From Methanosarcina acetivorans C2A (GTDB lineage Archaea > Halobacteriota > Methanosarcinia > Methanosarcinales > Methanosarcinaceae), in the NCBI RefSeq assembly GCF_000007345.1, contig NC_003552.1, forward strand, positions 186,001 to 250,000: a stretch of 64,000 bases of DNA. The letters run 5' to 3'. A program made the position numbers and the translations under genes. The first letter of the stretch is position 1, and each line of letters begins with the position of its first letter. Positions 1 through 64,000 of this stretch are shown piece by piece. Below the pieces are notes generated by a model. The model made no database searches, was not told where the DNA came from, and saw only the letters and a list, made by a program, of their open reading frames with translations.

Positions 1-63
1 AAAGCCTTCAATTATTTTCTCTCCGAACCTGTCAAGGTCCTCGGTTGCCATTTTTTTGATCAA
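1..63 (-). CDS. pylB: PylB N-terminus (partial), methylornithine synthase
   Basis: Only the first 21 codons are in the window; the gene runs off the left edge. PylB is the radical SAM lysine mutase that makes 3-methylornithine, the first step of pyrrolysine synthesis. The visible peptide, read from a TTG start as (M)IKKMATEDLDRFGEKIIEGF, matches the PylB N-terminus as I remember it. TTG at 61-63 is preferred over the ATG at 49-51 because a GAGGGTGA ribosome site sits a few bases upstream of TTG and known PylB proteins also begin four residues before the MATE motif. It lies downstream of pylS on the same strand, as in the usual pylTSBCD order. The radical SAM cysteines are outside the window. 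Confidence 0.88.
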   Translation of the reverse strand, partial: MIKKMATEDLDRFGEKIIEGF

Positions 64-172
64 AATTTCACCCTCTCATAGTTTTACAGTTTTTCCCATC
101 TTTACCGCCTTCCTTTCAGATTTCTTTCAGGACAGGTCTAATCATGCCGTTTTTCCATTTTCAGGTTCCGAG

Positions 173-216
173 TTTGCCATTTTAAGTCCCGAAACCGGTT
201 TTTTGCCATTTTAAGT
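173..216. repeat. Direct repeat in pylS-pylB spacer
   Basis: Two identical 15-base copies, TTTGCCATTTTAAGT at 173-187 and 202-216, lie in the 236-base spacer between pylS and pylB. More degenerate look-alikes (TGCCGTTT..CCATTTTCAGG) occur at about 144-165 and 231-240. No coding capacity is visible. They could be RNA-level elements in the pyl transcript or simple slippage repeats. Confidence 0.55.
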
Positions 217-299
217 TTAGATTGCCGTTTATTGCTACTCTGATATCCCTGTCCGGTAGAATCCGAACAGTTAGATGTCATTTTTAGGGAATTCCAGGT

Positions 300-1694
<1,395 letters not shown>

Positions 1695-1851
1695 TTATAG
1701 AACATAAGCGTGGAGCCAGCAATTGCTGACAGCTACCCGGAAAAGAAATAGGTAATCCAGAAATAGTTTATAGGCTCTGGAAAGTGTTTCCTGATTCTAT
1801 AAAAGATCTCGGTGGAATGTTATGCAAGTGCCATTCCGGGATTCAGAAACA

Positions 1852-1923
1852 TGGCGGAAACCCCGGGAATCTAACCCGGCTGAACGGATTTAGAGTCCAT
1901 TCGATCTACATGATCAGGTTTCC
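1852..1923 (-). tRNA. pylT: tRNA-Pyl (CUA anticodon)
   Basis: The minus strand reads GGAAACCTGATCATG..., ending ...GGTTTCCGCCA: 72 nt with CCA encoded. The acceptor stem GGAAACC pairs with GGTTTCC, the discriminator is G, and the anticodon CTA lies at 1891-1893 (complement), in a stem flanked by GGACT and AATCC. The short D-loop and compact core are the known odd features of tRNA-Pyl. It lies 220 bases upstream of pylS, the standard pyl operon position. Apart from genus-level base changes it matches the published M. barkeri tRNA as I remember it. Confidence 0.97.
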
Positions 1924-1945
1924 TCCTCAACAAAATAGAATTAAA

Positions 1946-1973
1946 TTTTATATGTTGTTTTTTCTCTATATAA
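1946..1973 (-). promoter_or_regulatory. Probable TATA boxes of pylT
   Basis: On the minus strand ATATAAAA (1946-1953) lies about 23-30 bases before the tRNA 5' end, and a second ATTTATATAG (about 1966-1975) lies about 20 bases further. Archaeal TATA boxes sit 25-30 bases before the transcript start, so the nearer box would start at or just before the mature 5' end and the farther one would leave a 15-20 base leader. Which is used cannot be decided from sequence. Confidence 0.5.
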
Positions 1974-2204
1974 ATCTTAATTGATAAGATAGAATATTAT
2001 TTTTTTATATATACGTTTTTTGGTGAAACTCCGGCAAAATTCACGCTCTTATTTATAGTTTTTGGAAAGCAGTTCTCATTAAACAGATCTCTATAAAGAT
2101 TAAAAAATAAAAAAAGTACGGTGAAAAAATCCGGATGAAAAATGTGGGAGAAAAGCTCGAATGAAAGAGGGAAATGGATAAAGAAATAAATCAAGTTTTC
2201 CTGT

Positions 2205-2921
2205 TCAGGCTTTTTCGTACATCCCGAGTGTGCTCAGAGTCAGGGCAGTTGCGTTTATATCGTCTTCTTTGTTCCCCCAGGCCCCGCTTTCACGGGCTTT
2301 TCCAAGGAGCCAGTCAATGGAAGCTCCCAATTCCTTTTTGAAACCTGCAAGGAGGAGAGCCTGGATTACCAGATTGCTTGTGGAAATATGTTCCCAGCCT
2401 CCGTCCTGCTTTCTTTTTGAAAGGATCCATTCAGCCCTTTCCCGGACAAAAGCCTCAAAATCCCTACTTTCGGTTAGATTGTCCTGTTTTTTCAGGGCTG
2501 TGATTACAAGGGAAGTAGTGCCGACCTGTTCCCAGTCAGGCCCGTAGTTTTCGTATAACCATCCGCATCCTTCCCTGTCAGAAACTTCCATGTCCGCAAG
2601 AGCTCCAAGACTGTAGGCAGTGTCATAGACGTCTTCATTCCATGAGCTTCCTGTTTTCATGGAAAGTAACCACTTTTCCGGAGCCCGGAATATGATTCCT
2701 TCCGCCGAAAGGGCTGAACAGGCCCTTGCCGTATCCCTTATTGAGGAGTTCCAGCAGTTGCCTTCTTTTTTACGGATAAGAAGAGGGGTATAGAGGTTCG
2801 GAAGTCCCCATAAAGCATGAGCCGATACTGTACTTGCAAGTTCTTTTACGGACTGGATTTGCCGGGAAGAGAGCCATTCGAAACCTTTTTTCACAATATC
2901 AAATTCCAGGTTGTTTAACAT
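2205..2921 (-). CDS. Prenyltransferase/squalene-cyclase-like toroid protein
   Basis: A 238-residue protein made of helical repeats of the terpenoid cyclase/protein prenyltransferase alpha-alpha toroid type. QW-like signatures are visible: DGGWEHISTSNLVIQALLLAG (about 175-195, broken here for length) and GAWGNKEDDINATALTLSTLG near the C-terminus, plus SSWNEDVYDTAYSLGALA in the middle. There is no cyclase DXDD acid motif and no signal peptide, so it is probably a cytosolic non-enzymatic or unknown-substrate member. No strong ribosome site precedes the ATG at 2919-2921. It is divergent from the DUF134 gene at 3056. Function unknown. Confidence 0.75.
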   Translation of the reverse strand: MLNNLEFDIVKKGFEWLSSRQIQSVKELASTVSAHALWGLPNLYTPLLIRKKEGNCWNSSIRDTARACSALSAEGIIFRAPEKWLLSMKTGSSWNEDVYDTAYSLGALADMEVSDREGCGWLYENYGPDWEQVGTTSLVITALKKQDNLTESRDFEAFVRERAEWILSKRKQDGGWEHISTSNLVIQALLLAGFKKELGASIDWLLGKARESGAWGNKEDDINATALTLSTLGMYEKA

Positions 2922-3015
2922 TTAACGGTGCTTTTCAAGCTTCATGTATTAAAAGTTGACTGGCAAATCCCCTTTTTTCCTCTGAAAGCTATTTCAGGTC
3001 CGGATCCTGGCATGA

Positions 3016-3059
3016 ATGCAAAATTATATATAGTTTTGCATTATTATGCATAATTATGC
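3016..3059 (+). promoter_or_regulatory. TATA box inside palindromes before DUF134 gene
   Basis: A perfect inverted repeat ATGCAAAA (3016-3023) / TTTTGCAT (3034-3041) brackets a TTATATATAG TATA element. Immediately after come overlapping 12-base palindromes ATTATGCATAAT (3043-3054) and GCATAATTATGC (3048-3059); the latter contains the start codon at 3056. The downstream gene encodes an HTH protein, so autoregulation is plausible. The TATA-to-ATG distance of about 25-30 bases suggests a leaderless or nearly leaderless transcript. Confidence 0.6.
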
Positions 3060-3550
3060 GCCCTAGAAAAAGAAGGATAGTGGATTTCGAACATTCGGCA
3101 AGGCAGTTCAGACCTTTCGGTCCCGAAAGTGAAATTCCCGAAGAGGTTCTGCTAACTATCGATGAACTTGAGGTCATGAGGCTCAGCTTTCTGGAAAATC
3201 TTTCTCAGGGCGAAGCTGCGCTTCGTATGGAAATCCACCAGTCTACTTTTCAGAGGGCTCTGAAAAAAGCACTTGAAAAAGTAACCGATGCGCTTGTCCA
3301 TGGAAAAGCAATACGGATTGAAGGAGGAGATTACAGAATGCCAAGAGGAGACGGAACAGGTCCTGCAGGCCAGGGCCCGGTTGGCGGTGGAAGAAGCCGT
3401 GGACAGGGCAAGGGTCGGGGTGGACGGTTCGGCGGACCTGATGGAAATTGTGTATGTCCTGCCTGCGGGTATGAAACTCCCCATACGCCGGGAGTCTCCT
3501 GTAGCCAGGTGAAATGCGAGAAATGCGGAAGCTCAATGGTCAGGAAGTAA
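3056..3550 (+). CDS. DUF134 (UPF0251) DNA-binding protein with C-terminal zinc domain
   Basis: A 164-residue protein. Residues about 1-90 match the DUF134/UPF0251 helix-turn-helix family (RPFGPESEIPEEVLLTIDELEVMRL then SQGEAALRMEIHQSTFQRAL, quoted in parts). Residues about 95-130 are Gly/Arg-rich beginning MPRGDGTGPAGQGP, and 130-164 hold four paired cysteines (CVCPACGYE...CSQVKCEKCG), a likely zinc ribbon or iron-sulphur-type knuckle. The Gly-rich MP-GDGTGP start is the same opening seen in the next two genes, so the three form a family cluster. It is probably a transcription regulator, perhaps metal or redox responsive; the ligand is unknown. An internal ribosome site and ATG (3338) could also produce the C-terminal domain alone. 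Confidence 0.85.
   Translation: MRPRKRRIVDFEHSARQFRPFGPESEIPEEVLLTIDELEVMRLSFLENLSQGEAALRMEIHQSTFQRALKKALEKVTDALVHGKAIRIEGGDYRMPRGDGTGPAGQGPVGGGRSRGQGKGRGGRFGGPDGNCVCPACGYETPHTPGVSCSQVKCEKCGSSMVRK
3323..3340 (+). promoter_or_regulatory. Internal ribosome site and start for the C-terminal domain
   Basis: GGAGGAGA lies 7 bases before an in-frame ATG (3338) that begins MPRGDGTGP inside the DUF134 gene. The same arrangement (GGAG then ATTACAGAATGCC) starts the stand-alone paralog at 4535, and the two regions are near identical. This makes a second, 70-residue product from the long gene likely. Confidence 0.55.
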
Positions 3551-3679
3551 GTTAAAAGGAAGGTCGAAAAAGAGTGGGAGGAAGGTGCAATCAGCGCTCC
3601 TTTGCTGTTCCATTTCAGTTTGTCTTATCGGAACTGTTTAAAGCTTCTTCCCCGACCACTCTTACTTTACGCACAATAT

Positions 3680-3710
3680 AACAATGTATCGAATTAACAA
3701 TGTATCGAAT
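3680..3710. repeat. 15-base direct repeat before DUF5320 gene
   Basis: AACAATGTATCGAAT occurs at 3680-3694 and again at 3696-3710, 25-55 bases before the start at 3736. The position in the promoter or leader suggests a tandem regulator site, but slippage is equally possible. Confidence 0.5.
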
Positions 3711-3735
3711 AGTACAATGAAAGGAGTTGGAAACA

Positions 3736-4125
3736 ATGCCACATGGAGATAGAACAGGTCCGATGGGCCAGGGACCAAAGACAGGAAGAGCTATGGGTTA
3801 CTGCTCGGGCAGTGACGAGCCGGGTTATAAGACGGTTACTCCTGTGGGAGCTGGCCGCAGGGCCGGACGCGGTATGAACCGAAAAGCAGGTTGCGGAGCA
3901 GGTCGGGGTTTAGGACACAGGCGAACTCCTGGTTCCGGAAAAGGTGGGCAGTTTGCTTCCCGGGGTGAGTACTCTGGATATTACTATCCTGCACCTTCTC
4001 AGACAGGGGCGGAATCGGATATAGATTTCCTTGAGGGCCGAATAAAGGCTCTGAAACAGGAGCTTGATAAATTAACAGAAAATTTGAAGAACTTCCAGTC
4101 CCAGGAAAACGATAAAAAGGAATGA
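3736..4125 (+). CDS. DUF5320-type glycine-rich protein
   Basis: A 129-residue protein beginning MPHGDRTGPMGQGPKTGRAMG, the hallmark opening of the DUF5320 family, followed by GYCSGSDEPGY, an Arg/Gly-rich stretch with one more cysteine (GCGAGRG), a Tyr/Ser segment, and a C-terminal coiled coil (ESDIDFLEGRIKALKQELDKL, in parts). The start at ATG 3736 is chosen over an in-frame TTG nine bases earlier because AAGGAG lies at proper distance and the family starts with MPxGDRTGP. Such proteins usually neighbour NifX/NifB-like or ParA/Mrp-like iron-sulphur proteins, but none is visible here. Exact role unknown. Confidence 0.8.
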   Translation: MPHGDRTGPMGQGPKTGRAMGYCSGSDEPGYKTVTPVGAGRRAGRGMNRKAGCGAGRGLGHRRTPGSGKGGQFASRGEYSGYYYPAPSQTGAESDIDFLEGRIKALKQELDKLTENLKNFQSQENDKKE

Positions 4126-4193
4126 GTTTATAAACAAATTCAAAAATGAGTCCATTAACTGATGGTTCATTGATGGGCTCCGAATTTATTTAT

Positions 4194-4307
4194 AAACTAG
4201 TACCATGAAAACTTAATTATGGATCATCAATTTAGATAAAAACAATATCAACTGATGGTAGTCACTAAAATGTATGTTCAACATTTGGGTTTTCACGGTA
4301 CTAGTTT
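4194..4307. repeat. 19-base imperfect inverted repeat
   Basis: AAACTAGTACCATGAAAAC (4194-4212) and its inverted copy GTTTTCACGGTACTAGTTT (4289-4307) differ at one base and enclose about 76 bases. The arrangement could be a small non-autonomous element; no clear target duplication was seen. Confidence 0.5.
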
Positions 4308-4388
4308 GAAAAATAATTTTTGAACTGGGAAATGAGGGATTCCTGGTGGATTTCCCGGTAGGTTCCTCCAGTTTCTTATAAACTGGCA

Positions 4389-4534
4389 GGCTAACTGGAA
4401 ATGCAGCCTGATGTTCAACAATCTACTTTTCAGAGGGCTCTCAGAAGCGTACTTGAAAAAGTGACTGAAGCCTTTGTATATATAAAAAGCAGTAAAAATT
4501 AAAAGCAGTAAAAATTGAAGGAGAAGATTACAGA
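4389..4534 (+). pseudogene. Relic of a DUF134 HTH domain
   Basis: This stretch is clearly homologous to 3186-3337 of the intact DUF134 gene: VQQSTFQRALRSVLEKVTEAF is readable from about 4412. The 5' part has been deleted, a one-base frame change occurs near 4485, and the 16-base unit AAAAGCAGTAAAAATT is tandemly duplicated (about 4483-4515), creating stops. Past the duplication the original frame ([16 protein letters not shown]) resumes and runs into the intact gene at 4535. The helix-turn-helix half has died while the metal-binding half survived. Confidence 0.8.
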
Positions 4535-4750
4535 ATGCCAGGTGGAGACGGCAGCGGTCCGGAAGGTAGAGGTCCGGGTGTGGGCACAAACCGGGAGATT
4601 AGAGGGCGGTGCAGGAGTAAGGGAGGAACCGGCGGCCCGGAAGGGACGTGCATATGCCCTGAATGCGGATACGAGGTGTCCCACAGGCCGGGAGTGCCCT
4701 GCATTGAGACAAAATGTGAAGAGTGCGGGACTCCTATGGTCAGGAAGTGA
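4535..4750 (+). CDS. Stand-alone zinc domain protein, paralog of DUF134 C-terminus
   Basis: A 71-residue protein, [20 protein letters not shown]... followed by [18 protein letters not shown] and [12 protein letters not shown]. It is collinear with residues 95-164 of the DUF134 protein at 3056, including all the cysteines and the terminal MVRK. Translation can start at ATG 4535, ten bases after GGAG. The reading frame is intact and cysteines are kept, so the domain is probably functional alone as a small metal-binding or partner protein. Confidence 0.75.
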
Positions 4751-4782
4751 CCGCTTACACGACAAAAAGAAGAGCCTATACA

Positions 4783-5763
4783 ATGAAATCAAGAATCGTT
4801 TACGGGCCAATTCTTTCAAGAAGGCTCGGAAGATCTCTCGGGGTCGATGTGATTAAAAACACCGGCTCGAAAAAAAACTGTAACTATGATTGCATTTACT
4901 GTCAGCTCGGGCACGTTGAATCAAAGCTCGGAAGTCCTGAAGATGTAAAGGAGCCGGTAACTTCAAAAGAAGTTTCACAAAGTTTCCGGAATTTCCATAA
5001 AGACATCGAGGGTCTGGACTATGTCACTTTTTCAGGGACATGCGAACCTTCTCTGAACCTTTCTCTGGGGGAGATGATCCGGGCTGTCAGGGAGATAGGT
5101 GGAATCCCTGTCTGTGTCATCACGAATTCTTCCCTTGTGGGAAGGGAGGACGTCCGGAAGAATCTGGCTCAGGCGGACCTTATTGTTGCTACTCTGGTTT
5201 CGGGAAATGAAAATACCTGGAGAAAGATCCATAGGCCCGCCTCCGGCATAGCCCTGCAGGAAATAATCGAGGGCTTGAGGGAACTTGCAAAAGGAGGGGC
5301 CGGAAAAAAACTTGCACTTGAGGTCATGTTTCTTGAGAGTGAAGCAGGGAAGCCTCTGAACAGTACTGATGAAGAGGTTGAAAGCCTGATAGCAACAATC
5401 AGGTACATATGCCCTGACGAGATTGAAATTCTGACAGTCAGCCGTCCCCCTGCGGAAAAATGGGTAAGACCGGTCTCTGAGGAAAGATTAAGGGAAATTG
5501 CGAAGCGCTTTGTTTCGGAGTTTGGGGAAGAAAAAGTAAGGCTGGTTTTAAAAGGAAAAAACAAGAGGTCAAGGGTTTTACACCGGGAGCTGGATGAAGA
5601 GGTTTATGCCCTTCTCCTCAGGAGACCCTGTACCTTCGAACAGATCTGGCAGGGTCTGAATATGGACCCTAAAAGTCTTCGCTCTGTCCTTAAAAAATTG
5701 CTTGGTGAAAGCAAAATAGAGAAAATAGACTCGGAAACCGGGGAGTACTACAGGACAAAATAA
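4783..5763 (+). CDS. Radical SAM protein (COG0731-like) with C-terminal winged helix
   Basis: A 326-residue radical SAM protein. The cluster motif is NCNYDCIYCQ with Cys33, Cys37 and Cys40 (CX3CX2C), preceded by the family signature YGPILSRRLGRSLGVDV. The barrel runs to about 230; the last 60 residues (EEVYALLLRRPCTFEQIWQGL, then a basic segment) look like a winged helix. ATG 4783 is preferred to an upstream in-frame ATG that would overlap the preceding gene, because the family starts just before YGP. It is related to TYW1-type and other COG0731 proteins but lacks the flavodoxin part, so substrate cannot be assigned. It follows the zinc-domain gene after 32 bases and may be co-transcribed. 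Confidence 0.85.
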   Translation: MKSRIVYGPILSRRLGRSLGVDVIKNTGSKKNCNYDCIYCQLGHVESKLGSPEDVKEPVTSKEVSQSFRNFHKDIEGLDYVTFSGTCEPSLNLSLGEMIRAVREIGGIPVCVITNSSLVGREDVRKNLAQADLIVATLVSGNENTWRKIHRPASGIALQEIIEGLRELAKGGAGKKLALEVMFLESEAGKPLNSTDEEVESLIATIRYICPDEIEILTVSRPPAEKWVRPVSEERLREIAKRFVSEFGEEKVRLVLKGKNKRSRVLHRELDEEVYALLLRRPCTFEQIWQGLNMDPKSLRSVLKKLLGESKIEKIDSETGEYYRTK

Positions 5764-5990
5764 ATCACAGGTAAAGTGAGCTAGGAAAAAATGAATAAAA
5801 GGAAAATGAGATTGGCTTCGGGGGAAGAGCTTGTAGCATTTGGAAGCGGAACCATCGTCAAGTTTCTCTGAGAAAGAGGAACATCCCAGACTATTTTACT
5901 GTATCTTTTATTGTAGCCTGTATATTTCTCCTAAATTTCTCAAGTTTTCTGTCCCCTTTTTTTTTGTTCAGATTTTTGCTCCCGGATACT

Positions 5991-6494
5991 TCATTCCTCA
6001 TCATCGGGAGGGAGCCTCTTTGCCAGCTCAGCATCAAGTGTTGACAGAGCATCTTTGTTTTCCCCGACAATTTTCAGCTTATCTATTATCTCGTTGTCGT
6101 TTTCTTCCTCTTCTACCTGCTCTTCGACATACCACTGAAGGAAGGAAGCCGTTGCTTCATCTTTTTCCGAATGGGCAAGCTCTACCAGGTCATTGATTGA
6201 GCGGGTAATGAACTGCTCATGTTGCAGGGTCTTCTGGAACATTTCCATCGGTGTCCCGAACTCCATGGGTGGCTCCTTGATCTCCTTTAACCTAGCCCTT
6301 CCTCCTTCGTTGACATAATCAAAGATCTTCATCCCGTGGATGGTCTCTTCTTTGACCTGTACCTTAAACCAGTGGGCAAACCCGGGCAGGCCTATAGAGG
6401 AGCTGTATGCCGCCATGGAAAGGTAAAGGTAAGAAGAGTACAGTTCCTTGTTAATTTGTTCATTCAGCGCTTCTTCCATCTTTTCGTTCAGCAT
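5991..6494 (-). CDS. Ferritin
   Basis: A 167-residue bacterial-type non-heme ferritin: LNEQINKELYSSYLYLSMAAY carries the first iron ligands (Glu in the INKELYSS helix), followed by HWFKVQVKEETIHGMKIFDYV with the ExxH pair, and EEQVEEEENDNEI in the fourth helix. It oxidises and stores iron, limiting Fenton chemistry in this anaerobe. GAGGGAAAATA precedes the ATG. It is followed on the same strand direction by nothing obvious; a T-rich run at about 5955-5970 lies on the opposite strand. The UspA gene upstream may share stress regulation. Confidence 0.93.
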   Translation of the reverse strand: MLNEKMEEALNEQINKELYSSYLYLSMAAYSSSIGLPGFAHWFKVQVKEETIHGMKIFDYVNEGGRARLKEIKEPPMEFGTPMEMFQKTLQHEQFITRSINDLVELAHSEKDEATASFLQWYVEEQVEEEENDNEIIDKLKIVGENKDALSTLDAELAKRLPPDDEE

Positions 6495-6548
6495 TATTTT
6501 CCCTCGCTTTGTTGAATCCGATCTGATTTTTCCCGTAAAATCCCGATT

Positions 6549-7001
6549 TTACGGTCTCTTCCAGTGTACGACAAGTACCGGGACTTTTGAGTTCCTGATC
6601 ACTTTTTCGGATATGCTGCCTATCAGGAATCGTTCGACTTTGCTTTTTCCAAGCGAGCCGATGATAATCAGGTCCATTCCGTTCTTTTCTGCAAAATTGA
6701 CAATTTCTTCTGCGGGATGTCCTTCGAGAAGGACGGATTCGACCTGCAAATCAGTATCTTTTGCAGCTTTTTCCATATAAGAAACGGCTTCTTCTCCCAG
6801 TTCCCTGAACCGGGTATACATTGCCTCTTCCCACTCCAGATCTTCAGGAACCGAAGAATAAATCGATCTGTCGATAACATAGACAGCATAAATTTTTGCT
6901 CCGCTCAGGTGAGCAAGCTCAAGCGCGGCATCTGCAGCTTTTCTGGCACTTTCGGAGTCATCGGTTGCAAGCAGAATTTTTCTATAGAGTTTGCTCTTCA
7001 T
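6549..7001 (-). CDS. Universal stress protein, ATP-binding UspA class
   Basis: A 150-residue UspA-fold protein. It opens KILLATDDSESARKAADAAL and ends with GSLGKSKVERFLIGSISEKV, which satisfies the G-2x-G-9x-G(S/T) nucleotide-binding pattern, so it should bind ATP. It lies 54 bases upstream of ferritin on the same strand and is probably co-transcribed. It is divergent from the lipoprotein gene at 7154. Cellular role is unspecified stress survival. Confidence 0.92.
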   Translation of the reverse strand: MKSKLYRKILLATDDSESARKAADAALELAHLSGAKIYAVYVIDRSIYSSVPEDLEWEEAMYTRFRELGEEAVSYMEKAAKDTDLQVESVLLEGHPAEEIVNFAEKNGMDLIIIGSLGKSKVERFLIGSISEKVIRNSKVPVLVVHWKRP

Positions 7002-7153
7002 TATCTAACCCCCAAAATATTATCCCATATCTGAATATCCGTATGTTTATATTAATAATTTTCACCTAATAATTTTCCAGGAAATGGAAAACCTGTCGAT
7101 AACGGCAAAAGGCATATACTTGTTAATACAATTAATGAAGAGGAGGATGGACT

Positions 7154-8119
7154 TTGGGAAAACAGAGGATCAAGCCAATCCGGATATTGTTTTTGATGTC
7201 TATTATCTTCCTTTTTGCTTCAGGAAGCGGTTGCGTTCGGAGTTTTGAAGAGGAAAGCAACTACAACATCAAAGATATGGACATCTCAGCAGACCGTGCC
7301 GGGACTTCTTTTGTAGACCTCAATGTTACCACATATGTAGAAAAATATCAGGGGGATACGGAGAAAAATGCTTCTCTTCTTTTGAAAGTTTACAGCAGGG
7401 AAAGCGGGCTGCTTGAAACACAGGAAAAAATTGAATTAGGGAGGCTGGAAAAAGGGGAAACAAAAGCCGTAAGCCAGAGTCTGAGCCTGCCCAAGACCGG
7501 AGGCTACAATATACGTTCGGTCCTTTTCGAAGAGGATACCCAGAAGGGCAGCGGAGAAATCAATGTCTACAACCTTGATTTTCTGCCTGCGGATGTGCAG
7601 GATATAGGGCTTGAAATTTCCGAAATGGATTTCAGGGTCAGGAAAGTGGAAGACGGAAAAGTTCTCATTGAAAGTGACATCTATCTGACAAATGAGGGCA
7701 AGAAAACCAGCCGGGATCTCCGTATGCTTGTCAAGGTCCGGGAACTGGACGCGGGGCTACTTGCCGATAAGGTCTGGACTCGGACAGGAGAGATCAAGCC
7801 CGAAACAACAGTTATCCGTAGTGTTAACCTGACCATGCCTGATCAGTACAACTACGCTGTCGAAGTTCTGATCTGGAACAATGATACCATTGTAAGGCGC
7901 GGGGAAGATTATATCCAGCTTAATCCGAAAGTTGAGGTTAAAGATAAAACTTCCACGGAAACAAAGAAGATTCAGACCAGTGAATTTGAAAACGTGGATG
8001 ATTATGAAATGGTCCCTGAAGAGAAATACGCTGAAGAAGGAGCAACTCCCGGGTTTAGCCTGTTCCTGGCAGCAGTCCTGCTCTGTTCGGCAGCAGTTCT
8101 AAGGAGGCGGTTTGGATGA
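7154..8119 (+). CDS. Lipoprotein with PGF-CTERM sorting tail
   Basis: A 321-residue exported protein. Residues 1-27 form a signal peptide with a lipobox-like end (FASGSGC, Cys27). The body is a beta-rich extracellular domain of the DUF7490 type seen in methanogens, with repeated NLT/NVT-like N-glycosylation sites. The C-terminus, TPGFSLFLAAVLL plus CSAAVLRRRFG, is a PGF-CTERM signal (PGF, hydrophobic helix, basic end) recognised by archaeosortase A. The start is TTG at 7154, seven bases after AGGAGG. The next gene overlaps it by four bases (ATGA). Having both a lipobox and a PGF-CTERM tail is unusual. Confidence 0.8.
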   Translation: MGKQRIKPIRILFLMSIIFLFASGSGCVRSFEEESNYNIKDMDISADRAGTSFVDLNVTTYVEKYQGDTEKNASLLLKVYSRESGLLETQEKIELGRLEKGETKAVSQSLSLPKTGGYNIRSVLFEEDTQKGSGEINVYNLDFLPADVQDIGLEISEMDFRVRKVEDGKVLIESDIYLTNEGKKTSRDLRMLVKVRELDAGLLADKVWTRTGEIKPETTVIRSVNLTMPDQYNYAVEVLIWNNDTIVRRGEDYIQLNPKVEVKDKTSTETKKIQTSEFENVDDYEMVPEEKYAEEGATPGFSLFLAAVLLCSAAVLRRRFG

Positions 8120-8373
8120 ATGAAACAGAAGAGCTCAGCTCAGAGACAAAAGAGGCAAAAACTTCAGATCTCGGGGATAACTTCAAAAAGGGAGTTTTTG
8201 TGATTGTCATGCTGCTTCTGCTTGTGGCAACCTTCCAGCTCTATTTTTCAATAGAGCGAGTAATCGAAATCTGGTTTGAGTACCAATATATCCCCATTTT
8301 CAGGGCTGTATACAATTTCATTGTCCTGCTTGCAAGCCTGTACGTTCTCAGGCTGTACATAGTACAGCGCTGA
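8116..8373 (+). CDS. Small two-helix membrane protein
   Basis: An 85-residue protein with an acidic N-terminus (NETEELSSETKEAKTSD) and two membrane helices (about 29-47 and 61-78). It overlaps the lipoprotein stop as ATGA and has AAGGAGG 9 bases upstream of its ATG, so the two are translationally coupled and their products may interact at the membrane. The layout resembles PsiE-like small proteins only loosely. Function unknown. Confidence 0.7.
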   Translation: MNETEELSSETKEAKTSDLGDNFKKGVFVIVMLLLLVATFQLYFSIERVIEIWFEYQYIPIFRAVYNFIVLLASLYVLRLYIVQR

Positions 8374-8494
8374 AATAAATGTGAATAATTGCCTGAAAAG
8401 CTGGAAGCAGGTATGAAATGTATGAAATATAGGAAAAGCATGATATCAAAAAGTTTGAAGAGCCGAAACCCTTGATTTGAGGAGACCTTAAGTA

Positions 8495-9166
8495 TCAGGC
8501 CTCTTCAATAAGCTTTTTTACGGTTTCAAGTACAAGAACCGCGTCCTGTCTCTTTATATCAACTTCGCTGTTAAGGCAAAAATCAAGAAGTTGCTTTCCT
8601 TTTTCTTTCGGTATCAGCCCTTTTTTTCCCCCTTCCTTTGTAAGCCCGAGATAGCTCCGGTCAGGGTAATAGGTGTTGATCGCAAGGTCCAGGAGAGCAT
8701 TGTGTTCTTTTTCGCTTACAAGCCCGGTATCGAGAGCAGCTTTAAGGGTTTCCCTGATGTTTACAAGGGGCACGGAAATGGGTTCGAAGGTGTCAGGGTT
8801 TGTGCTTACAGCCACCTCGTCATCGGACTCGATAACCCCGTCCCTGTACCACTCATAGACCTTTCCAACGCCTACCATACCGTGTGTATCCAGTTCCGAA
8901 GCCCTGAGGGCTCCCATGCTGGCTCCGCCCACAACCTTCACTCCTGCATTAAGGGCGGACAAGATCTCTCTATGCCCTACTGCAGCCCGATCAAAGAAGA
9001 TCCCGTCTATAATCCCTATGACCTTATACCCCTGCTGGACGAATTTTTCCAGCTGGAACCTGCGTACGGGGGGCTGGTAGTTTGCCCTGAGGATTTTTTT
9101 TGCATCCTCATGGCTGATGCTGTTACCGGTAAAGATAACTGCTCTTGCTTTCATCTTCTTTTCCAC
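8495..9166 (-). CDS. tfuA: TfuA-like protein for McrA thioamidation
   Basis: TfuA proteins partner YcaO enzymes in making thioamides. In M. acetivorans the ycaO-tfuA locus is known to be required for the thioglycine of methyl-coenzyme M reductase McrA; TfuA is thought to deliver sulphur. The 223-residue protein shows the family core: VIFTGNSIS, YKVIGIIDGIFFDRAAVGHREILSAL (in parts), VVGGASMGALRASEL. Translation may begin at the ATG at 9164-9166 or at the second Met (9154), which gives the conserved MKARAVIFTG start. It overlaps ycaO by up to 16 bases, so the two are translationally coupled. Confidence 0.9.
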   Translation of the reverse strand: MEKKMKARAVIFTGNSISHEDAKKILRANYQPPVRRFQLEKFVQQGYKVIGIIDGIFFDRAAVGHREILSALNAGVKVVGGASMGALRASELDTHGMVGVGKVYEWYRDGVIESDDEVAVSTNPDTFEPISVPLVNIRETLKAALDTGLVSEKEHNALLDLAINTYYPDRSYLGLTKEGGKKGLIPKEKGKQLLDFCLNSEVDIKRQDAVLVLETVKKLIEEA

Positions 9167-10425
9167 GGCTTATCGTTTTGATCTCTTGTAAATTCTTTCT
9201 TCTTTCCGGCAGTGATTCTTTGTCCTTTGCGGTCGCGGTCGATCGTAAAGAGTTCAAAGCCCGGAATGATCACCCTGACTACAGGCACTGCGATTTCCTC
9301 TCTTGAGAGGTCTACGACAATTACCTTTTCGGTGAGCCCCTTTAGCTGTTCAAGTATTATATCGATGTTTTCTGTCGGGCTTTTTCCGGAGAGATCCTTT
9401 ACTTCGGAAAGGGAGATTTTTTCTCCTTCTTCGAACCAGAACCAGTTCAGACGCTTCATGCGGTCGTATCCTACACTTCGGATAAAGCCTTCCCTGTCCG
9501 TGTCTTCCCTTGCGCCCTGAATCTGGACTACTCTTGACTGTGCGGCTTCGGTTATTGCTCTTGCAATTGCGATCTCAGGTTTAAGGTGGGAACCTGCTCC
9601 CATGACCAGAAGAGCCGGGTCTTTTAATTTAACGTCATCAGTTGCTGCAATTATTGTGGGAATCCCGGTGTCAGTCGGGACAAGCCAGATTTTGAGGTCT
9701 ATTCCGGTATCTTTGAACTTCCGGGCAAGCTCGTACAGGTAGCCGTCCTCTTCAGTCAGCACGATTTCTTTTCCAAGGTTCCGGGTAAACTGGGCCGTGC
9801 TGATTGCGTCCCTTTCTATAACTTCAAGTAGCCCGTGCAGGATTGCTTCCTCAAGCACGTTTCCGGATGCCAGTCCGTTGGTATTGCTCAGGAAAAGTTT
9901 CTGACACTGCCCGGGAGCGTCATAGGGGTGGTAAACCGCATTTGCATTTACGAAGACCTCTTCCCTGTTCATCAAATCATATGCTCCAACCCACTCCAAA
10001 AGGGATCCGGGGTTAAAGGGTTGGGACAGGAGGAGAGAGTTGGGGTCAAGCACATTGCAGTTTTCTTGTGCATTGGAATAGGACTCCACAAGGGCCGGGG
10101 CAGAGATTCCGCCTTCGATATTTGCGTTCACGCCCGGCCTTTCTGCCAGACAGCGCTCAAAACTCTCCATTATTGCCGAAATTCGGGCCCGCTGTTCGGT
10201 TGAGCCCTTGCCTGAGTAGATGCTGATCGCTCCAGGAGCGGCACTGGGGCGGATTGCCGAGAAGATCGGAATCCCGAGCCTGTCCAGGTTTGTGATATCT
10301 GCAATTCGGGTAACACCTATCTTTTTTATCTGATCTTTGGTGTTTTCAAGGGTAGTGGCTTCGTCATACACGCGCTGGGTGCCTTCGAGGTATGAGAGTG
10401 ACCTGTCAATTTTTATCTCGGGCAT
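9151..10425 (-). CDS. ycaO: YcaO cyclodehydratase-type enzyme for McrA thioglycine
   Basis: YcaO enzymes use ATP to activate backbone amides. With TfuA this one installs thioglycine in McrA. The ATP and Mg site is visible as SAIMESFERCLAE, HGLLEVIERDAIS and ARAITEAAQSRVVQIQGAR (in parts). The azole-type PxPxW C-terminus is missing, as expected for TfuA-linked thioamide formers. Length is 424 residues from ATG 10425, which has AGAAGG at 9 bases; an in-frame ATG 18 bases earlier is less well placed. It precedes tfuA directly. An array of 10-base repeats lies in the region upstream. Confidence 0.93.
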   Translation of the reverse strand: MPEIKIDRSLSYLEGTQRVYDEATTLENTKDQIKKIGVTRIADITNLDRLGIPIFSAIRPSAAPGAISIYSGKGSTEQRARISAIMESFERCLAERPGVNANIEGGISAPALVESYSNAQENCNVLDPNSLLLSQPFNPGSLLEWVGAYDLMNREEVFVNANAVYHPYDAPGQCQKLFLSNTNGLASGNVLEEAILHGLLEVIERDAISTAQFTRNLGKEIVLTEEDGYLYELARKFKDTGIDLKIWLVPTDTGIPTIIAATDDVKLKDPALLVMGAGSHLKPEIAIARAITEAAQSRVVQIQGAREDTDREGFIRSVGYDRMKRLNWFWFEEGEKISLSEVKDLSGKSPTENIDIILEQLKGLTEKVIVVDLSREEIAVPVVRVIIPGFELFTIDRDRKGQRITAGKKKEFTRDQNDKPWKRR

Positions 10426-10540
10426 AGTTAGAAACCTTCTCATCTCTTGTTATATATTTTGTGATTTTTCGGGAATTTTCAGACCTTTTACAGGAATTTT
10501 TACATCTCCTGTTCAGGGCTTTTTGCAAGTAAATATTAAA

Positions 10541-10580
10541 CGGAACAACGGAATACAACGGAATACAACGGAATACAAAC
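10541..10580. repeat. 10-base tandem repeat upstream of ycaO
   Basis: Four consecutive 10-base units: CGGAACAACG, GAATACAACG, GAATACAACG, GAATACAAAC. They lie about 115-155 bases before the ycaO start and before the DUF2892 gene on the other strand. A TATATATT follows at about 10591. A promoter role is possible but unproven. Confidence 0.6.
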
Positions 10581-10661
10581 AGAACAACGCTATATATTGC
10601 GAGGTTCTATAAGTATGTAAGAAGGTTTATATGGGGGTTTTGTCCGACGAATCTCAAGAAA

Positions 10662-10874
10662 TTGTTTCTGGAAGAAAATGTGGGCGGCTTTGATCTGGTA
10701 CTCCGGACCCTATTAGGGACACTTGGAATTACTGCTCTGGCAATGAATCTTATAAAAAGTTCTCCTTTGAAATGGATCGTTGCACTGATAGCTTTTACGG
10801 GGCTCTTCAGCTCGATCCTGAGACACTGCACTCCATATGCTCTTCTCGGGATCAATACTGCAAAGAAAAAATAA
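10662..10874 (+). CDS. DUF2892 (YgaP-like) small membrane protein
   Basis: A 70-residue protein: EENVGGFDLVLRTLLGTLGI then a second helix and HCTPYALLGINT. The NVGGxDRxLR opening, two membrane helices and the C-terminal CPxYxxxGxxT-like motif are typical of DUF2892. No ATG lies in frame; TTG at 10662 is the best start I can see, and no strong ribosome site precedes it. Family members are often rhodanese-associated; none is adjacent here. Function unknown. Confidence 0.7.
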   Translation: MFLEENVGGFDLVLRTLLGTLGITALAMNLIKSSPLKWIVALIAFTGLFSSILRHCTPYALLGINTAKKK

Positions 10875-11788
10875 CAAAAGAATATGAGACAAAAGAATAT
10901 GAGAGGGAGTCGCCCTCACCAGCAGTGTATCGGAGAAATTAATTCTCTGATTTCTTTTTTAGCAGATATTTCATTTGAGAATTGGATTATTCGTCTCTGG
11001 CCGATTTTTATATATGTTTGGTGATGTTCCCTTATATATAATCGATTAATCATTCCGGGATCCCGGAAAAAATCTCCCTTCTCTCTCCTCGCCGCACGGG
11101 ATTTAGATCGCCTGCCAACCAGATACATATTTTCCTTAACCCTGGGGACTATCTTTTCAATTCAGGTAAAAACAAAAACCTCTGCCATCATGTCTGGCTA
11201 CCTGTCTAAAAAGCAATTCATTGGTCATCGGTTAAGGAATTTTCTTGCCTGAAGGATATCGATTTTGCACCAAAAGTCGCCTTAAATTTTGTCCTTTTTA
11301 CATGAAATCGATACCCAGTTCCAACTCTCAATGGGATACAGTTTTTGAGAACTGTTACGAAAATGGAGGCAATTTATCATGATTCCTCACTTAACCGAAG
11401 ACGCATGAAAAGCAATTACAACTTTTTCTAGCGTTTTTCCTGCTCTTTATATGCCATTTTTGCTTTCTGGATCTTAGTTTATCTCTTCTCTTCTTTTTTA
11501 CGGGAAAGCCCGCTTTTCTGCATCGAGCGTAAAAAAATGGCTTAAAACAGCTAATGACATTGTATCGATTAGAGTTAATAATTCATGGATGAAAGGAGAC
11601 AGTAAAAAAGATAAGATTCGAAGGCAAAACTTATGTTTATCCTTCGTGAGGTTGTACAATTTTGATATTTTTGTATTTTTATCTGCTTTTTTTGTATTTT
11701 TCTCTCCCTTCATTAACTCTCTTGTCTTTCTTTTTCCTTTCTAAGGTGATCAGGTAAGTTTATTACTTGTGAACATATATGTTATAAT
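10875..11788. other. 914-base non-coding region with a MITE-like element
   Basis: No convincing gene was seen between the DUF2892 gene and the small membrane protein at 11789. Short open frames here (for example about 70 residues on the minus strand at 10916 and at 11498) have low-complexity or unlikely composition. The segment at 11209-11417 looks like a small transposable remnant and is listed separately. The last 300 bases are T-rich. Confidence 0.6.
11209..11417. mobile_element. Possible MITE or IS remnant
   Basis: A 10-base direct repeat AAAAGCAATT (11209-11218 and 11408-11417) flanks 189 bases. The inner ends are imperfect inverted repeats: TCATCGGTTAAGGAAT on the left against ATTCCTCACTTAACCGAAGA on the right. 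Direct repeats outside inverted ends are what a transposition target duplication leaves. The interior has only a 26-codon frame, so any element is non-autonomous or decayed. Confidence 0.45.
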
Positions 11789-11944
11789 ATGTCGACATTG
11801 CTTGGGGATTTTGGATCAACCAGTTACATTCCTGCAGATGTGGCTTTCTGGTCTACGGTCTTCATCGGGGTTGTTTGCTTCATTATGCTCTATTTTTTGA
11901 TATTTATTGTGCGTCGGGGTATTAAGAGTAAACCTAGTTACTGA
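11789..11944 (+). CDS. 51-residue single-pass membrane protein
   Basis: ATG at 11789 opens MSTLLGDFGSTSYIPADVAF, followed by one clear membrane helix (VFIGVVCFIMLYFLIFIV) and a basic tail RRGIKSKPSY. The hydrophobic helix plus positive-inside tail and a clean stop make this a plausible real small gene. A 12-base palindrome AACATATATGTT lies just upstream and doubles as a possible TATA element. It precedes the copper ATPase gene by 191 bases on the same strand, and could be an accessory subunit. No family recognised. Confidence 0.55.
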   Translation: MSTLLGDFGSTSYIPADVAFWSTVFIGVVCFIMLYFLIFIVRRGIKSKPSY

Positions 11945-12135
11945 AGTTCTCTTTTTTCATGTTTTTCTCTTCTTTTCTTTTCCTTTTTTTCTTCGTCTTC
12001 CCTTATTTTCTTTCATTCTTTGTAACTTTTTTAAGCTAGTTCTGTTCGATATGGGACGTTTGATTCCCTTATTCTCAAATATATTAAGAGTTATAATATC
12101 TAACATAAAATTAAAATCGGAGGGTAACTGGGTAT

Positions 12136-14520
12136 ATGCAGGCTGAAAAGGATGGGATTGATACTGCAAGTTCTATTGTTCGGGTGAATGAACCATCTTC
12201 TCACGATAAAAAACATGACTCTGGAATGGAAATGCCCAAAAACTCTCATGAGTTGCACGAAGAAAACGGGCACAAAAATTCTGAAAATATGCTGCATGAG
12301 AGCCATTATGGAGGGCAAACAGAGCATGAGGGAGAGAAATCTCAGGCCCTTGAGCAGCACTCCAAGATAAACCCCCAGGGTCATGACCAGCACCCTGAGA
12401 TGGCACATCAGGAGCATAATCAGCACGAAGGAATGGAATCTCAGGATCGTGACCAGCACACCGAGATGAAGCATCAGGTTCATGACCAGCATGAAGGAAT
12501 GCAACATGAGGGGCATGAAATGGGGGGCAAAGGTCATGGCAAAAGTCATGGCGATCACCATGCTCATATGCTTGCAGATTTCAGAAAAAGATTCATTGTT
12601 TCTTTTATACTGACCTTTCCGGTTTTGCTGCTCTCTCCCATGATTCAGGGTTTTTTTGGCTTTGAGTTTCGAGTCCCCGGTGCGGATATTCTTACCTTTT
12701 TGCTTTCCACTGTCGTTTATTTCTACGGCGGCTATCCGTTTCTCAAAGGGCTCAAAGACGAGCTGGCAGAGAGAGCTCCGGGAATGATGACCCTTATAGC
12801 CGTTGCTATCAGCGTGGCTTATTTTTACAGCTCTGCCGTGGTCTTCGGGCTTCCCGGGGGAGTCTTCTTCTGGGAACTTGTGACCCTTATCGATGTAATG
12901 CTGCTCGGGCACTGGCTGGAGATGCGCTCGGTAATGGGGGCTTCAAGAGCCCTTGAAGAGCTGGTAAAAATCATGCCCTCGATTGCCCACCTGAAGAAAA
13001 ACGGCGAAACTGTTGACGTGGGAGTTGACCGATTAAAAATAGGGGACAGGGTTCTGGTCAAACCCGGGGAAAAGATTCCTGTTGACGGAACTGTTTTAGA
13101 AGGGACGAGCAGCGTTAACGAATCAATGCTTACAGGAGAGTCAAAGCCTGTCACGAAAAATCCGGGAACTGAGGTCATAGGTGGTTCGATTAACGGAGAG
13201 GCGGCTTTTGTCGTGGAGGTCAAAAAAACAGGCAAGGACACCTATCTCAACCAGGTGGTTGAACTCGTCAGAACAGCTCAGGAAAGCAAATCAAAGACTC
13301 AGGACCTGGCAAATAGGGCTGCAATGTACCTCACGATTATAGCCCTGACAGTGGGCGCGCTCACATTTCTCCTCTGGATTTTCTTCGGGCATGAAGTTGT
13401 CTTTGCCCTGGAGAGGGCAGTTACCGTAATGGTTATCACCTGCCCTCATGCCCTCGGGCTTGCAATCCCTCTCGTGGTTGCAGTTTCCACGTCCCTGGCG
13501 GCAAAGTCCGGGCTTCTCATCAGGGATCGGCAGGCATTTGAAAAAGCTCGGAGCCTTGAGGCTGTGATCTTTGATAAAACCGGAACTCTCACCGAAGGCA
13601 GGTTTGGAGTAACCGATGTAATTTCGCTTTCAGGGGAGGTCGACAAAATGAACGACAACGAGATTCTCAGCCTTGCAGCCTCCCTTGAAGCAAGTTCGGA
13701 ACACCCGATTGCAAGGGGAATCCTTGAGAGTGCCAGAGAAGAAGGGATAGAGCCTTTACCGGTCGAAAAGTTCAGTTCCATTCCCGGAAAAGGAATCGAG
13801 GGCATAATCGAAGGCAAGAAATTCCTTGTAGTAAGCCCGGGCTACCTTGAAGAAAAAGGAATTAGCCTGAATGGCGGGAAAATCGAATCCGAAAAAATAG
13901 AAGAAATTAAAGAGCAGGGAAAAACCGTTGTATTTTTGCTTGAAGGAGATACGGTACTTGGAGCCCTTGCCCTTGCCGACATTGTCCGGAAAGAGTCAAG
14001 GGAAGCAATTTCAAAGCTCAAAGGAATGGGCATAAAATGCCTGATGCTTACCGGAGATAACCGCTATGTTGCTGCCTGGGTGTCTAAGGAACTGGAGCTT
14101 GACGACTACTTTGCGGAAGTTCTCCCTCACGAAAAGGCCGCAAAGGTTAAGGAAGTCCAGAAGCAGTACATTACCGGCATGGTCGGAGATGGGGTCAATG
14201 ACGCTCCCGCCCTTGCCCAGGCTGATGTGGGAATTGCCATCGGGGCGGGTACGGATGTTGCAATCGAAACCGCTGATATCGTACTGGTGAAAAACGATCC
14301 GGGAGATGTGCTGTACATTATTGAGCTTTCCAGAAAGACTTACTCCAAGATGTACCAGAACCTGCTCTGGGCAACCGGGTATAACGTGTTTGCAATTCCA
14401 CTTGCAGCGGGGGTACTCTACGGATACGGCATCTTACTGAGCCCTGCCATAGGGGCAGTTCTCATGAGCCTGAGTACCGTGATCGTAGCTATAAATGCAA
14501 GAGCTTTAAAGATGGGGTGA
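12136..14520 (+). CDS. copB: CopB-type P1B-3 copper-exporting ATPase
   Basis: A 794-residue P-type ATPase. Residues 1-140 are a His/Met/Glu-rich metal-binding tail with repeated QHxEM/HDQHEGM units and no CxxC domain. The sixth-type membrane helix carries CPH (Cys436-His438), the mark of the CopB class (P1B-3: Cu or Ag). Other motifs: LTGESKP in the actuator, DKTGTLTEG with phosphorylated Asp480, SEHPIA in the nucleotide domain, and [11 protein letters not shown]. It exports copper from the cytoplasm. CGGAGGG lies about 12 bases upstream of the ATG. A 35-codon gene follows after four bases. Symbol used by class, not by proven orthology. Confidence 0.93.
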
Positions 14521-14524
14521 TTTA

Positions 14525-14632
14525 ATGTTCGGAATAATTCGTGGTTTGATGAAGATACTGGCTCTGGCAGCTCTAGTTTCTGCAGGAGTCAAATTTATCT
14601 CAAAGCATGTACGGAGAAAACGAAGAAAATAA
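14525..14632 (+). CDS. 35-residue basic membrane peptide coupled to CopB
   Basis: ATG 14525 opens MFGIIRGLMKILALAALVSA and ends GVKFISKHVRRKRRK with TAA at 14630-14632. A hydrophobic helix is followed by a strongly basic tail. GGGGTGA, overlapping the end of the ATPase gene, lies at ideal distance, and the gene starts four bases after the ATPase stop, so translation coupling is likely. Small membrane proteins often modulate P-type ATPases; that role here is inference. No family recognised. Confidence 0.6.
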   Translation: MFGIIRGLMKILALAALVSAGVKFISKHVRRKRRK

Positions 14633-14651
14633 TAAGCAGTGAACAAAAAAC

Positions 14652-14716
14652 CTGATAATCTTGGCTGATAATTTTGGCTGATAATTTTGGCTGATTATTT
14701 TGGCTGATTATTTTAA
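14652..14716. repeat. 13-base tandem repeat
   Basis: Five units of CTGATAATTTTGG and close variants (starts 14652, 14665, 14678, 14691, 14704) fill the spacer between the small membrane peptide and the cytochrome c gene. AT-rich, possibly part of the cytochrome promoter. Confidence 0.75.
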
Positions 14717-14754
14717 CAGATAAACTCAGGTATGATTTAAAGGGGGGTTAAAGC

Positions 14755-15402
14755 ATCGCAGACAGGGAGAGCAAAAGCAATCCATTCCTGATTATCCTGC
14801 TGGTTCTGATAGTCGCAGGGATAGTTTTCCTTATTTTTACTTTCGGGACCATGTGGGGACTTTCTCGTACAGGGGACGGCTTCTATGGCCGGCCTGATAT
14901 TTATTCGGAAAACAGGACTTCGTATCCTGGCACTGGAATATATCCGGGAGGTGGAATGTATCCGGGAGGTGGAATGTATCCGGGAAGAGGTATGTATCCG
15001 GGAGGGTATCCTTCCTATAACATAAGTGATTTTGAGTCAAACGGGGAGTTAATCTACTATACCGGGTTTAATGAAAGCGGTGAGCGTATTGAGACAGAGT
15101 ACGGTCCTCATTGGCTGTACGTTCATGGAGGGAGCTGTGTTGACTGCCATCGGACGGACGGGAGAGGAGGATATCCGGTGATGATGGGTTACGCAATCCC
15201 TCCGGATATCAGATATGAGACCCTTACTTCTGAAGAGCACGAAGAAGAGGAAGGACATCCTCCATATACGGATGAGACCATCAAAAGGGCGATCCGGGAG
15301 GGCATTGATTCTGCAGGCGAGCCTCTTGACCTTACCATGCCCAGATGGAATATGACCGATAAGGATGTGAATGACGTCGTTGAATACCTGAAAACACTTT
15401 GA
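14755..15402 (+). CDS. Membrane-anchored mono-heme cytochrome c, apparent AUC start
   Basis: Read from ATC at 14755 the protein has 215 residues: a hydrophilic ADRESKSNP start, a membrane anchor (FLIILLVLIVAGIVFLIFTF), a Tyr/Pro/Gly repeat linker (about 60-85, YPGGGM units encoded by 18-base DNA repeats), and a C-terminal cytochrome c domain with CVDCH (Cys128, Cys131, His132) and a probable distal Met in LDLTMPRWNM. The frame is closed by TAA immediately before AGC-ATC, and contains no ATG, GTG or TTG before 14851, which would cut off the anchor. GGGGGG sits 7 bases before ATC. It is likely an extracytoplasmic electron carrier, next to the copper pump. Confidence 0.8.
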   Translation: MADRESKSNPFLIILLVLIVAGIVFLIFTFGTMWGLSRTGDGFYGRPDIYSENRTSYPGTGIYPGGGMYPGGGMYPGRGMYPGGYPSYNISDFESNGELIYYTGFNESGERIETEYGPHWLYVHGGSCVDCHRTDGRGGYPVMMGYAIPPDIRYETLTSEEHEEEEGHPPYTDETIKRAIREGIDSAGEPLDLTMPRWNMTDKDVNDVVEYLKTL

Positions 15403-15425
15403 GGGGGAATCCCCTCTCCTTTTTC
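15401..15425 (+). terminator. Terminator after cytochrome c gene
   Basis: Hairpin GAGGGG (15401-15406), loop GAAT, CCCCTC (15411-15416), followed by TCCTTTTTC. It overlaps the cytochrome stop codon and separates it from the convergent gene at 15460. Confidence 0.75.
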
Positions 15426-15459
15426 TCCGGATAATCGGGAGATGCCTGAGCTCTTGGAA

Positions 15460-15678
15460 TTACCTGCCAAGTTCTTTGACTCTTTTAGGCTGCCTTATCA
15501 GGTAATAAAGAAAAGCTCCTACAATATATGTAAAAACGATAACTATGGTCCAGATAAGGCGCGTATTCCCTTTGTCCGTTTCATTTCGCAGGCAGTCAAC
15601 AAGGGTCCAGGCCCAGAGGATAAAAGAAAGAAGAAAGATAAATCCGAATATAATGAGAATAAGGTAATTACCTGGCAT
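15460..15678 (-). CDS. PLDc_N-type small membrane protein
   Basis: About 72 residues from ATG 15678: MPGNYLILIIFGFIFLLSFI, WAWTLVDCLRNETDKGNTRL, then WTIVIVFTYIVGAFLYYLI and a basic end. The order helix, WxxxDCLRNE, polar turn, W-rich helix, YYxxR is that of the phospholipase-D nuclease N-terminal domain family (PF13396), here as the usual stand-alone two-helix membrane protein. An upstream in-frame ATG (15729) exists but AGGAAACAG precedes the chosen start. Function unknown. Confidence 0.75.
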   Translation of the reverse strand: MPGNYLILIIFGFIFLLSFILWAWTLVDCLRNETDKGNTRLIWTIVIVFTYIVGAFLYYLIRQPKRVKELGR

Positions 15679-15865
15679 TTTACTGTTTCCTGTTTTGGTT
15701 TTTCTTAATTCGAAATTTTTCTTAACCAAAGTTTTTCTTAATCTGGATTTTTCTCAGCCCTGTTCTATTTTTCAATATACGGCCCTATTTACTAAAACAG
15801 TTTGGTTTTTCGCCTTTTTTAATCCCATCTTTCTTCGGTCTCAAGTTCTTGTCTCAAATTCGATC

Positions 15866-17218
15866 TCAGTATTTTAGTTCTTTCTCAAATCGCCTGAGTC
15901 TGAAATTGAGTAAAAATACGACATAGATTATCATACCTGCAAGCAAAAAGGCTCTTCCTGCAAGCAGTTCATATAAAAGCCCGCCGAGGATCAGCCCGGT
16001 TATGCTTGCAAGCCCTCCGAAACTGCCGGCAAAACCCTGTACCGTGCCCTGGTAATTTTTCCCTGCAATTTTTGATAGAAGGGAGAGGAAAGAAGGCCAC
16101 ATAAGCCCGTCCCCCATCGCAAAAAACCCTGTTGCAAGATAGGTCAGAAAGAGGTTCCCGGGGATAAGCAGCAGAAAGTTCGTGCCAAGCATAAGGCTTC
16201 CGAATATTATCAGTGAGGCATCCGAATATCTTTTTGAAAGCCTTGGGAGTATGGAACCCTGCACAATTATCAGAAGGCCGCTCAGGATCGTAAAGTATAC
16301 CCCCATTTCTGCGATGCCCCAGTCAAGGGCTGCGATTGCATGCAGCGGAAAAGCGGTGTAGAAAATATTGAAGCCGAGAAAGATGAGGAAGTAAAGGCCG
16401 AGCATGTAAGGGATATTCGGAAGCTTAAAAACTTCCCTGAAGGAAGGCTTCCCGGTTTCCCGCACGGTCCGGCATTCCTTTATCTCGTAGCCAAACACTT
16501 TTCGTATGTTTTTGGCCTCTACAGGTCCTTCAAGAGAGCATTCTTTGTTTTCGGGGATATAAAATATAATCAGTAAAGTCCCTATAAGGGAAATTACCAC
16601 TGCACCAATGACCGGGGCTGCTTCTCCGTATGCTGTTATGCTCAAAAGTCCGGCAAGGGCAGGGCCCACTATGAATCCGAGGTTTGAGGAAATCGACATT
16701 TTTCCGAAATTTCGGTTCCTGTCTTTTTCTTCGGTAATGTCTGCCAGATAGGCATTGGCTACGGACACGTTGCCTCCGGTCAGCCCGTCGAAAGCCCGAG
16801 CAAAGAAGAGCGCTGCAAGGGGCAGAGTGAAGGCAAAAGTCCCCAGGACTTCGGAATCGACCTGAAAAAGGGTTACAACCGGGAGAAAAAGAGCTCCGAG
16901 AAAGATAATCCATGAAAGGAGGGTTCCCACCTGGCTAAAGAGCAGGATTTTTTTACGTCCGTAGATATCAGACCACCTGCCGAGAATAGGGGCGCCTATT
17001 AGCTGGAAAGCCGGATACATAGAGCTTGCAAGTCCGTAAATGAAAGCATTGCCTCCAAGCCGGTTTACCAGAAAAACAAGGAAGGGTAGGACGATGCTGA
17101 ACCCGAGTGTACCTATGAAATTGACTGTAAGGAGAGGGAGAAGGGAAATCCTCTCTCGTGCAGAAGGGTCAGGCCTATTTTCCTGCCTCACGCTTTCCGG
17201 ATCTGTTTCCATATTCAT
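15866..17218 (-). CDS. MFS drug-resistance-type transporter
   Basis: A 450-residue major facilitator with twelve predicted helices. The loop 2-3 signature GRWSDIYGRKKILL and the helix 5 GPALAGLLS motif place it with proton antiporters of the tetracycline/multidrug type. A second, weaker motif A copy (PRLSKRYSDASLII) occurs mid-protein. An acidic N-terminal tail of about 20 residues (MNMETDPESVRQENRPDPSA) precedes helix 1; a start at the second Met is also possible. Substrate unknown. Confidence 0.88.
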   Translation of the reverse strand: MNMETDPESVRQENRPDPSARERISLLPLLTVNFIGTLGFSIVLPFLVFLVNRLGGNAFIYGLASSMYPAFQLIGAPILGRWSDIYGRKKILLFSQVGTLLSWIIFLGALFLPVVTLFQVDSEVLGTFAFTLPLAALFFARAFDGLTGGNVSVANAYLADITEEKDRNRNFGKMSISSNLGFIVGPALAGLLSITAYGEAAPVIGAVVISLIGTLLIIFYIPENKECSLEGPVEAKNIRKVFGYEIKECRTVRETGKPSFREVFKLPNIPYMLGLYFLIFLGFNIFYTAFPLHAIAALDWGIAEMGVYFTILSGLLIIVQGSILPRLSKRYSDASLIIFGSLMLGTNFLLLIPGNLFLTYLATGFFAMGDGLMWPSFLSLLSKIAGKNYQGTVQGFAGSFGGLASITGLILGGLLYELLAGRAFLLAGMIIYVVFLLNFRLRRFEKELKY

Positions 17219-17499
17219 GCCAGTTTTTTTCTTTTTTAAGGTTTTGTGCCAGAAATAAGGTCCCGGAGCTACTTAATCCTTATTTCCCATGAAATTTTCA
17301 GGGATGAGTGCAGGAATAGATGCTCGAATACAACCGGATATGGGATATTCGATACATGAGCCCGATGTTATCTGCAACCCGGAAACTTTTTTGTTGTCTT
17401 TGTTATAGCAAAATTAAACGCATAGACCGACTAAATGAATACTGAGAGTGAATAGAGAGTAAATAAAATGAATAGTGAGAGTGAATAGAGAGGGGAATC
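17219..17499. other. 281-base region between MFS and methyltransferase genes
   Basis: Divergent promoter region. A direct repeat GAGAGTGAATAGAGAG occurs at about 17443-17458 and 17478-17493, the second copy immediately before the ribosome site AGAGGGGAATC of the methyltransferase. No gene seen. Confidence 0.5.
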
Positions 17500-18366
17500 A
17501 TGACAAAAGCTGCAGCTAAAACAGGAGTGGGCCCAACAGCATTGGTCGCTATTGAACAACATTTTCCTGAGAATCAGCGAATAATCGAAGACGACCTGGC
17601 TTATAGAATACTGCCGTTAGGCATGAGAGCTTTTGTATGGCTGATGCGGTTTGATTCGTTAAGGGCCTGGATGATCCGGGTTACCGAGAAGGACACTCCC
17701 GGCATCTGGGGCGGGATGATGTGCAGAAAACGGTATATAGATGAGAAGCTGGTCGAGTCGGTCAATCAGGTTGATGCGGTCGTGAATCTGGGTGCGGGCT
17801 TTGACACCCGGGCATACAGGTTTCCATCTCTATCTGAAACTCCAGTCTGGGAGGTCGATCAGCCTGAAAACATCCGGTCAAAGCAAACCCGGCTTTCAGG
17901 ATTGTTCGGAACGGTCCCTTCCCATGTCAGGCTTGTGCCGATAGACTTCGATCGCGAAGAACTGGGTTTCGTTCTGGCATCTTACGACTATTCTGCGGAT
18001 AAGCGGACGTTTTTCATCTGGGAGGCAGTCACACAGTATCTGACTGAAACCGGTATCAGAACAACATTTGATTTCCTGGCTAAAGCTGAGCGTGGCAGCC
18101 GCCTGGTTTTCACATATGTTCGCAAAGACTTTCTCGATGGCCGGGTCATGTACGATTGGGAGAAAGTCTACAAAAAGTACGTAAAGGATAAGATCTGGCT
18201 TTTCGGGATGGATCCGGAAGAGTGGCCGAAATTTCTTGAGAGGTACGGCTGGAAGGTAGTCGAGCACGTCGGTTATGAAGAGCTTGCTGGGCGGTATATC
18301 AGGCCCACAGGTCGGGAACTTGCCTCTACGCCGGTCGAGCGAATAGTTTATGCGGAGAAAGTGTAG
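17500..18366 (+). CDS. LCM/PPM1-type SAM methyltransferase, TAG stop
   Basis: A 288-residue protein of the leucine-carboxyl-methyltransferase-like family (TIGR00027 type), common in actinobacteria. The SAM motif VVNLGAGFDTRAYRF and the downstream VWEVDQPENIRSKQ are clear; FIWEAVTQYLTE is the family catalytic-face motif. Actual substrate is unknown. It seems an isolated acquisition: neighbours are unrelated and the family is rare in archaea. It ends in TAG (18364-18366), the only complete gene here to do so; reading through as pyrrolysine would add 31 residues to a TGA at 18460. Confidence 0.85.
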   Translation: MTKAAAKTGVGPTALVAIEQHFPENQRIIEDDLAYRILPLGMRAFVWLMRFDSLRAWMIRVTEKDTPGIWGGMMCRKRYIDEKLVESVNQVDAVVNLGAGFDTRAYRFPSLSETPVWEVDQPENIRSKQTRLSGLFGTVPSHVRLVPIDFDREELGFVLASYDYSADKRTFFIWEAVTQYLTETGIRTTFDFLAKAERGSRLVFTYVRKDFLDGRVMYDWEKVYKKYVKDKIWLFGMDPEEWPKFLERYGWKVVEHVGYEELAGRYIRPTGRELASTPVERIVYAEKV

Positions 18367-18537
18367 TCAACTGCATATGTCAGCCCAACTTTTCCTATGC
18401 CAGGAGGTGGCCGGGCGCGGCTGAACCAGCCGTTTTCAGGCAAATTGGTGAGTAATCTTTGATTGCACCGGTAAAATCGAGCATCAAAATTTCAACAACT
18501 TTGTAACGGAAGATCAAAAAAATGTGAAAAAAAGAAT

Positions 18538-18566
18538 TGCCTGCGGGCTGAAGCAGGCAGTTTTTA
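18538..18566. terminator. Bidirectional terminator hairpin
   Basis: TGCCTGC (18538-18544) and GCAGGCA (18553-18559) form a hairpin. TTTTTA follows on the plus strand and, read the other way, a run of about seven T follows within GAATTC-TTTTTTT. It sits between the convergent methyltransferase and pheS genes and could serve both. Confidence 0.7.
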
Positions 18567-18616
18567 CGGCCCATGAGCCGCTTTAATGTTTAAAATTTGA
18601 ATTTTTGCTTAAAGCT

Positions 18617-20095
18617 TTAAATCCTGCAGACTTCGCTCTTCCTGAGCCAGTCGATATCGGACTGGTAGAGGAGCCTCAGATCTTTAAGCCCCAGTTTCAG
18701 CATGGCGAGCCGGCTTACTCCGAGCCCCCAGGCAAGGACGGGTTCTTTGATCCCGAAAGGTTCCGTGACTTCTTTTCTGAAGACGCCTGCGCCTCCTAGT
18801 TCGACCCAGCCGAGGCCGTCCACGTAGACTTCCGGTTCCACACTCGGTTCGGTGTAGGGGAAATATCCAGGGCGGAAGCGGACTTCTTCGAACCCCATCC
18901 TGTGGTAGAATTCTGCAAGGAGGCCGAGCAGGTCTGCAAAGGACATGTCCTTGTCCATAACTACGCCTTCAAGCTGCTCGAATTCGGGGGTATGGGTCGG
19001 GTCAATCGTCTCTCTGCGGTAAGCCCTGTCAATACAGAAGGCTTTTACAGGCGGTTCGGGATTGTCTGCGAGGTACTTTATGGTTACTGAAGTGGTATGG
19101 GTCCTGAGCACATTGCGTCTGGCAAGTTCCCTGTCCCAGATCCCGCCCCAGCCGCAGGAGTCAATATCCCCCCCGCTCTCGTGCATTGCTGCTACTTTAT
19201 CGGAATATTCAGCCGGGAGCTGGCAGATGCTGCCAAGGTGGAAGGTGTCCTGCATGTCCCTTGCAGGGTGGTCCTGGGGCTGGAAGAGGGCATCGAAGTT
19301 CCAGAAAGAGCTCTGGATTATGCCGCCTTTGATTTCCGTGAAGCCCATTTCCAGGAAGATCTGGCGCATCTGTTCAATCAAACGCCTGTAAGGGTGGATT
19401 TTGACTCCGTAGAGGGGATTTGGAGCAATGTCAAGCCTGTAAGGTCTGAACTTTTTCCCTTTCCAGGCCCCGCTTTTCAGCAGTTCGGGAGTGAGCTGGG
19501 CAATTTCTTCTTCAAGGACAATGCCTTCGGCAGCAAGAGCGCTCCCTGCTCCTGTTACGGAAACAGTCCTGGACTTCTCTTCGTGCTTTATGACAAGTTT
19601 GCGCTTGAGCAGTTCCTTTACAGTTCCTTCGTCGGCTGCAAGCTCTTCGAGAGTTTTTGCCTTGCCTGCGAAAGCCGCAAGAACTTCTTCGTCCCTGCCT
19701 GCAGGAGCGTTTCCCGAAGGTACCATAACTCCGTTTTCAACCTTTGCCCACCCTTTTTTTATGAGCCAACCGGTTGCGATCCCCACGGTCTTGGGGGAAA
19801 AGCGGCTCCTGAGTTCTTCAAGAGGGGCGGGAGCTTTCAGGGCGTCAATTATCTGGCGCTCCGGAAGTCCGGTTTTCGTATATTCTTCTCCCTCCTTTGT
19901 AAGGGAGTAACGTTCGAGCACTTTTTCAGATACGGAAGCAAGTCCTTTTTCCTGGAGCATGAAGGCTGCCTGCATTGCCGCATCCACCTGCAGCCCGGAC
20001 TTCTCTTCCAGTTTATCGGGAGCTGCCGACCCCAGTTCCTCAAGGGCGAGCAAGACTTTTTTTTCGTTGATTGTAAGGTTATCCTGAGCACTCAT
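18617..20095 (-). CDS. pheS: Phenylalanyl-tRNA synthetase alpha subunit
   Basis: A 492-residue archaeal PheRS alpha chain, charging tRNA-Phe as an alpha2-beta2 enzyme. The N-terminal 200 residues are winged-helix tRNA/DNA-binding domains ([20 protein letters not shown]). The class II core includes [19 protein letters not shown] (motif 1), [36 protein letters not shown] (motif 2, in parts), and [17 protein letters not shown] (motif 3). The beta subunit is not in this window. It lies downstream of trpS on the same strand, with a 146-base spacer. Confidence 0.97.
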
Positions 20096-20109
20096 ATTGT
20101 AATCACGTC

Positions 20110-20241
20110 CTGATCTTCCTGAAATGATTAAGGATTTGATTGTTATAAGGATCCGATCTTTTATCGGAATCTGATAAGTCTGCTAATTAATCTGACTTTG
20201 TAAATTTATGAATAATTCAGTCTTTGCAAATTATGAATAGT
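20110..20241. repeat. Imperfect tandem repeat between trpS and pheS
   Basis: TTTGTAAATTTATGAATAAT-TCAGTC is followed by TTTGCAAATTATGAATAG-TTCAGTCC at about 20195-20247, an imperfect duplication of about 26 bases whose last part is the end of trpS (stop TGA at 20242-20244). The pheS promoter should be in this spacer. Confidence 0.45.
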
Positions 20242-21555
20242 TCAGTCCTTGTAGATAATTCTGTATTCGTCAAGATGTTCCCGTGCAAGTTCTCGCTTTT
20301 CCTGATGGTCTTTAAGGAATTCCTGCATTTTTTCGGCTGCAAGCTGCTTGCATGAGCCGCACATCCTTGTTCCGGAGATACATTCCTGCTTGATTTCCAG
20401 CAGTTCTTCATCGCTGGCAATCAGGTGGAAAAGCATGAGTTCAAAGACCGAACATTCCTCGGGTTTTCCTCCCAGTTTTTTCTGCTCTTCGAGGGTTACG
20501 CAGCCCCCGGTTTTTGCCCGCTTTACCTTTTTTGCCCCTTCCTTCGGGGAGTCCGTAAGGGCAATCTGGCTTTCGGGAATACTGCTGGACATCTTCCCAC
20601 CCTGCAGTCCGCTCATGAACCTGTGGTAGGTGGAGGCTGGAGGAATAAAAGCGTAGCCTCCGAACTCGACTGTGACTTCCCTGACAAGCTTTTCAAGTCC
20701 TGCAAGATCGGGATACTCGAGCACGTCAATATGCTCTTCATAGAGTTTTACTTTCCCGGGAATGCGTTTCTTAAGCTCCTGGAGAGCCTCTTTCTGGGCG
20801 GTTTTTCCCCTGACGCTCAGGTATTTCCTGCCTGTCTTTACGTCTTCCCGCTCCTCTACCCTGAACATGTTCATCTTGCCTGCAAGCCCTCTTGTCAGGC
20901 GGAGGTGAGGGTCCTGGTCCGGGCCTACGGGGACGACAACCGGCTTAGGCCCTCCGAATTCTTCAAGCTGGGGCTGGAGGATATCTGCAGCCTGGGTTGC
21001 CACGCTGAGCATATGGGAGAGGCTGGTCTCTCCCGAAAATCCATAAATTGCACTCAGTTCCGAGAAATTTACCTTGGCCCCGAGTTCAAACGCCAGGTCT
21101 TTGACGCTTCCGCAGCCTGACTGGAAGTAAATAAGGCCGTCGGGTTTGAATCCGAGGGCAATAAGGCTTAATATGTATTCTTCAACCCCTATTTCCCTGC
21201 ACTTCTGCCAGGAAAAACCGCGTACGGAAAAAGCTTCTCTGTCTGCAATCCCGACAAAGGCGGAAGCTCCCATTTCCTGATGCCAGACGATCTGGTCCAT
21301 GACCATCTTGTGTCCCAGGTGAACCTTTCCGGAAGGCATAAAGCCGTCCATGACCGAAAAAGGGGCACCTGTCCGCATGGCCTCTGCAATCTGTTCGTAA
21401 TCACGGTGCCCGAAGATAACTTTTCTCCGCATGTACATATGCGGGGAAGGGATTTCCGGAAGTACGTTTTCAAAAGGAGAAATCCCGAATTCTTCGAATA
21501 ACTTTGAATAGTCAGTAATGTCGCTTGAACTCCACGGGTCAAGTTTGGTATCCAT
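20242..21555 (-). CDS. trpS: Tryptophanyl-tRNA synthetase
   Basis: A 437-residue class I synthetase of the archaeal/eukaryotic TrpRS type. The HIGH equivalent is GKVHLGH (76-82), preceded by the family DGFMPS; the KMSKS loop is GGKMSSSIP at about 315-322. [20 protein letters not shown] at the N-terminus is typical of archaeal Trp[19 protein letters not shown] lines the active site. The C-terminus has an extra [12 protein letters not shown] segment. It precedes pheS on the same strand. Confidence 0.97.
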
Positions 21556-21901
21556 AAAATCCCCTCATAAGCTGTCTTTTCCGGAAAATTGCCGCAGGCA
21601 GCTTTTTCTTGCTACATAAATAAGGGTAACGTAAATAAGGGTGTAAACTTCTTTCCGGCTAAATCGCTCTTTAAAAATACCTGCTCATATGTAAATGTTT
21701 ATCTTCTGGCGTTAAGTTCCAGACATTAATATCAATTTACATATCTTTTCTTAAGGCTATTTGGAAGAAATTTTCTCAAAAACTGAAATGTAATCTGTAA
21801 AAAATTTAGGAGTTAGCCCACGCCTTTTCTGTCTTCTAATTAATCTTGATATCAGGTTCTGACCCCCAGAAATATATATTCAAAAGCTCAATTGTAATTA
21901 G
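21556..21901. other. 346-base divergent promoter region trpS / mntA
   Basis: Contains the trpS promoter on the minus strand and the mntA promoter on the plus strand. AAATATATATTC (about 21870-21881) lies 20-30 bases before the mntA ATG and is a good TATA box. A short duplication, TAAATAAGGGTAACG-TAAATAAGGGTG, is at about 21616-21642. No gene seen. Confidence 0.5.
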
Positions 21902-22306
21902 ATGGACAAGAGCTCATTCTTAGAAGATATAAGCAAGACTTTAGCCGGATTAAAAGAGGTAGATACAGCCTACGTATTCGGTTCATTTCTTGAAAGAAAA
22001 AATTTCAACGATATCGATGTAGCTTTGCTCCTGTCCGAAAGTTTAGATCCTTATCAAAGTCTCAAGTTTTCTTTAAGAATTGCAGGTGAGCTGGAGAGGC
22101 GAATCAGGCCCAGATTTGAGTTTGACGTAAAAATACTTAACAGTTCTCCGATAGAATTTCAGTTCGAGGTTATTAAAAAAGGACATATTATCTTCTCCAG
22201 GAACGAGTCCAACAGAATCGATTACGAATCTGAGGTAATTTCGGCTTATCTGGACCTGAAGTATATGTATGATTTGATAGACAAGGAACTCCTGGCGAGG
22301 GCATGA
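21902..22306 (+). CDS. mntA: MntA-type nucleotidyltransferase antitoxin
   Basis: A 134-residue MNT-domain protein. The nucleotidyltransferase signature is GSFLERKNFNDIDVALL (GS, eight residues, DID), with a third acidic residue in FEFDVKIL. In MntA/HepT systems this enzyme AMPylates a tyrosine of the HEPN RNase and silences it. The partner gene starts one base after this stop. Leaderless translation is possible since TATA lies 20-30 bases before the ATG. Confidence 0.85.
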   Translation: MDKSSFLEDISKTLAGLKEVDTAYVFGSFLERKNFNDIDVALLLSESLDPYQSLKFSLRIAGELERRIRPRFEFDVKILNSSPIEFQFEVIKKGHIIFSRNESNRIDYESEVISAYLDLKYMYDLIDKELLARA

Positions 22307-22307
22307 A

Positions 22308-22726
22308 ATGAGAATACTGGCCCATCTCAGAGAGCTTGATGAATACCAGAAGGACTGGGAAAGATATCAGACCATATCCCTGGAAGACCTGCGAGATAGG
22401 GAAAAAGGAATATGGTTCTTCATGCCATGCTGGTCGGCATTCAGGCAGCCATAGATATAGCTACCAGCTTAATAGCTAAAGAGGATCTGGAGAAACCCAC
22501 GACATATAGAGAAGCCTTTGAAATACTGGGTCAGGCCGGTTTGATCCCGGAAGAACTTGCTGAAGAGCTTTCGGATCTGGCGGGGTTCAGAAATGTCCTC
22601 GTTCACGTATACTGGCAGCTAGATCTTGATCAGGTATATGGCGTCCTGCAAAATGACCTTAAGACTCTGAAGTCCTTTTTGCAGGAAGTTAAGGAATTAT
22701 TAGGTCAGGATTCATTTTTTGAATGA
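22308..22726 (+). pseudogene. hepT: HepT-type HEPN toxin, frameshifted
   Basis: The gene begins MRILAHLRELDEYQKDWERY at 22308 and aligns with the HepT/DUF86 N-terminus, but frame 1 ends at TAG in ...FRQP after about 45 codons. A one-base loss within GGGAAAAAGG (22398-22408) moves the rest, MVLHAMLVGIQAAIDIATSL to the end, into another frame that is open from ATG 22412 to 22726. The RX4HXY catalytic motif (RNVLVHVY) and the downstream helix are intact. It may be a dead toxin, a truncated one starting at 22412, or one made by -1 slippage on the A run. Confidence 0.75.
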
Positions 22727-22745
22727 ATCTCTGGGTTTTAAGAGG

Positions 22746-23960
22746 TTATTTCTCGCAGATCTCTTCAAAAGGATAGGGTAGTTTTGCCTCTTCGGGGATT
22801 TTGTCTACAAGATCCATAAACTCGGGGTCATGCATGGGGCTCAAACTCTTCTGCCTCTGGAAATACGGATAGCTCCTGATCCTCTGCCAGATTTCTTTTA
22901 AGGACACTTCTTTTACATTCCCGAACCTGAAAGGAGGGTAAGGGCTTGGTTTTACATCGCCGTCTGCGGTTACATGCATCCAGCGCCTGCCTGCCATGGC
23001 ACCCATCATCTGCCCCTCGAAATAGGTGTTTGAAAACATCCTTGGACCTTCCGGGGTTGAGTTAATTCTTTGGTACATTTCAAGAATTGTTTTTCGATCC
23101 CTGCCCGTAATCACAGGTTCGCCTCTGTTTTTCGGCATTGATTCCCAGACCGAAAACTCATGTACCCTAAGTTCCGCTGCAAGGGCATAGAGGGCAGGAA
23201 GTTCCTTCATGTTTGAGGGAGAGGCGTGAGTTGTCATTACAACAAGAAGCCCGGCTTCAAGAGCCAGTTTTATGGCAGAGATTGCCCGTTCATATGCTCC
23301 TGCAGAGTTTCGGACTGCATCGTGTTTTTCGGGGTCGGTAGAGTAAACACCTACCATGAGGGCATGAATCCCGGCTTCCTTCAGTTTAAGGGCGGTTTCT
23401 TTTGAAAAATCCGTACCCCAGGTGGAACAGTTAACTATAGCCCGGGTTTTGTCCACATACTCGATAAGCTCAAATACATCTTCCCGCAGCAGGGGGTCAT
23501 TTTCGGTAAAATTAATAATGAGGGTGCCAAGTTCCAGGGCTTCGTCTATTACTCTTTTTATTGTATCCGTATCAAGTTCGTCAGTAGCAGTTTCCGGCGG
23601 ATACCTTGCACTGTTCCGGCGGGTGATCTCGATTGAGACGGTTTCGGGCACGTATTTTCCCATAGCTATCTGGATTTCTGCAAAAATGAGGCGCTTGAAA
23701 ACGGGGCTCGGGATGGGAGGCAGCCAGGCGGATGGAATAATCCTGTCCTCCTGCACAAGAGCCGGTTTTTCCTCCTGCAGGCGTGAATTCATCTTTTTCA
23801 GTACAGGGCTGCAGGCCGCTTTCAGAGGCCCGTTTGTTACAAGTTTCAGGGCTTTCCCTTCCTGCCGCTGAAGGTTCACAGACAGCCCTGGCATGGAAAA
23901 AAGTTCTATAGTTCCGCTTCTTGCTGGAGAGTCCGTCGCATTCTTTTTTTCAGGAGTCAT
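22746..23960 (-). CDS. Radical-SAM-fold protein lacking the cluster cysteines
   Basis: A 404-residue protein with the layout of a SPASM-type radical SAM enzyme: VSIEITRRNSARYPPE, the TIM-barrel segments (DTIKRVIDEALELGTLIINF, HALMVGVYSTDPEKHDAVR, both in parts), and a C-terminal GDVKPSPYPPFRFGNVKE-SLKEIW. In active relatives the first segment is RRCNxxCxxC; here the three cysteine places are Asn116, Tyr120 and Glu123. The C-terminal PCPY also reads PSPY. It cannot hold the SAM cluster in the standard way, yet the frame is intact, so it is likely a non-catalytic paralog such as a binding or scaffold protein. Confidence 0.75.
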   Translation of the reverse strand: MTPEKKNATDSPARSGTIELFSMPGLSVNLQRQEGKALKLVTNGPLKAACSPVLKKMNSRLQEEKPALVQEDRIIPSAWLPPIPSPVFKRLIFAEIQIAMGKYVPETVSIEITRRNSARYPPETATDELDTDTIKRVIDEALELGTLIINFTENDPLLREDVFELIEYVDKTRAIVNCSTWGTDFSKETALKLKEAGIHALMVGVYSTDPEKHDAVRNSAGAYERAISAIKLALEAGLLVVMTTHASPSNMKELPALYALAAELRVHEFSVWESMPKNRGEPVITGRDRKTILEMYQRINSTPEGPRMFSNTYFEGQMMGAMAGRRWMHVTADGDVKPSPYPPFRFGNVKEVSLKEIWQRIRSYPYFQRQKSLSPMHDPEFMDLVDKIPEEAKLPYPFEEICEK

Positions 23961-24730
23961 TTTTCCTCATTCAGGCTTATAGCTTTATTATGTGGTTGAC
24001 TGGAATATATTTAAAATCGTCCCTGTTTTTCTGAAGGCTGAAATCTATAAGGCTTTTCTCTTAAGAAAGTTTAGATTCTTTAGAACTTTCAAACTTAAGC
24101 GATTAAACTGAATGCTTCTGTTATTGAATTACATAATAAATATCTAAATTATTTCAATGAAGCTTATAGATTTGTTTATTATGGCTCTGTTTGAATTTAA
24201 CCCACTTTCCGCAGTAAATTTTCGCATATTCACATTTTTTCCTGCTATCGATTTTCAATAAAACGTGGATTTATTGGACTTTTATGCAGGAGGTAAAGCA
24301 GCTATATGGTGTATCATAGAGACAAAAAACGATATCATTCAATTTTCACCAAGTTCCATTAAAAGTCCAAATTAATTTGATTTGTTTCAAAAACGCTATC
24401 AGGGAAAATATTGATTTTTGAAAAAATACTGCGGAATGTGGGATTTAAGTAACTATTCAGCCGACCCAAATCATTTATGAGCAACTTTGGGATAATACAA
24501 AGATATACTTTAAAATTTCAATAAATACAACGGCGGATTCCCTACAAAAAAAATCTCAAAATCAGCTTCAATAGGCTAAAAATCAATCTTCAACAATAAA
24601 TCGTCAAGTGAGCTTAAATAATGGAGGTATGTTATTTCAGGGGTTTTCTACAGAAAGCTGGAATTCCAAAATTCATATGAAAAGCTTCTTTGAGAGAAAT
24701 CTTCTGTCTTTGTCTCTGGATTTGAGGCCG
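23961..24730. other. 770-base non-coding region with a MITE
   Basis: Apart from the element at 24201-24442 no gene is convincing. An open frame of 62 codons on the plus strand at 24608 overlaps the end of the MarR gene and has no family features. The region is AT-rich. Confidence 0.6.
24201..24442. mobile_element. MITE with long inverted ends and ATTTAA target duplication
   Basis: The left end CCCACTTTCCGCAGTAAATT (24201-24220) and the right end AATACTGCGGAATGTGGG (24425-24442) are inverted copies with few mismatches; weaker inverted similarity continues about 55 bases inward, and an inner pair TTGGACTTTTA/TAAAAGTCCAA lies at about 24276 and 24360. ATTTAA directly flanks both ends (24195-24200 and 24443-24448). 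No transposase is encoded in 242 bases. Confidence 0.75.
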
Positions 24731-25183
24731 TTAGAGCCTGCTTGCATTCAATGCAATCTTCCGCATGATCTCAGTAACAGATGCCAGCTCCTCTGAGTCA
24801 AACCCCTTGAGAAGAAGTATATTTAGCTCTAATCTGATTTTCTCCATCTTGTATCTCAGTTTTTTTCCTTTTTTTGCAAGGTAGAGCCTTTTGACTCTTT
24901 TGTCATCCAAATCGATTTTACGGTAGATGATGTCTTCTTCTTCCAGTCGAAGTATGGATCTTGTAATCATTGTTTTATTAAATTCGCCTGACCGTGCAAG
25001 ACTTTCCTGGCTACATCCCTCATGATCAAACAATGACATCAAGATGGCATAATGTACCCATCCCATGCGATATTGTGCCAGTTCTTCTTCGAAATTCTTC
25101 TGAACAGAACTGTACGTAAATGATATCATTTTGTCAACGGTGTCAATATCCTCGATCCACTTGATCGTTGTTTCTTCGTTCAT
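24731..25183 (-). CDS. MarR-family transcription regulator
   Basis: About 150 residues from ATG 25183 (an in-frame ATG 33 bases earlier is less well placed; GAGTG precedes the chosen one). The winged helix is visible: YAILMSLFDHEGCSQESLAR, FNKTMITRSILRLEEEDIIY, RKIDLDDKRVKRLYLAKKGK, where the DDKRVKR wing contacts the minor groove in the family. Flanking helices make the dimer. It lies downstream of an unknown gene and a TetR gene on the same strand. Ligand unknown. Confidence 0.88.
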   Translation of the reverse strand: MNEETTIKWIEDIDTVDKMISFTYSSVQKNFEEELAQYRMGWVHYAILMSLFDHEGCSQESLARSGEFNKTMITRSILRLEEEDIIYRKIDLDDKRVKRLYLAKKGKKLRYKMEKIRLELNILLLKGFDSEELASVTEIMRKIALNASRL

Positions 25184-25293
25184 AATTTTCACTCGTAACA
25201 AATCAACATCATTCAAATGTTAGAATTTTAGCATAAAAATTACATTTTTGATGTTTTGCTTTTTAACCCGATATAAATGGAAATGAATTATCG

Positions 25294-25761
25294 TTATATT
25301 GCCCATGTTTTGTTTAGCTCTTCAGCTTTTACTTGCGCTGCTTCCATTGTTTCGAAGATCTCTGTGAAGGGGTAGACATACAGATACATTCTATCAGTAA
25401 CCTGCATGGTTCTGTATATGAGAGTGTAAACAGGTTTGTCCATGGCATCTGCTTTCAGATAGCTGATTTCATACTCACCAAAATTTACCAGTATATATTC
25501 CAAGCCATCTATTTCTATTATCTCAGGAAATTCTATGCCATCAAATAACTGTTTCCCGACTGAAAAATTCAAGTCCTTATATAGTAATATTGGTCGAACA
25601 AACACTTTCGGAAGCTTCGATTCCTCGTCTTTGTCTGAGAAATATGACACATCCACTTTCTCATCTGCATAGTTAGAAAAACTCGCGTTTCGAGACGCAT
25701 AGTCATATACTGATTCATATATTTGTACAACTATTCCATTGATCTCGATTTGAGTTGACAT
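25294..25761 (-). CDS. Unknown protein under a TetR operator
   Basis: About 155 residues from ATG 25761, which has GGATTGAAAATT upstream (a nearly identical leader starts the MarR gene next door). No membrane segment, signal peptide or cysteine cluster is visible; the protein is rich in Tyr, Glu and Ile with strand-like stretches (LEYILVNFGEYEISYL, TLIYRTMQVTDRMYLYVYPF). I do not recognise a family. Its promoter holds a TATA element with the TetR operator at 25783-25802, the same module as before tetR and tbp, so it belongs to that regulon. Confidence 0.7.
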   Translation of the reverse strand: MSTQIEINGIVVQIYESVYDYASRNASFSNYADEKVDVSYFSDKDEESKLPKVFVRPILLYKDLNFSVGKQLFDGIEFPEIIEIDGLEYILVNFGEYEISYLKADAMDKPVYTLIYRTMQVTDRMYLYVYPFTEIFETMEAAQVKAEELNKTWAI

Positions 25762-25782
25762 AATTTTCAATCCTATAAATTA

Positions 25783-25802
25783 TATAGACTGGTCTGTATA
25801 TA
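25783..25802. promoter_or_regulatory. TetR-type operator 1
   Basis: TATAGACTGGTCTGTATATA; the palindromic core is AGAC-TG-GTCT at 25786-25795. On the minus strand it directly follows a GATATATACA TATA-like element and precedes the unknown gene's ATG by about 25-40 bases. Confidence 0.7.
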
Positions 25803-25830
25803 TCAGGTAAAAAATATATGGGAATTTAAG

Positions 25831-26391
25831 TTATTTATTTTTTAATAAAATCGGGATTTTTTCAGCAGCAGCTATCAGCATTGTATTATCATTACGAATC
25901 AAAGATATCGTTATTGCGCCTTCAATCGTTAATTGAAGAATTAAGCTTAGTTCTGCTGATTTTTCTGATGAAAATCCACTACTGACTAATTTTTGATAAT
26001 ATGTGTCAGTCCACAGATCATAGACTTCAATACAAGCTTTTCGTAAAGATTCACTTATTGAGACCGTCTCTAATGCCAGCAAACCGATAGAAAAACAATT
26101 TTCCTGGTCTTTTTCATTGAATTTCCGTGCTAAATCCAGAATCAACTCCTCGATGGCCTGTACTGGATCGTTATTCTTTGCTAATTCTTCTTCTATATTG
26201 TGTTGAATCTTGTCCCCCATCAATTTTATAGTAGCTTCCGCTAATTCCTCCTTTCCGTTTGGAAAATAATAATACAATGATCCTTTTGGTGTTGCACTTT
26301 CTTTAATAATCTCATTTAACCCCGTAGCATGATAACCTTTTTTTTGAAATAAAAAAGCAGCTGTAGTAAGGATTTTTTCACGTGTATTCAT
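25831..26391 (-). CDS. TetR-family repressor (LmrA/YxaF-like)
   Basis: About 186 residues from ATG 26391, starting MNTREKILTTAAFLFQKKGY, the classic TetR N-terminus, followed by HATGLNEIIKESATPKGSLY and YYFPNGKEELAEATIK (recognition helix and end of the DNA domain). An in-frame ATG at 26475 would add 28 residues that do not fit the family. The C-terminal ligand domain (LILDLARKFNEKDQENCFSI) resembles LmrA/YxaF/QdoR-type regulators, whose sites read TAGACCRGTCTA; that is the sequence repeated here at 25786, 26550 and 27523. It should repress itself and neighbours until an effector binds. Confidence 0.88.
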   Translation of the reverse strand: MNTREKILTTAAFLFQKKGYHATGLNEIIKESATPKGSLYYYFPNGKEELAEATIKLMGDKIQHNIEEELAKNNDPVQAIEELILDLARKFNEKDQENCFSIGLLALETVSISESLRKACIEVYDLWTDTYYQKLVSSGFSSEKSAELSLILQLTIEGAITISLIRNDNTMLIAAAEKIPILLKNK

Positions 26392-26461
26392 TTTGGATTC
26401 CACAAAATTTTTTGATAACAAGCATGGTAACTGAAAAACATAGGTCAAGAATACCTTCTCA

Positions 26462-26585
26462 TTTATTTCAAACATGGGAGCTGTGCTCTATTTTTTGGAA
26501 TCGATTAGTAACTCACGGACATGACATAATTATTTTCCAGCAATTATAAAGACTGGTCTACATAATATATATGTTTTACTGACTC
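26462..26585. repeat. Promoter duplication, copy A (tetR side)
   Basis: About 120 bases alignable to 27430-27556 in the same orientation. Shared blocks, in order: AAACATGG, TTTTTTGGAAT, GAT.AGT.ACTCAC, CAATTATA, GACTGGTCTACATA, TTTTACT. It contains the tetR TATA element, operator 2 and leader. Confidence 0.8.
26544..26566. promoter_or_regulatory. TetR-type operator 2 (tetR promoter)
   Basis: TTATAAAGACTGGTCTACAT with core AGAC-TG-GTCT at 26550-26559. Read on the minus strand, ACATATATATTATG (TATA) immediately precedes TAGACCAGTCTTTATAA, about 160 bases before the tetR start at 26391. Confidence 0.7.
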
Positions 26586-26803
26586 TTCTGACGCATTACT
26601 ACAGCTGTAAACTTAAAGCCATTCAAGAACAAATCCTAAAAAACTTCTTATGCCAGAACTTAACTATTTTTGATATTTTTCAGCATTTTGTAATTTTCGA
26701 TACCCAACTTTGTAAGATTTCGGTTTTTACAGTTCTGTCAGGACCTGGGTTGATAGAACAAGGCGCAGGAATCTTTAAAGCGGATAATGTTTTTGGGGTC
26801 TAT

Positions 26804-27361
26804 TTAATAAAGAAGTCCTAAGTTGTCCAACTGTGTTTTGATGATCCGAAGGCCTTCTTCGCAATCCTCCGGACATTTTCCACCTGTGATTACCAGTTTG
26901 CCAGTTCTGAACACAAGCACTACCACTCTGGGATCCGCAAGCTTATAAACTAGTCCAGGAAATACCTCTGGTTCGTACTCGACGTTTTCCACGCCAAAGG
27001 CGCTCAAAACGGCGTTCAGGTTTAAACTCGTCCTTAAGTTTGCGGAAGCTACGACATTTTGAACATGAATCTCAGGCTTCAGATATATTCCTTTGTAACC
27101 GATGGAATTGAGCTCGTTAGCCAGATTGAAAAGAGCTATGCGGCTGTTCTCGACATTCTTAGTTCCGGTACATACCACTTTTCCGGAAGCGAAAATTAGA
27201 AAAGCAGCCTTTGGATTCTCAATTCTGTATACGAGACCCGGGAACTTATTTTTGTTATATACTGCGCCTTTAAGCCCGGTATCCAGTAATTTTTGCAGGT
27301 CGAAATCTTCTGCCAGCCTGGTAGATGCCACTATGTTCTCTATAGTTATTGTGGGTTCCAT
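26804..27361 (-). CDS. tbp: TATA-box-binding protein (one of several paralogs)
   Basis: About 185 residues from ATG 27361 ([16 protein letters not shown]; an in-frame ATG 12 bases earlier also exists). The two direct repeats of the TBP saddle are evident: ...[30 protein letters not shown] and ...[30 protein letters not shown]. acetivorans is known to have three TBPs, one essential and two accessory; the position and divergence suggest an accessory one (I believe tbp2, from memory). It lies just upstream of tetR on the same strand. Its upstream region duplicates the tetR promoter and carries operator 3, so it is likely controlled by the TetR protein. Confidence 0.93.
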
Positions 27362-27429
27362 ACAACATCCCATATAATTATTGGCAATGGTGTAGGTTAT
27401 TGAAAAACGTAAATAAACAGTATCTATCT

Positions 27430-27556
27430 ATTTTTTATCAAACATGGAGGATATACTCTTTTTTGGAATTGATCAGTTACTCACACCCATAGCCGGATTA
27501 CTTTTTTTTCTATCAATTATAGTGACTGGTCTACATATTATTTATATTTTACTAAT
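27430..27556. repeat. Promoter duplication, copy B (tbp side)
   Basis: Direct-orientation copy of 26462-26585. On the minus strand it even keeps ATGTTTGA at the place of the alternative tetR ATG (27444-27446), but TAG follows after five codons. The operator to true-start distance, about 160 bases, is the same for tbp and tetR. Confidence 0.8.
27519..27541. promoter_or_regulatory. TetR-type operator 3 (tbp promoter)
   Basis: ATAGTGACTGGTCTACATAT with core GAC-TG-GTCT at 27524-27532. On the minus strand AAATATAAATAATATG (TATA) directly precedes TAGACCAGTCACTATA. Same layout as operator 2. Confidence 0.7.
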
Positions 27557-27626
27557 ACTACATATCAAGCTGGTTTTTCTCATCGATGATTCAAATCTAA
27601 AAAATGATCAAAGTTCGAATCCCATT

Positions 27627-27697
27627 TAGTTGTATCGACAACTATTTATCTTTCTAAGTAGTTGTGTGCACAACCAACTTGGTTGCATCTGCAACTA
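27627..27697. promoter_or_regulatory. Triple 18-base operator array before marR
   Basis: Three related 18-base palindromes: TAGTTGTATCGACAACTA (27627-27644), TAGTTGTGTGCACAACCA (27659-27676) and TGGTTGCATCTGCAACTA (27680-27697). Consensus TRGTTGYNTSNRCAACYA. They lie 30-100 bases before the MarR start at 27728, overlapping the expected promoter. Most likely the binding sites of the MarR protein encoded next. Confidence 0.75.
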
Positions 27698-27727
27698 TTT
27701 TGAACCTACAATGTGGAGAGTAATTAA

Positions 27728-28198
27728 ATGGGTACAATTGAATTCGATGGAAACTCACATGCTAAAGAACTATGTGGTAAGGAATTCATCGGAAAGGCTA
27801 TCTCATATCTCTATAGATACGAACAAGTTTACATTGGGAAAAAAATTGAACCTTATGGTATTGGAAGCGGACAGTTTCCTTTTCTTATGAGACTGTATCG
27901 TGAGGACGGGGTCAATCAGGAGAGTCTTTCTGACTATCTAAAAATTGATAAAGGCACTACTACAAGGGCTATACAGAAACTTGCTGATGAGGGTTATGTT
28001 TTCAGACAGAGGGATGAGAAGGACAGACGATCATACAGGATTTTTCTTAGTGAGAAAGCGAAAAAGCTGGAGCCTGATATGAAAAAAATAGCTTTGGAGT
28101 GGGAGGATATTCTCTTTTCCGGCTTTGACGACAGTCAAAGAAAAGAGATTACGAACTCCCTTGAAATTATGTTTGAGAATGTATTGAAAATAATGTGA
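27728..28198 (+). CDS. MarR-family regulator of an efflux pump
   Basis: A 156-residue MarR protein: GSGQFPFLMRLYREDGVNQE (first helices), LSDYLKIDKGTTTRAIQKLA (recognition helix), DEKDRRSYRIFLSEKAKKLE (wing). The DEKDRR wing is the family hallmark. AGTAATTAA precedes the ATG; no strong ribosome site. It is followed after 17 bases by an MFS transporter, the classical MarR-efflux arrangement, and preceded by a triple operator, so autoregulation with drug induction is likely. Confidence 0.9.
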   Translation: MGTIEFDGNSHAKELCGKEFIGKAISYLYRYEQVYIGKKIEPYGIGSGQFPFLMRLYREDGVNQESLSDYLKIDKGTTTRAIQKLADEGYVFRQRDEKDRRSYRIFLSEKAKKLEPDMKKIALEWEDILFSGFDDSQRKEITNSLEIMFENVLKIM

Positions 28199-28201
28199 AA
28201 T

Positions 28202-28255
28202 AACGAGATAGGGTCATGCAATTTAAAAAACGAGATGGGATCATGCAATTTAAAA
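28202..28255 (+). repeat. 27-base tandem duplication covering the MFS start codon
   Basis: AACGAGATAGGGTCATGCAA-TTTAAAA (28202-28228) is repeated with two changes at 28229-28255 (AACGAGATGGGATCATGCAA-TTTAAAA). Being a multiple of three, both ATGs (28216, 28243) are in frame, each with its own purine-rich leader. Confidence 0.85.
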
Positions 28256-29448
28256 ATATTCATCTGCTAATGCTCTGTACCACTACATATTTTGCAATGG
28301 CGGGAGGCTCTCTTTTAGCACCAGTCTTGCCAGATATGGTGGAACCTCTGAATACAACGTCCCATGAAGTAGGACTGTTGATATCAACGTACGCTATCTC
28401 AACGGCTATTTTTGCACTGGTAATTGGACATTTCATCGACCGTGTGAACCGTAAGAAGATACTTGTTCCCTGCCTTGTGATTTACGGTCTAACAGGACTT
28501 GTAAGTTATTTTACTTCTGACCTGCACTCACTTCTTATCTTGAGGTTCATACAGGGCATAGGGGTAGCAGGGATGATGTCTTTGCCCATGTTGGTCATAG
28601 CGGATGTGTACAAAGACCATAAAAGTTTGTATGCCATGAATAAGGTTAGTATGGCTCTTGCCATTGGCTCGGTATCTGCCCCTCTTATAGGCGGAGGACT
28701 TGCAAATTTGGGGTGGAACTATCCATTCCTTTTCTATGTACTTTCACTTCCGCTTGCTTTTGTTGTGATGTTCTTCCTTCCAGAGACAAGGGTCCAGAGG
28801 GACAATGTCAGTCACAAAGGCATATTAGATGGGTTTACAGCACTCAAGGAAATGAGAATATTATACACGGTATTCCTGAGCTTTGCGGTCTTCTTTATAC
28901 TATATTCAGTTCTCACCTACGTCCCCTTTATGCTTAAGAATGTATTAAGTTATACTGCAAAGGAATCCGGACTTATACTGGCTTTTCAGGGAATAGCTAT
29001 CATTTTGATGGTCCCGCGTGTGAAGACTCTAGCTAGTAAGCATTCAACGATACTAATTATTGCTATTGGTTTTGCACTTGATGGACTGGCAATATTTTCG
29101 ATTTCGTTTGCGTATTCTATTGTCACGGTTCTTCTTTTAATATTGCTATTCGGAGCAGGTTTTGGGCTCTCTCAAACCGCAATTGATGCACAGATAGTCC
29201 AGATCGCCCCTTCAGAATCAAAAGGCGGTGTGTTATCTATTCACAACACAATGAAATATATTGGGCAGAGTCTTTCTCCCATCTTACTTGGTGTAGTCCT
29301 GGCACATTTTGATCTTGAGACGGTTTTCATTGTATCAGGTTCTTTTGGGTTGCTTGTTGCTCTGATGACATATTTAATGAAGAAGATTTTTGAAAACTCA
29401 GGTGAGGAACGCATAAGAGAGAATAAAATATCGTTGTCACATCAATAA
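28216..29448 (+). CDS. MFS efflux transporter under MarR control
   Basis: A 410-residue twelve-helix major facilitator of the DHA1 type. Seen are the loop 2-3 motif GHFIDRVNRKKILV, helix 4 RFIQGIGVAGMMSLPML, and helix 5 SVSAPLIGGGLANLGWNYPF (motif C-like GGxxA). Two starts are possible because the start region is tandemly duplicated; ATG 28243 gives the usual family length MQFKNIHLLMLC. It is 17 bases after marR and co-transcribed. The likely role is export of a toxic compound sensed by MarR. Confidence 0.9.
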   Translation: MQFKKRDGIMQFKNIHLLMLCTTTYFAMAGGSLLAPVLPDMVEPLNTTSHEVGLLISTYAISTAIFALVIGHFIDRVNRKKILVPCLVIYGLTGLVSYFTSDLHSLLILRFIQGIGVAGMMSLPMLVIADVYKDHKSLYAMNKVSMALAIGSVSAPLIGGGLANLGWNYPFLFYVLSLPLAFVVMFFLPETRVQRDNVSHKGILDGFTALKEMRILYTVFLSFAVFFILYSVLTYVPFMLKNVLSYTAKESGLILAFQGIAIILMVPRVKTLASKHSTILIIAIGFALDGLAIFSISFAYSIVTVLLLILLFGAGFGLSQTAIDAQIVQIAPSESKGGVLSIHNTMKYIGQSLSPILLGVVLAHFDLETVFIVSGSFGLLVALMTYLMKKIFENSGEERIRENKISLSHQ

Positions 29449-29489
29449 TTTGTTGATTGTTAGATGATGCAATGCAAAATACAGGATTC

Positions 29490-29630
29490 TGGCGAGAAAG
29501 GAAAAAAGCTCGAACTTGATACAAAAAAGATAGCTTTGGAGTGGGAGAATATTTTCTTCTCGCTGGTGCTGGTGTATGCTATCTCAACTGTTTTTAAACT
29601 GGTTATGGGGATTTCACCGATCATATGAAT
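29490..29630 (+). pseudogene. Fused relic of a second marR-MFS pair
   Basis: GAGAAAGG..AAAAAGCTCGAA to TGGGAGAATATTTTCTTCTC matches the end of marR (KKLEPDMKKIALEWEDILFS), and the bases right after it, GTATGCTATCTCAACTGTTT onward, match the second-helix region of the MFS gene (YAISTAIFALVIG). A deletion has joined the two and the frame is broken. It is the scar of a former tandem copy of this operon. Confidence 0.7.
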
Positions 29631-29847
29631 AGCAAAAAAAATACTATATTGAAAAATTAATCTCCGGAAATGGAGACATATTTTGTAACAATTAAGATAG
29701 ATTTAAAAGGCTACCTGAATTGTTACTTAAAAACACGAACAATTTCGGGATAAAACACTAAAATAATAATTTAAGTTGCCCAGGCACGAAAACCGAAATA
29801 ATTAGTAGTCTGCCCGGACGGCATCTTTGAAATAAAAAGCTTAAACC

Positions 29848-30456
29848 TCATACTTTTTCTGAGAAGGCGAGGTTTCCGCTGATTTTCTTTATCTTTACTT
29901 TTACCACGTCGCCTTTTGCGGCTCCGGGCACGAAGACTGTGTACTTATCAATTTTTGCTATCCCGTCACCTTTGGACCCAACGGCATCTATCCGGAGTTC
30001 GTAGGTTCCGCCTTCTTCGATAGCATCCCTGACAACCACGTTACTTACCTTTCTCTTTTTGACAGGCCTGTGAGCTCCGCAGGCAGAACATTTCAGGACA
30101 AGCACCCTGTCCACCCTGACAAGCTGGGTATCCGGGCGTCCGCATTCCGAACACATGACGTATTCGTCAACATATGCCTGAATATTATCTGAAATCTGAG
30201 CTCTCGTAAACCTGCCCTGGAAGACTGCACGTGTGCCTTCTATCTTCCCTGCAGTCCCCAGTTCCCTGGTGAGATATTTCATCAGGTGGTCAGGGTCCCG
30301 GTTAAGGGTGTCTGCAATATTCCCGAAGTTATCCAGAATTGTGGTTTTTCCTTCGGAAAAGAGTTTGGGTTCAGGGATTACGAATCGAGCATCGGTAGTC
30401 TCTGTGTCCGGCATCTTTGCCATTGCACGGTTCAAAAGCTCTTCGTAATCATACAT
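29848..30456 (-). CDS. Initiation factor aIF2 beta with C-terminal TRAM domain
   Basis: A 202-residue protein. Residues 1-140 are archaeal IF2-beta: [13 protein letters not shown], the alpha-beta core with [20 protein letters not shown], and the zinc ribbon [12 protein letters not shown]...CSACG. Residues about 145-202 ([40 protein letters not shown]) form a TRAM domain, an RNA-binding barrel. The fusion is typical of Methanosarcinales as far as I recall. It acts with aIF2 alpha and gamma to deliver Met-tRNAi. It is followed upstream by the L10e gene on the same strand. Confidence 0.93.
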
Positions 30457-30494
30457 TCTTTAGACTCCCTTGCAATTTTACGGCTTCTTCCCGA

Positions 30495-31076
<582 letters not shown>

Positions 31077-31322
31077 TTATAACCCATTTATAAGCGTTTG
31101 CTTCAAGTTTACGAAAAAACTGTCTGGCAAACCGTTGAGTATGGAGATATGTGCATATAGAGATACCTGCCTGTATTTACATTTATCTGTAAATCTGCCC
31201 TCACGGGTTCCGGCAGGAAACTTCTGTGTCCCCGGGTTCTCCGATAGGGAATTTCGTATCTGAAACTCTACAGTTCCTGAAATTTTATATATCCCGGGCT
31301 TAGGTGACTTACTCCCTACTAC

Positions 31323-32444
31323 TTAGTGGTTTATAAGTTTTATTGATGGTTCCGGGTATTTCTCTAAAAATCCTGCAAGAAGCCCGAAGCAGCCTGAAAG
31401 CATCATACTCCCGAAAGGTGCGGCAAAATGCAGCTTTTTTGAAATTTCCTGCCTGACTTCCGAGTCCGGGAGCTTTTCAAGCATCTCCCTCTTCGGGCCG
31501 GTAACCATTATCGAGCTCACCTGTTCAAAGCCGCAGACTTCCTTTATATAAGCTCCATGTCCTCCGTCATCAAAGACTTCCTCAAAGCCAAGGGCCCCGT
31601 CGGCAAGCCGGATAATGTAGTCCTGAAGCTTTTCCGGATCCATGCTGGAACTGTGGTGTTCGAAAATGGCTGTGATCCTGTTTTCATTCACAAGTGCTCC
31701 GAGCGTATGCCCGTTTCCTATATTGACCACGATGGCAGGCTGGACGGCCGCAGGGTCGATAAGCGCCCCAAATACGGCTGCGGGGCCCGTATCCATGAAA
31801 ACTGCCCGTGTCTTGAGGACGGTCGTGGATTTAAGAAGCGAATCCGCCTGGGCTTTCATGCGGGTAAAAGCCTGCGGGATTTCTTCGGGCAGGAACACAA
31901 AGTTTTCGAGCTTTCCCCCCATTTCGATAAGTTCCTTTAGAAGTTCGAACCTGTAGACCCTGTTGCTCTTGTCCGGGGCGTTTCCATGGTCCTGCACTGC
32001 CACTGCATAATTTTCCGACATCCTTACCTCAAAATTTGAAAGTGCACAGGAAACGGCGCAGGGGTCAAAGTCCTGCATAATAACTTCCAGCGCTTCTCCC
32101 GAAGCTGCAAGTTTCTTTGCATCTTCCGTTGAGACGATCTGGACTCCGAAAGCTTTCACCCGCTCAAGGTTGTCATGAATGGTTAAAGCAGCGTCTTCCG
32201 TGGCATATACAGGAAGCCCTGTTTTTAAGTGAGCGCGGACAGCCCATGCTGATGGTCCTCCCCCCATTATGGTCCCGGTAAGTACAAGCGCCTTTCCTGC
32301 CTTTGTCACTCTCCGCACCCTTTCCGCAGTAACCTGTGTGGGGGCGGGCATGACCATTATCAGGCTGTTTTCAACTTCTTTTTCCGAGTCAAAGAGCAGG
32401 ATATCCTGCGTACCTGTACCTATATCCGCTGCTAGTATATGCAT
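31323..32444 (-). CDS. DUF1786 protein, ASKHA-like fold
   Basis: A 373-residue protein of the DUF1786 family. ILAADIGTGTQDILLFD at the N-terminus and VVNIGNGHTLGALV in the second half are phosphate-1 and phosphate-2-like loops of actin/sugar-kinase fold ATPases, and SSIMVTGPKREMLEKL could be the adenosine motif. These proteins have been loosely labelled pyruvate formate-lyase activating, without cause. Reaction unknown. It is isolated from both neighbours by over 140 bases. Confidence 0.85.
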   Translation of the reverse strand: MHILAADIGTGTQDILLFDSEKEVENSLIMVMPAPTQVTAERVRRVTKAGKALVLTGTIMGGGPSAWAVRAHLKTGLPVYATEDAALTIHDNLERVKAFGVQIVSTEDAKKLAASGEALEVIMQDFDPCAVSCALSNFEVRMSENYAVAVQDHGNAPDKSNRVYRFELLKELIEMGGKLENFVFLPEEIPQAFTRMKAQADSLLKSTTVLKTRAVFMDTGPAAVFGALIDPAAVQPAIVVNIGNGHTLGALVNENRITAIFEHHSSSMDPEKLQDYIIRLADGALGFEEVFDDGGHGAYIKEVCGFEQVSSIMVTGPKREMLEKLPDSEVRQEISKKLHFAAPFGSMMLSGCFGLLAGFLEKYPEPSIKLINH

Positions 32445-32587
32445 ACCCTGAGCATTGGGCTGATAAGTTATTAAAATATGGGAAAATGGAGGTAAGCAGG
32501 GAACTGAATCTAAAAAAAATGGAGATAACCGAATTTTTCCCCTTACTGCAATCAGTTATCTCTATCTTATTTTGTTCAGCGTTATTA

Positions 32588-34432
32588 TCAGATCTGCGCT
32601 CTTTCATCTGCTCTTGCAATACTATCTTTGCTAATATCGCTGCTAATATCGCTGCTAATATCGCTGCTAATATCGCTGGTAGAACTGTGAATCTCGTAAA
32701 CATACAGTTGTCCCCTCATTGCTGACAGTACCGCAGCCATACCTGAAAGTACAGCCCCGATTATGAATGATATCCTCAGCGCCGGCATGAATGCTTCCTG
32801 AAGTGTCTGCGGGAACCAGTAATTATCTGTCAGCGTGGTAACAATCTGTTGCGGTATCGTATTTACTATGCCAGAACCCATTGAACTCAGAATTGAATCC
32901 ATCGGGTTGTAGCCCAGGAAAGCGGAGAACAGGGCATTGGTCGGAGACATGCTGGCAAGCTGGTCTGCCAGTTCCTGCATGGTAGGAGTTATCTGGGATC
33001 CAAGGCTGGCGAATGAGCTGTGGATGGCTTCCGGAAAAGCTCCCTGAATACCAACTATTACGATTGTAAAGAACACAGCCATGCTCAGCGTCGATGCCGA
33101 ATTCATTAACGTTGACATCATTCCTGACGCAACGCCCCGGTCCTGCGGAGGTACCGAGTTCATTATCGAGGAAGTGTTCGGTGAGCTGAACATGCCGCTG
33201 CCTATGCCCATCAGGAAAATAAGGATGCCAAGCTCCCAGTAGTCGAAATTATAGGGAAGCATTGCGAGTCCGACGAAGACCAGAGTGACAAGGGTCATAC
33301 CCGCAGTTGCTATCCATCTCGGACCGTATTTATCGGAAAGTATCCCTGAAATAGGTCCCATGATAATGAACCCGAGGGTCATGGGAAGCATATAGATGCC
33401 GGCCCAGAAAGGCGTATCTTCAAAGCGGTAACCGTGAAGTGGGAGCCAGATACCTTGCAGCAGCAGGATGAGCATGAACATGATGCCGCCACGTGCAATA
33501 GCTGCTGTAAAGCTGGCAAGATTTGCATAGGTAAAAGCCCTAATCTTAAAGAATTCCAGCCTGAACATTGGATTCTTTACCCTGCTCTCTACAAATGGGA
33601 AAGCAATCAAGAGTAGTATGCCGATCCCAACCGTAGCAATCACCAGAGGATTGCTCCATCCCATTGCGTCTGTAATGCCGTTGTGTTCGTAAGGCATCAG
33701 GCCATAGGTTACGCCGACAAGTAGAGAGGTCAGCCCTCCGATAAAGAATAAGTTCCCTACAATATCTATGCTTGTCTTTGGAGCCCTGAAAGAAACTTCT
33801 TTCATCTTCCTGTAGGACAATATCGTTCCCAGGAGGGCAAAGGGAATATTGACCAGGAATACATAGCGCCAGTTGTATGTCGCCAGTATTCCGCCCAGCA
33901 GCAGCCCGATAAACTGGCCGGACATAAGTGCAACCATATTGATTCCGAGAGCTTTTCCACGCTCACCGGCAGGAAATACGTCGGTAATTATCGCTGCACC
34001 GTTTGCCATGGTAAAGGCCCCGCCTACGGCTTGAATTATCCTGAAGATAATTAGTTCCAGTGCGCCGGTGTTTCCTGTGTCCGGGGTCAGGTAAAGCAGG
34101 ACCGAGCCGATGGTAAAAATCAAAAAACCCAGCCTGAAAAGCTTAACTCGACCGTACATGTCAGCCAGTCTTCCTATACTGAGGAGTATTGTCGCAGTGA
34201 CCAGTCCATAACCCATAAGGGTCCATAGAAGGTACTGGAATGCCTCCGGCTCCATGGGGTTGAGCTTGATTCCATTGAATATGGCGGGCAATGATATCAG
34301 AATTATACTGCTGTTAATTGTGCCCATCAGTGATGACAGTGTGATATTGAACAGTGCAGTCCACTTGTATCCGATGCCCTGTTTTTGTATCTCCGTATTC
34401 TTTTTATCCGTTACATTACTGTTTTTACTCAA
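32588..34432 (-). CDS. DHA2-type MFS multidrug transporter
   Basis: A 614-residue transporter with about fourteen helices. [16 protein letters not shown] is the loop 2-3 motif, [20 protein letters not shown] helix 4, and [20 protein letters not shown] the helix 5 antiporter motif of the DHA2 family. A long extracytoplasmic loop lies near 480-540. The C-terminal tail contains SSDI repeats encoded by a 12-base tandem repeat. It is divergent from a CARF-HTH regulator gene at 34724, suggesting control by it. Confidence 0.9.
32630..32677. repeat. 12-base in-frame repeat in transporter tail
   Basis: Four copies of GCTAATATCGCT; on the minus strand they encode repeated SDIS at residues about 586-601 of the DHA2 transporter. 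Copy number can change without loss of frame. Confidence 0.9.
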
Positions 34433-34723
34433 ACTATTACCTCATTTTTACTGCCGGCCAGTGAACTGGCAGGATCTGCGGCGGCAAGGATAGATATGTT
34501 TCGGTCACGATTATTGTAGTGACAAAATAATTTGTGATTGGATATTAACTCGTGATTCGAATGCTATATGTCCTGCAACTGCTCCATTTCGCCGACAGAG
34601 GCTGGACGTATAGCTGTCATGAGGGTTTTTTCTCTCCAGTTTGCCCTTTATCCCTCAGGGAGAATTTAATAACTTCTGCGTAAGTATCGTTAATAACGTT
34701 AATATCGTTAATATGGTGATCCG
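34433..34723. promoter_or_regulatory. Divergent promoter region with ATCGTTAAT repeats
   Basis: Between the DHA2 and CARF-HTH genes. TATCGTTAAT, AACGTTAAT and ATCGTTAAT follow each other at about 34685-34712, right before GGTGAT and the GTG start. An inverted repeat GTCAC/GTGAC lies at about 34504-34524. Both are candidate sites for the CARF-HTH protein. Confidence 0.5.
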
Positions 34724-35497
34724 GTGGAAGAGATCGTACACATTATACCCCTTGCCTCCGAAATCGATATGGCTGTCAAGCCATTTGACAAAATGAGAGC
34801 TAATAAAGTCTACCTCTTACATACCAGGCCCGTAAGTAAAAAGTTCGGTTCGAGAAGTCATGAATACTTTTTACAGGAAGTAACAAAACGCCTTGAACAG
34901 AAGAACATAGAGGTTATCACCGTGGAGAGTGACCTGTCCGATCCGCTTCCTCTTTTATCGACTATAAGTGACATAATCGTTCGGGAGAAAAAAGAGAAGA
35001 ACCTCATCTATGTCAATATGAGCGCGTCAGGGAAATTGACCGCTGTCTCATCAACTTTTGCAGCCATGCATCATGATGTTAAAGTATACTACGTATATGC
35101 GGATGGGGGTTACTCAAAAAATGAAGAAGAGTTGTTAGAGCACGGTTCGTCCATCGTTAAGGAACTGAAGTATTTCATTTTAACCAATTTTACCATTGAC
35201 ATCCCGACCGGAGCAAAAAGCGTATTCCTCACCGAACTCTATCTAAAAAAGAAAATGACAACCAATGACATCATTAATATGATCAAAGAAGGTAAGCTTC
35301 CGGGCTTTGAGGATCTCAATGAGAGTTTGGGTGGAAAACAAAGGACGTCCAGTAATATGCTGGTAAGGATAAATAGAGGCCTGCTTAATGAGTTAAAACG
35401 AAACGGGTACATCCTTATTGAAAAAAGGGGCAGAAATAATATTATTTCCATAACAGATAAGGGAAAGTATGCTGCATGTCTGATAGGTCATGCCTGA
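34724..35497 (+). CDS. CARF-HTH regulator (DUF6293/Csa3-like)
   Basis: A 257-residue protein. Residues 1-150 form a Rossmann-like CARF domain: IVHIIPLASEIDMAVKPFDK, ANKVYLLHTRPVSK, YVNMSASGKLTAVSSTFAAM, the last being the ligand loop. Residues 165-257 are a winged helix (VFLTELYLKKKMTTNDIINM, RINRGLLNELKRNGYILIEK). CARF domains bind cyclic oligoadenylates or similar signals. No CRISPR array or cas gene is in the window, so this is an orphan. Start is GTG 34724 with GGTGAT 4-5 bases upstream. It probably regulates the divergent DHA2 transporter. Confidence 0.8.
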   Translation: MEEIVHIIPLASEIDMAVKPFDKMRANKVYLLHTRPVSKKFGSRSHEYFLQEVTKRLEQKNIEVITVESDLSDPLPLLSTISDIIVREKKEKNLIYVNMSASGKLTAVSSTFAAMHHDVKVYYVYADGGYSKNEEELLEHGSSIVKELKYFILTNFTIDIPTGAKSVFLTELYLKKKMTTNDIINMIKEGKLPGFEDLNESLGGKQRTSSNMLVRINRGLLNELKRNGYILIEKRGRNNIISITDKGKYAACLIGHA

Positions 35498-35644
35498 GTG
35501 TTTGCTGACAGGACAAATCCTCAGGATTCTATGCAGTCTTCGGGGGCTGGGTAATTATAGGAGTTCGAAGCTAACTGAAAAATACTCTAAGATCATTAAG
35601 ACTAAAGACCTGAAGATTATATCGAAATCAATTAGGTGATTTTC

Positions 35645-36184
35645 ATGACAGAATCTACACCGGAAATTCACAAAAAAAACGCTAAAAAATCTTTTTCTTT
35701 CGCTTTAATCACAGTTTCGACCTCAAGGTACGAAAAGTATGGGGATTCAGTTTCTCCCGACGAGGCAGAAGACCTTTCGGGAAAAGCCATGAAAGAACTT
35801 CTTGAGGCTGCAGGCAACAATGTCTCTTTCTACAGGCTTGTGCCTGACGAAAAAAATACACTTCTAAATGCCATTTCTGATGCTCTTGACAGCTCTGCGG
35901 ACATCGTTATAACAAGCGGAGGAACAGGGCTTGCCCCAAAAGACCTTACTATCGAGTCCGTAACTCCTCTTTTTGAGAAAGAAATCCCAGGCTTTGGAGA
36001 ACTTTTCAGATACAAGAGCCTTGAAGATATTGGGACATCGGTAATCCTGACCAGGGCTTCGGCAGGCGTGATTAAAGGAAAGGCTGTATTCTGCCTGCCG
36101 GGATCACCAAACGCGGTGAAGCTTGCCCTTTCTGAGATTATCATTCCTGAAGCTGGGCACATTGTCAGGCATGTGAGGGAATAA
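35645..36184 (+). CDS. moaB: MoaB/MogA-type molybdopterin adenylyltransferase
   Basis: A 179-residue protein that adenylates molybdopterin before metal insertion into Mo or W cofactor. The signature VITSGGTGLAPKDLTIESV and the SFALITVSTSRY opening are typical; LPGSPNAVKLAL is the second conserved motif. Molybdopterin enzymes such as formylmethanofuran dehydrogenase require it. ATG 35645 is chosen because AGGTGA precedes it at 5 bases; a GTG nine bases earlier is in frame. It stands alone as a transcription unit. Confidence 0.93.
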   Translation: MTESTPEIHKKNAKKSFSFALITVSTSRYEKYGDSVSPDEAEDLSGKAMKELLEAAGNNVSFYRLVPDEKNTLLNAISDALDSSADIVITSGGTGLAPKDLTIESVTPLFEKEIPGFGELFRYKSLEDIGTSVILTRASAGVIKGKAVFCLPGSPNAVKLALSEIIIPEAGHIVRHVRE

Positions 36185-36272
36185 TTCTGATATGTTTTGG
36201 GAGATGGGCTTCTCATGAAATAAATGAGTTTGAAGAAGAGGTAATCTCAGTACTATCGTGAAATTCCAAAAA

Positions 36273-39017
36273 TCACTTCTTTTCGTTTTCGCTCATCTTT
36301 GAAAGAAGCCTATTATAATTGTTCTTTATTACTACTGAATTGGGCTGATTTTGTCCCAACTTTTTTTCAACTATATCTAATGCCCTTTGATAAAGGGGGA
36401 GTGCTTTTTTGTATTCTCCAATCCGATAATGGAGTCCTGCGAGATTATTTAGTATTGTTGCAACATCTGGATGTTGTGGACCCAGAGCCTTTTCTTTTAT
36501 TTCAATTGTCCTTTGATAAAGTGTAAGTGCTTTTTCGTGATCTCCCATAATTTCATAGAGCCTGGCGAGATTATTTAGGGTTCTTCCAACATCTGGATGT
36601 TGTGGCCCCAGAACTTTTTCACGAATGTCAAGTGATCTTTGATAAAATGCGAGTGCTTTTTCGTAATCTCCAATATTTTCATAGATTAACGCAAGACTAT
36701 TGAGGGTTCTTGCTACATCTGGGTGTTGTGATCCCAGAACCTTTTCATCTATTTCAAGTGAACGTTGAGAAAGAGAAAGTGCTTTTTCGTAATCTCCTAC
36801 ACGCCTATAGAATCCGGCAAGATTGTTTAGAGTTGTTGCAATACCTAGATATTGTGGACCAAAAACCTTTTCATTTATTTCAAGTGCTCTTTGATAAAGT
36901 GGGAGTGTTTTTTGGTAATCTCCCATACTATCATAAAGTAATGCAATGTTGTTTAGAGTTGTTGCAATATCTGGATGTTGTGGCCCCAGAACCTTTTCAT
37001 ATATTTCAAGTGCTCGCTGAGAAAGTTGGAGCGCTTTTTCGTACTCCCCCATCTGTCGGTAGAGTACTGCGAGATTATCTAGACTTGTTGCAAAATTAGA
37101 ATGTTGTGGTCCCAGAACCTTTTCTTTTATTTCAATTGTTCTTTGATAAAATATAAGTGCTTTTTCGTACTCTCCCATACTTTCATAGAGTCCTGCGAGA
37201 TTGTCTAGGGTTATTGCAACATCTCGGTGTTGAGGTCCCAGAACCTTTTCATATATTTCAAGTGCTCGTTCTGACAGTTGGAGTGCTTGTTTGTAATTTC
37301 CCATACTTTCATAGAGCCCGGCTAGATTGTCCAGGCTTGTTGCAACGTCTGGATGTTGAACACCCAGAATCGTTTCGCCAATGGCAAGTGCCCGTTCAGA
37401 AAATTGGAGTGCTTTTTTGTACTCTCCCATTTTGTAATAGAGTACATCGAGAATGTTTAGAGTTGTTACAATATCTTTATGTTCAGGTCCGTGTTTTGCT
37501 TCAAGAATTTGCAGCATTTCTTCATACATAGGGGTAATTAATTGCCAGAATGCTGCTCTGTTGAACGGATCAGATACAGAAATAAACCATTTGAGCAAAT
37601 CTTCAGCTTCAAGTGCCTCTTTTGCATGGTAGAAGGCTTCAGTTAAGGCTATTTCGTGTTCTGGTGTTATCTCCTTAATATCGATATCTTTTAGTTGATT
37701 GCTGTAGAAGTCAAGCATAAAATTATGGACTTCTTTTTTCAAATCTTGATCTTGGTAATCCTTCAGGCTTTTTCTCATAAGCTGGTGCATGGAACATTTT
37801 CCTTTATCGTCAACGTCCATAAAAGAGAAGCTATGCAGTTCTGAAAAACTGGTTGCAGGATATCCAGTATTAAATTTCTCGACTAGGATTTTGAATAATT
37901 CACGGTTCCAGTATCTGGGGACCGATAAGACTTTCAGTGTTTCTTTTTCTTCCCTGTCAAGGTATTTGACAAACCTGCAGAAAATACCTTCCGGAACTTT
38001 TGCGAAGTTTTCTGGAGTGGGCTGCTTTTTTTTCTTTATTTTTCTGTAGATATCGATAGAGAGTTCAAGATAGTAAGGTACGCCTTCACTGCTTTCAATG
38101 AGTACGTTCTGGATATCCTCTTCAGTGATTCCGCACTGTTTCAACAGATCGAGAGCATCTTTTTCTGGAAGTTTTCCAATTTTACGCTGGTCAAGGTAAT
38201 TTTTCCAGTCCTCATCTACTTCTTCCCAGCGAAGGGATTCTTTTCCACAGATTACCCACAGACAGGATTTTTGTATTTTTTCAATAAGTTTTCTGAGCCA
38301 TTCGTCCCTGGAATTGAAACTTCCCTTATCTCTTTCTTTTTCCCAGAGAGCTTCGTAAGTGTCTATGAAAATAACTGCTAATTCTGAAGTGTTCTGCAGG
38401 TGGTCAGCAAGGTCGTGGGCTAGGTAAACAGGTAACCGTTTGTATATCTCTGTAGGTTCAAGATTCTGAAGTCCGGAAATATCTTCCTCGCGTTTTAGAA
38501 CCCATTTCTGATAATGTTTTGGTAAATTTTTTGTAAGGTTATACACATTTGGTATCAGGTTTGCAGGAACAAATTCGTCGCAGACATCCAGAATATCATG
38601 AACGATGCTGCCTTCAGAGTAGTTTTCTTTTACCAGGGGATTATGTGGATTGATTTTTTTCCAGTAGGTGGCAAGGGCAATGTCAAAAGAGTTGAATTTG
38701 ACGTTGTATTTCTGGCGCAGTTGGCTGGAAAGAACTTCGAGGAACTTATAAGGCTGCTTGTATTGTTCGGTGGCGAAGTCTATTGAAGTCCATATAACTC
38801 TTGTGTGAAGGTCCGATTCGTTGTGTTTTTCAAGCAAGGCTGGAAGTTCCTTTCTAAGACTGGTTTTTCCAATCCCGGCAACGCCATAATAGACCAGGAT
38901 ACTGTAGTTCTGTTGGTCGATGTTATTGAAGGCTTTTTCAAAAGCTTCAGTGAACTCTTTCCTATCAACGAATGGACATTCTACTTTTTCATCAAAATTT
39001 GTAGGACAAACTGACAC
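36273..39017 (-). CDS. STAND-type NTPase with nine TPRs
   Basis: A 914-residue protein. The NTPase domain (1-360) has Walker A GVAGIGKT (45-52), Walker B LAVIFIDTYEALWE (about 215-225) and a sensor-like WVICGKESLRW. A winged-helix region follows (360-440). Residues about 510-887 are nine 42-residue tetratricopeptide repeats of the kinesin-light-chain type, each starting GPQHPDVATTLNNLA. The order NTPase, winged helix, repeats is that of STAND/NLR switches, which oligomerise on sensing a ligand and act in defence or signalling. No separate effector domain precedes the NTPase. No operon partners; the SNF2 gene is divergent. Confidence 0.85.
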   Translation of the reverse strand: MSVCPTNFDEKVECPFVDRKEFTEAFEKAFNNIDQQNYSILVYYGVAGIGKTSLRKELPALLEKHNESDLHTRVIWTSIDFATEQYKQPYKFLEVLSSQLRQKYNVKFNSFDIALATYWKKINPHNPLVKENYSEGSIVHDILDVCDEFVPANLIPNVYNLTKNLPKHYQKWVLKREEDISGLQNLEPTEIYKRLPVYLAHDLADHLQNTSELAVIFIDTYEALWEKERDKGSFNSRDEWLRKLIEKIQKSCLWVICGKESLRWEEVDEDWKNYLDQRKIGKLPEKDALDLLKQCGITEEDIQNVLIESSEGVPYYLELSIDIYRKIKKKKQPTPENFAKVPEGIFCRFVKYLDREEKETLKVLSVPRYWNRELFKILVEKFNTGYPATSFSELHSFSFMDVDDKGKCSMHQLMRKSLKDYQDQDLKKEVHNFMLDFYSNQLKDIDIKEITPEHEIALTEAFYHAKEALEAEDLLKWFISVSDPFNRAAFWQLITPMYEEMLQILEAKHGPEHKDIVTTLNILDVLYYKMGEYKKALQFSERALAIGETILGVQHPDVATSLDNLAGLYESMGNYKQALQLSERALEIYEKVLGPQHRDVAITLDNLAGLYESMGEYEKALIFYQRTIEIKEKVLGPQHSNFATSLDNLAVLYRQMGEYEKALQLSQRALEIYEKVLGPQHPDIATTLNNIALLYDSMGDYQKTLPLYQRALEINEKVFGPQYLGIATTLNNLAGFYRRVGDYEKALSLSQRSLEIDEKVLGSQHPDVARTLNSLALIYENIGDYEKALAFYQRSLDIREKVLGPQHPDVGRTLNNLARLYEIMGDHEKALTLYQRTIEIKEKALGPQHPDVATILNNLAGLHYRIGEYKKALPLYQRALDIVEKKLGQNQPNSVVIKNNYNRLLSKMSENEKK
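36357..37490 (-). repeat. Nine 126-base coding repeats (TPRs)
   Basis: DNA encoding the nine TPR units repeats with a period of 126 bases. Neighbouring units share blocks such as CCAGAACCTTTTC and ATCTGGATGTTGTGG on the plus strand. The high DNA-level identity suggests recent duplication and possible copy-number change. Confidence 0.85.
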
Positions 39018-39244
39018 CCAATTCCTCTGAAAATAAGTTCTTAGTCAGCTTAAATTTCCAATCAATTGAAGTATTTTCAACTTACTCTATATTACACTAT
39101 TGAAATCTTTCATTTCTAATTACCAGGCAAAAGACATCCATCAATAATAAGCTGAAAATTTGCCGGAGTACCACTGTAAAATCAAAGTTTTGAAACAGCC
39201 TTCTCCGATCCTTTTTTATATGTCTTCTCTATTATACAAAATAC

Positions 39245-42200
39245 ATGATAATTTTGCATGCAGGAAGAGTCGGAAAACAGTTCTTTCTGTGGGGCGAAAG
39301 CCCGGCTGAAAATGAAACTCCGCCTGTCCGGCGCGGGAGAAAGCCTAAGAAGCCGGTTGCAAAACCTTATCCTTACGATTCGGGTGTTGAAAACCTGTCT
39401 TCTGCTCTTGAGCTGCTGCTGGGCAGTACTGGCCGGAAAAAGGCAGAGGAAATCAATGTCTGGATCCCGACAGCAGGCTGGAATCCAATCCCCTCCAGTC
39501 CTCTCGTTGCTGAAATTCCGGCTTCGAAAGCAGAACTTTCCCTAGCTCCCTGGACTGTTCACGCATATCCTCTGGAAGCTGAAGAAGCTATTGTTCTCCT
39601 CTGCGCCTGTATGGGAAAAAAGGTTCTTGCTCCCGGCATAATCTCGGGAAATGATCTTCTCTGGTGGGCGGATGCCCTGAAATTTGCAGGCTCGCTGGTA
39701 GCAGGACAGAAATACCTGCCTGGCGTCAGGGGCGGGGAAGGAGAGTACAAGGCTTTCTGGGAACCCGTATTTTCCGGAGAAGATGCGGGGGAGCTGGCAA
39801 GACTTGCAAAGCAAATGCCTCCGGCTGCAAAGGCTCTTGCTCTTGAAACCTCTTCCGTGCAGCCGGAAATACTTGCTGCTGTAGCGGCAAGGCAGTTTAT
39901 CGAAGAGGCTCTTGACTGGATAGTCCGGTCCGAGATCGGGGAAAAAGAGCTTGCAAAAGAGGCGCGTAAAAGAAAATCCTTTGATAGCGTCCATGACGCC
40001 TGGGTTTCCGCTCTTAAAAGCCCTGACGGGTTGATCCACGGAGAAGAAAAAGAACTCCTGCAGCTTGCGTTCCGGACCCGTGAATGGCAGCGCCCCCTTA
40101 CTGTACTTACAACTTCTCCCTTCAGGTTCTGTTTCCGGCTTGAAGAGCCAGCTGCGGAAGAAGAACTCGAAGAAACCGAGGAATCCGAAGCCGGAAAAAT
40201 GGATACTAAAAAAGGCAGGAAAGGGATAGCTGACATAGAAGTTCCCGAAGAACTCTGGTACGTCCGCTATATGCTTCAGTCCTACGAAGACCCAAGCCTT
40301 CTGATTCCTGTAAAAGAGGCCTGGAAACCAAAGAAGGGCAGCCCGTTGAAAAGATATGATGTAAAAAACATTCGCCAATTTCTGTTATCTTCCCTTGGAC
40401 AGGCTGCTGGCATCAGTGCAGGAATTGCTTCCAGCCTTGAAGCTCCCAACCCGTCCGGATATTCCCTTGATACGAAAGAAGCTTACCGCTTCCTGACTGA
40501 AAGTGCAGCGGATTTAAGCCAGGCGGGCTTCGGGTTACTTCTCCCCGGCTGGTGGACCCGTAAAGGTACAAAGACCCACTTAAAAGCCCAGGCTAATGTT
40601 AAGGGCAAGAAGTTGAAGGCCGGATACGGGCTTACACTCGATAAAATCGTCAGCTTTGACTGGGAAATTGCCCTTGGAGACCGTGCACTCACAGTCAGGG
40701 AACTGCAGGCTCTTGCAAAGCTCAAAGCTCCGCTTGTGAAATTCCGCGGGCAGTGGGTCGAGGTCAACGATGCGGAAATCCGGGCTGCCCTTGAGTTCTG
40801 GAAGAAAAACCCCCACGGGGAAGCAAGTCTGCGCGAAGTTCTAAAACTGGCTGTGGGAGTCTCCGAAAAAGCCGATGGTGTAGACGTTGAAGGGCTTAAT
40901 GCAGCCGGCTGGATCGAAGAATTAATCCGCCGCCTGAAGGACAAAACCGGGTTTGAAGAACTTCCGGCTCCTGACGGTTTTTCAGGCACCCTCAGGCCCT
41001 ACCAGTTCAGAGGTTACTCCTGGCTGGCTTTCCTGAGGCAGTGGGGCATAGGAGCCTGCCTTGCAGACGACATGGGGCTTGGTAAAACCATCCAGACCCT
41101 TGCCCTTATCCAGCACGACCTGGAACAGGTTAAAGGGCAGGTTGAAGAAAAGGTTATAGAAAATGCTGAAGAAAAAGTTGAAGGACTTAAAGCTGCAAAA
41201 CCGGTTCTTCTGGTCTGTCCGACCTCTGTCATCAACAACTGGAAAAAAGAGGCGGCTCGCTTTACCCCGGAACTTTCGGTAATGGTCCACCACGGGACCA
41301 GCCGGAAAAAGGAAGAGGAATTCAAAAAGGAAGCCACGAATCATTCTATTGTCGTCTCAAGCTACGGGCTTTTGCAGCGGGATCTTAAGTTTTTAAAAGG
41401 GGTTTCCTGGGCCGGAGTGGTACTTGACGAAGCCCAGAATATCAAAAACCCGGAAACCAAACAGGCAAAGGCAGCCAGAGCTCTTGAAGCCGATTACCGC
41501 ATAGCTCTTACGGGGACTCCGGTTGAAAACAACGTGGGAGACCTCTGGTCTATCATGGAGTTTTTAAACCCCGGCTTCCTAGGCAACCAGGCAGGTTTCA
41601 AGCGGAATTTCTTTATTCCCATTCAGGCCGAAAGGGATCAGGAAGCTGCAAGGAGGTTAAAAGAAATTACGGGCCCCTTTATCCTGCGCCGTCTGAAGAC
41701 CGATACTTCGATTATCTCCGACCTGCCGGAAAAGATGGAAATGAAAACCTATTGTACGCTGACAAAAGAACAGGCTTCCCTCTATGCCGCAGTCCTCGAA
41801 GACATCGAAGAGACGATGGAAGAGGCTGAAGAAGGCATCCAGAGAAAAGGTATAATCCTGTCCGCCCTTACCAGGCTCAAACAGGTCTGCAACCATCCGG
41901 CGCAGTTTTTGAAGGATAACTCTGCTGTACCCGGCAGGTCAGGAAAACTTGCAAGGCTTACCGAAATGCTGGATGTAATCCTGGAAAATGGGGAAAAAGC
42001 CCTTGTGTTCACCCAGTTTGCGGAGATGGGAAAAATGCTAAAAGAACACCTGCAGGCAAGTTTTGGCTGTGAAGTCCTTTTCCTGCACGGCGGGGTCCCC
42101 AGAAAGCAGAGGGATCGGATGCTTGAGCGTTTCCAGGAGGGAAAAGAATACCTCCCTATCTTTGTCCTCTCCCTTAAAGCTGGAGGCACGGGGCTTAACC

Positions 42201-42481
42201 TTACAGGAGCGAACCACGTTTTCCATTTTGACCGCTGGTGGAACCCTGCTGTTGAAAACCAGGCTACGGACAGGGCTTTCCGTATAGGCCAGACGAAAAA
42301 TGTAGAGGTGCATAAGTTCATCTGTGCGGGTACGCTTGAAGAAAAAATCGATGAGATTATCGAGCGCAAAGTGCAGGTTGCAGAGAACGTTGTCGGAACA
42401 GGTGAAGGTTGGCTGACAGAACTTTCCAACGAGGAATTGAAGGATATTCTTGCTCTCCGAGAAGAAGCGGTAGGTGAATAA
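39245..42481 (+). CDS. SNF2-family DNA translocase
   Basis: A 1078-residue SNF2/Rad54-like ATPase. The N-terminal half contains an SNF2-associated domain with no further signature. The motor has motif I ADDMGLGKTIQT (about 606-617), motif II DEAQ (about 728), ALTGTPVENN (motif III) and, in the second lobe, LSLKAGGTGLNLTGANHVFH and FDRWWNPAVENQATDRAFRI (motifs V and VI). Such bacterial and archaeal SNF2 proteins remodel nucleoprotein or remove stalled RNA polymerase (RapA-like), but the target here is unknown. The next gene, a SWIM protein, begins one base after this stop. Confidence 0.93.
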   Translation: MIILHAGRVGKQFFLWGESPAENETPPVRRGRKPKKPVAKPYPYDSGVENLSSALELLLGSTGRKKAEEINVWIPTAGWNPIPSSPLVAEIPASKAELSLAPWTVHAYPLEAEEAIVLLCACMGKKVLAPGIISGNDLLWWADALKFAGSLVAGQKYLPGVRGGEGEYKAFWEPVFSGEDAGELARLAKQMPPAAKALALETSSVQPEILAAVAARQFIEEALDWIVRSEIGEKELAKEARKRKSFDSVHDAWVSALKSPDGLIHGEEKELLQLAFRTREWQRPLTVLTTSPFRFCFRLEEPAAEEELEETEESEAGKMDTKKGRKGIADIEVPEELWYVRYMLQSYEDPSLLIPVKEAWKPKKGSPLKRYDVKNIRQFLLSSLGQAAGISAGIASSLEAPNPSGYSLDTKEAYRFLTESAADLSQAGFGLLLPGWWTRKGTKTHLKAQANVKGKKLKAGYGLTLDKIVSFDWEIALGDRALTVRELQALAKLKAPLVKFRGQWVEVNDAEIRAALEFWKKNPHGEASLREVLKLAVGVSEKADGVDVEGLNAAGWIEELIRRLKDKTGFEELPAPDGFSGTLRPYQFRGYSWLAFLRQWGIGACLADDMGLGKTIQTLALIQHDLEQVKGQVEEKVIENAEEKVEGLKAAKPVLLVCPTSVINNWKKEAARFTPELSVMVHHGTSRKKEEEFKKEATNHSIVVSSYGLLQRDLKFLKGVSWAGVVLDEAQNIKNPETKQAKAARALEADYRIALTGTPVENNVGDLWSIMEFLNPGFLGNQAGFKRNFFIPIQAERDQEAARRLKEITGPFILRRLKTDTSIISDLPEKMEMKTYCTLTKEQASLYAAVLEDIEETMEEAEEGIQRKGIILSALTRLKQVCNHPAQFLKDNSAVPGRSGKLARLTEMLDVILENGEKALVFTQFAEMGKMLKEHLQASFGCEVLFLHGGVPRKQRDRMLERFQEGKEYLPIFVLSLKAGGTGLNLTGANHVFHFDRWWNPAVENQATDRAFRIGQTKNVEVHKFICAGTLEEKIDEIIERKVQVAENVVGTGEGWLTELSNEELKDILALREEAVGE

Positions 42482-42482
42482 A

Positions 42483-43421
42483 ATGGCAGCTTACTGGGAC
42501 GGCTATGGGAATTACGAACCCACAAAACCAATTGAAGTCAAAGGAGGCATCAAGGCTAAGTCCAAACGTGGAAGTTTCGCCCAGAGCTGGTGGGCAAAAC
42601 GCTGGATCAAAACCCTTGAAAGTTTTAATATAGGGGCCAGGTTAAGTCGCGGAAAAAGCTATGCTCGCAAAGGGCAGGTAACCTCTATAAAAATAGAGAC
42701 CGGACTTGTAAGGGCTAAAGTCCAGGGTTCAGACCCTAAGCCCTATTCGGTAACGATCAAAGTCCGGACCCTTACAGGTTCCGAATGGGAACTCCTTGCA
42801 GAAAAACTTGCCCTGAAACCGATCTTTGCAGCAAAGCTCCTTGCAGGCGAGATGCCGGAAGATATCGACTCCGCATTTAAGGAAATAGGTCTCTCCCTCT
42901 TTCCTGAAACACTCGATGACCTTGAAACCGACTGCTCCTGCCCTGACTGGTCAAACCCCTGCAAGCATATTGCAGCAGTTTACTACCTGCTCGGGGAAGA
43001 ATTTGACAGGGACCCCTTCCTTATCTTTAAGCTAAGGGGTGTTGATATGGACGATTTTATGTCCATTCTTGGGAAGGGCTTTGTTCCGGAAACCGTGGAC
43101 CGGGTAGCAGAAGCGGGGGTTCTTTCAGAAAAGGCCGATGATAAAACCGGAACTGCACTAGAAGCTGAAGGCTCTCCTGTTTCTCCTGAACCTCTACCCC
43201 TTGACCCCGAAGCTTTCTGGGGGATGCTCTCTGAAAGCCCTGAAGGGGAAAAAAGCTCCTCCTCTGAGGCTCACATCCCTCAGGTTCCTGCCGCTCTTCC
43301 AAAAAGGCTTGGAAAATTCCCATTCTGGCGTGGCGAAGAAGATTTACTTGAAGTGCTGGAGGAAATCTACAAAAAAGCTTCACCGGCAGGGGTGATGATT
43401 TTCCTTGGGGAACGTAAATAA
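42483..43421 (+). CDS. SWIM zinc-finger protein coupled to SNF2
   Basis: A 312-residue protein with one SWIM zinc finger, DCSCPDWSNPCKHIAAVYYL (about 148-167; CXC...CXH). The N-terminus YWDGYGNYEPTKPIEVKGGI and SFAQSWWAKRWIKTLESF are typical of SWIM partners of SNF2 helicases. SWIM fingers bind DNA or protein. The C-terminal third is Glu/Ser/Pro-rich. ATG 42483 is one base after the helicase stop TAA; the pair forms an operon and probably a complex. Confidence 0.88.
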   Translation: MAAYWDGYGNYEPTKPIEVKGGIKAKSKRGSFAQSWWAKRWIKTLESFNIGARLSRGKSYARKGQVTSIKIETGLVRAKVQGSDPKPYSVTIKVRTLTGSEWELLAEKLALKPIFAAKLLAGEMPEDIDSAFKEIGLSLFPETLDDLETDCSCPDWSNPCKHIAAVYYLLGEEFDRDPFLIFKLRGVDMDDFMSILGKGFVPETVDRVAEAGVLSEKADDKTGTALEAEGSPVSPEPLPLDPEAFWGMLSESPEGEKSSSSEAHIPQVPAALPKRLGKFPFWRGEEDLLEVLEEIYKKASPAGVMIFLGERK

Positions 43422-43656
43422 ATGCCTTTCATTTTTTCTTCAAGGTGAAAATTGTTTAAAAAATGCCTGAAAATATATTATTTCAATAAATACTTTTTAA
43501 AAATATCTTATTATTCTTAATTAGTTAAAATATTCTTTAATTTTAACTATTCTATATTCTAAAATGGTCTGAAAGTCTAAAATATTCTGAAAATATCCTT
43601 TAAATGAAATTATGTTTTTCTGCAATTTCCCCAACTTTTCTTTCGCAGTTATTCTC

Positions 43657-43707
43657 TAATTTTCATTTTTCTTCAATTTTCTTTAATTTTCATTTTTCTT
43701 CAATTTT
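43657..43707. repeat. 27-base tandem repeat at 3' end of Msr-type gene
   Basis: TAATTTTCATTTTTCTTCAA-TTTT occurs at 43657-43680 and 43684-43707. The second copy contains the stop and last codons of the regulator gene (minus strand), so the repeat may have altered the C-terminus. Confidence 0.75.
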
Positions 43708-44487
43708 TATCTCTCTGCTCATATCCTTTAAGTATTCAAACAGTTCTTTTCCCCATTCTATTGCCCTGGGTTCGAAGCTTATTATATACTGGCGGTCAAA
43801 CCTTCCACTTTCATTAAACAGTCCCAGAATCATTATTTTATCGGAAGATTCGACAACTGCAGGGATCTCCACGTCTTCTTTGTCGAGAATAAAGATACTT
43901 GTATTCTCCATTCTGAGAAACTCCCCTCCTTCTTTTTTGAAGTCCTCTACAAACCGTAAGTACACAGATTCGCTCAGGACGAGGGATATCTCAATTCCTC
44001 TTTTGGCAAGATTCAGGAAGAAGATGGGGAATTGGGGATGAAAATAAGAGACAAACATGTGGATATGGCTTGAGTTAGAAGTATGTTTTACGAATTCCGG
44101 GCTAAGATCAAAAGTATGGCTCAGATCCGGTTCTATCAGGTGGTAATCCCCAAGTTCGTTGATCCGTTTCATAAGATGAGGGGGAATGGGTGTGAGTTTT
44201 CTGTCGGTCCAAAAATCCTCATTTTTCTCAAAAACCTCCAGGGTATCAAGAAGAGGCTGCATTTTTTCTAAAATAATCTCTCCTATCAGGCTGAGGCTGT
44301 ACATTCCTTCTTCGTGGATTACGAGGTTCTGTTCTTTCAGCTTCTTTATCTGGGGAAGGAGAGCGGTTCTAGGAACCTGAAGCTTATCAAGAATTTCCTG
44401 GGTATTCCTTGGTCCCTCTTTCAGGAGCAGGAGAAAAGCTTTCCTCTTCTCTGAAAATAGGATCAAGTCAAGCAAATTAGGGTTCAT
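43690..44487 (-). CDS. Msr-type winged-helix regulator (FilR1 family)
   Basis: A 265-residue protein. The N-terminal winged helix is KRKAFLLLLKEGPRNTQEIL, LQVPRTALLPQIKKLKEQNL; the C-terminal domain (IPPHLMKRINELGDYHLIEP, in parts, to EPRAIEWGKELFEYLKDMSR) matches DUF1724, now called the FilR1 middle domain. In M. acetivorans several Msr proteins of this family control methyltransferase genes for methanol and methylsulphides. The target of this one is unknown. A paralog is at 63118. It is monocistronic. Confidence 0.85.
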   Translation of the reverse strand: MNPNLLDLILFSEKRKAFLLLLKEGPRNTQEILDKLQVPRTALLPQIKKLKEQNLVIHEEGMYSLSLIGEIILEKMQPLLDTLEVFEKNEDFWTDRKLTPIPPHLMKRINELGDYHLIEPDLSHTFDLSPEFVKHTSNSSHIHMFVSYFHPQFPIFFLNLAKRGIEISLVLSESVYLRFVEDFKKEGGEFLRMENTSIFILDKEDVEIPAVVESSDKIMILGLFNESGRFDRQYIISFEPRAIEWGKELFEYLKDMSREIKIEEK

Positions 44488-44903
44488 TTACATTCGCCGT
44501 CCGGAGGTGGAAGAGTGGGGTTTTATTTCCGGTTTTGGATCTCTATAGTTTAGGATCTCTATAGTTTAGGATCTCTATAGTTTATTGAGTAGCAAGCCGA
44601 TAATAAAGATGTCGAAATTATTTGGAATTCCTTTTCAGGTTCGGCATCTGTAAATTCAAAAAGCTCGGGTCCGGGTGAAAAACTAATTCGTAATACTGGA
44701 AATTAGCTGTACGTGAAATGTGGCTAACCGGGAAACTTTGATATAGGTGCTGGTGAGAATGGGTGAAATCATACTCAAAGGGTAAACTGGCTTCAAGGTA
44801 GAAGGAATTATTTCATCGATTTGTGCATTTCTTATCATATTGATGATGTGAGCTTTTTATAACTGGCAGGCGAGTTTTATCATTAGCGATGTGAGGAAGG
44901 GCA
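44488..44903. other. 416-base divergent spacer with 16-base repeats
   Basis: Three perfect copies of GGATCTCTATAGTTTA (44537-44584) lie 50-100 bases before the Msr-type start. The rest shows no gene. CTTTTTATAACTGG at about 44850 is a candidate TATA region for yhbY. Confidence 0.6.
44537..44584. repeat. 16-base perfect tandem repeat, three copies
   Basis: GGATCTCTATAGTTTA three times with no mismatch, upstream of the Msr-type regulator. Contains CTATAG, a short palindrome; could be a binding-site array or slippage. Confidence 0.9.
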
Positions 44904-45164
44904 ATGGAGAAAGAAAAACTATATCAGCTGAGATCCGATGCAAGCAAGATCAGTCCTATTCTTAATATTGGAAAGAATGGGGTCACTGAGACTTTGATCG
45001 AAGAACTGAACAAACAGATAAAAGCTAACAGGCTTGTAAAGGTCAAGGTTCTCAAGAGTGCAGAAGAAGGAAAAGATCTGAAAACCATAGCAGATGAGCT
45101 TGCCGAAGCTACAAGATCCACACTGATCGACGTACGCGGCAGGACAGTTGTGCTGTACAGGTAA
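44904..45164 (+). CDS. yhbY: YhbY/CRM-domain RNA-binding protein
   Basis: An 86-residue CRM-domain protein: LRSDASKISPILNIGKNGVT (with the GKNG loop), LVKVKVLKSAEEGKDLKTIA, and TLIDVRGRTVVLYR at the end. CRM proteins associate with pre-ribosomal particles (YhbY) and bind rRNA. GAGGAAGGGCA precedes the ATG. It is a separate unit, transcribed toward alaS. Confidence 0.93.
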   Translation: MEKEKLYQLRSDASKISPILNIGKNGVTETLIEELNKQIKANRLVKVKVLKSAEEGKDLKTIADELAEATRSTLIDVRGRTVVLYR

Positions 45165-45190
45165 TGATTTTGGGAAGCAGGCGTACTTAG

Positions 45191-45317
45191 AGCCTATCCG
45201 AAAAGTGTTGTGACCTATGTAACTTACCATTAGCAATATGCAAAACCGAAGAGGATGCCCTGCTATTATAGACCTGCTGTAACTTTTCGATCGCATTACC
45301 GACTTTTCGGATAGGCA
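45191..45317. mobile_element. MITE with 15-base perfect inverted ends
   Basis: GCCTATCCGAAAAGT (45192-45206) and ACTTTTCGGATAGGC (45302-45316) are exact inverted repeats; CTTAG flanks both sides (45186-45190 and 45318-45322). The 127-base interior has no frame. End sequence resembles IS5-group termini as I recall them, so an IS5-like transposase elsewhere may mobilise it. Confidence 0.8.
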
Positions 45318-45951
45318 CTTAGTAAAAGGTTTGACTATCGGTATTTTTTAGTGTCACCTATTGGAGGCATTTTATTTGGGGGTACTGATTTGAGCTGTTT
45401 AAGTTGAAGCTCCTGATGAGTAACAGTAAGTAATATTGGTCCTCAAGTAGCTGAAGTATGCCTCCTTTAACCTTCTCTCTGAAATCTCATTTTTTCGGGC
45501 TATTTTACAGGTGAAAGGTTCAGTTCCGGCAACAAAAAATATTTTTTTATCTTTAATAGTGAAGAACAAAGTTTTTCTGTAGAAGTGCCTGTAATAGTTA
45601 AGGTTCGTAAGTGTGGGCCCGTTTAAATACACATTATTATGTGACATTATTATATATTTCCTCAGTATTATGTAAGCACTTATAATGGAAACAACTGGCT
45701 GTATAAATATCGAAAAAAATTAGCTGTTAAGTTTGGCTGTAAAGTTTATTCGTATACAAGCCCACAATATTTATTATTTGAGGTTGATTTTCACCTCTGT
45801 ATGTAAAAATTAACGAATAAACGTATTAAGATCATCATGTAAGCACTAAAGTGTCTGAAACCCCTGAGACGGTTGAGCTGGGATACTTCTGCTTTCCTTT
45901 TATTTTCATATACAACGGGGCAGATCGCACCCACCATCCGGAGAGATTATC
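45318..45951. other. Spacer before alaS with one doubtful small gene
   Basis: Apart from the doubtful 82-codon frame at 45399-45647 nothing is coding. The alaS leader shows ATGTAAGCACT twice (about 45670 and 45839), and CACAATATTTATTATTTG at about 45762 is a possible promoter. Confidence 0.5.
45399..45647 (-). CDS. Doubtful 82-residue hypothetical protein
   Basis: Open frame MSHNNVYLNGPTLTNLNYYR to SYLRTNITYCYSSGAST. A TATATAATAATG stretch lies about 20 bases before the ATG, allowing a leaderless transcript, but there is no ribosome site, no recognised domain, and the composition (many Tyr, Phe, Asn) fits chance translation of AT-rich DNA. I give it low weight. Confidence 0.25.
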   Translation of the reverse strand: MSHNNVYLNGPTLTNLNYYRHFYRKTLFFTIKDKKIFFVAGTEPFTCKIARKNEISERRLKEAYFSYLRTNITYCYSSGAST

Positions 45952-48729
45952 ATGCTTGAAGATGAGTATCAACTTGACTTTTTCAAAAACAACGGTTTCG
46001 TCCGGAAGCAATGTCAGAAATGTGGCAAATTCTTCTGGACACGTGACCCTGAAAGAAATACGTGCGGAGATGCGCCCTGTGATCCCTATTCCTTTATTGG
46101 AAGCCCTGTCTTTTCCAGGGAATTCAATATTTCAGAGATGCGCGAATACTACCTCTCCTTCTTTGAAGCAAGAGGGCATACAAGGCTTGACCGCTATCCT
46201 GTGGTAGCCCGCTGGAGAGACGACATTTACCTGACCATTGCTTCAATCGCAGACTTCCAGCCCTTTGTAACTTCAGGGCAGGTTCCTCCTCCTGCAAACC
46301 CCCTGACGATTTCCCAGCCCTGCATCAGGTTAAACGACCTGGACTCGGTAGGCAGGAGCGGCCGCCATCTGACTAATTTTGAAATGATGGCTCATCACGC
46401 TTTCAACAAAAGGGGCAATGAAATTTACTGGAAGGAACACACTCTGGAACTCTGCGACGAGCTCTTAACCTCTCTCAAGGTAGACCCATTCGCCGTAACC
46501 TATAAAGAAGAACCCTGGGCAGGTGGAGGCAATGCCGGTCCTTGTGTTGAGGTTATCGTGCACGGGCTTGAGCTTGCGACCCTTGTTTTCATGGACCTGA
46601 AGACCGACAAAAAAGGAGACATCCTGATCAAGGGAGAGACCTATTCAAAGATGGACAATTACATCGTGGATACCGGCTACGGTCTTGAGCGTTTTGTCTG
46701 GGCTTCCAAAGGTTCCCCCACGATATATGATGCGCTTTTCCCGGGCATAGTAAACGAACTCATGGGGCTTGCCGGACTTGAACACGAATTGAATAACACT
46801 GAGTATTCAAACATCCTTGCGCAGAACGCCCGGCTTGCAGGGTTTATGGATGTAAGCGAAAAGGCAAACCTGTTAGAACTCAGGAAAAAGGTCGCCTCAA
46901 GCATCGGGATGACAGTTGACAAACTCTCGGTTATCATGGAACCCGTAGAAAAGGTCTATGCAATCACCGACCACACGCGCTGTCTCACCTTCATGCTCGG
47001 GGACGGAATCATTCCTTCCAATGTCAAAGCAGGGTATCTGGCCCGCCTTGTCCTGAGAAGGACGCTGCGCATGATGAAAGATCTTGATATCAGGACTCCT
47101 CTCTCCGAAATCGTGGACATGCACATAAGGAACATGCCTGAGTACCCCGAATTCAGGGCAAACTTCCCTGTCATTCAGGACATCCTGGAATCCGAAGAAG
47201 AAAAGTTCAACATCACCATGGAGAGAGGGCGCAGGATCATCCAGAAATCGGCGTCCCATTTCAAGAAGACCGGAGAAAAAATTCCTCTTTCCCAGTTAAC
47301 CGAACTCTATGACTCACACGGAATCCCTCCCGAGATGGCAAAAGAAGTTGCAGCCGATATCGGGGTGGGCGTAGAGTTCCCTGATAATTTCTATTCCATT
47401 ATTGGGGAACTGCACAACAAGGCTGAAGAAAAGGAAGAAGAAGTAATTCCTTTTGCAGAAAGGCTCAAACACCTACCGAAAACCAAACGCCGTTTCTATG
47501 ACGAACCCACCCGTCTGGAGTTCGAGGCAGTTGTCCTTGATGTGTTTGACAACCATATTGTGCTGGATAACACCTTCTTCTATGCAGAAGGCGGAGGGCA
47601 GCCTGCAGATATAGGCACCATCTCCGTAGGAGATATTGTATATAAGGTGGTTGATGTCCAGGTCTATGAAGGTGTAATCGTACACACAGTTGACATTCCG
47701 GACGGGGAACTTGAGATTACCAAAGGCGATATTATCACAGGAAAGGTCGATGAAAGGCGCAGGATGACCCTTGCAAGGCACCACACAGCAACCCATATTG
47801 TAAATGATGCTGCCAGAAAGGTTCTCGGAAAACACATCTGGCAGGCTGGGGCCCAGAAGTTTGAAGACCACTCCAGGCTTGACCTTTCCCACTACAAGCA
47901 TATTTCCCCTGAAGAACTGAAGCAGATTGAGCTTCTAGCAAACCGGACGGTTATGGAAAACAAACGGGTGATCACGGAATGGATGCCGAGGATTGAAGCT
48001 GAGCAGGTCTACGGTTTCGGGCTCTATCAGGGTGGAGTACCCCCAGGAGAGAAGATCAGGATTGTAAAGGTCGGAGACGACGTGGAAGCCTGCGGCGGAA
48101 CCCACTGCCTGAGTACAGGTGTTATAGGCCCTATTAAAATCCTTAAAACCGAAAGAATTCAGGACGGGGTGGAAAGGGTCGAGTTTGCAGCCGGAATCGC
48201 GGCCGTACGTGCCATGCAGAAAATGGAATCTCTCCTTGTTGATTCCGCAAAGACCCTGAGCGTGCCTCCGGAACACCTTCCGGTAAGTGTGGAGCGTTTC
48301 TTCGGGGAATGGAAAGACCTTAAGAAAGAAAACGAAAGGCTCAAAGAAGACCTTGCACGATCCAGAGTTTACAGGATGCTTGGGGATGCTTCCGAGCTTG
48401 CAGGTCTCAGGGTTGTTTCCGAACAGGTTCCCGGAGCCGATTCCCTTGAACTCCAGAAGATAGCTACCGAACTCCTGAAACAGGAAAACGTAGTTACCCT
48501 TCTTGCAAGTGATCTTGAAGGCGTCAAGCTTGTGGCATCTGTCGGAGAAAAAGCCATAGAATGCGGAATTAATGCCGGAAACCTTGTCCGTGAGATGTCA
48601 AAGATTGTAGGCGGAGGAGGTGGCGGAAAGCCTGCCCTTGCAATGGGCGGTGGAACTGACCCCACAAGGATTCAGGATGCACTTTCCAGAGGGCTTGAGC
48701 TCGTAAAAGAGGCTTGCAAAGAAGCCTGA
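45952..48729 (+). CDS. alaS: Alanyl-tRNA synthetase, archaeal type
   Basis: A 925-residue AlaRS. The archaeal N-terminal zinc-like element CQKCGKFFWTRDPERNTCGD precedes the class II core (FFEARGHTRLDRYPVVARWR; ADFQPFVTSG; GYGLERFVWASKGS as motif 3). The editing domain has HHTATH (His611, His615) and CGGTHC (about 713-718), which remove Ser and Gly from tRNA-Ala. The C-terminal oligomerisation domain ends GGGGGGKPALAMGGGTD. GGAGAG lies 6 bases before ATG 45952. It is a single-gene unit. Confidence 0.97.
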   Translation: MLEDEYQLDFFKNNGFVRKQCQKCGKFFWTRDPERNTCGDAPCDPYSFIGSPVFSREFNISEMREYYLSFFEARGHTRLDRYPVVARWRDDIYLTIASIADFQPFVTSGQVPPPANPLTISQPCIRLNDLDSVGRSGRHLTNFEMMAHHAFNKRGNEIYWKEHTLELCDELLTSLKVDPFAVTYKEEPWAGGGNAGPCVEVIVHGLELATLVFMDLKTDKKGDILIKGETYSKMDNYIVDTGYGLERFVWASKGSPTIYDALFPGIVNELMGLAGLEHELNNTEYSNILAQNARLAGFMDVSEKANLLELRKKVASSIGMTVDKLSVIMEPVEKVYAITDHTRCLTFMLGDGIIPSNVKAGYLARLVLRRTLRMMKDLDIRTPLSEIVDMHIRNMPEYPEFRANFPVIQDILESEEEKFNITMERGRRIIQKSASHFKKTGEKIPLSQLTELYDSHGIPPEMAKEVAADIGVGVEFPDNFYSIIGELHNKAEEKEEEVIPFAERLKHLPKTKRRFYDEPTRLEFEAVVLDVFDNHIVLDNTFFYAEGGGQPADIGTISVGDIVYKVVDVQVYEGVIVHTVDIPDGELEITKGDIITGKVDERRRMTLARHHTATHIVNDAARKVLGKHIWQAGAQKFEDHSRLDLSHYKHISPEELKQIELLANRTVMENKRVITEWMPRIEAEQVYGFGLYQGGVPPGEKIRIVKVGDDVEACGGTHCLSTGVIGPIKILKTERIQDGVERVEFAAGIAAVRAMQKMESLLVDSAKTLSVPPEHLPVSVERFFGEWKDLKKENERLKEDLARSRVYRMLGDASELAGLRVVSEQVPGADSLELQKIATELLKQENVVTLLASDLEGVKLVASVGEKAIECGINAGNLVREMSKIVGGGGGGKPALAMGGGTDPTRIQDALSRGLELVKEACKEA

Positions 48730-48748
48730 GAAATTGCATAAAGTCTAA

Positions 48749-48987
48749 GAGGCTGTCTTAAAATTCAAATCATTTCTACATTTGGATAGTACGCATTGTC
48801 GAGCTTAAGTTCACTCAGTAAATTAATTATATCTTACATATTCGCTGGATGCATAATATCAAATGCATTAGACATCATGGTTAAAATTTAAACTTTAGAC
48901 ATTTAACGGTTCAATTCTACCGTTTTCAGTCCAAATACATGAGTCCTATCCCAATTGTATAATCAAATTGAATTTTAAGACACGCTC
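48749..48987. mobile_element. MITE with 20-base inverted ends after alaS
   Basis: GAGGCTGTCTTAAAATTCAA (48749-48768) and TTGAATTTTAAGACACGCTC (48968-48987) are inverted with two mismatches. It interrupts an array of about 20-base repeats: ATTGCATAAAGTCTAAG on the left and ATCGCATAAAGTCTAAG, ATTGCATAACG on the right. No frame inside. Confidence 0.7.
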
Positions 48988-49107
48988 TAAGACATCGCAT
49001 AAAGTCTAAGACATTGCATAACGCTGGAAAGTCGAGAAGATCCTAAGGTTAAATGGTTAATTAGGAATGGCTCAACAAACAGGTTGAGCCCGGGATCAAA
49101 AACCAGC

Positions 49108-49140
49108 ACCGGGTCTTAAGACCTGGTTCTTTTATTTTTT
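49108..49140 (+). terminator. Terminator hairpin with T tract
   Basis: ACCGGGTC (49108-49115), TTAA, GACCTGGT (49120-49127) with one G-U pair, then TCTTTTATTTTTTTA. It is 380 bases after alaS, outside the MITE, so may have been separated from alaS by the insertion. The following 75 bases are nearly all T with repeated CTTTTTATGC. Confidence 0.65.
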
Positions 49141-49212
49141 TACTTTTTTGTGGCTTTTTGACTTTTTTACTTTTTATGCCTTTTTTTACCTTTTTATGCA
49201 TTTTTTATCTTT

Positions 49213-50421
49213 TCATACCTTAAAGAGCACTTCGCAGAGGATTGCTATCCCGTCTTTTACAAAGAGATGTATGGTTTTCTTTCCTTCAAGTCCTTTTTCG
49301 ACTTCGTTTCGAACTTCCCAGTAGTCTTCGGGTTTTACTCCTGCCCGAAGTACGACACTCCCGACGTTTCCGTCCTTCAGGAACTTATTGATCTCGCGGG
49401 GTTCAAAAGGACAAACCTTCAGTACAAGGTAATGGTTTTTGATCATTGATTGCTTGATGAGGGCATCCGAGGTCAGCAAAAGCCTCTTTTTGTCAACCCT
49501 GAACAGTTCGAAAGCCCCGACAATCGGGCCTGCCATCTGCATCATGGATTCCACAAGTTCGGGAAGTAGCCCTGCTGCAACAACCGAGGGTTCGGGTTCG
49601 TAAGCGCAGAGTTTCATCTTTTCCGTTTCCCTTATTTGCGGAAGCGGCAGATTCTTTGAGACCAGCCCTTCGCCTGCAGGAAGAGCCACAGCAAGCCTGT
49701 CATACTGTTTCAACCCGCCGAAGTAAAGAGTCAGGCGGTTGAGCTGTCCGTCCAGGGAAATATACTCTTTTTCGCAGTCAAAAGGAATCCTTTCCGGTGG
49801 CATCTGGGGTGGGGCTTCGAAGGCGAAGTTTTTTGTCTTTTCCCCATAAGCGGAAAGCACCTTCGGAATTCCCGGCTCAAGGCTTGAGACCTGTCTCCTG
49901 TCTTCTTCTGCCGGGCGGAAGGGGTCAGAAAAAACTACATCTACTGCCGGGATCTGTTCGATAACTTTCGGGTCAAGGGCGTCTCCGCAGATGAATTTTA
50001 CATTGTCAAGCCCGTACATCTCGCAGTTCTGTTTTGCATACTCGATTTTCTTCGGGTCGATTTCCACTGCATATACGAACTCGCACTGCTGTGCAAAAAA
50101 GACTGTCTGCCCTCCGATCCCACAGCTGATATCAGCAAGAGTCTTACATCTCAGGCGCTGTGCCCTGTAGCGGGCAATAGGCTCGGGAGTTGCAAAGCGC
50201 ACGCTTTCCTTATCCCCGTGCAGGGGTTTTTCAAATTGCTTTTTCCGTGCCACGTCGATCAGAGAATTAGTAGGAATTTTATGGGATTTAAAGGCGACTG
50301 AGAAGTAGAACAATTGAGAAGGAGGACAAATGGGAAGAAGAACAAATGAGAAGAAGAACAATTGAGAAGGAGCGTCACATGATTGCTCTGGTCCAGGCCC
50401 AATTTCAGCGGAGATCGTCAA
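49213..50421 (-). CDS. RNA methyltransferase-like protein with THUMP-like C-terminus
   Basis: A class I SAM methyltransferase. LADISCGIGGQTVFFAQQCE is the SAM loop, YAVEIDPKKIEYAKQN motif II, VDVVFSDPFRPAEEDRR the catalytic DPF motif. The C-terminal third (from about 310, SDALIKQSMIKNHYLVLKVC onward) looks like a THUMP-like domain. Homologs begin near NSLIDVARKKQFEKPLHGDK, so the first 45-50 residues here (which translate a DNA repeat as SQLFFFSF...SQLFYFS) are probably not native and the true start is nearer 50280, perhaps a GTG. tRNA or rRNA target unknown. Confidence 0.75.
   Translation of the reverse strand: MTISAEIGPGPEQSCDAPSQLFFFSFVLLPICPPSQLFYFSVAFKSHKIPTNSLIDVARKKQFEKPLHGDKESVRFATPEPIARYRAQRLRCKTLADISCGIGGQTVFFAQQCEFVYAVEIDPKKIEYAKQNCEMYGLDNVKFICGDALDPKVIEQIPAVDVVFSDPFRPAEEDRRQVSSLEPGIPKVLSAYGEKTKNFAFEAPPQMPPERIPFDCEKEYISLDGQLNRLTLYFGGLKQYDRLAVALPAGEGLVSKNLPLPQIRETEKMKLCAYEPEPSVVAAGLLPELVESMMQMAGPIVGAFELFRVDKKRLLLTSDALIKQSMIKNHYLVLKVCPFEPREINKFLKDGNVGSVVLRAGVKPEDYWEVRNEVEKGLEGKKTIHLFVKDGIAILCEVLFKV
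50307..50372. repeat. AGAACAATTGAGAAGGAG repeats upstream of methyltransferase
   Basis: Exact 18-base copies at 50307-50324 and 50355-50372, with a degenerate GAAGAACAAATGAGAAG copy between. They lie within the apparent N-terminal codons of the methyltransferase, supporting a downstream true start. Confidence 0.75.
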
Positions 50422-50514
50422 TGAGTATGGGATCGGAAAATTAAAAAAAGGTAAAAATAGTTTAAACTCGGCAAAAACAGATTTGTAAAAATAGTTTGGA
50501 ATCGCTCATCAGAT

Positions 50515-50793
50515 TTACGTTTTCCACTTCTCCATCTGTCCTTCCCGCCATTTTTCGATCGCTTTCCAGATCGGTAGAGGATCGATCCCGTGGGTTTTGA
50601 TGTAATCCTCCCGTGTGTATTCGTTCATATTGCCGTCCACAAAGCGCATTTTGGCCTGATCTGCCATCAACCTTACTCCTGCCGGTATTGCTGCAGGATT
50701 AACGCATACCTCTGCACAGTAGCTCCATTCTTCTCCGCCGCCCTCCGACTCTATCCTGAAAGGTTTTCCACAGTTCGGACAGACCCCTATCAT
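50515..50793 (-). CDS. Zinc-ribbon protein, unknown function
   Basis: About 92 residues from ATG 50793 (GAGGGT at 6 bases): MIGVCPNCGKPFRIESEGGG then WSYCAEVCVNPAAIPAGVRL. CPNCG and C-x3-C form a likely zinc site. The C-terminal half, YTREDYIKTHGIDPLPIWKA, is helical. A degraded copy of that half lies at 54168-54236, so the family has been duplicated locally. Function unknown. Confidence 0.7.
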   Translation of the reverse strand: MIGVCPNCGKPFRIESEGGGEEWSYCAEVCVNPAAIPAGVRLMADQAKMRFVDGNMNEYTREDYIKTHGIDPLPIWKAIEKWREGQMEKWKT

Positions 50794-51052
50794 TTTCTGA
50801 CCCTCTTGACTATCCATGCTTTTTCCCCGGTGACTGAAAAAATTCCAGCCCTTTTAATTATCCGTATCATATTATATATCCTGGATTATATATCACTTTT
50901 GTCCATAGTTCGGATTCTTGTTTTGCCTCAATTCCTGTCCTGGTGGATTTTGCTCGTGAATAGTCTAATGGAGTATCAAGACTCTGGACCTCTATACTGG
51001 TCCTTCATGTGTCGGGGTGGGGGCTTGAAACGGGCAATTCTTAAGTCGTTCT

Positions 51053-52117
51053 TCAGAGGATCATGTCCCTGATATCTACATAAAACGGGCTGAAAGTCGG
51101 CAGGTCGCCTTTAAATGATCTGACAAATATAGCCCAGGAGTCTATCTGGGGTTTCAGCTTTTTCATCACTGTAAGAAATTCGTCTTCCGGATCAATCGCA
51201 TTCATCAGGTAATCCTGTTTCATTTCAACTGAGAGGTTATTAAGATGTTTAAGAAGTGCCAGCATGGCATCGGGTTGTTTTTTATCGAAAGCATAATCAA
51301 CAATAGTCAGGGTTTTGAAGTGTTCGCCTTCTGCCGGAATTTTGGGCACTTTTGTAATAAGGCTCAAAACTCCAAGAAATGATTTCATTATCTTCATCTG
51401 TGACGGCTCTCTGGCATAATATATCTCAGCCAGTTTAGAGTTATTCCATGATCCGGCACAGGCTACTACCCTGTTATGTTCGTCCCGGGTTACCCAGAAG
51501 TTGTCTGGTCCATAAAAAGGAATAGCGTTTAAACGCTACTCGAAGGTTTGATCGGTAAACGGCATGAAATGTATAAAGCTTGAATTGTACTCGTTAATAA
51601 GGTCAACTGCATCCCTGAGCCCCTTCTTATCAGCAGGCTTTATCGAATACTTTGATGATGCATCGAATTTTCTTATAAGTTGCTATTGCTGGCATTTTTA
51701 TATCTCTTACCTTAGAATACCCAGGCTTATTGAATAAGAATTGAGAGGCGGTATTTGGTTCGTATATGTATCCATAGGCATAATTTGCTTCCATTTCCCT
51801 TGCCTTTTTTCCGCCTCCTCTACAAGTTTTGTAGCAACCCCCTTCTTCCGAAAGGCCGGATGGACCATCACTTCAGGAAGGTATGCATACTTTTCTTCCC
51901 GTCCATGAGTCGGTTTCACAGTCAGCCCTATCCAGCCAGCTATTTTTCCATCCACTTCTGCCACAAGCACATTCCAGTTATCATACATTTTATAGCGGGC
52001 GATTATATCCTTCTTGTCCACACCCAGTGCACAGGTTTCCTCTCCCTGCGGGCACAGCCTTTCTATTTCAAGCATGCTTTTATTATCGGCCTCATTAAAA
52101 GGTCTGATCGAAATCAT
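51053..52117 (-). pseudogene. GNAT acetyltransferase, broken by two frameshifts and an amber codon
   Basis: Read in pieces this is one gene of about 350 codons. N-part: MISIRPFNEADNKSMLEIER to EVMVHPAFRKKGVATKLVEE, a full GNAT motif A. A base is lost near 51799 after EEAEK; the frame then reads AREMEANYAYGYIYEPNTAS to MPAIATYKK. A second shift near 51665 restores KYSIKPADKKGLRDAVDLIN. TAG at 51536-51538 interrupts FTDQTFE-RLNAIPFYG, after which MKIMKSFLGVLSLITKVPKI runs to the end. Related intact proteins seem to have Glu at the TAG. Two frameshifts make a pseudogene more likely than pyrrolysine use. Confidence 0.8.
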
Positions 52118-52284
52118 ACTCGTTCGTTCTCATATTCTCTTTTCAAACTGGCAGGTGTACGCTTCAAGCGTAAACCAAAACTGAGAGTGAAAACCCAAAA
52201 GAGGATTACAGGATCAATTTTATGTCCACGTACTATAAGGCCAGTTTCTTTAGCAATTTGCCTTAACCAATCTTCGGGAAACAT
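52114..52284 (-). pseudogene. N-terminal remnant of an IS4-type transposase
   Basis: ATG 52284 opens MFPEDWLRQIAKETGLIVRG, then HKIDPVILFWVFTLSFGLRL, KRTPASLKREYENERV and stop. This matches the start of a Methanosarcina IS4-family transposase as I recall it (DPVIxFWVLTLSFG). The frame ends where the GNAT gene begins; the ATGA at 52114-52117 overlaps the GNAT start. So the insertion sequence has been cut down to its 5' end, and the stretch to about 52470 may be its left flank. AAGGAAGGAGC-like purine DNA precedes it on the opposite strand only. Confidence 0.7.
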
Positions 52285-52498
52285 TTTTTTATAAAAAAAG
52301 GAAGGAGCATATAGGGTTTACCAAGTTCCATACTACGCATGTCAAAGTCAGGCTCCTTGAATTCTTGATATTGTCCTGTGAGCTTCACACACAAACGTTA
52401 ACATTTATGCATGCCACAGTAGGATTACCTCAAATGGAAAAGGTAGCTTATGACGCAATTCATAGCATAGCTTCTTGTCGCACCTGCCTAATGTAAGT

Positions 52499-53620
52499 TT
52501 ATAGCTTTTCTGAAATTGATTCCGCTATTTTCAGTGTTTCATTCTTTTCCAGGGGTGTACCAAGTAAAAGATTAATATCTCCTAACCTCCAAATCAGCCT
52601 TGTCGTATCTTCATCAGAGAAACATTTTCCTTCGATCTCATTAATCTGAATGTCAGTGCCGTTAATAACTGTAGGATAGAAAGATAAGTTCTCATATACG
52701 GTTTCGGTGAGAATTATATGTTTTCTCTTGCTGGCTCCTTCTTTCGCGTATACCAGTTCAACCGTTTCGTAATGGCTTTCTGGATCTGTGGAATATTTAC
52801 TGTTGTTGGTGATTATTGAATAATTGAATTTATAACCATCAGGCAAGTATTCAGGAGTAAGGATTTTAAAACTTGCATTATTTCTGGCTTCTTCAAGGCT
52901 CAATTCTTCATATGGTGGTATCATTCCTAAATCAATTATCTTTGCACTATCCGGGATTTCGAATTTGAACTCGGAGTCTGGAATTCCAGTATTAACTTTC
53001 AGGTCTCGAATTTCGTTTTTATCAGTTAGATTTCCATCAGCGTTATAATACTCCCACCTAAGAGGCATCCATGTTTCCTTATCTACCCAGATTTTTATTA
53101 TTTTAGATTTCAGATCATCATCTGTATGTATTTCTTTTGGGGTTATATTCAGCAGATAAGTGGCTCTTCCATCTACATTTTCTGTTCTTAGTAGTGTTAC
53201 ATTATTATCGTCCAGGAACTCATTTATAGCATAGATGTAGTCACCTTTCTGAGCGCCAGGATCTTCCGAGGGTTTCATTTTTATGACCGTATTTGCATCC
53301 GGGTTGTAACTCCAGGAGATCTCTCCATCCGATACAGTGATCTGACTATCTTTTCCGGATTCCGTCATAATTTCTTTGAATTTGTTAGGTTTTTTGAACA
53401 TAAATTTTGATTCGATTTCTTCAACCTGTCCTTCAGTGTAAGAGGTCATGTACATTGTATATGAATAATCTTGAATGCTGTTCTGTTTATCCATCATCTG
53501 GGTAGCAATTTCTTCTGCACTTAGGTTTTCTTCCGTGCAGCCTGAGGCAAAGAGTGTTATAGCTATGAATGCCAACACAAGTATTGATTTAAGCTCTTTT
53601 GTTGTTATCACTCTACTCAT
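52499..53620 (-). CDS. LolA-like lipoprotein with DUF4367 C-terminus
   Basis: A 373-residue exported lipoprotein: signal peptide with lipobox LFASGC (Cys28). Residues 35-230 have the LolA/outer-membrane-lipoprotein-sorting fold (IQDYSYTMYMTSYTEGQVEE, FMFKKPNKFKEIM, TWMPLRWEYYNADGNL), found widely in methanogen surface proteins. Residues 250-373 (ILTPEYLPDGYKFNYSIITN; TRLIWRLGDINLLLG) match DUF4367. Several NxT/S sequons fit N-glycosylation. Role unknown; perhaps binding of lipid or envelope material. Confidence 0.85.
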   Translation of the reverse strand: MSRVITTKELKSILVLAFIAITLFASGCTEENLSAEEIATQMMDKQNSIQDYSYTMYMTSYTEGQVEEIESKFMFKKPNKFKEIMTESGKDSQITVSDGEISWSYNPDANTVIKMKPSEDPGAQKGDYIYAINEFLDDNNVTLLRTENVDGRATYLLNITPKEIHTDDDLKSKIIKIWVDKETWMPLRWEYYNADGNLTDKNEIRDLKVNTGIPDSEFKFEIPDSAKIIDLGMIPPYEELSLEEARNNASFKILTPEYLPDGYKFNYSIITNNSKYSTDPESHYETVELVYAKEGASKRKHIILTETVYENLSFYPTVINGTDIQINEIEGKCFSDEDTTRLIWRLGDINLLLGTPLEKNETLKIAESISEKL

Positions 53621-54414
53621 CCTTCAATAAGTTCATTTTTTGTTACAATTACTTCTATCACTCATGTTTTTCTAGAATTTTATGATAAAAAGCTTAAATA
53701 TCTTTAAAACTAAATTTTTTAATTCGTATTTTTGGAATCACATGAACTTAAAAAAAATACTTAAGCTCAACAAACTACCTGATGACTATCCTTATTAATT
53801 TGTTGGAAAAAAAGATCTAGCTATATCTTATATTTATTAACTTTTTATATAATAACTTATTTTCTCTGATTATTTGAAGCTTTGGACATAAAATCTAAAT
53901 ATTAAGATAAAATGTCATCTGTCTATAATCATAATATTATAGAGTTCTTATTCTTGCCAAGGCTTACGTAATTGCCTGTATACCAGGCAACTTTTTAAAT
54001 AGTTCTACTTTTTATACTAAAGCATGTACTGGATTTCTTATATACTGATTAGCAGCATTTCTTATGACGTTTCAATTTATTTCATACAATAAAATTCTGT
54101 TTTTATTTTGTGCATTTCGAGCCTTAAGATGCTCTCATTGCCACTCATGATCGATGGAAAACAACCCAATACTCAATCGTTTTCCAGATCGTTAGATGGT
54201 TAATGTCGTGGTTTTTGACGTAATCCTCTCGTGCACTTCTCCTAAATGATTAGGAATTCAGGGTTGAAGAAAATCGTTATCAAAAAAATGCTACGCTTTG
54301 GAGGTTATACTTCTCTGATAATAGGTACCGTACCCGAAAATAATCCCAAAAAATAAATGCCATTAAATATAATTGTGTTTCAACCTTTTCTGGTTTGAAA
54401 TTAGATTTCTCGGT
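53621..54414. other. 794-base AT-rich region with a gene relic
   Basis: Very AT-rich between 53640 and 54130, no gene seen. Short similarity to the zinc-ribbon gene at 50515 occurs at 54168-54236. The rest, to the DUF190 stop, is empty. Confidence 0.6.
54168..54236 (-). pseudogene. Relic of the zinc-ribbon gene
   Basis: On the minus strand DYVKNHDINHLTIWKTIEYW can be read, against DYIKTHGIDPLPIWKAIEKW of the protein at 50515, with DNA such as CCAGATCG and TAATCCTC shared. A two-base loss precedes it and nothing of the cysteine half remains. Confidence 0.65.
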
Positions 54415-54720
54415 TTAAAGAATCTCCACTGCCTGCATAGTCATCAGTTCTTCTCCTATAATTTCTCTCAGCTTAGGGACCAGAGCCCTGATTTTTTCCT
54501 CTTCGTCCACAGCTTCCACGACTACTGGAAGGTCATTGCTCAAGTTCAGGATCTTCAGGGTATGAATCTTTCCGTCCGCTCCATAACCTTCAATTCCTCT
54601 GAGCAGGGTTGCACCACTGATGCCGGAATCGCGCAAAAGTTCAAGGATTGCTTCGTGGACGGATTTGCCGTGGTAGGTTACGTTTTGTTTTAGGTAGATG
54701 CGGAGAAGTGCGGATTGCAT
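54415..54720 (-). CDS. DUF190 (UPF0166) PII-like protein
   Basis: A 101-residue protein: ALLRIYLKQNVTYHGKSVHE, ILELLRDSGISGATLLRGIE, GYGADGKIHT, LPVVVEAVDEEEKIRALVPK. The RGIEGYG loop and overall ferredoxin-like pattern are those of DUF190, a PII-like family often linked to CrcB fluoride channels. No crcB is nearby. It may sense a nucleotide or ion. Separate unit upstream of no close partner. Confidence 0.88.
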   Translation of the reverse strand: MQSALLRIYLKQNVTYHGKSVHEAILELLRDSGISGATLLRGIEGYGADGKIHTLKILNLSNDLPVVVEAVDEEEKIRALVPKLREIIGEELMTMQAVEIL

Positions 54721-54901
54721 TGTTTAAACCCTCGTGTTAATTTTTTGAAAAAGCTGATTAATTAAAGCTGGTTTAATTTACTGCCCGGTCAGGATATAAA
54801 TCTGATCCGAAAAGGCCCTGAATTCTCAAAAAAGGAACCCGAATCTTCGGGCTCTGTCGTGTCAGTTGTTTTAAAAGAAAATTAATGAAGGGAGGGTTGA
54901 A

Positions 54902-56029
54902 TTATTCTCCCTTTACTATCCTTGCAATGTCGTCTCCGACATCTGAAGTGGTGTTTTTGCCTCCCATGTCGTAGGTTTTGACTTTGCCTTCCAGGATGTT
55001 TTTCTGGATTGCATTAACTATGGTGTCAGCAGCTTCCTTTTCTCCGAGCTGTTCTATGAGCATGGCGCCTGCCCAGATTGTTGCAATCGGGTTGACTTTG
55101 TTCTGGCCCTTGTATTTCGGGGCTGAACCGTGGATGGGCTCAAACATGCTTGTGCCCTTCGGGTTGATGTTTCCGCCGGGGGCAAGTCCGAGGCCGCCCT
55201 GGATCATGGCTCCGAGGTCGGTGATGATGTCTCCGAACATGTTCGGGGTTACGACCACATCGAACCATTCGGGGTTTTTCACAAACCACATTGTGATGGC
55301 GTCAACGAAGTTGAAGTCGGTGGTAATGTCCGGGTGGGCTGCGGCGACTGCATTGAACTCTTCTCTCCAGAAGCCGTAAATGTCGGAAAGGACGTTTGCT
55401 TTATCAACCGAGGAGACGTGTTTCTTCCTGTTTTCTGCAAGGTCAAAGGCGTATTCGATAACTCTTTTTGTGCCTTCTTTGGAGATAAGGCCTATCTGGT
55501 AGCCTATTTCTTCGCTGTCAGTCTCGATGTCCAGGCCGAATTTTGCAGAGTAGAGCGTCCTTTTGACTTCAAGGAGGTCTTTGCTCTCTCCTTTCTTTGC
55601 TCTGCCGCCGACTCCTATGTAGAAGTCTTCGGTGTTTTCCCTGACCACGACAAAGTCGATGTCTTTTGCTGTCTTGTCTTTAATCGGGGTCCAGACTCCT
55701 TCGAGAAGTTTTATCGGGCGCAGGTTGATGTACTGGTCAAAGTAAAAGCGTGCAGTTAATAAGATTCCCTTTTCAAGAACTCCTGGGGCAATCCTGGGGT
55801 CTCCGATGGAGCCAAGGTAAATGGCAGGGTAGCCGGATAATTCCTTTAAGGTCTCTTCCGAGATCAGTTCTCCTGTTTTCAGGTAGTGATCTGCTCCATG
55901 CGGGTATTCAATCCATTCTACATCAAAACCGAATCTTTCGCCTGCGGCATCTATTACTTTCTTGCCTTCGGCGATGATTTCTGGGCCTATCCCGTCGCCG
56001 GGAAGGACCGGAACCTTATACTGCGTCAT
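54902..56029 (-). CDS. leuB: 3-isopropylmalate dehydrogenase (LeuB/AksF family)
   Basis: A 375-residue beta-decarboxylating dehydrogenase. [12 protein letters not shown] at the N-terminus, [13 protein letters not shown] (substrate arginines), [48 protein letters not shown] (metal Asp) and [19 protein letters not shown] (NAD site, in parts). It oxidises 3-isopropylmalate to 2-oxoisocaproate in leucine synthesis. Paralogs act on homoisocitrate in coenzyme B synthesis, which cannot be excluded; the adjacent leuD argues for leucine. It starts 95 bases after leuD on the same strand. Confidence 0.88.
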
Positions 56030-56124
56030 GTTAATACTCCTATCAAATTTAGAGGCAAAACTGCCTTCTTACTGCGAGATGTTAAACGTGGATCAGGACT
56101 GTCTCCGGACAGTTTTCCTGTTTT

Positions 56125-56613
56125 TCAGCGTTCAGAGACCAGTTTCCGGGCATACTCTATGAGCCCTCCCTCATCAACGATCTCGCGAACGAAATCCGGG
56201 AGGGGGGTTGCCTGGTAGGTCTCTCCTTTTGTTATGTTTTGGATGTCCCCTGTTGAAAGGTCCACTTCAAGTTCATCTCCGTCATCGATCCTGTCCGTGT
56301 TCGGACATTCAAGGACCGGGACTCCGATGTTGATCGCGTTTCTGAAAAAGATCCTTGCGAAAGACTTTGCGATCACACAGGATACCTTTGACCCTTTAAG
56401 GGCCAGAGGAGCGTGTTCGCGTGAGGACCCGCAGCCGAAATTACTTCCAGCGACCACAATGTCATTTTCGTGAACTTTTTTTGCAAAATCAGGGCGTACG
56501 CCTTCAAATGTATACTTGGCAAGCTCTCCCGGGGTATTGAAAATAAGGTACCTCCCGGGAATTACTGCATCCGTATCCACGTCATCTCCGAATTTCCAGG
56601 CTCTTCCTTCCAT
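56125..56613 (-). CDS. leuD: 3-isopropylmalate dehydratase small subunit
   Basis: A 162-residue aconitase swivel-domain protein: [68 protein letters not shown] binds substrate carboxylate. The specificity loop after DTDAVIPG is YLIF; methanogen homoaconitase small subunits have YLRT, isopropylmalate isomerases YLVY, so YLIF fits isopropylmalate. The large subunit is elsewhere. It is the first gene of a leuD-leuB unit. Confidence 0.9.
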
Positions 56614-57155
56614 GAAATCACCAGTAATTTGCTGTAATTAAATGCTGTTGATACAAATGTTCACAGCCTGTAACTCAGCTAAACTCTCAGGGTTGAAGTA
56701 TCACAGGTAATATTTAAATTATTTTCCTACAGGGGCTTTTTTGCAAAAATACCTTCTGTTTATTAATTTCTAAAACTCACTAAATTTTATAAGCAAAAAT
56801 TGAGAGACGAGATAAGCTAAATCGTAGATTTTTTGTCAATTTAAAAATGATATATTTTATATTAAAATAGTATATTTTAAATTAAAATGGTATACTTTAA
56901 ATTAAAAATGGTATACTTTAAATTAAAAATGGTATATTTTAAATTAAAAATGGTATACTTTAAATTAAAAATGGTATATTTTGGTGGTTAGAGGTTACGC
57001 CAACGTAAAGGGTGGGTACAAGCTCGTAATAAAAATCAAGATGGATGAGTGGAGCGATCATTTTACTTCAACAACTTCCTTAATTTATTCTATGTTACAG
57101 AACCGAACGATTAATTCTTACACTTTTGTATCATCAAAATTGGAGAAAATATGGA
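56614..57155. other. 542-base AT-rich spacer with a 21-base repeat array
   Basis: Divergent spacer between leuD and the histidine kinase. The array at 56841-56982 dominates. CAACAACTTCCTTAATTTAT at about 57068 precedes the kinase; no gene is seen. Confidence 0.6.
56841..56982. repeat. 20-21-base tandem repeat, seven copies
   Basis: Seven copies of TTAAAAATGGTATACTTTAAA with small variations (ATA in place of GTA in the first, TATTTT in place of TACTTT in some). Each contains the near-palindrome GGTATACT. It ends about 170 bases before the kinase start. Confidence 0.9.
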
Positions 57156-60100
57156 ATGAGAAAATATCTGAGAAATTCTGGCATTGATATTGTTGGGAAC
57201 GTGTCTTTTGGAACGCACTTCTGCCAGTTCTATCAGACAAAAGAAGATTTGATGGACATGCTTGTTCCCTATTTTAAAGCAGGACTGGAAAGTAACGAAT
57301 TCTGCATGTGGGTTACATCGCAACCTCTAGAAGTAGAAAAGGCAAAAAAAGCACTTAGAAAATCTGTTCCTGATCTTGATATTTATCTGGAGAAAGGGCA
57401 AATAGAAATTATTCCCTGTACCTGCTGGTATTTAAATGAAGGTATTTTCGATTCGAGAAGGATCTTAAACGGCTATGTTGAAAAACTTGATCAGGCCCTG
57501 GCAAATGGATACGACGGTTTGAGGTTGAGTGAAAGCACTTTTTGGGGGGGAAAAAAGGATTGGAATAATTTTGTTAACTACGAGAAAGAAATAGACAGAG
57601 TCATCGGCAACTACCATATGTTAGCTCTCTCTACTTGCCCACTTGACAGGTGCAGCGCAACTGAGATTATTGAAGTCGTCTCCAGCCATCAATTTTCTTT
57701 GATCAAAAAGGAAGGAAAATGGGAAAGGGAAGACAATTTTGGGAGGAAGAAAGCTGAAGAAGCAGCTGTTCGAGATGCAGGGGATTGGGAACAAACTTTT
57801 GACGCTATACCAGACCTGATAGCTATACTTGATACCGAATATCAAATTGTTCGTGCAAACAGAGCTATGGCGGTAAAATTAGGAGTGACACCAGAAGAGT
57901 GCATTGGACAGACTTGCTATCGGATTATTCATGGGAAGAGCAAACCTCCTTCTTCCTGCCCGCACCGGCAGTTGCTTAAGGACGGGGCTGAACATACCGC
58001 AGAGGTTTACGAGGATTGTCTTGGTGGTTATTCAATAGTAAGCGTCTCGCCACTATATGATTCGAAAGGAAAACTCACCGGGAGTATTCATGTAGCCCGT
58101 GATATCAATGAACGCAAACAAGAAGAGCACCGAATACACAGATACAACCGTATTCTTGGGGAAATTAACAGAATCTTCAGCAATGTAGTGCAGGCAAAAA
58201 CAGAAAAAGAATTGGGAAATGCATGTCTGTCTGTAGCCCTGGAAATGACCGGCAGCCAGATTGGTTTCATTGGTGAACTAGGCATCGACGGGATATTGCA
58301 CGATATCGCAATCAGCGAATCGGGATTGGATCAGTGCCTTATGTACGACAAGACAGGGCATCGCTACCGCCCAGGCGTTCTTGTTGTACATGGCTTGTAC
58401 GGCAGTGTCGTCAACAGTGGAAAAAGCTTTTTTACCAATGATCCTCCATCACATTTTGATAGTATCGGCGTGCCGAATGGTCATCCCCCGCTCACATCAT
58501 TTCTCGGCGTGCCCCTTGTCCAGGATGGGAAAACGATAGGTGTGCTTACGGTCGCGAACCGTGAAGGAGGTTATAGCTGCGAGCAGCAGGAAGATCTGGA
58601 AGCTATCGCACCTGCGGTGACGCAGGCTCTGCAGAGGAAAAAGGCGGAACAGGAGCGAAAGCGGGCTGAAGAAGCGCTGATTAGGAGAGAAAATGAGTTT
58701 CGAACGTTGGCTGAAAATTCTCCTGACATGATTGCCCGCTTTGATAGACAAAATCACCATACATATGTTAATCCAGCAGCTGCGGAGGTTTACGATCTTT
58801 CTCAAGAAGAAATTATCGGGAAAACTCATAGTGAACTGGGAAGAAACCTGAAGCATGTAACGTTTTGGGAAAAACATAATGAGAAAGTTTTTACCACAGG
58901 GAACTCCGAAACAATGGAATTCCATTATACGTCGTCTCAAGGAAAAGAATGTCACTTTAATACACGAATAGTACCCGAGTTCGTTAATGGCAAAGTGACC
59001 TCTGTTCTTGCTATTTCCCGTGATATAACCGATATCAAGGAAGCAGAAGCTAAGCTGAAAGAAACACTCGACAATTTGGAAAATCTGGTTAAAGAACGGA
59101 CAGCGCAGCTTGAGAAAGCTTATAATTTGTTGAAGGAAAACGAAAAAGGTCTTGCTGAAGCTCAAAGAATGGCACACCTGGGAAATTGGGACTGGAATCT
59201 TGTGACTGGTGAAATACACTGTTCCGATGAATTATATCGTATTTTTGGACTTAATCCTCGAGAATTCAGCACAATTTGCAGTGAAGCTTTAAGTTACGTA
59301 CACCCGGATGATCGAGACCATGTGAATGATGCCATTAAAAAAGCCTTAGATGGAAAGCCCTGTAGCATTGATTTTAGAATAATTTCAACTGACGGAGCAG
59401 AGCGTATAGTCCATGCACAGGGTGAAGTTGTTTGTGATGAGAAAAATACTCCTGTTCGAATAAAGGGAATAGTTCAGGATATTACGGAACGTAAAAGAGC
59501 AGAAGAGAAAATTCAGATACTTGCGAATGCTGTAGAGTCATCGGATGATGCAATTATAACCAAGTCTCTTGATGGTATTATTACAAGTTGGAATAAGGGC
59601 GCAGAGAAGGTTTATGGTTATTCGGCTGAAGAAGTTCTGGGCAAGCCTATCTCTATTCTGGAACCGTCCTTTTTTGGTGGAGAAACGAAGAAATTAACTG
59701 AGATGGTTAAACAGGGAGAAAGGGTTCACCATCATGAGACTATGCGGTTAAGAAAGGACGGTACGAGAATATCCGTTTCAATGGCTCTTTCCCCGGTTTT
59801 TGACATTCATGGAAACCTCACCGCTATCTCGGCTATTACCAGAGATATAACCGAAAGCAAAAGAGCAGAAGATAAACTTCGAGAAAGTGAGGAGAAGTAC
59901 CGCAACATCGTAGAGACAGCCAACGAAGGTGTGCTCATAATTGATGATAACGCCATGATCACTTATGCTAATAAAAAAATGACGGATATGTCTGGATACC
60001 GTCTGGAAGAAGGTATTGGAAGATCTATATGGGACTTCATCAGTGAAGGAAGTAAGGCTATTGCCAAACTGAACCTGAAAAGGAGGCGGCAGGGTGCCAA

Positions 60101-60950
60101 TGGAAGCTACGAATTGAAATTGATACGTGGGGATGGCTCACCCCTGTGGGTACTTATAAACGCTAAATCTCTTTTTGATAAGGATGGCAAGTTTGCAGGC
60201 TCTCTGAGCATGCTTACTGACGTCACCGAGCGAAAAGAAGCTGAAGAGACCCTTGCAAATCTCGAGATTGCCCGCAAAAAGGAAATTCACCACAGAATTA
60301 AGAATAACCTGCAGGTAATTTCCTCCCTGCTGGACCTGCAGGCTGAAAAGTTCAATAGCAGAGAGGATATTAAGGATTCGGAAGTTCTGGAAGCCTTCAG
60401 GGAAAGCCAGGATAGAGTAATATCTATGGCTCTTATCCATGAGGAACTGTACAAAGGTGGAGAGTTCGATACACTTGATTTTTCGTCTTACATTGAGGAA
60501 CTCACTGAAAATCTTTTCCTGACCTACAGGCTTGGAAATACCGACATCAGCTTAAACATGGATCTGGAAGAAAACATTTTCTTTGATATGGATACTGCAG
60601 TCCCGTTAGGGATGATCATTAATGAACTTGTTTCCAATTCCTTCAAGTATGCATTTCAAGGGAGAAACAGGGGAGAAATCCGAATCAAATTCCGTAGAGA
60701 AGAAAATGGAAAGTATATAAACAGTGGAGTAAAAAGCAAAAACGGAGGCTGTAAGAGTAACAATTTTACTCTAACCGTTTCAGATAACGGCGTGGGCATT
60801 CCCGAAAACTTTGATATTGAAGATCTTGATAGTCTTGGGTTTCAGTTAATAACTTCCCTTGTAGACCAGTTAGATGGGAAACTTGAACTGAAAAGGAACA
60901 ATGGGACAGAGTTTACTGTAAGATTCACAGTAAGAGATAAAAATGAATAA
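57156..60950 (+). CDS. MEDS-PAS-GAF-PAS4 sensor histidine kinase
   Basis: A 1264-residue soluble sensor kinase. Order: MEDS domain (about 15-180, GTHFCQFYQTKEDLMDMLVP), PAS (205-325, with CPHRQLLKDG), GAF (330-495), four more PAS domains (about 511-635, 665-790, 788-910, 912-1030), then HisKA_2 with EIHHRIKNNLQVISSLLDLQ (phospho-His) and HATPase (NELVSNSFKYAF, DNGVGIPENF). No membrane helices. MEDS domains occur in methanogen and methylotroph sensors; the GAF could bind heme as in MsmS. ATG 57156 with TTGGAG is chosen; a TTG 30 bases earlier is in frame. No response regulator lies nearby. Confidence 0.9.
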   Translation: MRKYLRNSGIDIVGNVSFGTHFCQFYQTKEDLMDMLVPYFKAGLESNEFCMWVTSQPLEVEKAKKALRKSVPDLDIYLEKGQIEIIPCTCWYLNEGIFDSRRILNGYVEKLDQALANGYDGLRLSESTFWGGKKDWNNFVNYEKEIDRVIGNYHMLALSTCPLDRCSATEIIEVVSSHQFSLIKKEGKWEREDNFGRKKAEEAAVRDAGDWEQTFDAIPDLIAILDTEYQIVRANRAMAVKLGVTPEECIGQTCYRIIHGKSKPPSSCPHRQLLKDGAEHTAEVYEDCLGGYSIVSVSPLYDSKGKLTGSIHVARDINERKQEEHRIHRYNRILGEINRIFSNVVQAKTEKELGNACLSVALEMTGSQIGFIGELGIDGILHDIAISESGLDQCLMYDKTGHRYRPGVLVVHGLYGSVVNSGKSFFTNDPPSHFDSIGVPNGHPPLTSFLGVPLVQDGKTIGVLTVANREGGYSCEQQEDLEAIAPAVTQALQRKKAEQERKRAEEALIRRENEFRTLAENSPDMIARFDRQNHHTYVNPAAAEVYDLSQEEIIGKTHSELGRNLKHVTFWEKHNEKVFTTGNSETMEFHYTSSQGKECHFNTRIVPEFVNGKVTSVLAISRDITDIKEAEAKLKETLDNLENLVKERTAQLEKAYNLLKENEKGLAEAQRMAHLGNWDWNLVTGEIHCSDELYRIFGLNPREFSTICSEALSYVHPDDRDHVNDAIKKALDGKPCSIDFRIISTDGAERIVHAQGEVVCDEKNTPVRIKGIVQDITERKRAEEKIQILANAVESSDDAIITKSLDGIITSWNKGAEKVYGYSAEEVLGKPISILEPSFFGGETKKLTEMVKQGERVHHHETMRLRKDGTRISVSMALSPVFDIHGNLTAISAITRDITESKRAEDKLRESEEKYRNIVETANEGVLIIDDNAMITYANKKMTDMSGYRLEEGIGRSIWDFISEGSKAIAKLNLKRRRQGANGSYELKLIRGDGSPLWVLINAKSLFDKDGKFAGSLSMLTDVTERKEAEETLANLEIARKKEIHHRIKNNLQVISSLLDLQAEKFNSREDIKDSEVLEAFRESQDRVISMALIHEELYKGGEFDTLDFSSYIEELTENLFLTYRLGNTDISLNMDLEENIFFDMDTAVPLGMIINELVSNSFKYAFQGRNRGEIRIKFRREENGKYINSGVKSKNGGCKSNNFTLTVSDNGVGIPENFDIEDLDSLGFQLITSLVDQLDGKLELKRNNGTEFTVRFTVRDKNE

Positions 60951-60962
60951 GCATCGGTGAAA

Positions 60963-61078
60963 GATCAATAAAATTAGCTTAAGAAAGATCAATAAAATTG
61001 GCTTAAGAAAGATCAATAAAATTGGCTTAAGAAAGATCAATAAAATTAGCTTAAGGAAGATCAATAAAATTAGCTTAA
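60963..61078. repeat. 24-base tandem repeat, five copies
   Basis: Five copies of GATCAATAAAATTAGCTTAA-GAAA (starts 60963, 60987, 61011, 61035, 61059), beginning 10 bases after the kinase stop. Variation is limited to A/G changes. TTAAGC..GATC could not form a strong hairpin. Confidence 0.92.
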
Positions 61079-61159
61079 TATACCTCATTTATATTTGGTT
61101 CAAAAGATTTGTAAGAAACTCATTTTTTGATCAAGTTCATCATGAATAATATGAAAAAG

Positions 61160-62497
61160 TTATTTTGATCGTTGAACTGTCATTTCTTCGCTTCTTTCCT
61201 TGGAATAAGGTTCAAGAGCACTCGGCTCTCCTCCTCCATGCCAGCTCCTCCTCGGACGGACGCGTACCATATGGACAGATTCGGAGTGGTCGTCCACTAT
61301 CAATGCAGCTCCCTTTTCACTTCCCATTTTCTTCAGGTATGTCCTGAGGCTTTCCTGCATATATAGGGGCCTGGAACTTTCAAGGGCAAGGATATCATCA
61401 CTTGAGGTGAGGCGGTGGCAGATAAGCAGGTCGCTCTGCGAGACAACGTCAGGGTGAAGGCTTGCAGGCCTCTGGGTTGCCAGTACCAGGGAGAGCCCGG
61501 GTTGCCTGCCCTGCCTGAGGCAGCGGTTAATAAGCACTTCCGAAGCAAGGCTTTCTCTTCCCGCAGGTACGAAGATGTGAGCCTCATCGATAAAAAGCCA
61601 GACCATGGGAAACTCTTTTCCTTCAGGGATTTCTCCCATCTGCTTTTTTTCATAGGCTCTTCTTGCCTCAAGCCTTTCTGCATAAAGCCTGCCTGCAAGA
61701 ATTGATACTGCTGCAGCGGAAACGTTTTCGTTTTCCAGGGGGCTTACATCGAGAACGGTTGTCCTGCCTCCGGATATCAGTTCTGATAGAGATGTCCCTT
61801 CTTTTGAGAACAGCCCCCAGGCTTTCACAGCCCTGAAATAGTTTTCCGCAGCCCCTTTTGTTGTCAGGTCCGAACGTGTGTCAAGGAAGATCTCGCTGAT
61901 AATATCTTCAAAAGAATAAGGTTTGTCTTTTTCCCGGAGGGATTCAATAGTCCTTACGAGCAGAATCCCAAGAGGAGAAACCTCCTCAATCCTGAGAACC
62001 CTGCACCACTGGCTTCCGGATAGGTCCCGGATCGAAATTGAAAAAGGTTTTACCTCTATGTTTCGCTTCTTATAGGCTTCCACCTTTCCTGCTGGCACGA
62101 AAACCTCGGTCTCAAGGCCTTTGGGGGCTAGATCCCAGTTTTTCAGTCTTCCTGCTTCGGAAGAATTCGGATAACTCATGGTCCAGAAAATCCCCATAGT
62201 ATCAATGATAAGGGAGGCAAGTTTTCCCTTGATGGCGGGAGGGAGAAAGGCAAGTTCTTCCAGCATACATCCCATCGTGTAGGACTTTCCGTATCCTCTT
62301 TTCCCGCAGATCAAAACAGCATGTGGCTTGAGGGCGTCCAGATAAACGGCAGCGCCCCTTGAATGGTCAAGTGCCATATAGTTCCCAAGAAACAGGAGAC
62401 CTTCTCCATTATTTTCTTCGTTCCCAAGCACTCGCAGCGTTCCGCTGAATTTTCCTCGAAAAGCAGGTCTGAACTCTTTATTTTTTCCTTCAGGCAT
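61160..62497 (-). CDS. HerA-like ATPase (DUF87)
   Basis: A 445-residue HerA/FtsK-superfamily ATPase. Walker A is ICGKRGYGKSYTMG (GKRGYGKS at 65-72), Walker B MVWLFIDEAHIFVPAG (about 299-314), followed by RCLRQGRQPGLSLVLATQRP (arginine finger and sensor region) and SQSDLLICHRLTSSDDILAL. An N-terminal barrel-like segment precedes the P-loop. HerA proteins are hexameric DNA translocases working with NurA in end resection; no nurA is adjacent, so this is a paralog of unknown partner, possibly in DNA handling or defence. It is convergent with the kinase gene. Confidence 0.85.
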   Translation of the reverse strand: MPEGKNKEFRPAFRGKFSGTLRVLGNEENNGEGLLFLGNYMALDHSRGAAVYLDALKPHAVLICGKRGYGKSYTMGCMLEELAFLPPAIKGKLASLIIDTMGIFWTMSYPNSSEAGRLKNWDLAPKGLETEVFVPAGKVEAYKKRNIEVKPFSISIRDLSGSQWCRVLRIEEVSPLGILLVRTIESLREKDKPYSFEDIISEIFLDTRSDLTTKGAAENYFRAVKAWGLFSKEGTSLSELISGGRTTVLDVSPLENENVSAAAVSILAGRLYAERLEARRAYEKKQMGEIPEGKEFPMVWLFIDEAHIFVPAGRESLASEVLINRCLRQGRQPGLSLVLATQRPASLHPDVVSQSDLLICHRLTSSDDILALESSRPLYMQESLRTYLKKMGSEKGAALIVDDHSESVHMVRVRPRRSWHGGGEPSALEPYSKERSEEMTVQRSK

Positions 62498-63117
62498 CCT
62501 TGATAGTATCGGACCGACTTCTACTTAAAATAATTTGTTTATCTGTGATAAAATAATAATGCCTATCTTTAAGATTTTCAAGCCCGAATCTCACTTCGAT
62601 CTTCTTTGTCCTCGTTTTAAATACGGCTCTGAGTCCACTCCTTTTCAGGAAATACTCAGGTCTGAATAAAAAATTCTGCGTATGTTTTCCCTGAATAGAA
62701 ATGTTTATCTCTCTGAAAAATCAAAATAAGTCTTACGGATTGTGTACTTGAGTCTGCGCCAGTATTAAACCGGCAATTTGTCAAATCCTTAAGTCGGCTT
62801 CAAGAATATGAGGGGAAAAGCTTTCAGCCTGACAGATTTTGCTTAAGAGGAGTCATAATTCATAGTTTGTAGATTCATAGTTTGTAGATTCATAGCTTGT
62901 AAATTCATAGTTTGTAGATTCATAGTTCATAAAAGCCGCTACATCCGGTTCCGGGCAAAAGTCCTGGAAATAGGTTTGTTGTCCTGAGACTAATCGTCCT
63001 GTATCTATGTTATTCTGATGCCTATATCAGTCCAATGTCTACGTCAGTTTGATGTCTATGCCAGTTTGATCTTTATGTAATAATCCGTGTATTTGCTATA
63101 ATCTGGTGGTGGGTAGT
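62498..63117. other. 620-base divergent spacer with repeats
   Basis: No gene seen. Includes a 15-base tandem repeat (62858-62930) and a looser array of CAGTTTGATGTCTATG-like units at about 63020-63078, close to the Msr-type start. Confidence 0.6.
62858..62930. repeat. 15-base tandem repeat, five copies
   Basis: ATTCATAGTTTGTAG repeated with starts at 62858, 62873, 62888, 62903 and 62918; the third and fifth carry changes. Located about 190-260 bases before the regulator gene. Confidence 0.88.
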
Positions 63118-63978
63118 GTGGATTCTCTTCAGAAAGCTACGCTAATAGATTTGCTTTTAAGGTCGGATAAAAGAAGAAAAATTCTGCTTTTTCTCAGGGA
63201 AGGGCCGAAAAATATTGAAGAAATCACTGGATTTCTGGGCTCTTCCTGTATCGCAACCCTCCCCCAGATTAAAAGACTGGCAGAAAAAAGGCTGATTGAG
63301 CAGGAAGATAAAAATTACAAACTTTCCACGGTTGGGTTGATAATCACTGAAAAGATGGCTTCTCTTACGGGAACTTTCGAGGTCTTCGAAAATAACCTTG
63401 ATTACTGGGGGCAAAAAGACTTGACCGGGATTCCTTCCTTTTTGCGTTTGAAATTCGGAAAGTTAGCCTGTTCCAGGATTATAGAGCCCCCGCTTAACAG
63501 GATGTTTGAGCCCAGGATGTTTGAGCCGCCGGAAGAATTCATAGATTCCCTCAAAAAATCCGCCGAAATCATGTATTTTTCTTCGTTTTTCCAGCCTTCT
63601 TTTTCAGGTTTTGACCCGGATTTTTTGAAGAGAAAAACAGATTCTACTTTCATTTTCACAAAAAACTTTTTTGAAAGAATTCTCAGTCTTCCCTCAGGGG
63701 AAACCGTTGATTTAATGCTGCCGGGCAATTCAAACCTCTATCTATACGGAGGGGCTTCATCCTTAGTCTCACTTACCGTAACCGAGAGGTTTATGGCTTT
63801 ACTGCTTCCCAATAAAAAAGGGATACTTGACCGTAACTTCCTGATAAGTTTCGACAGTGAGGCAATAGAATGGGGTAAAGAACTTTTCACGTACTACAAG
63901 GACCTTTCCAGAAAAGTCTCAGGAGATGAAGCTAATTCCCTGATCTCTGAAAAAATCCCGGTATGTGATAAATCCTGA
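63118..63978 (+). CDS. Msr-type winged-helix regulator, second paralog
   Basis: About 286 residues, same family as the protein at 43690: LLLRSDKRRKILLFLREGPK, IATLPQIKRLAEKRLIEQED for the winged helix, and the FilR1/DUF1724-type second domain ending DRNFLISFDSEAIEWGKELF. Family members in M. acetivorans switch methyltransferase genes. Starts are all GTG (63106, 63109, 63118); 63118 has GGTGGTGGG at good distance. A small in-frame duplication, RMFEP twice in NRMFEPRMFEPPEEF, is present. The gene ends 22 bases before the window edge. Confidence 0.82.
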   Translation: MDSLQKATLIDLLLRSDKRRKILLFLREGPKNIEEITGFLGSSCIATLPQIKRLAEKRLIEQEDKNYKLSTVGLIITEKMASLTGTFEVFENNLDYWGQKDLTGIPSFLRLKFGKLACSRIIEPPLNRMFEPRMFEPPEEFIDSLKKSAEIMYFSSFFQPSFSGFDPDFLKRKTDSTFIFTKNFFERILSLPSGETVDLMLPGNSNLYLYGGASSLVSLTVTERFMALLLPNKKGILDRNFLISFDSEAIEWGKELFTYYKDLSRKVSGDEANSLISEKIPVCDKS

Positions 63979-64000
63979 CCCAAGGAAACTTTCTGGTCGT

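Follow-up and report, generated by a model that had tools for sequence, protein, structure and literature searches.

Near-cognate start codons are known in bacteria, and infC of E. coli, the gene for IF3, starts at AUU and is autoregulated by its own product, an initiation factor. For archaea, a review gives the start codons as AUG, GUG and UUG and nowhere mentions AUU, CUG, near-cognate or non-AUG, its account of Shine-Dalgarno-led initiation being shared by the case presented here (PMC7531240). In the open-access literature, which our search covered, we came across no description of archaeal genes with a conserved AUC, AUU, AUA or CUG start.

Here we describe a gene in a 64,000-nucleotide stretch of the Methanosarcina acetivorans C2A genome (the window; contig NC_003552.1, positions 186,001 to 250,000), whose ATC at 14755 is, judging from its sequence and that of its relatives, very probably the genuine start of a membrane-anchored monohaem cytochrome c (Table 1). 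As in infC, a conserved near-cognate AUH codon stands behind a Shine-Dalgarno sequence. The differences from infC are that the product, a cytochrome, is no initiation factor and cannot regulate its own start directly, that initiation relies on the archaeal factors aIF1/aIF1A/aIF2, and that the codon used is AUC or AUA. The aIF1A gene of this genome, which has a CUG start, is the closer functional parallel to infC.

Table 1. Features of the proposed cytochrome c gene and its start site (positions in the window).
Feature	Position	Strand	Remarks
Shine-Dalgarno GGGGGG	14742..14747	+	AGGGGG pairs with 16S 3' end UCCUCC, one G-U
In-frame TAA just before the proposed start	14749..14751	+	shuts the frame; AGC codon between TAA and ATC
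ATC, proposed start codon	14755..14757	+	orthologous codon ATC x7 (plus degraded copy), ATA x1, ATG x1
Monohaem c-type cytochrome CDS, from the proposed start	14755..15402	+	215 aa plus stop; PF00034 match; genus orthologues
Hydrophobic membrane anchor / uncleaved signal	14788..14844	+	LIILLVLIVAGIVFLIFTF; Kyte-Doolittle 3.33, maximum over 19 residues
First in-frame ATG	14851..14853	+	a start here gives a 183-aa protein without the anchor
CVDCH haem c attachment motif (CxxCH)	15136..15150	+	Cys, Cys and His invariant in 14 homologues

The start was first proposed in a sequence-only reading, whose coordinates for the ATC, the G run, the TAA and the downstream ATG were all correct and whose statement that no in-frame ATG, GTG or TTG lies between the TAA and 14851 holds. 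The TAA that it placed directly upstream of the ATC is present, with one codon intervening. The hexamer GGGGGG, claimed to occur nowhere else, is found at six plus-strand positions in the window, of which a single one is suitably placed for this frame. A 7-nt spacer (TTAAAGC) separates it from the ATC, and the Shine-Dalgarno scores 10 at register 7, the median score of 928 genes being 7 and their modal register 7. Upstream of the anchor, the three frames of M. acetivorans are shut at -6, -17 and -22. None of them has an ATG, GTG or TTG leading into the anchor, and frame 0 is also free of canonical starts upstream of the TAA. No Rfam element was matched in the leader, and RNA structure around the start showed nothing unusual (z -0.31).

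Directly upstream of the Shine-Dalgarno lies a 13-bp tandem repeat (CTGATAATTTTGG, 4.8 copies, 14652-14714) that differs in number and sequence among species, one copy of the locus (L020) having a long ATTATTCTATCTG array. The interval from a P-type ATPase (12136-14520) to the cytochrome contains a small frame of about 35 aa (MFGIIRGLMKILALAALVSAGVKFISKHVRRKRRK, 14525-14632), and DNA resembling this frame was found upstream in several relatives.

The product scores 32.6 bits against PF00034 (class I cytochrome c), for a gathering cut-off of 21.3, and an NCBIfam search returned nothing above cut-off. Its identity to orthologues inside the genus is 72-84%, purifying selection acts on the haem domain, and M195 of a C-terminal MPRW, invariant in homologues, is a candidate axial ligand. 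The good membrane anchor claimed for 14755-14850 is borne out, with Kyte-Doolittle values of 2.98-3.52 in the intact orthologues. Past codon 33 the 19-residue value never rises above -0.25, in agreement with the earlier claim that a start at ATG 14851 would leave the protein with no export signal. An 18-bp repeat in four copies (14934-15005) encodes a GMYPGG-type linker joining the anchor to the haem domain, and its copy number varies among species.

By position and published description, the gene is probably MA0167. Passages of the MA0167 papers describe a monohaem c-type cytochrome predicted to have a single membrane helix (PMC6703419), a transcript about 6-fold up in AQDS-respiring cells and a deletion that leaves AQDS reduction unaffected (PMC6703419, PMC8546582), and a protein never verified in cells (PMC8546582); the start codon is not discussed in those passages. 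To judge from this helix prediction, MA0167 has probably been annotated somewhere with a start upstream of ATG 14851.

Among 31 Methanosarcina genomes, eight (M. acetivorans included) carry an intact copy of the gene and one (G025) a degraded copy; a second scan with an alignment query added isolate UBA9310 (L025), a close sister of Methanosarcina. The sequence-only reading had proposed to check whether relatives have ATG at this codon, and mostly they do not: ATC stands there in seven of the nine intact copies (M. acetivorans, L002, L003, L005, L006, L007 and L008), ATA in UBA9310 and ATG in L004. The start codons across species are thus ATC, ATA and ATG only, that is, AUG or one mismatch away from it. 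The degraded cytochrome of G025 (L018, L020) has an internal deletion and retains the Shine-Dalgarno and the ATC, the latter at the orthologous codon in L020. In every copy examined, from Methanosarcina as from UBA9310, 7 nt separate the end of the Shine-Dalgarno (GGGGG; AGGGG in L008 and L025) from the start codon. The spacer sequence and the codon preceding the start change across copies, and the start codon itself is always AUN. This conservation of codon and spacing exceeds chance and supports the AUC reading, and the independent genomes exclude a sequencing error at the ATC, whose correction would have restored an ATG.

Invariance of the third base was considered as proof of an AUC start and rejected as too weak, since 4 of 11 isoleucine columns elsewhere in the gene are invariant as well; the case for AUC therefore rests on the closed frames, the Shine-Dalgarno spacing and the interchange with ATG and ATA. 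Counting against an AUC start, L006 has an in-frame ATG 30 nt upstream, without a Shine-Dalgarno, and L004, L008 and L025 have an in-frame TTG or GTG inside the anchor. In the gene tree, built with the start residue left out and weakly supported at several branches, the ATG species groups with two ATC species (support 92/90). Because it is nested with ATC species, the near-cognate start is likely to be ancestral in the genus, the ATG of L004 being a reversion.

The first canonical start, and hence the choice of a gene finder restricted to ATG, GTG and TTG, is ATG 14851, which would yield a soluble 183-aa cytochrome and leave the upstream open frame untranslated. We consider this highly improbable: the 32 codons before that ATG encode an anchor conserved in nine species, no other export signal is found, the conserved Shine-Dalgarno belongs to the ATC, and homologues from other genera carry this anchor too, immediately after an ATG, GTG or TTG that mostly has a Shine-Dalgarno. 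Initiation at a different near-cognate codon might use a CTG in the anchor, where such codons occur, or the codon before the ATC (AGC, AGT, ATT, AAT or AAG), with an ATT adjoining the ATC in L005. None of these has a Shine-Dalgarno at a conserved distance, and the position before the ATC is a variable one, which makes such a start very unlikely. An upstream start connected to the anchor by frameshifting, with the G run as a possible slippery site, or by stop readthrough can hardly be credited: the three M. acetivorans frames are closed without a canonical start, which excludes frameshifting from one in this species, the two other frames of L025 meet stops at +1 and +5, frame 0 upstream of the TAA offers no canonical start for readthrough, and TAA or TGA is missing at that site in L002, L006, L008 and L025.

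The AUC start is also favoured by independent near-cognate starts elsewhere in the genome, at whose positions relatives can have canonical start codons. The Shine-Dalgarno, the gene anatomy, the closed frames, the conservation and the interchange with AUG can be read directly from the DNA, and how the codon is decoded is what we infer from them. Mechanistically, the strong Shine-Dalgarno would position AUC in the P site of the 30S subunit, so that Met-tRNAi could pair with the A and U and the third-position mismatch would be tolerated; the anchor would then direct export of the haem domain, to which haem is attached outside the cell. The yield from AUC would be low or stringency-dependent. AUC would have become fixed in the Methanosarcina lineage, with one drift to AUA and one reversion to AUG, and the cytochrome would belong to a group of genes of this lineage that start at AUC, AUU, AUA or CUG behind good Shine-Dalgarnos.

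The earlier view that natural AUC or AUU starts are very rare needs revising, as seven or more other genes within 1.2 Mb appear to start at AUA, AUU or CUG. In this part of the M. acetivorans genome a trained hexamer model found 928 coding frames, and we counted sites in coding-like sequence upstream of the first canonical start, at register 6-9 and with a Shine-Dalgarno score of at least 8. AUH and CUG codons occupy 14 of 44 such sites against 4.8 expected (binomial 1.6e-4, treating sites as independent and including, for one gene, a CUG adjoining what proved an AUA start), and 8 of 16 against 1.7 expected at scores of at least 9.5. Seven further candidates were followed into the genus, and all seven align with the start codons of relatives. 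Together with the cytochrome they make 8 of 928 genes, or about 1%, a rough lower bound for the near-cognate share.

The genes concerned are named from their sequences and not by database assignment. A PhoU-like protein has ATT in 23 of 28 and ATC in the other 5; an aspartate-dehydrogenase-like protein has ATA in 11, ATG in 16, ATT in 2 and ACG in 1; an FmdE-like protein has CTG (10) or TTG (19), and a zinc-ribbon-like protein CTG (25), ATG (3) or TTG (1). The start of a diadenylate-cyclase-like protein is ATA in three species and ATG wherever else it can be read; two of the three ATA species carry, in addition, an in-frame GTG three codons before it. An ABC ATPase has ATA in M. acetivorans only and ATG in 26, and this ATA could alternatively reflect a recent loss of function.

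The aIF1A gene (contig position 1072160, minus strand, in M. acetivorans) has CTG in 27 of 27 orthologues of the genus. Across the order, 67 loci including paralogues (L118, L119-L147, L208-L232, L293-L304) give CTG in 62 and TTG in five, all of one genus, and 50 of the 67 lack any canonical codon in frame ahead of the core fold. In two further families of the class CTG is found in 12 loci, one of which has ATG directly before it (L305-L319 for the class-wide CUG).

A role in discriminating against non-canonical starts is attributed to aIF1 of Sulfolobus in a passage of PMC8211752 that quotes the finding, so the near-cognate gene set could respond to the stringency of initiation. With aIF1A itself starting at CUG, a directly testable feedback loop is conceivable, as speculation. 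A broader proposal is that in Methanosarcinia AUA, AUU, AUC and CUG are regular minor starts (about one gene in 100) and that expression, including that of the cytochrome, is tied to start-codon stringency set in part by aIF1A, whose own gene begins at CUG almost throughout the class, an archaeal counterpart of the infC/IF3 loop; we put this forward tentatively, as a possibility that may well prove wrong. A long-conserved near-cognate set makes archaeal start-codon selection testable on natural genes. It also matters for annotation, since gene finders restricted to ATG, GTG and TTG would truncate these genes. The cytochrome, from a model methanogen used to study extracellular electron transfer, would lose its anchor, and the initiation factor aIF1A its N-terminus together with part of its fold.

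On the M. acetivorans contig, further near-cognate starts, aligned with start codons of relatives, lie at 1028464 (+, ATT), 1142634 (+, ATA), 447398 (+, CTG), 611696 (+, CTG), 771519 (-, ATA) and 1130084 (-, ATA). Candidate near-cognate starts with strong Shine-Dalgarnos are found at 730311 (+), 726726 (-), 396260 (-), 666552 (+) and 1125253 (+, ACG). The four aIF1A genes of M. acetivorans all have CUG preceded by a Shine-Dalgarno.
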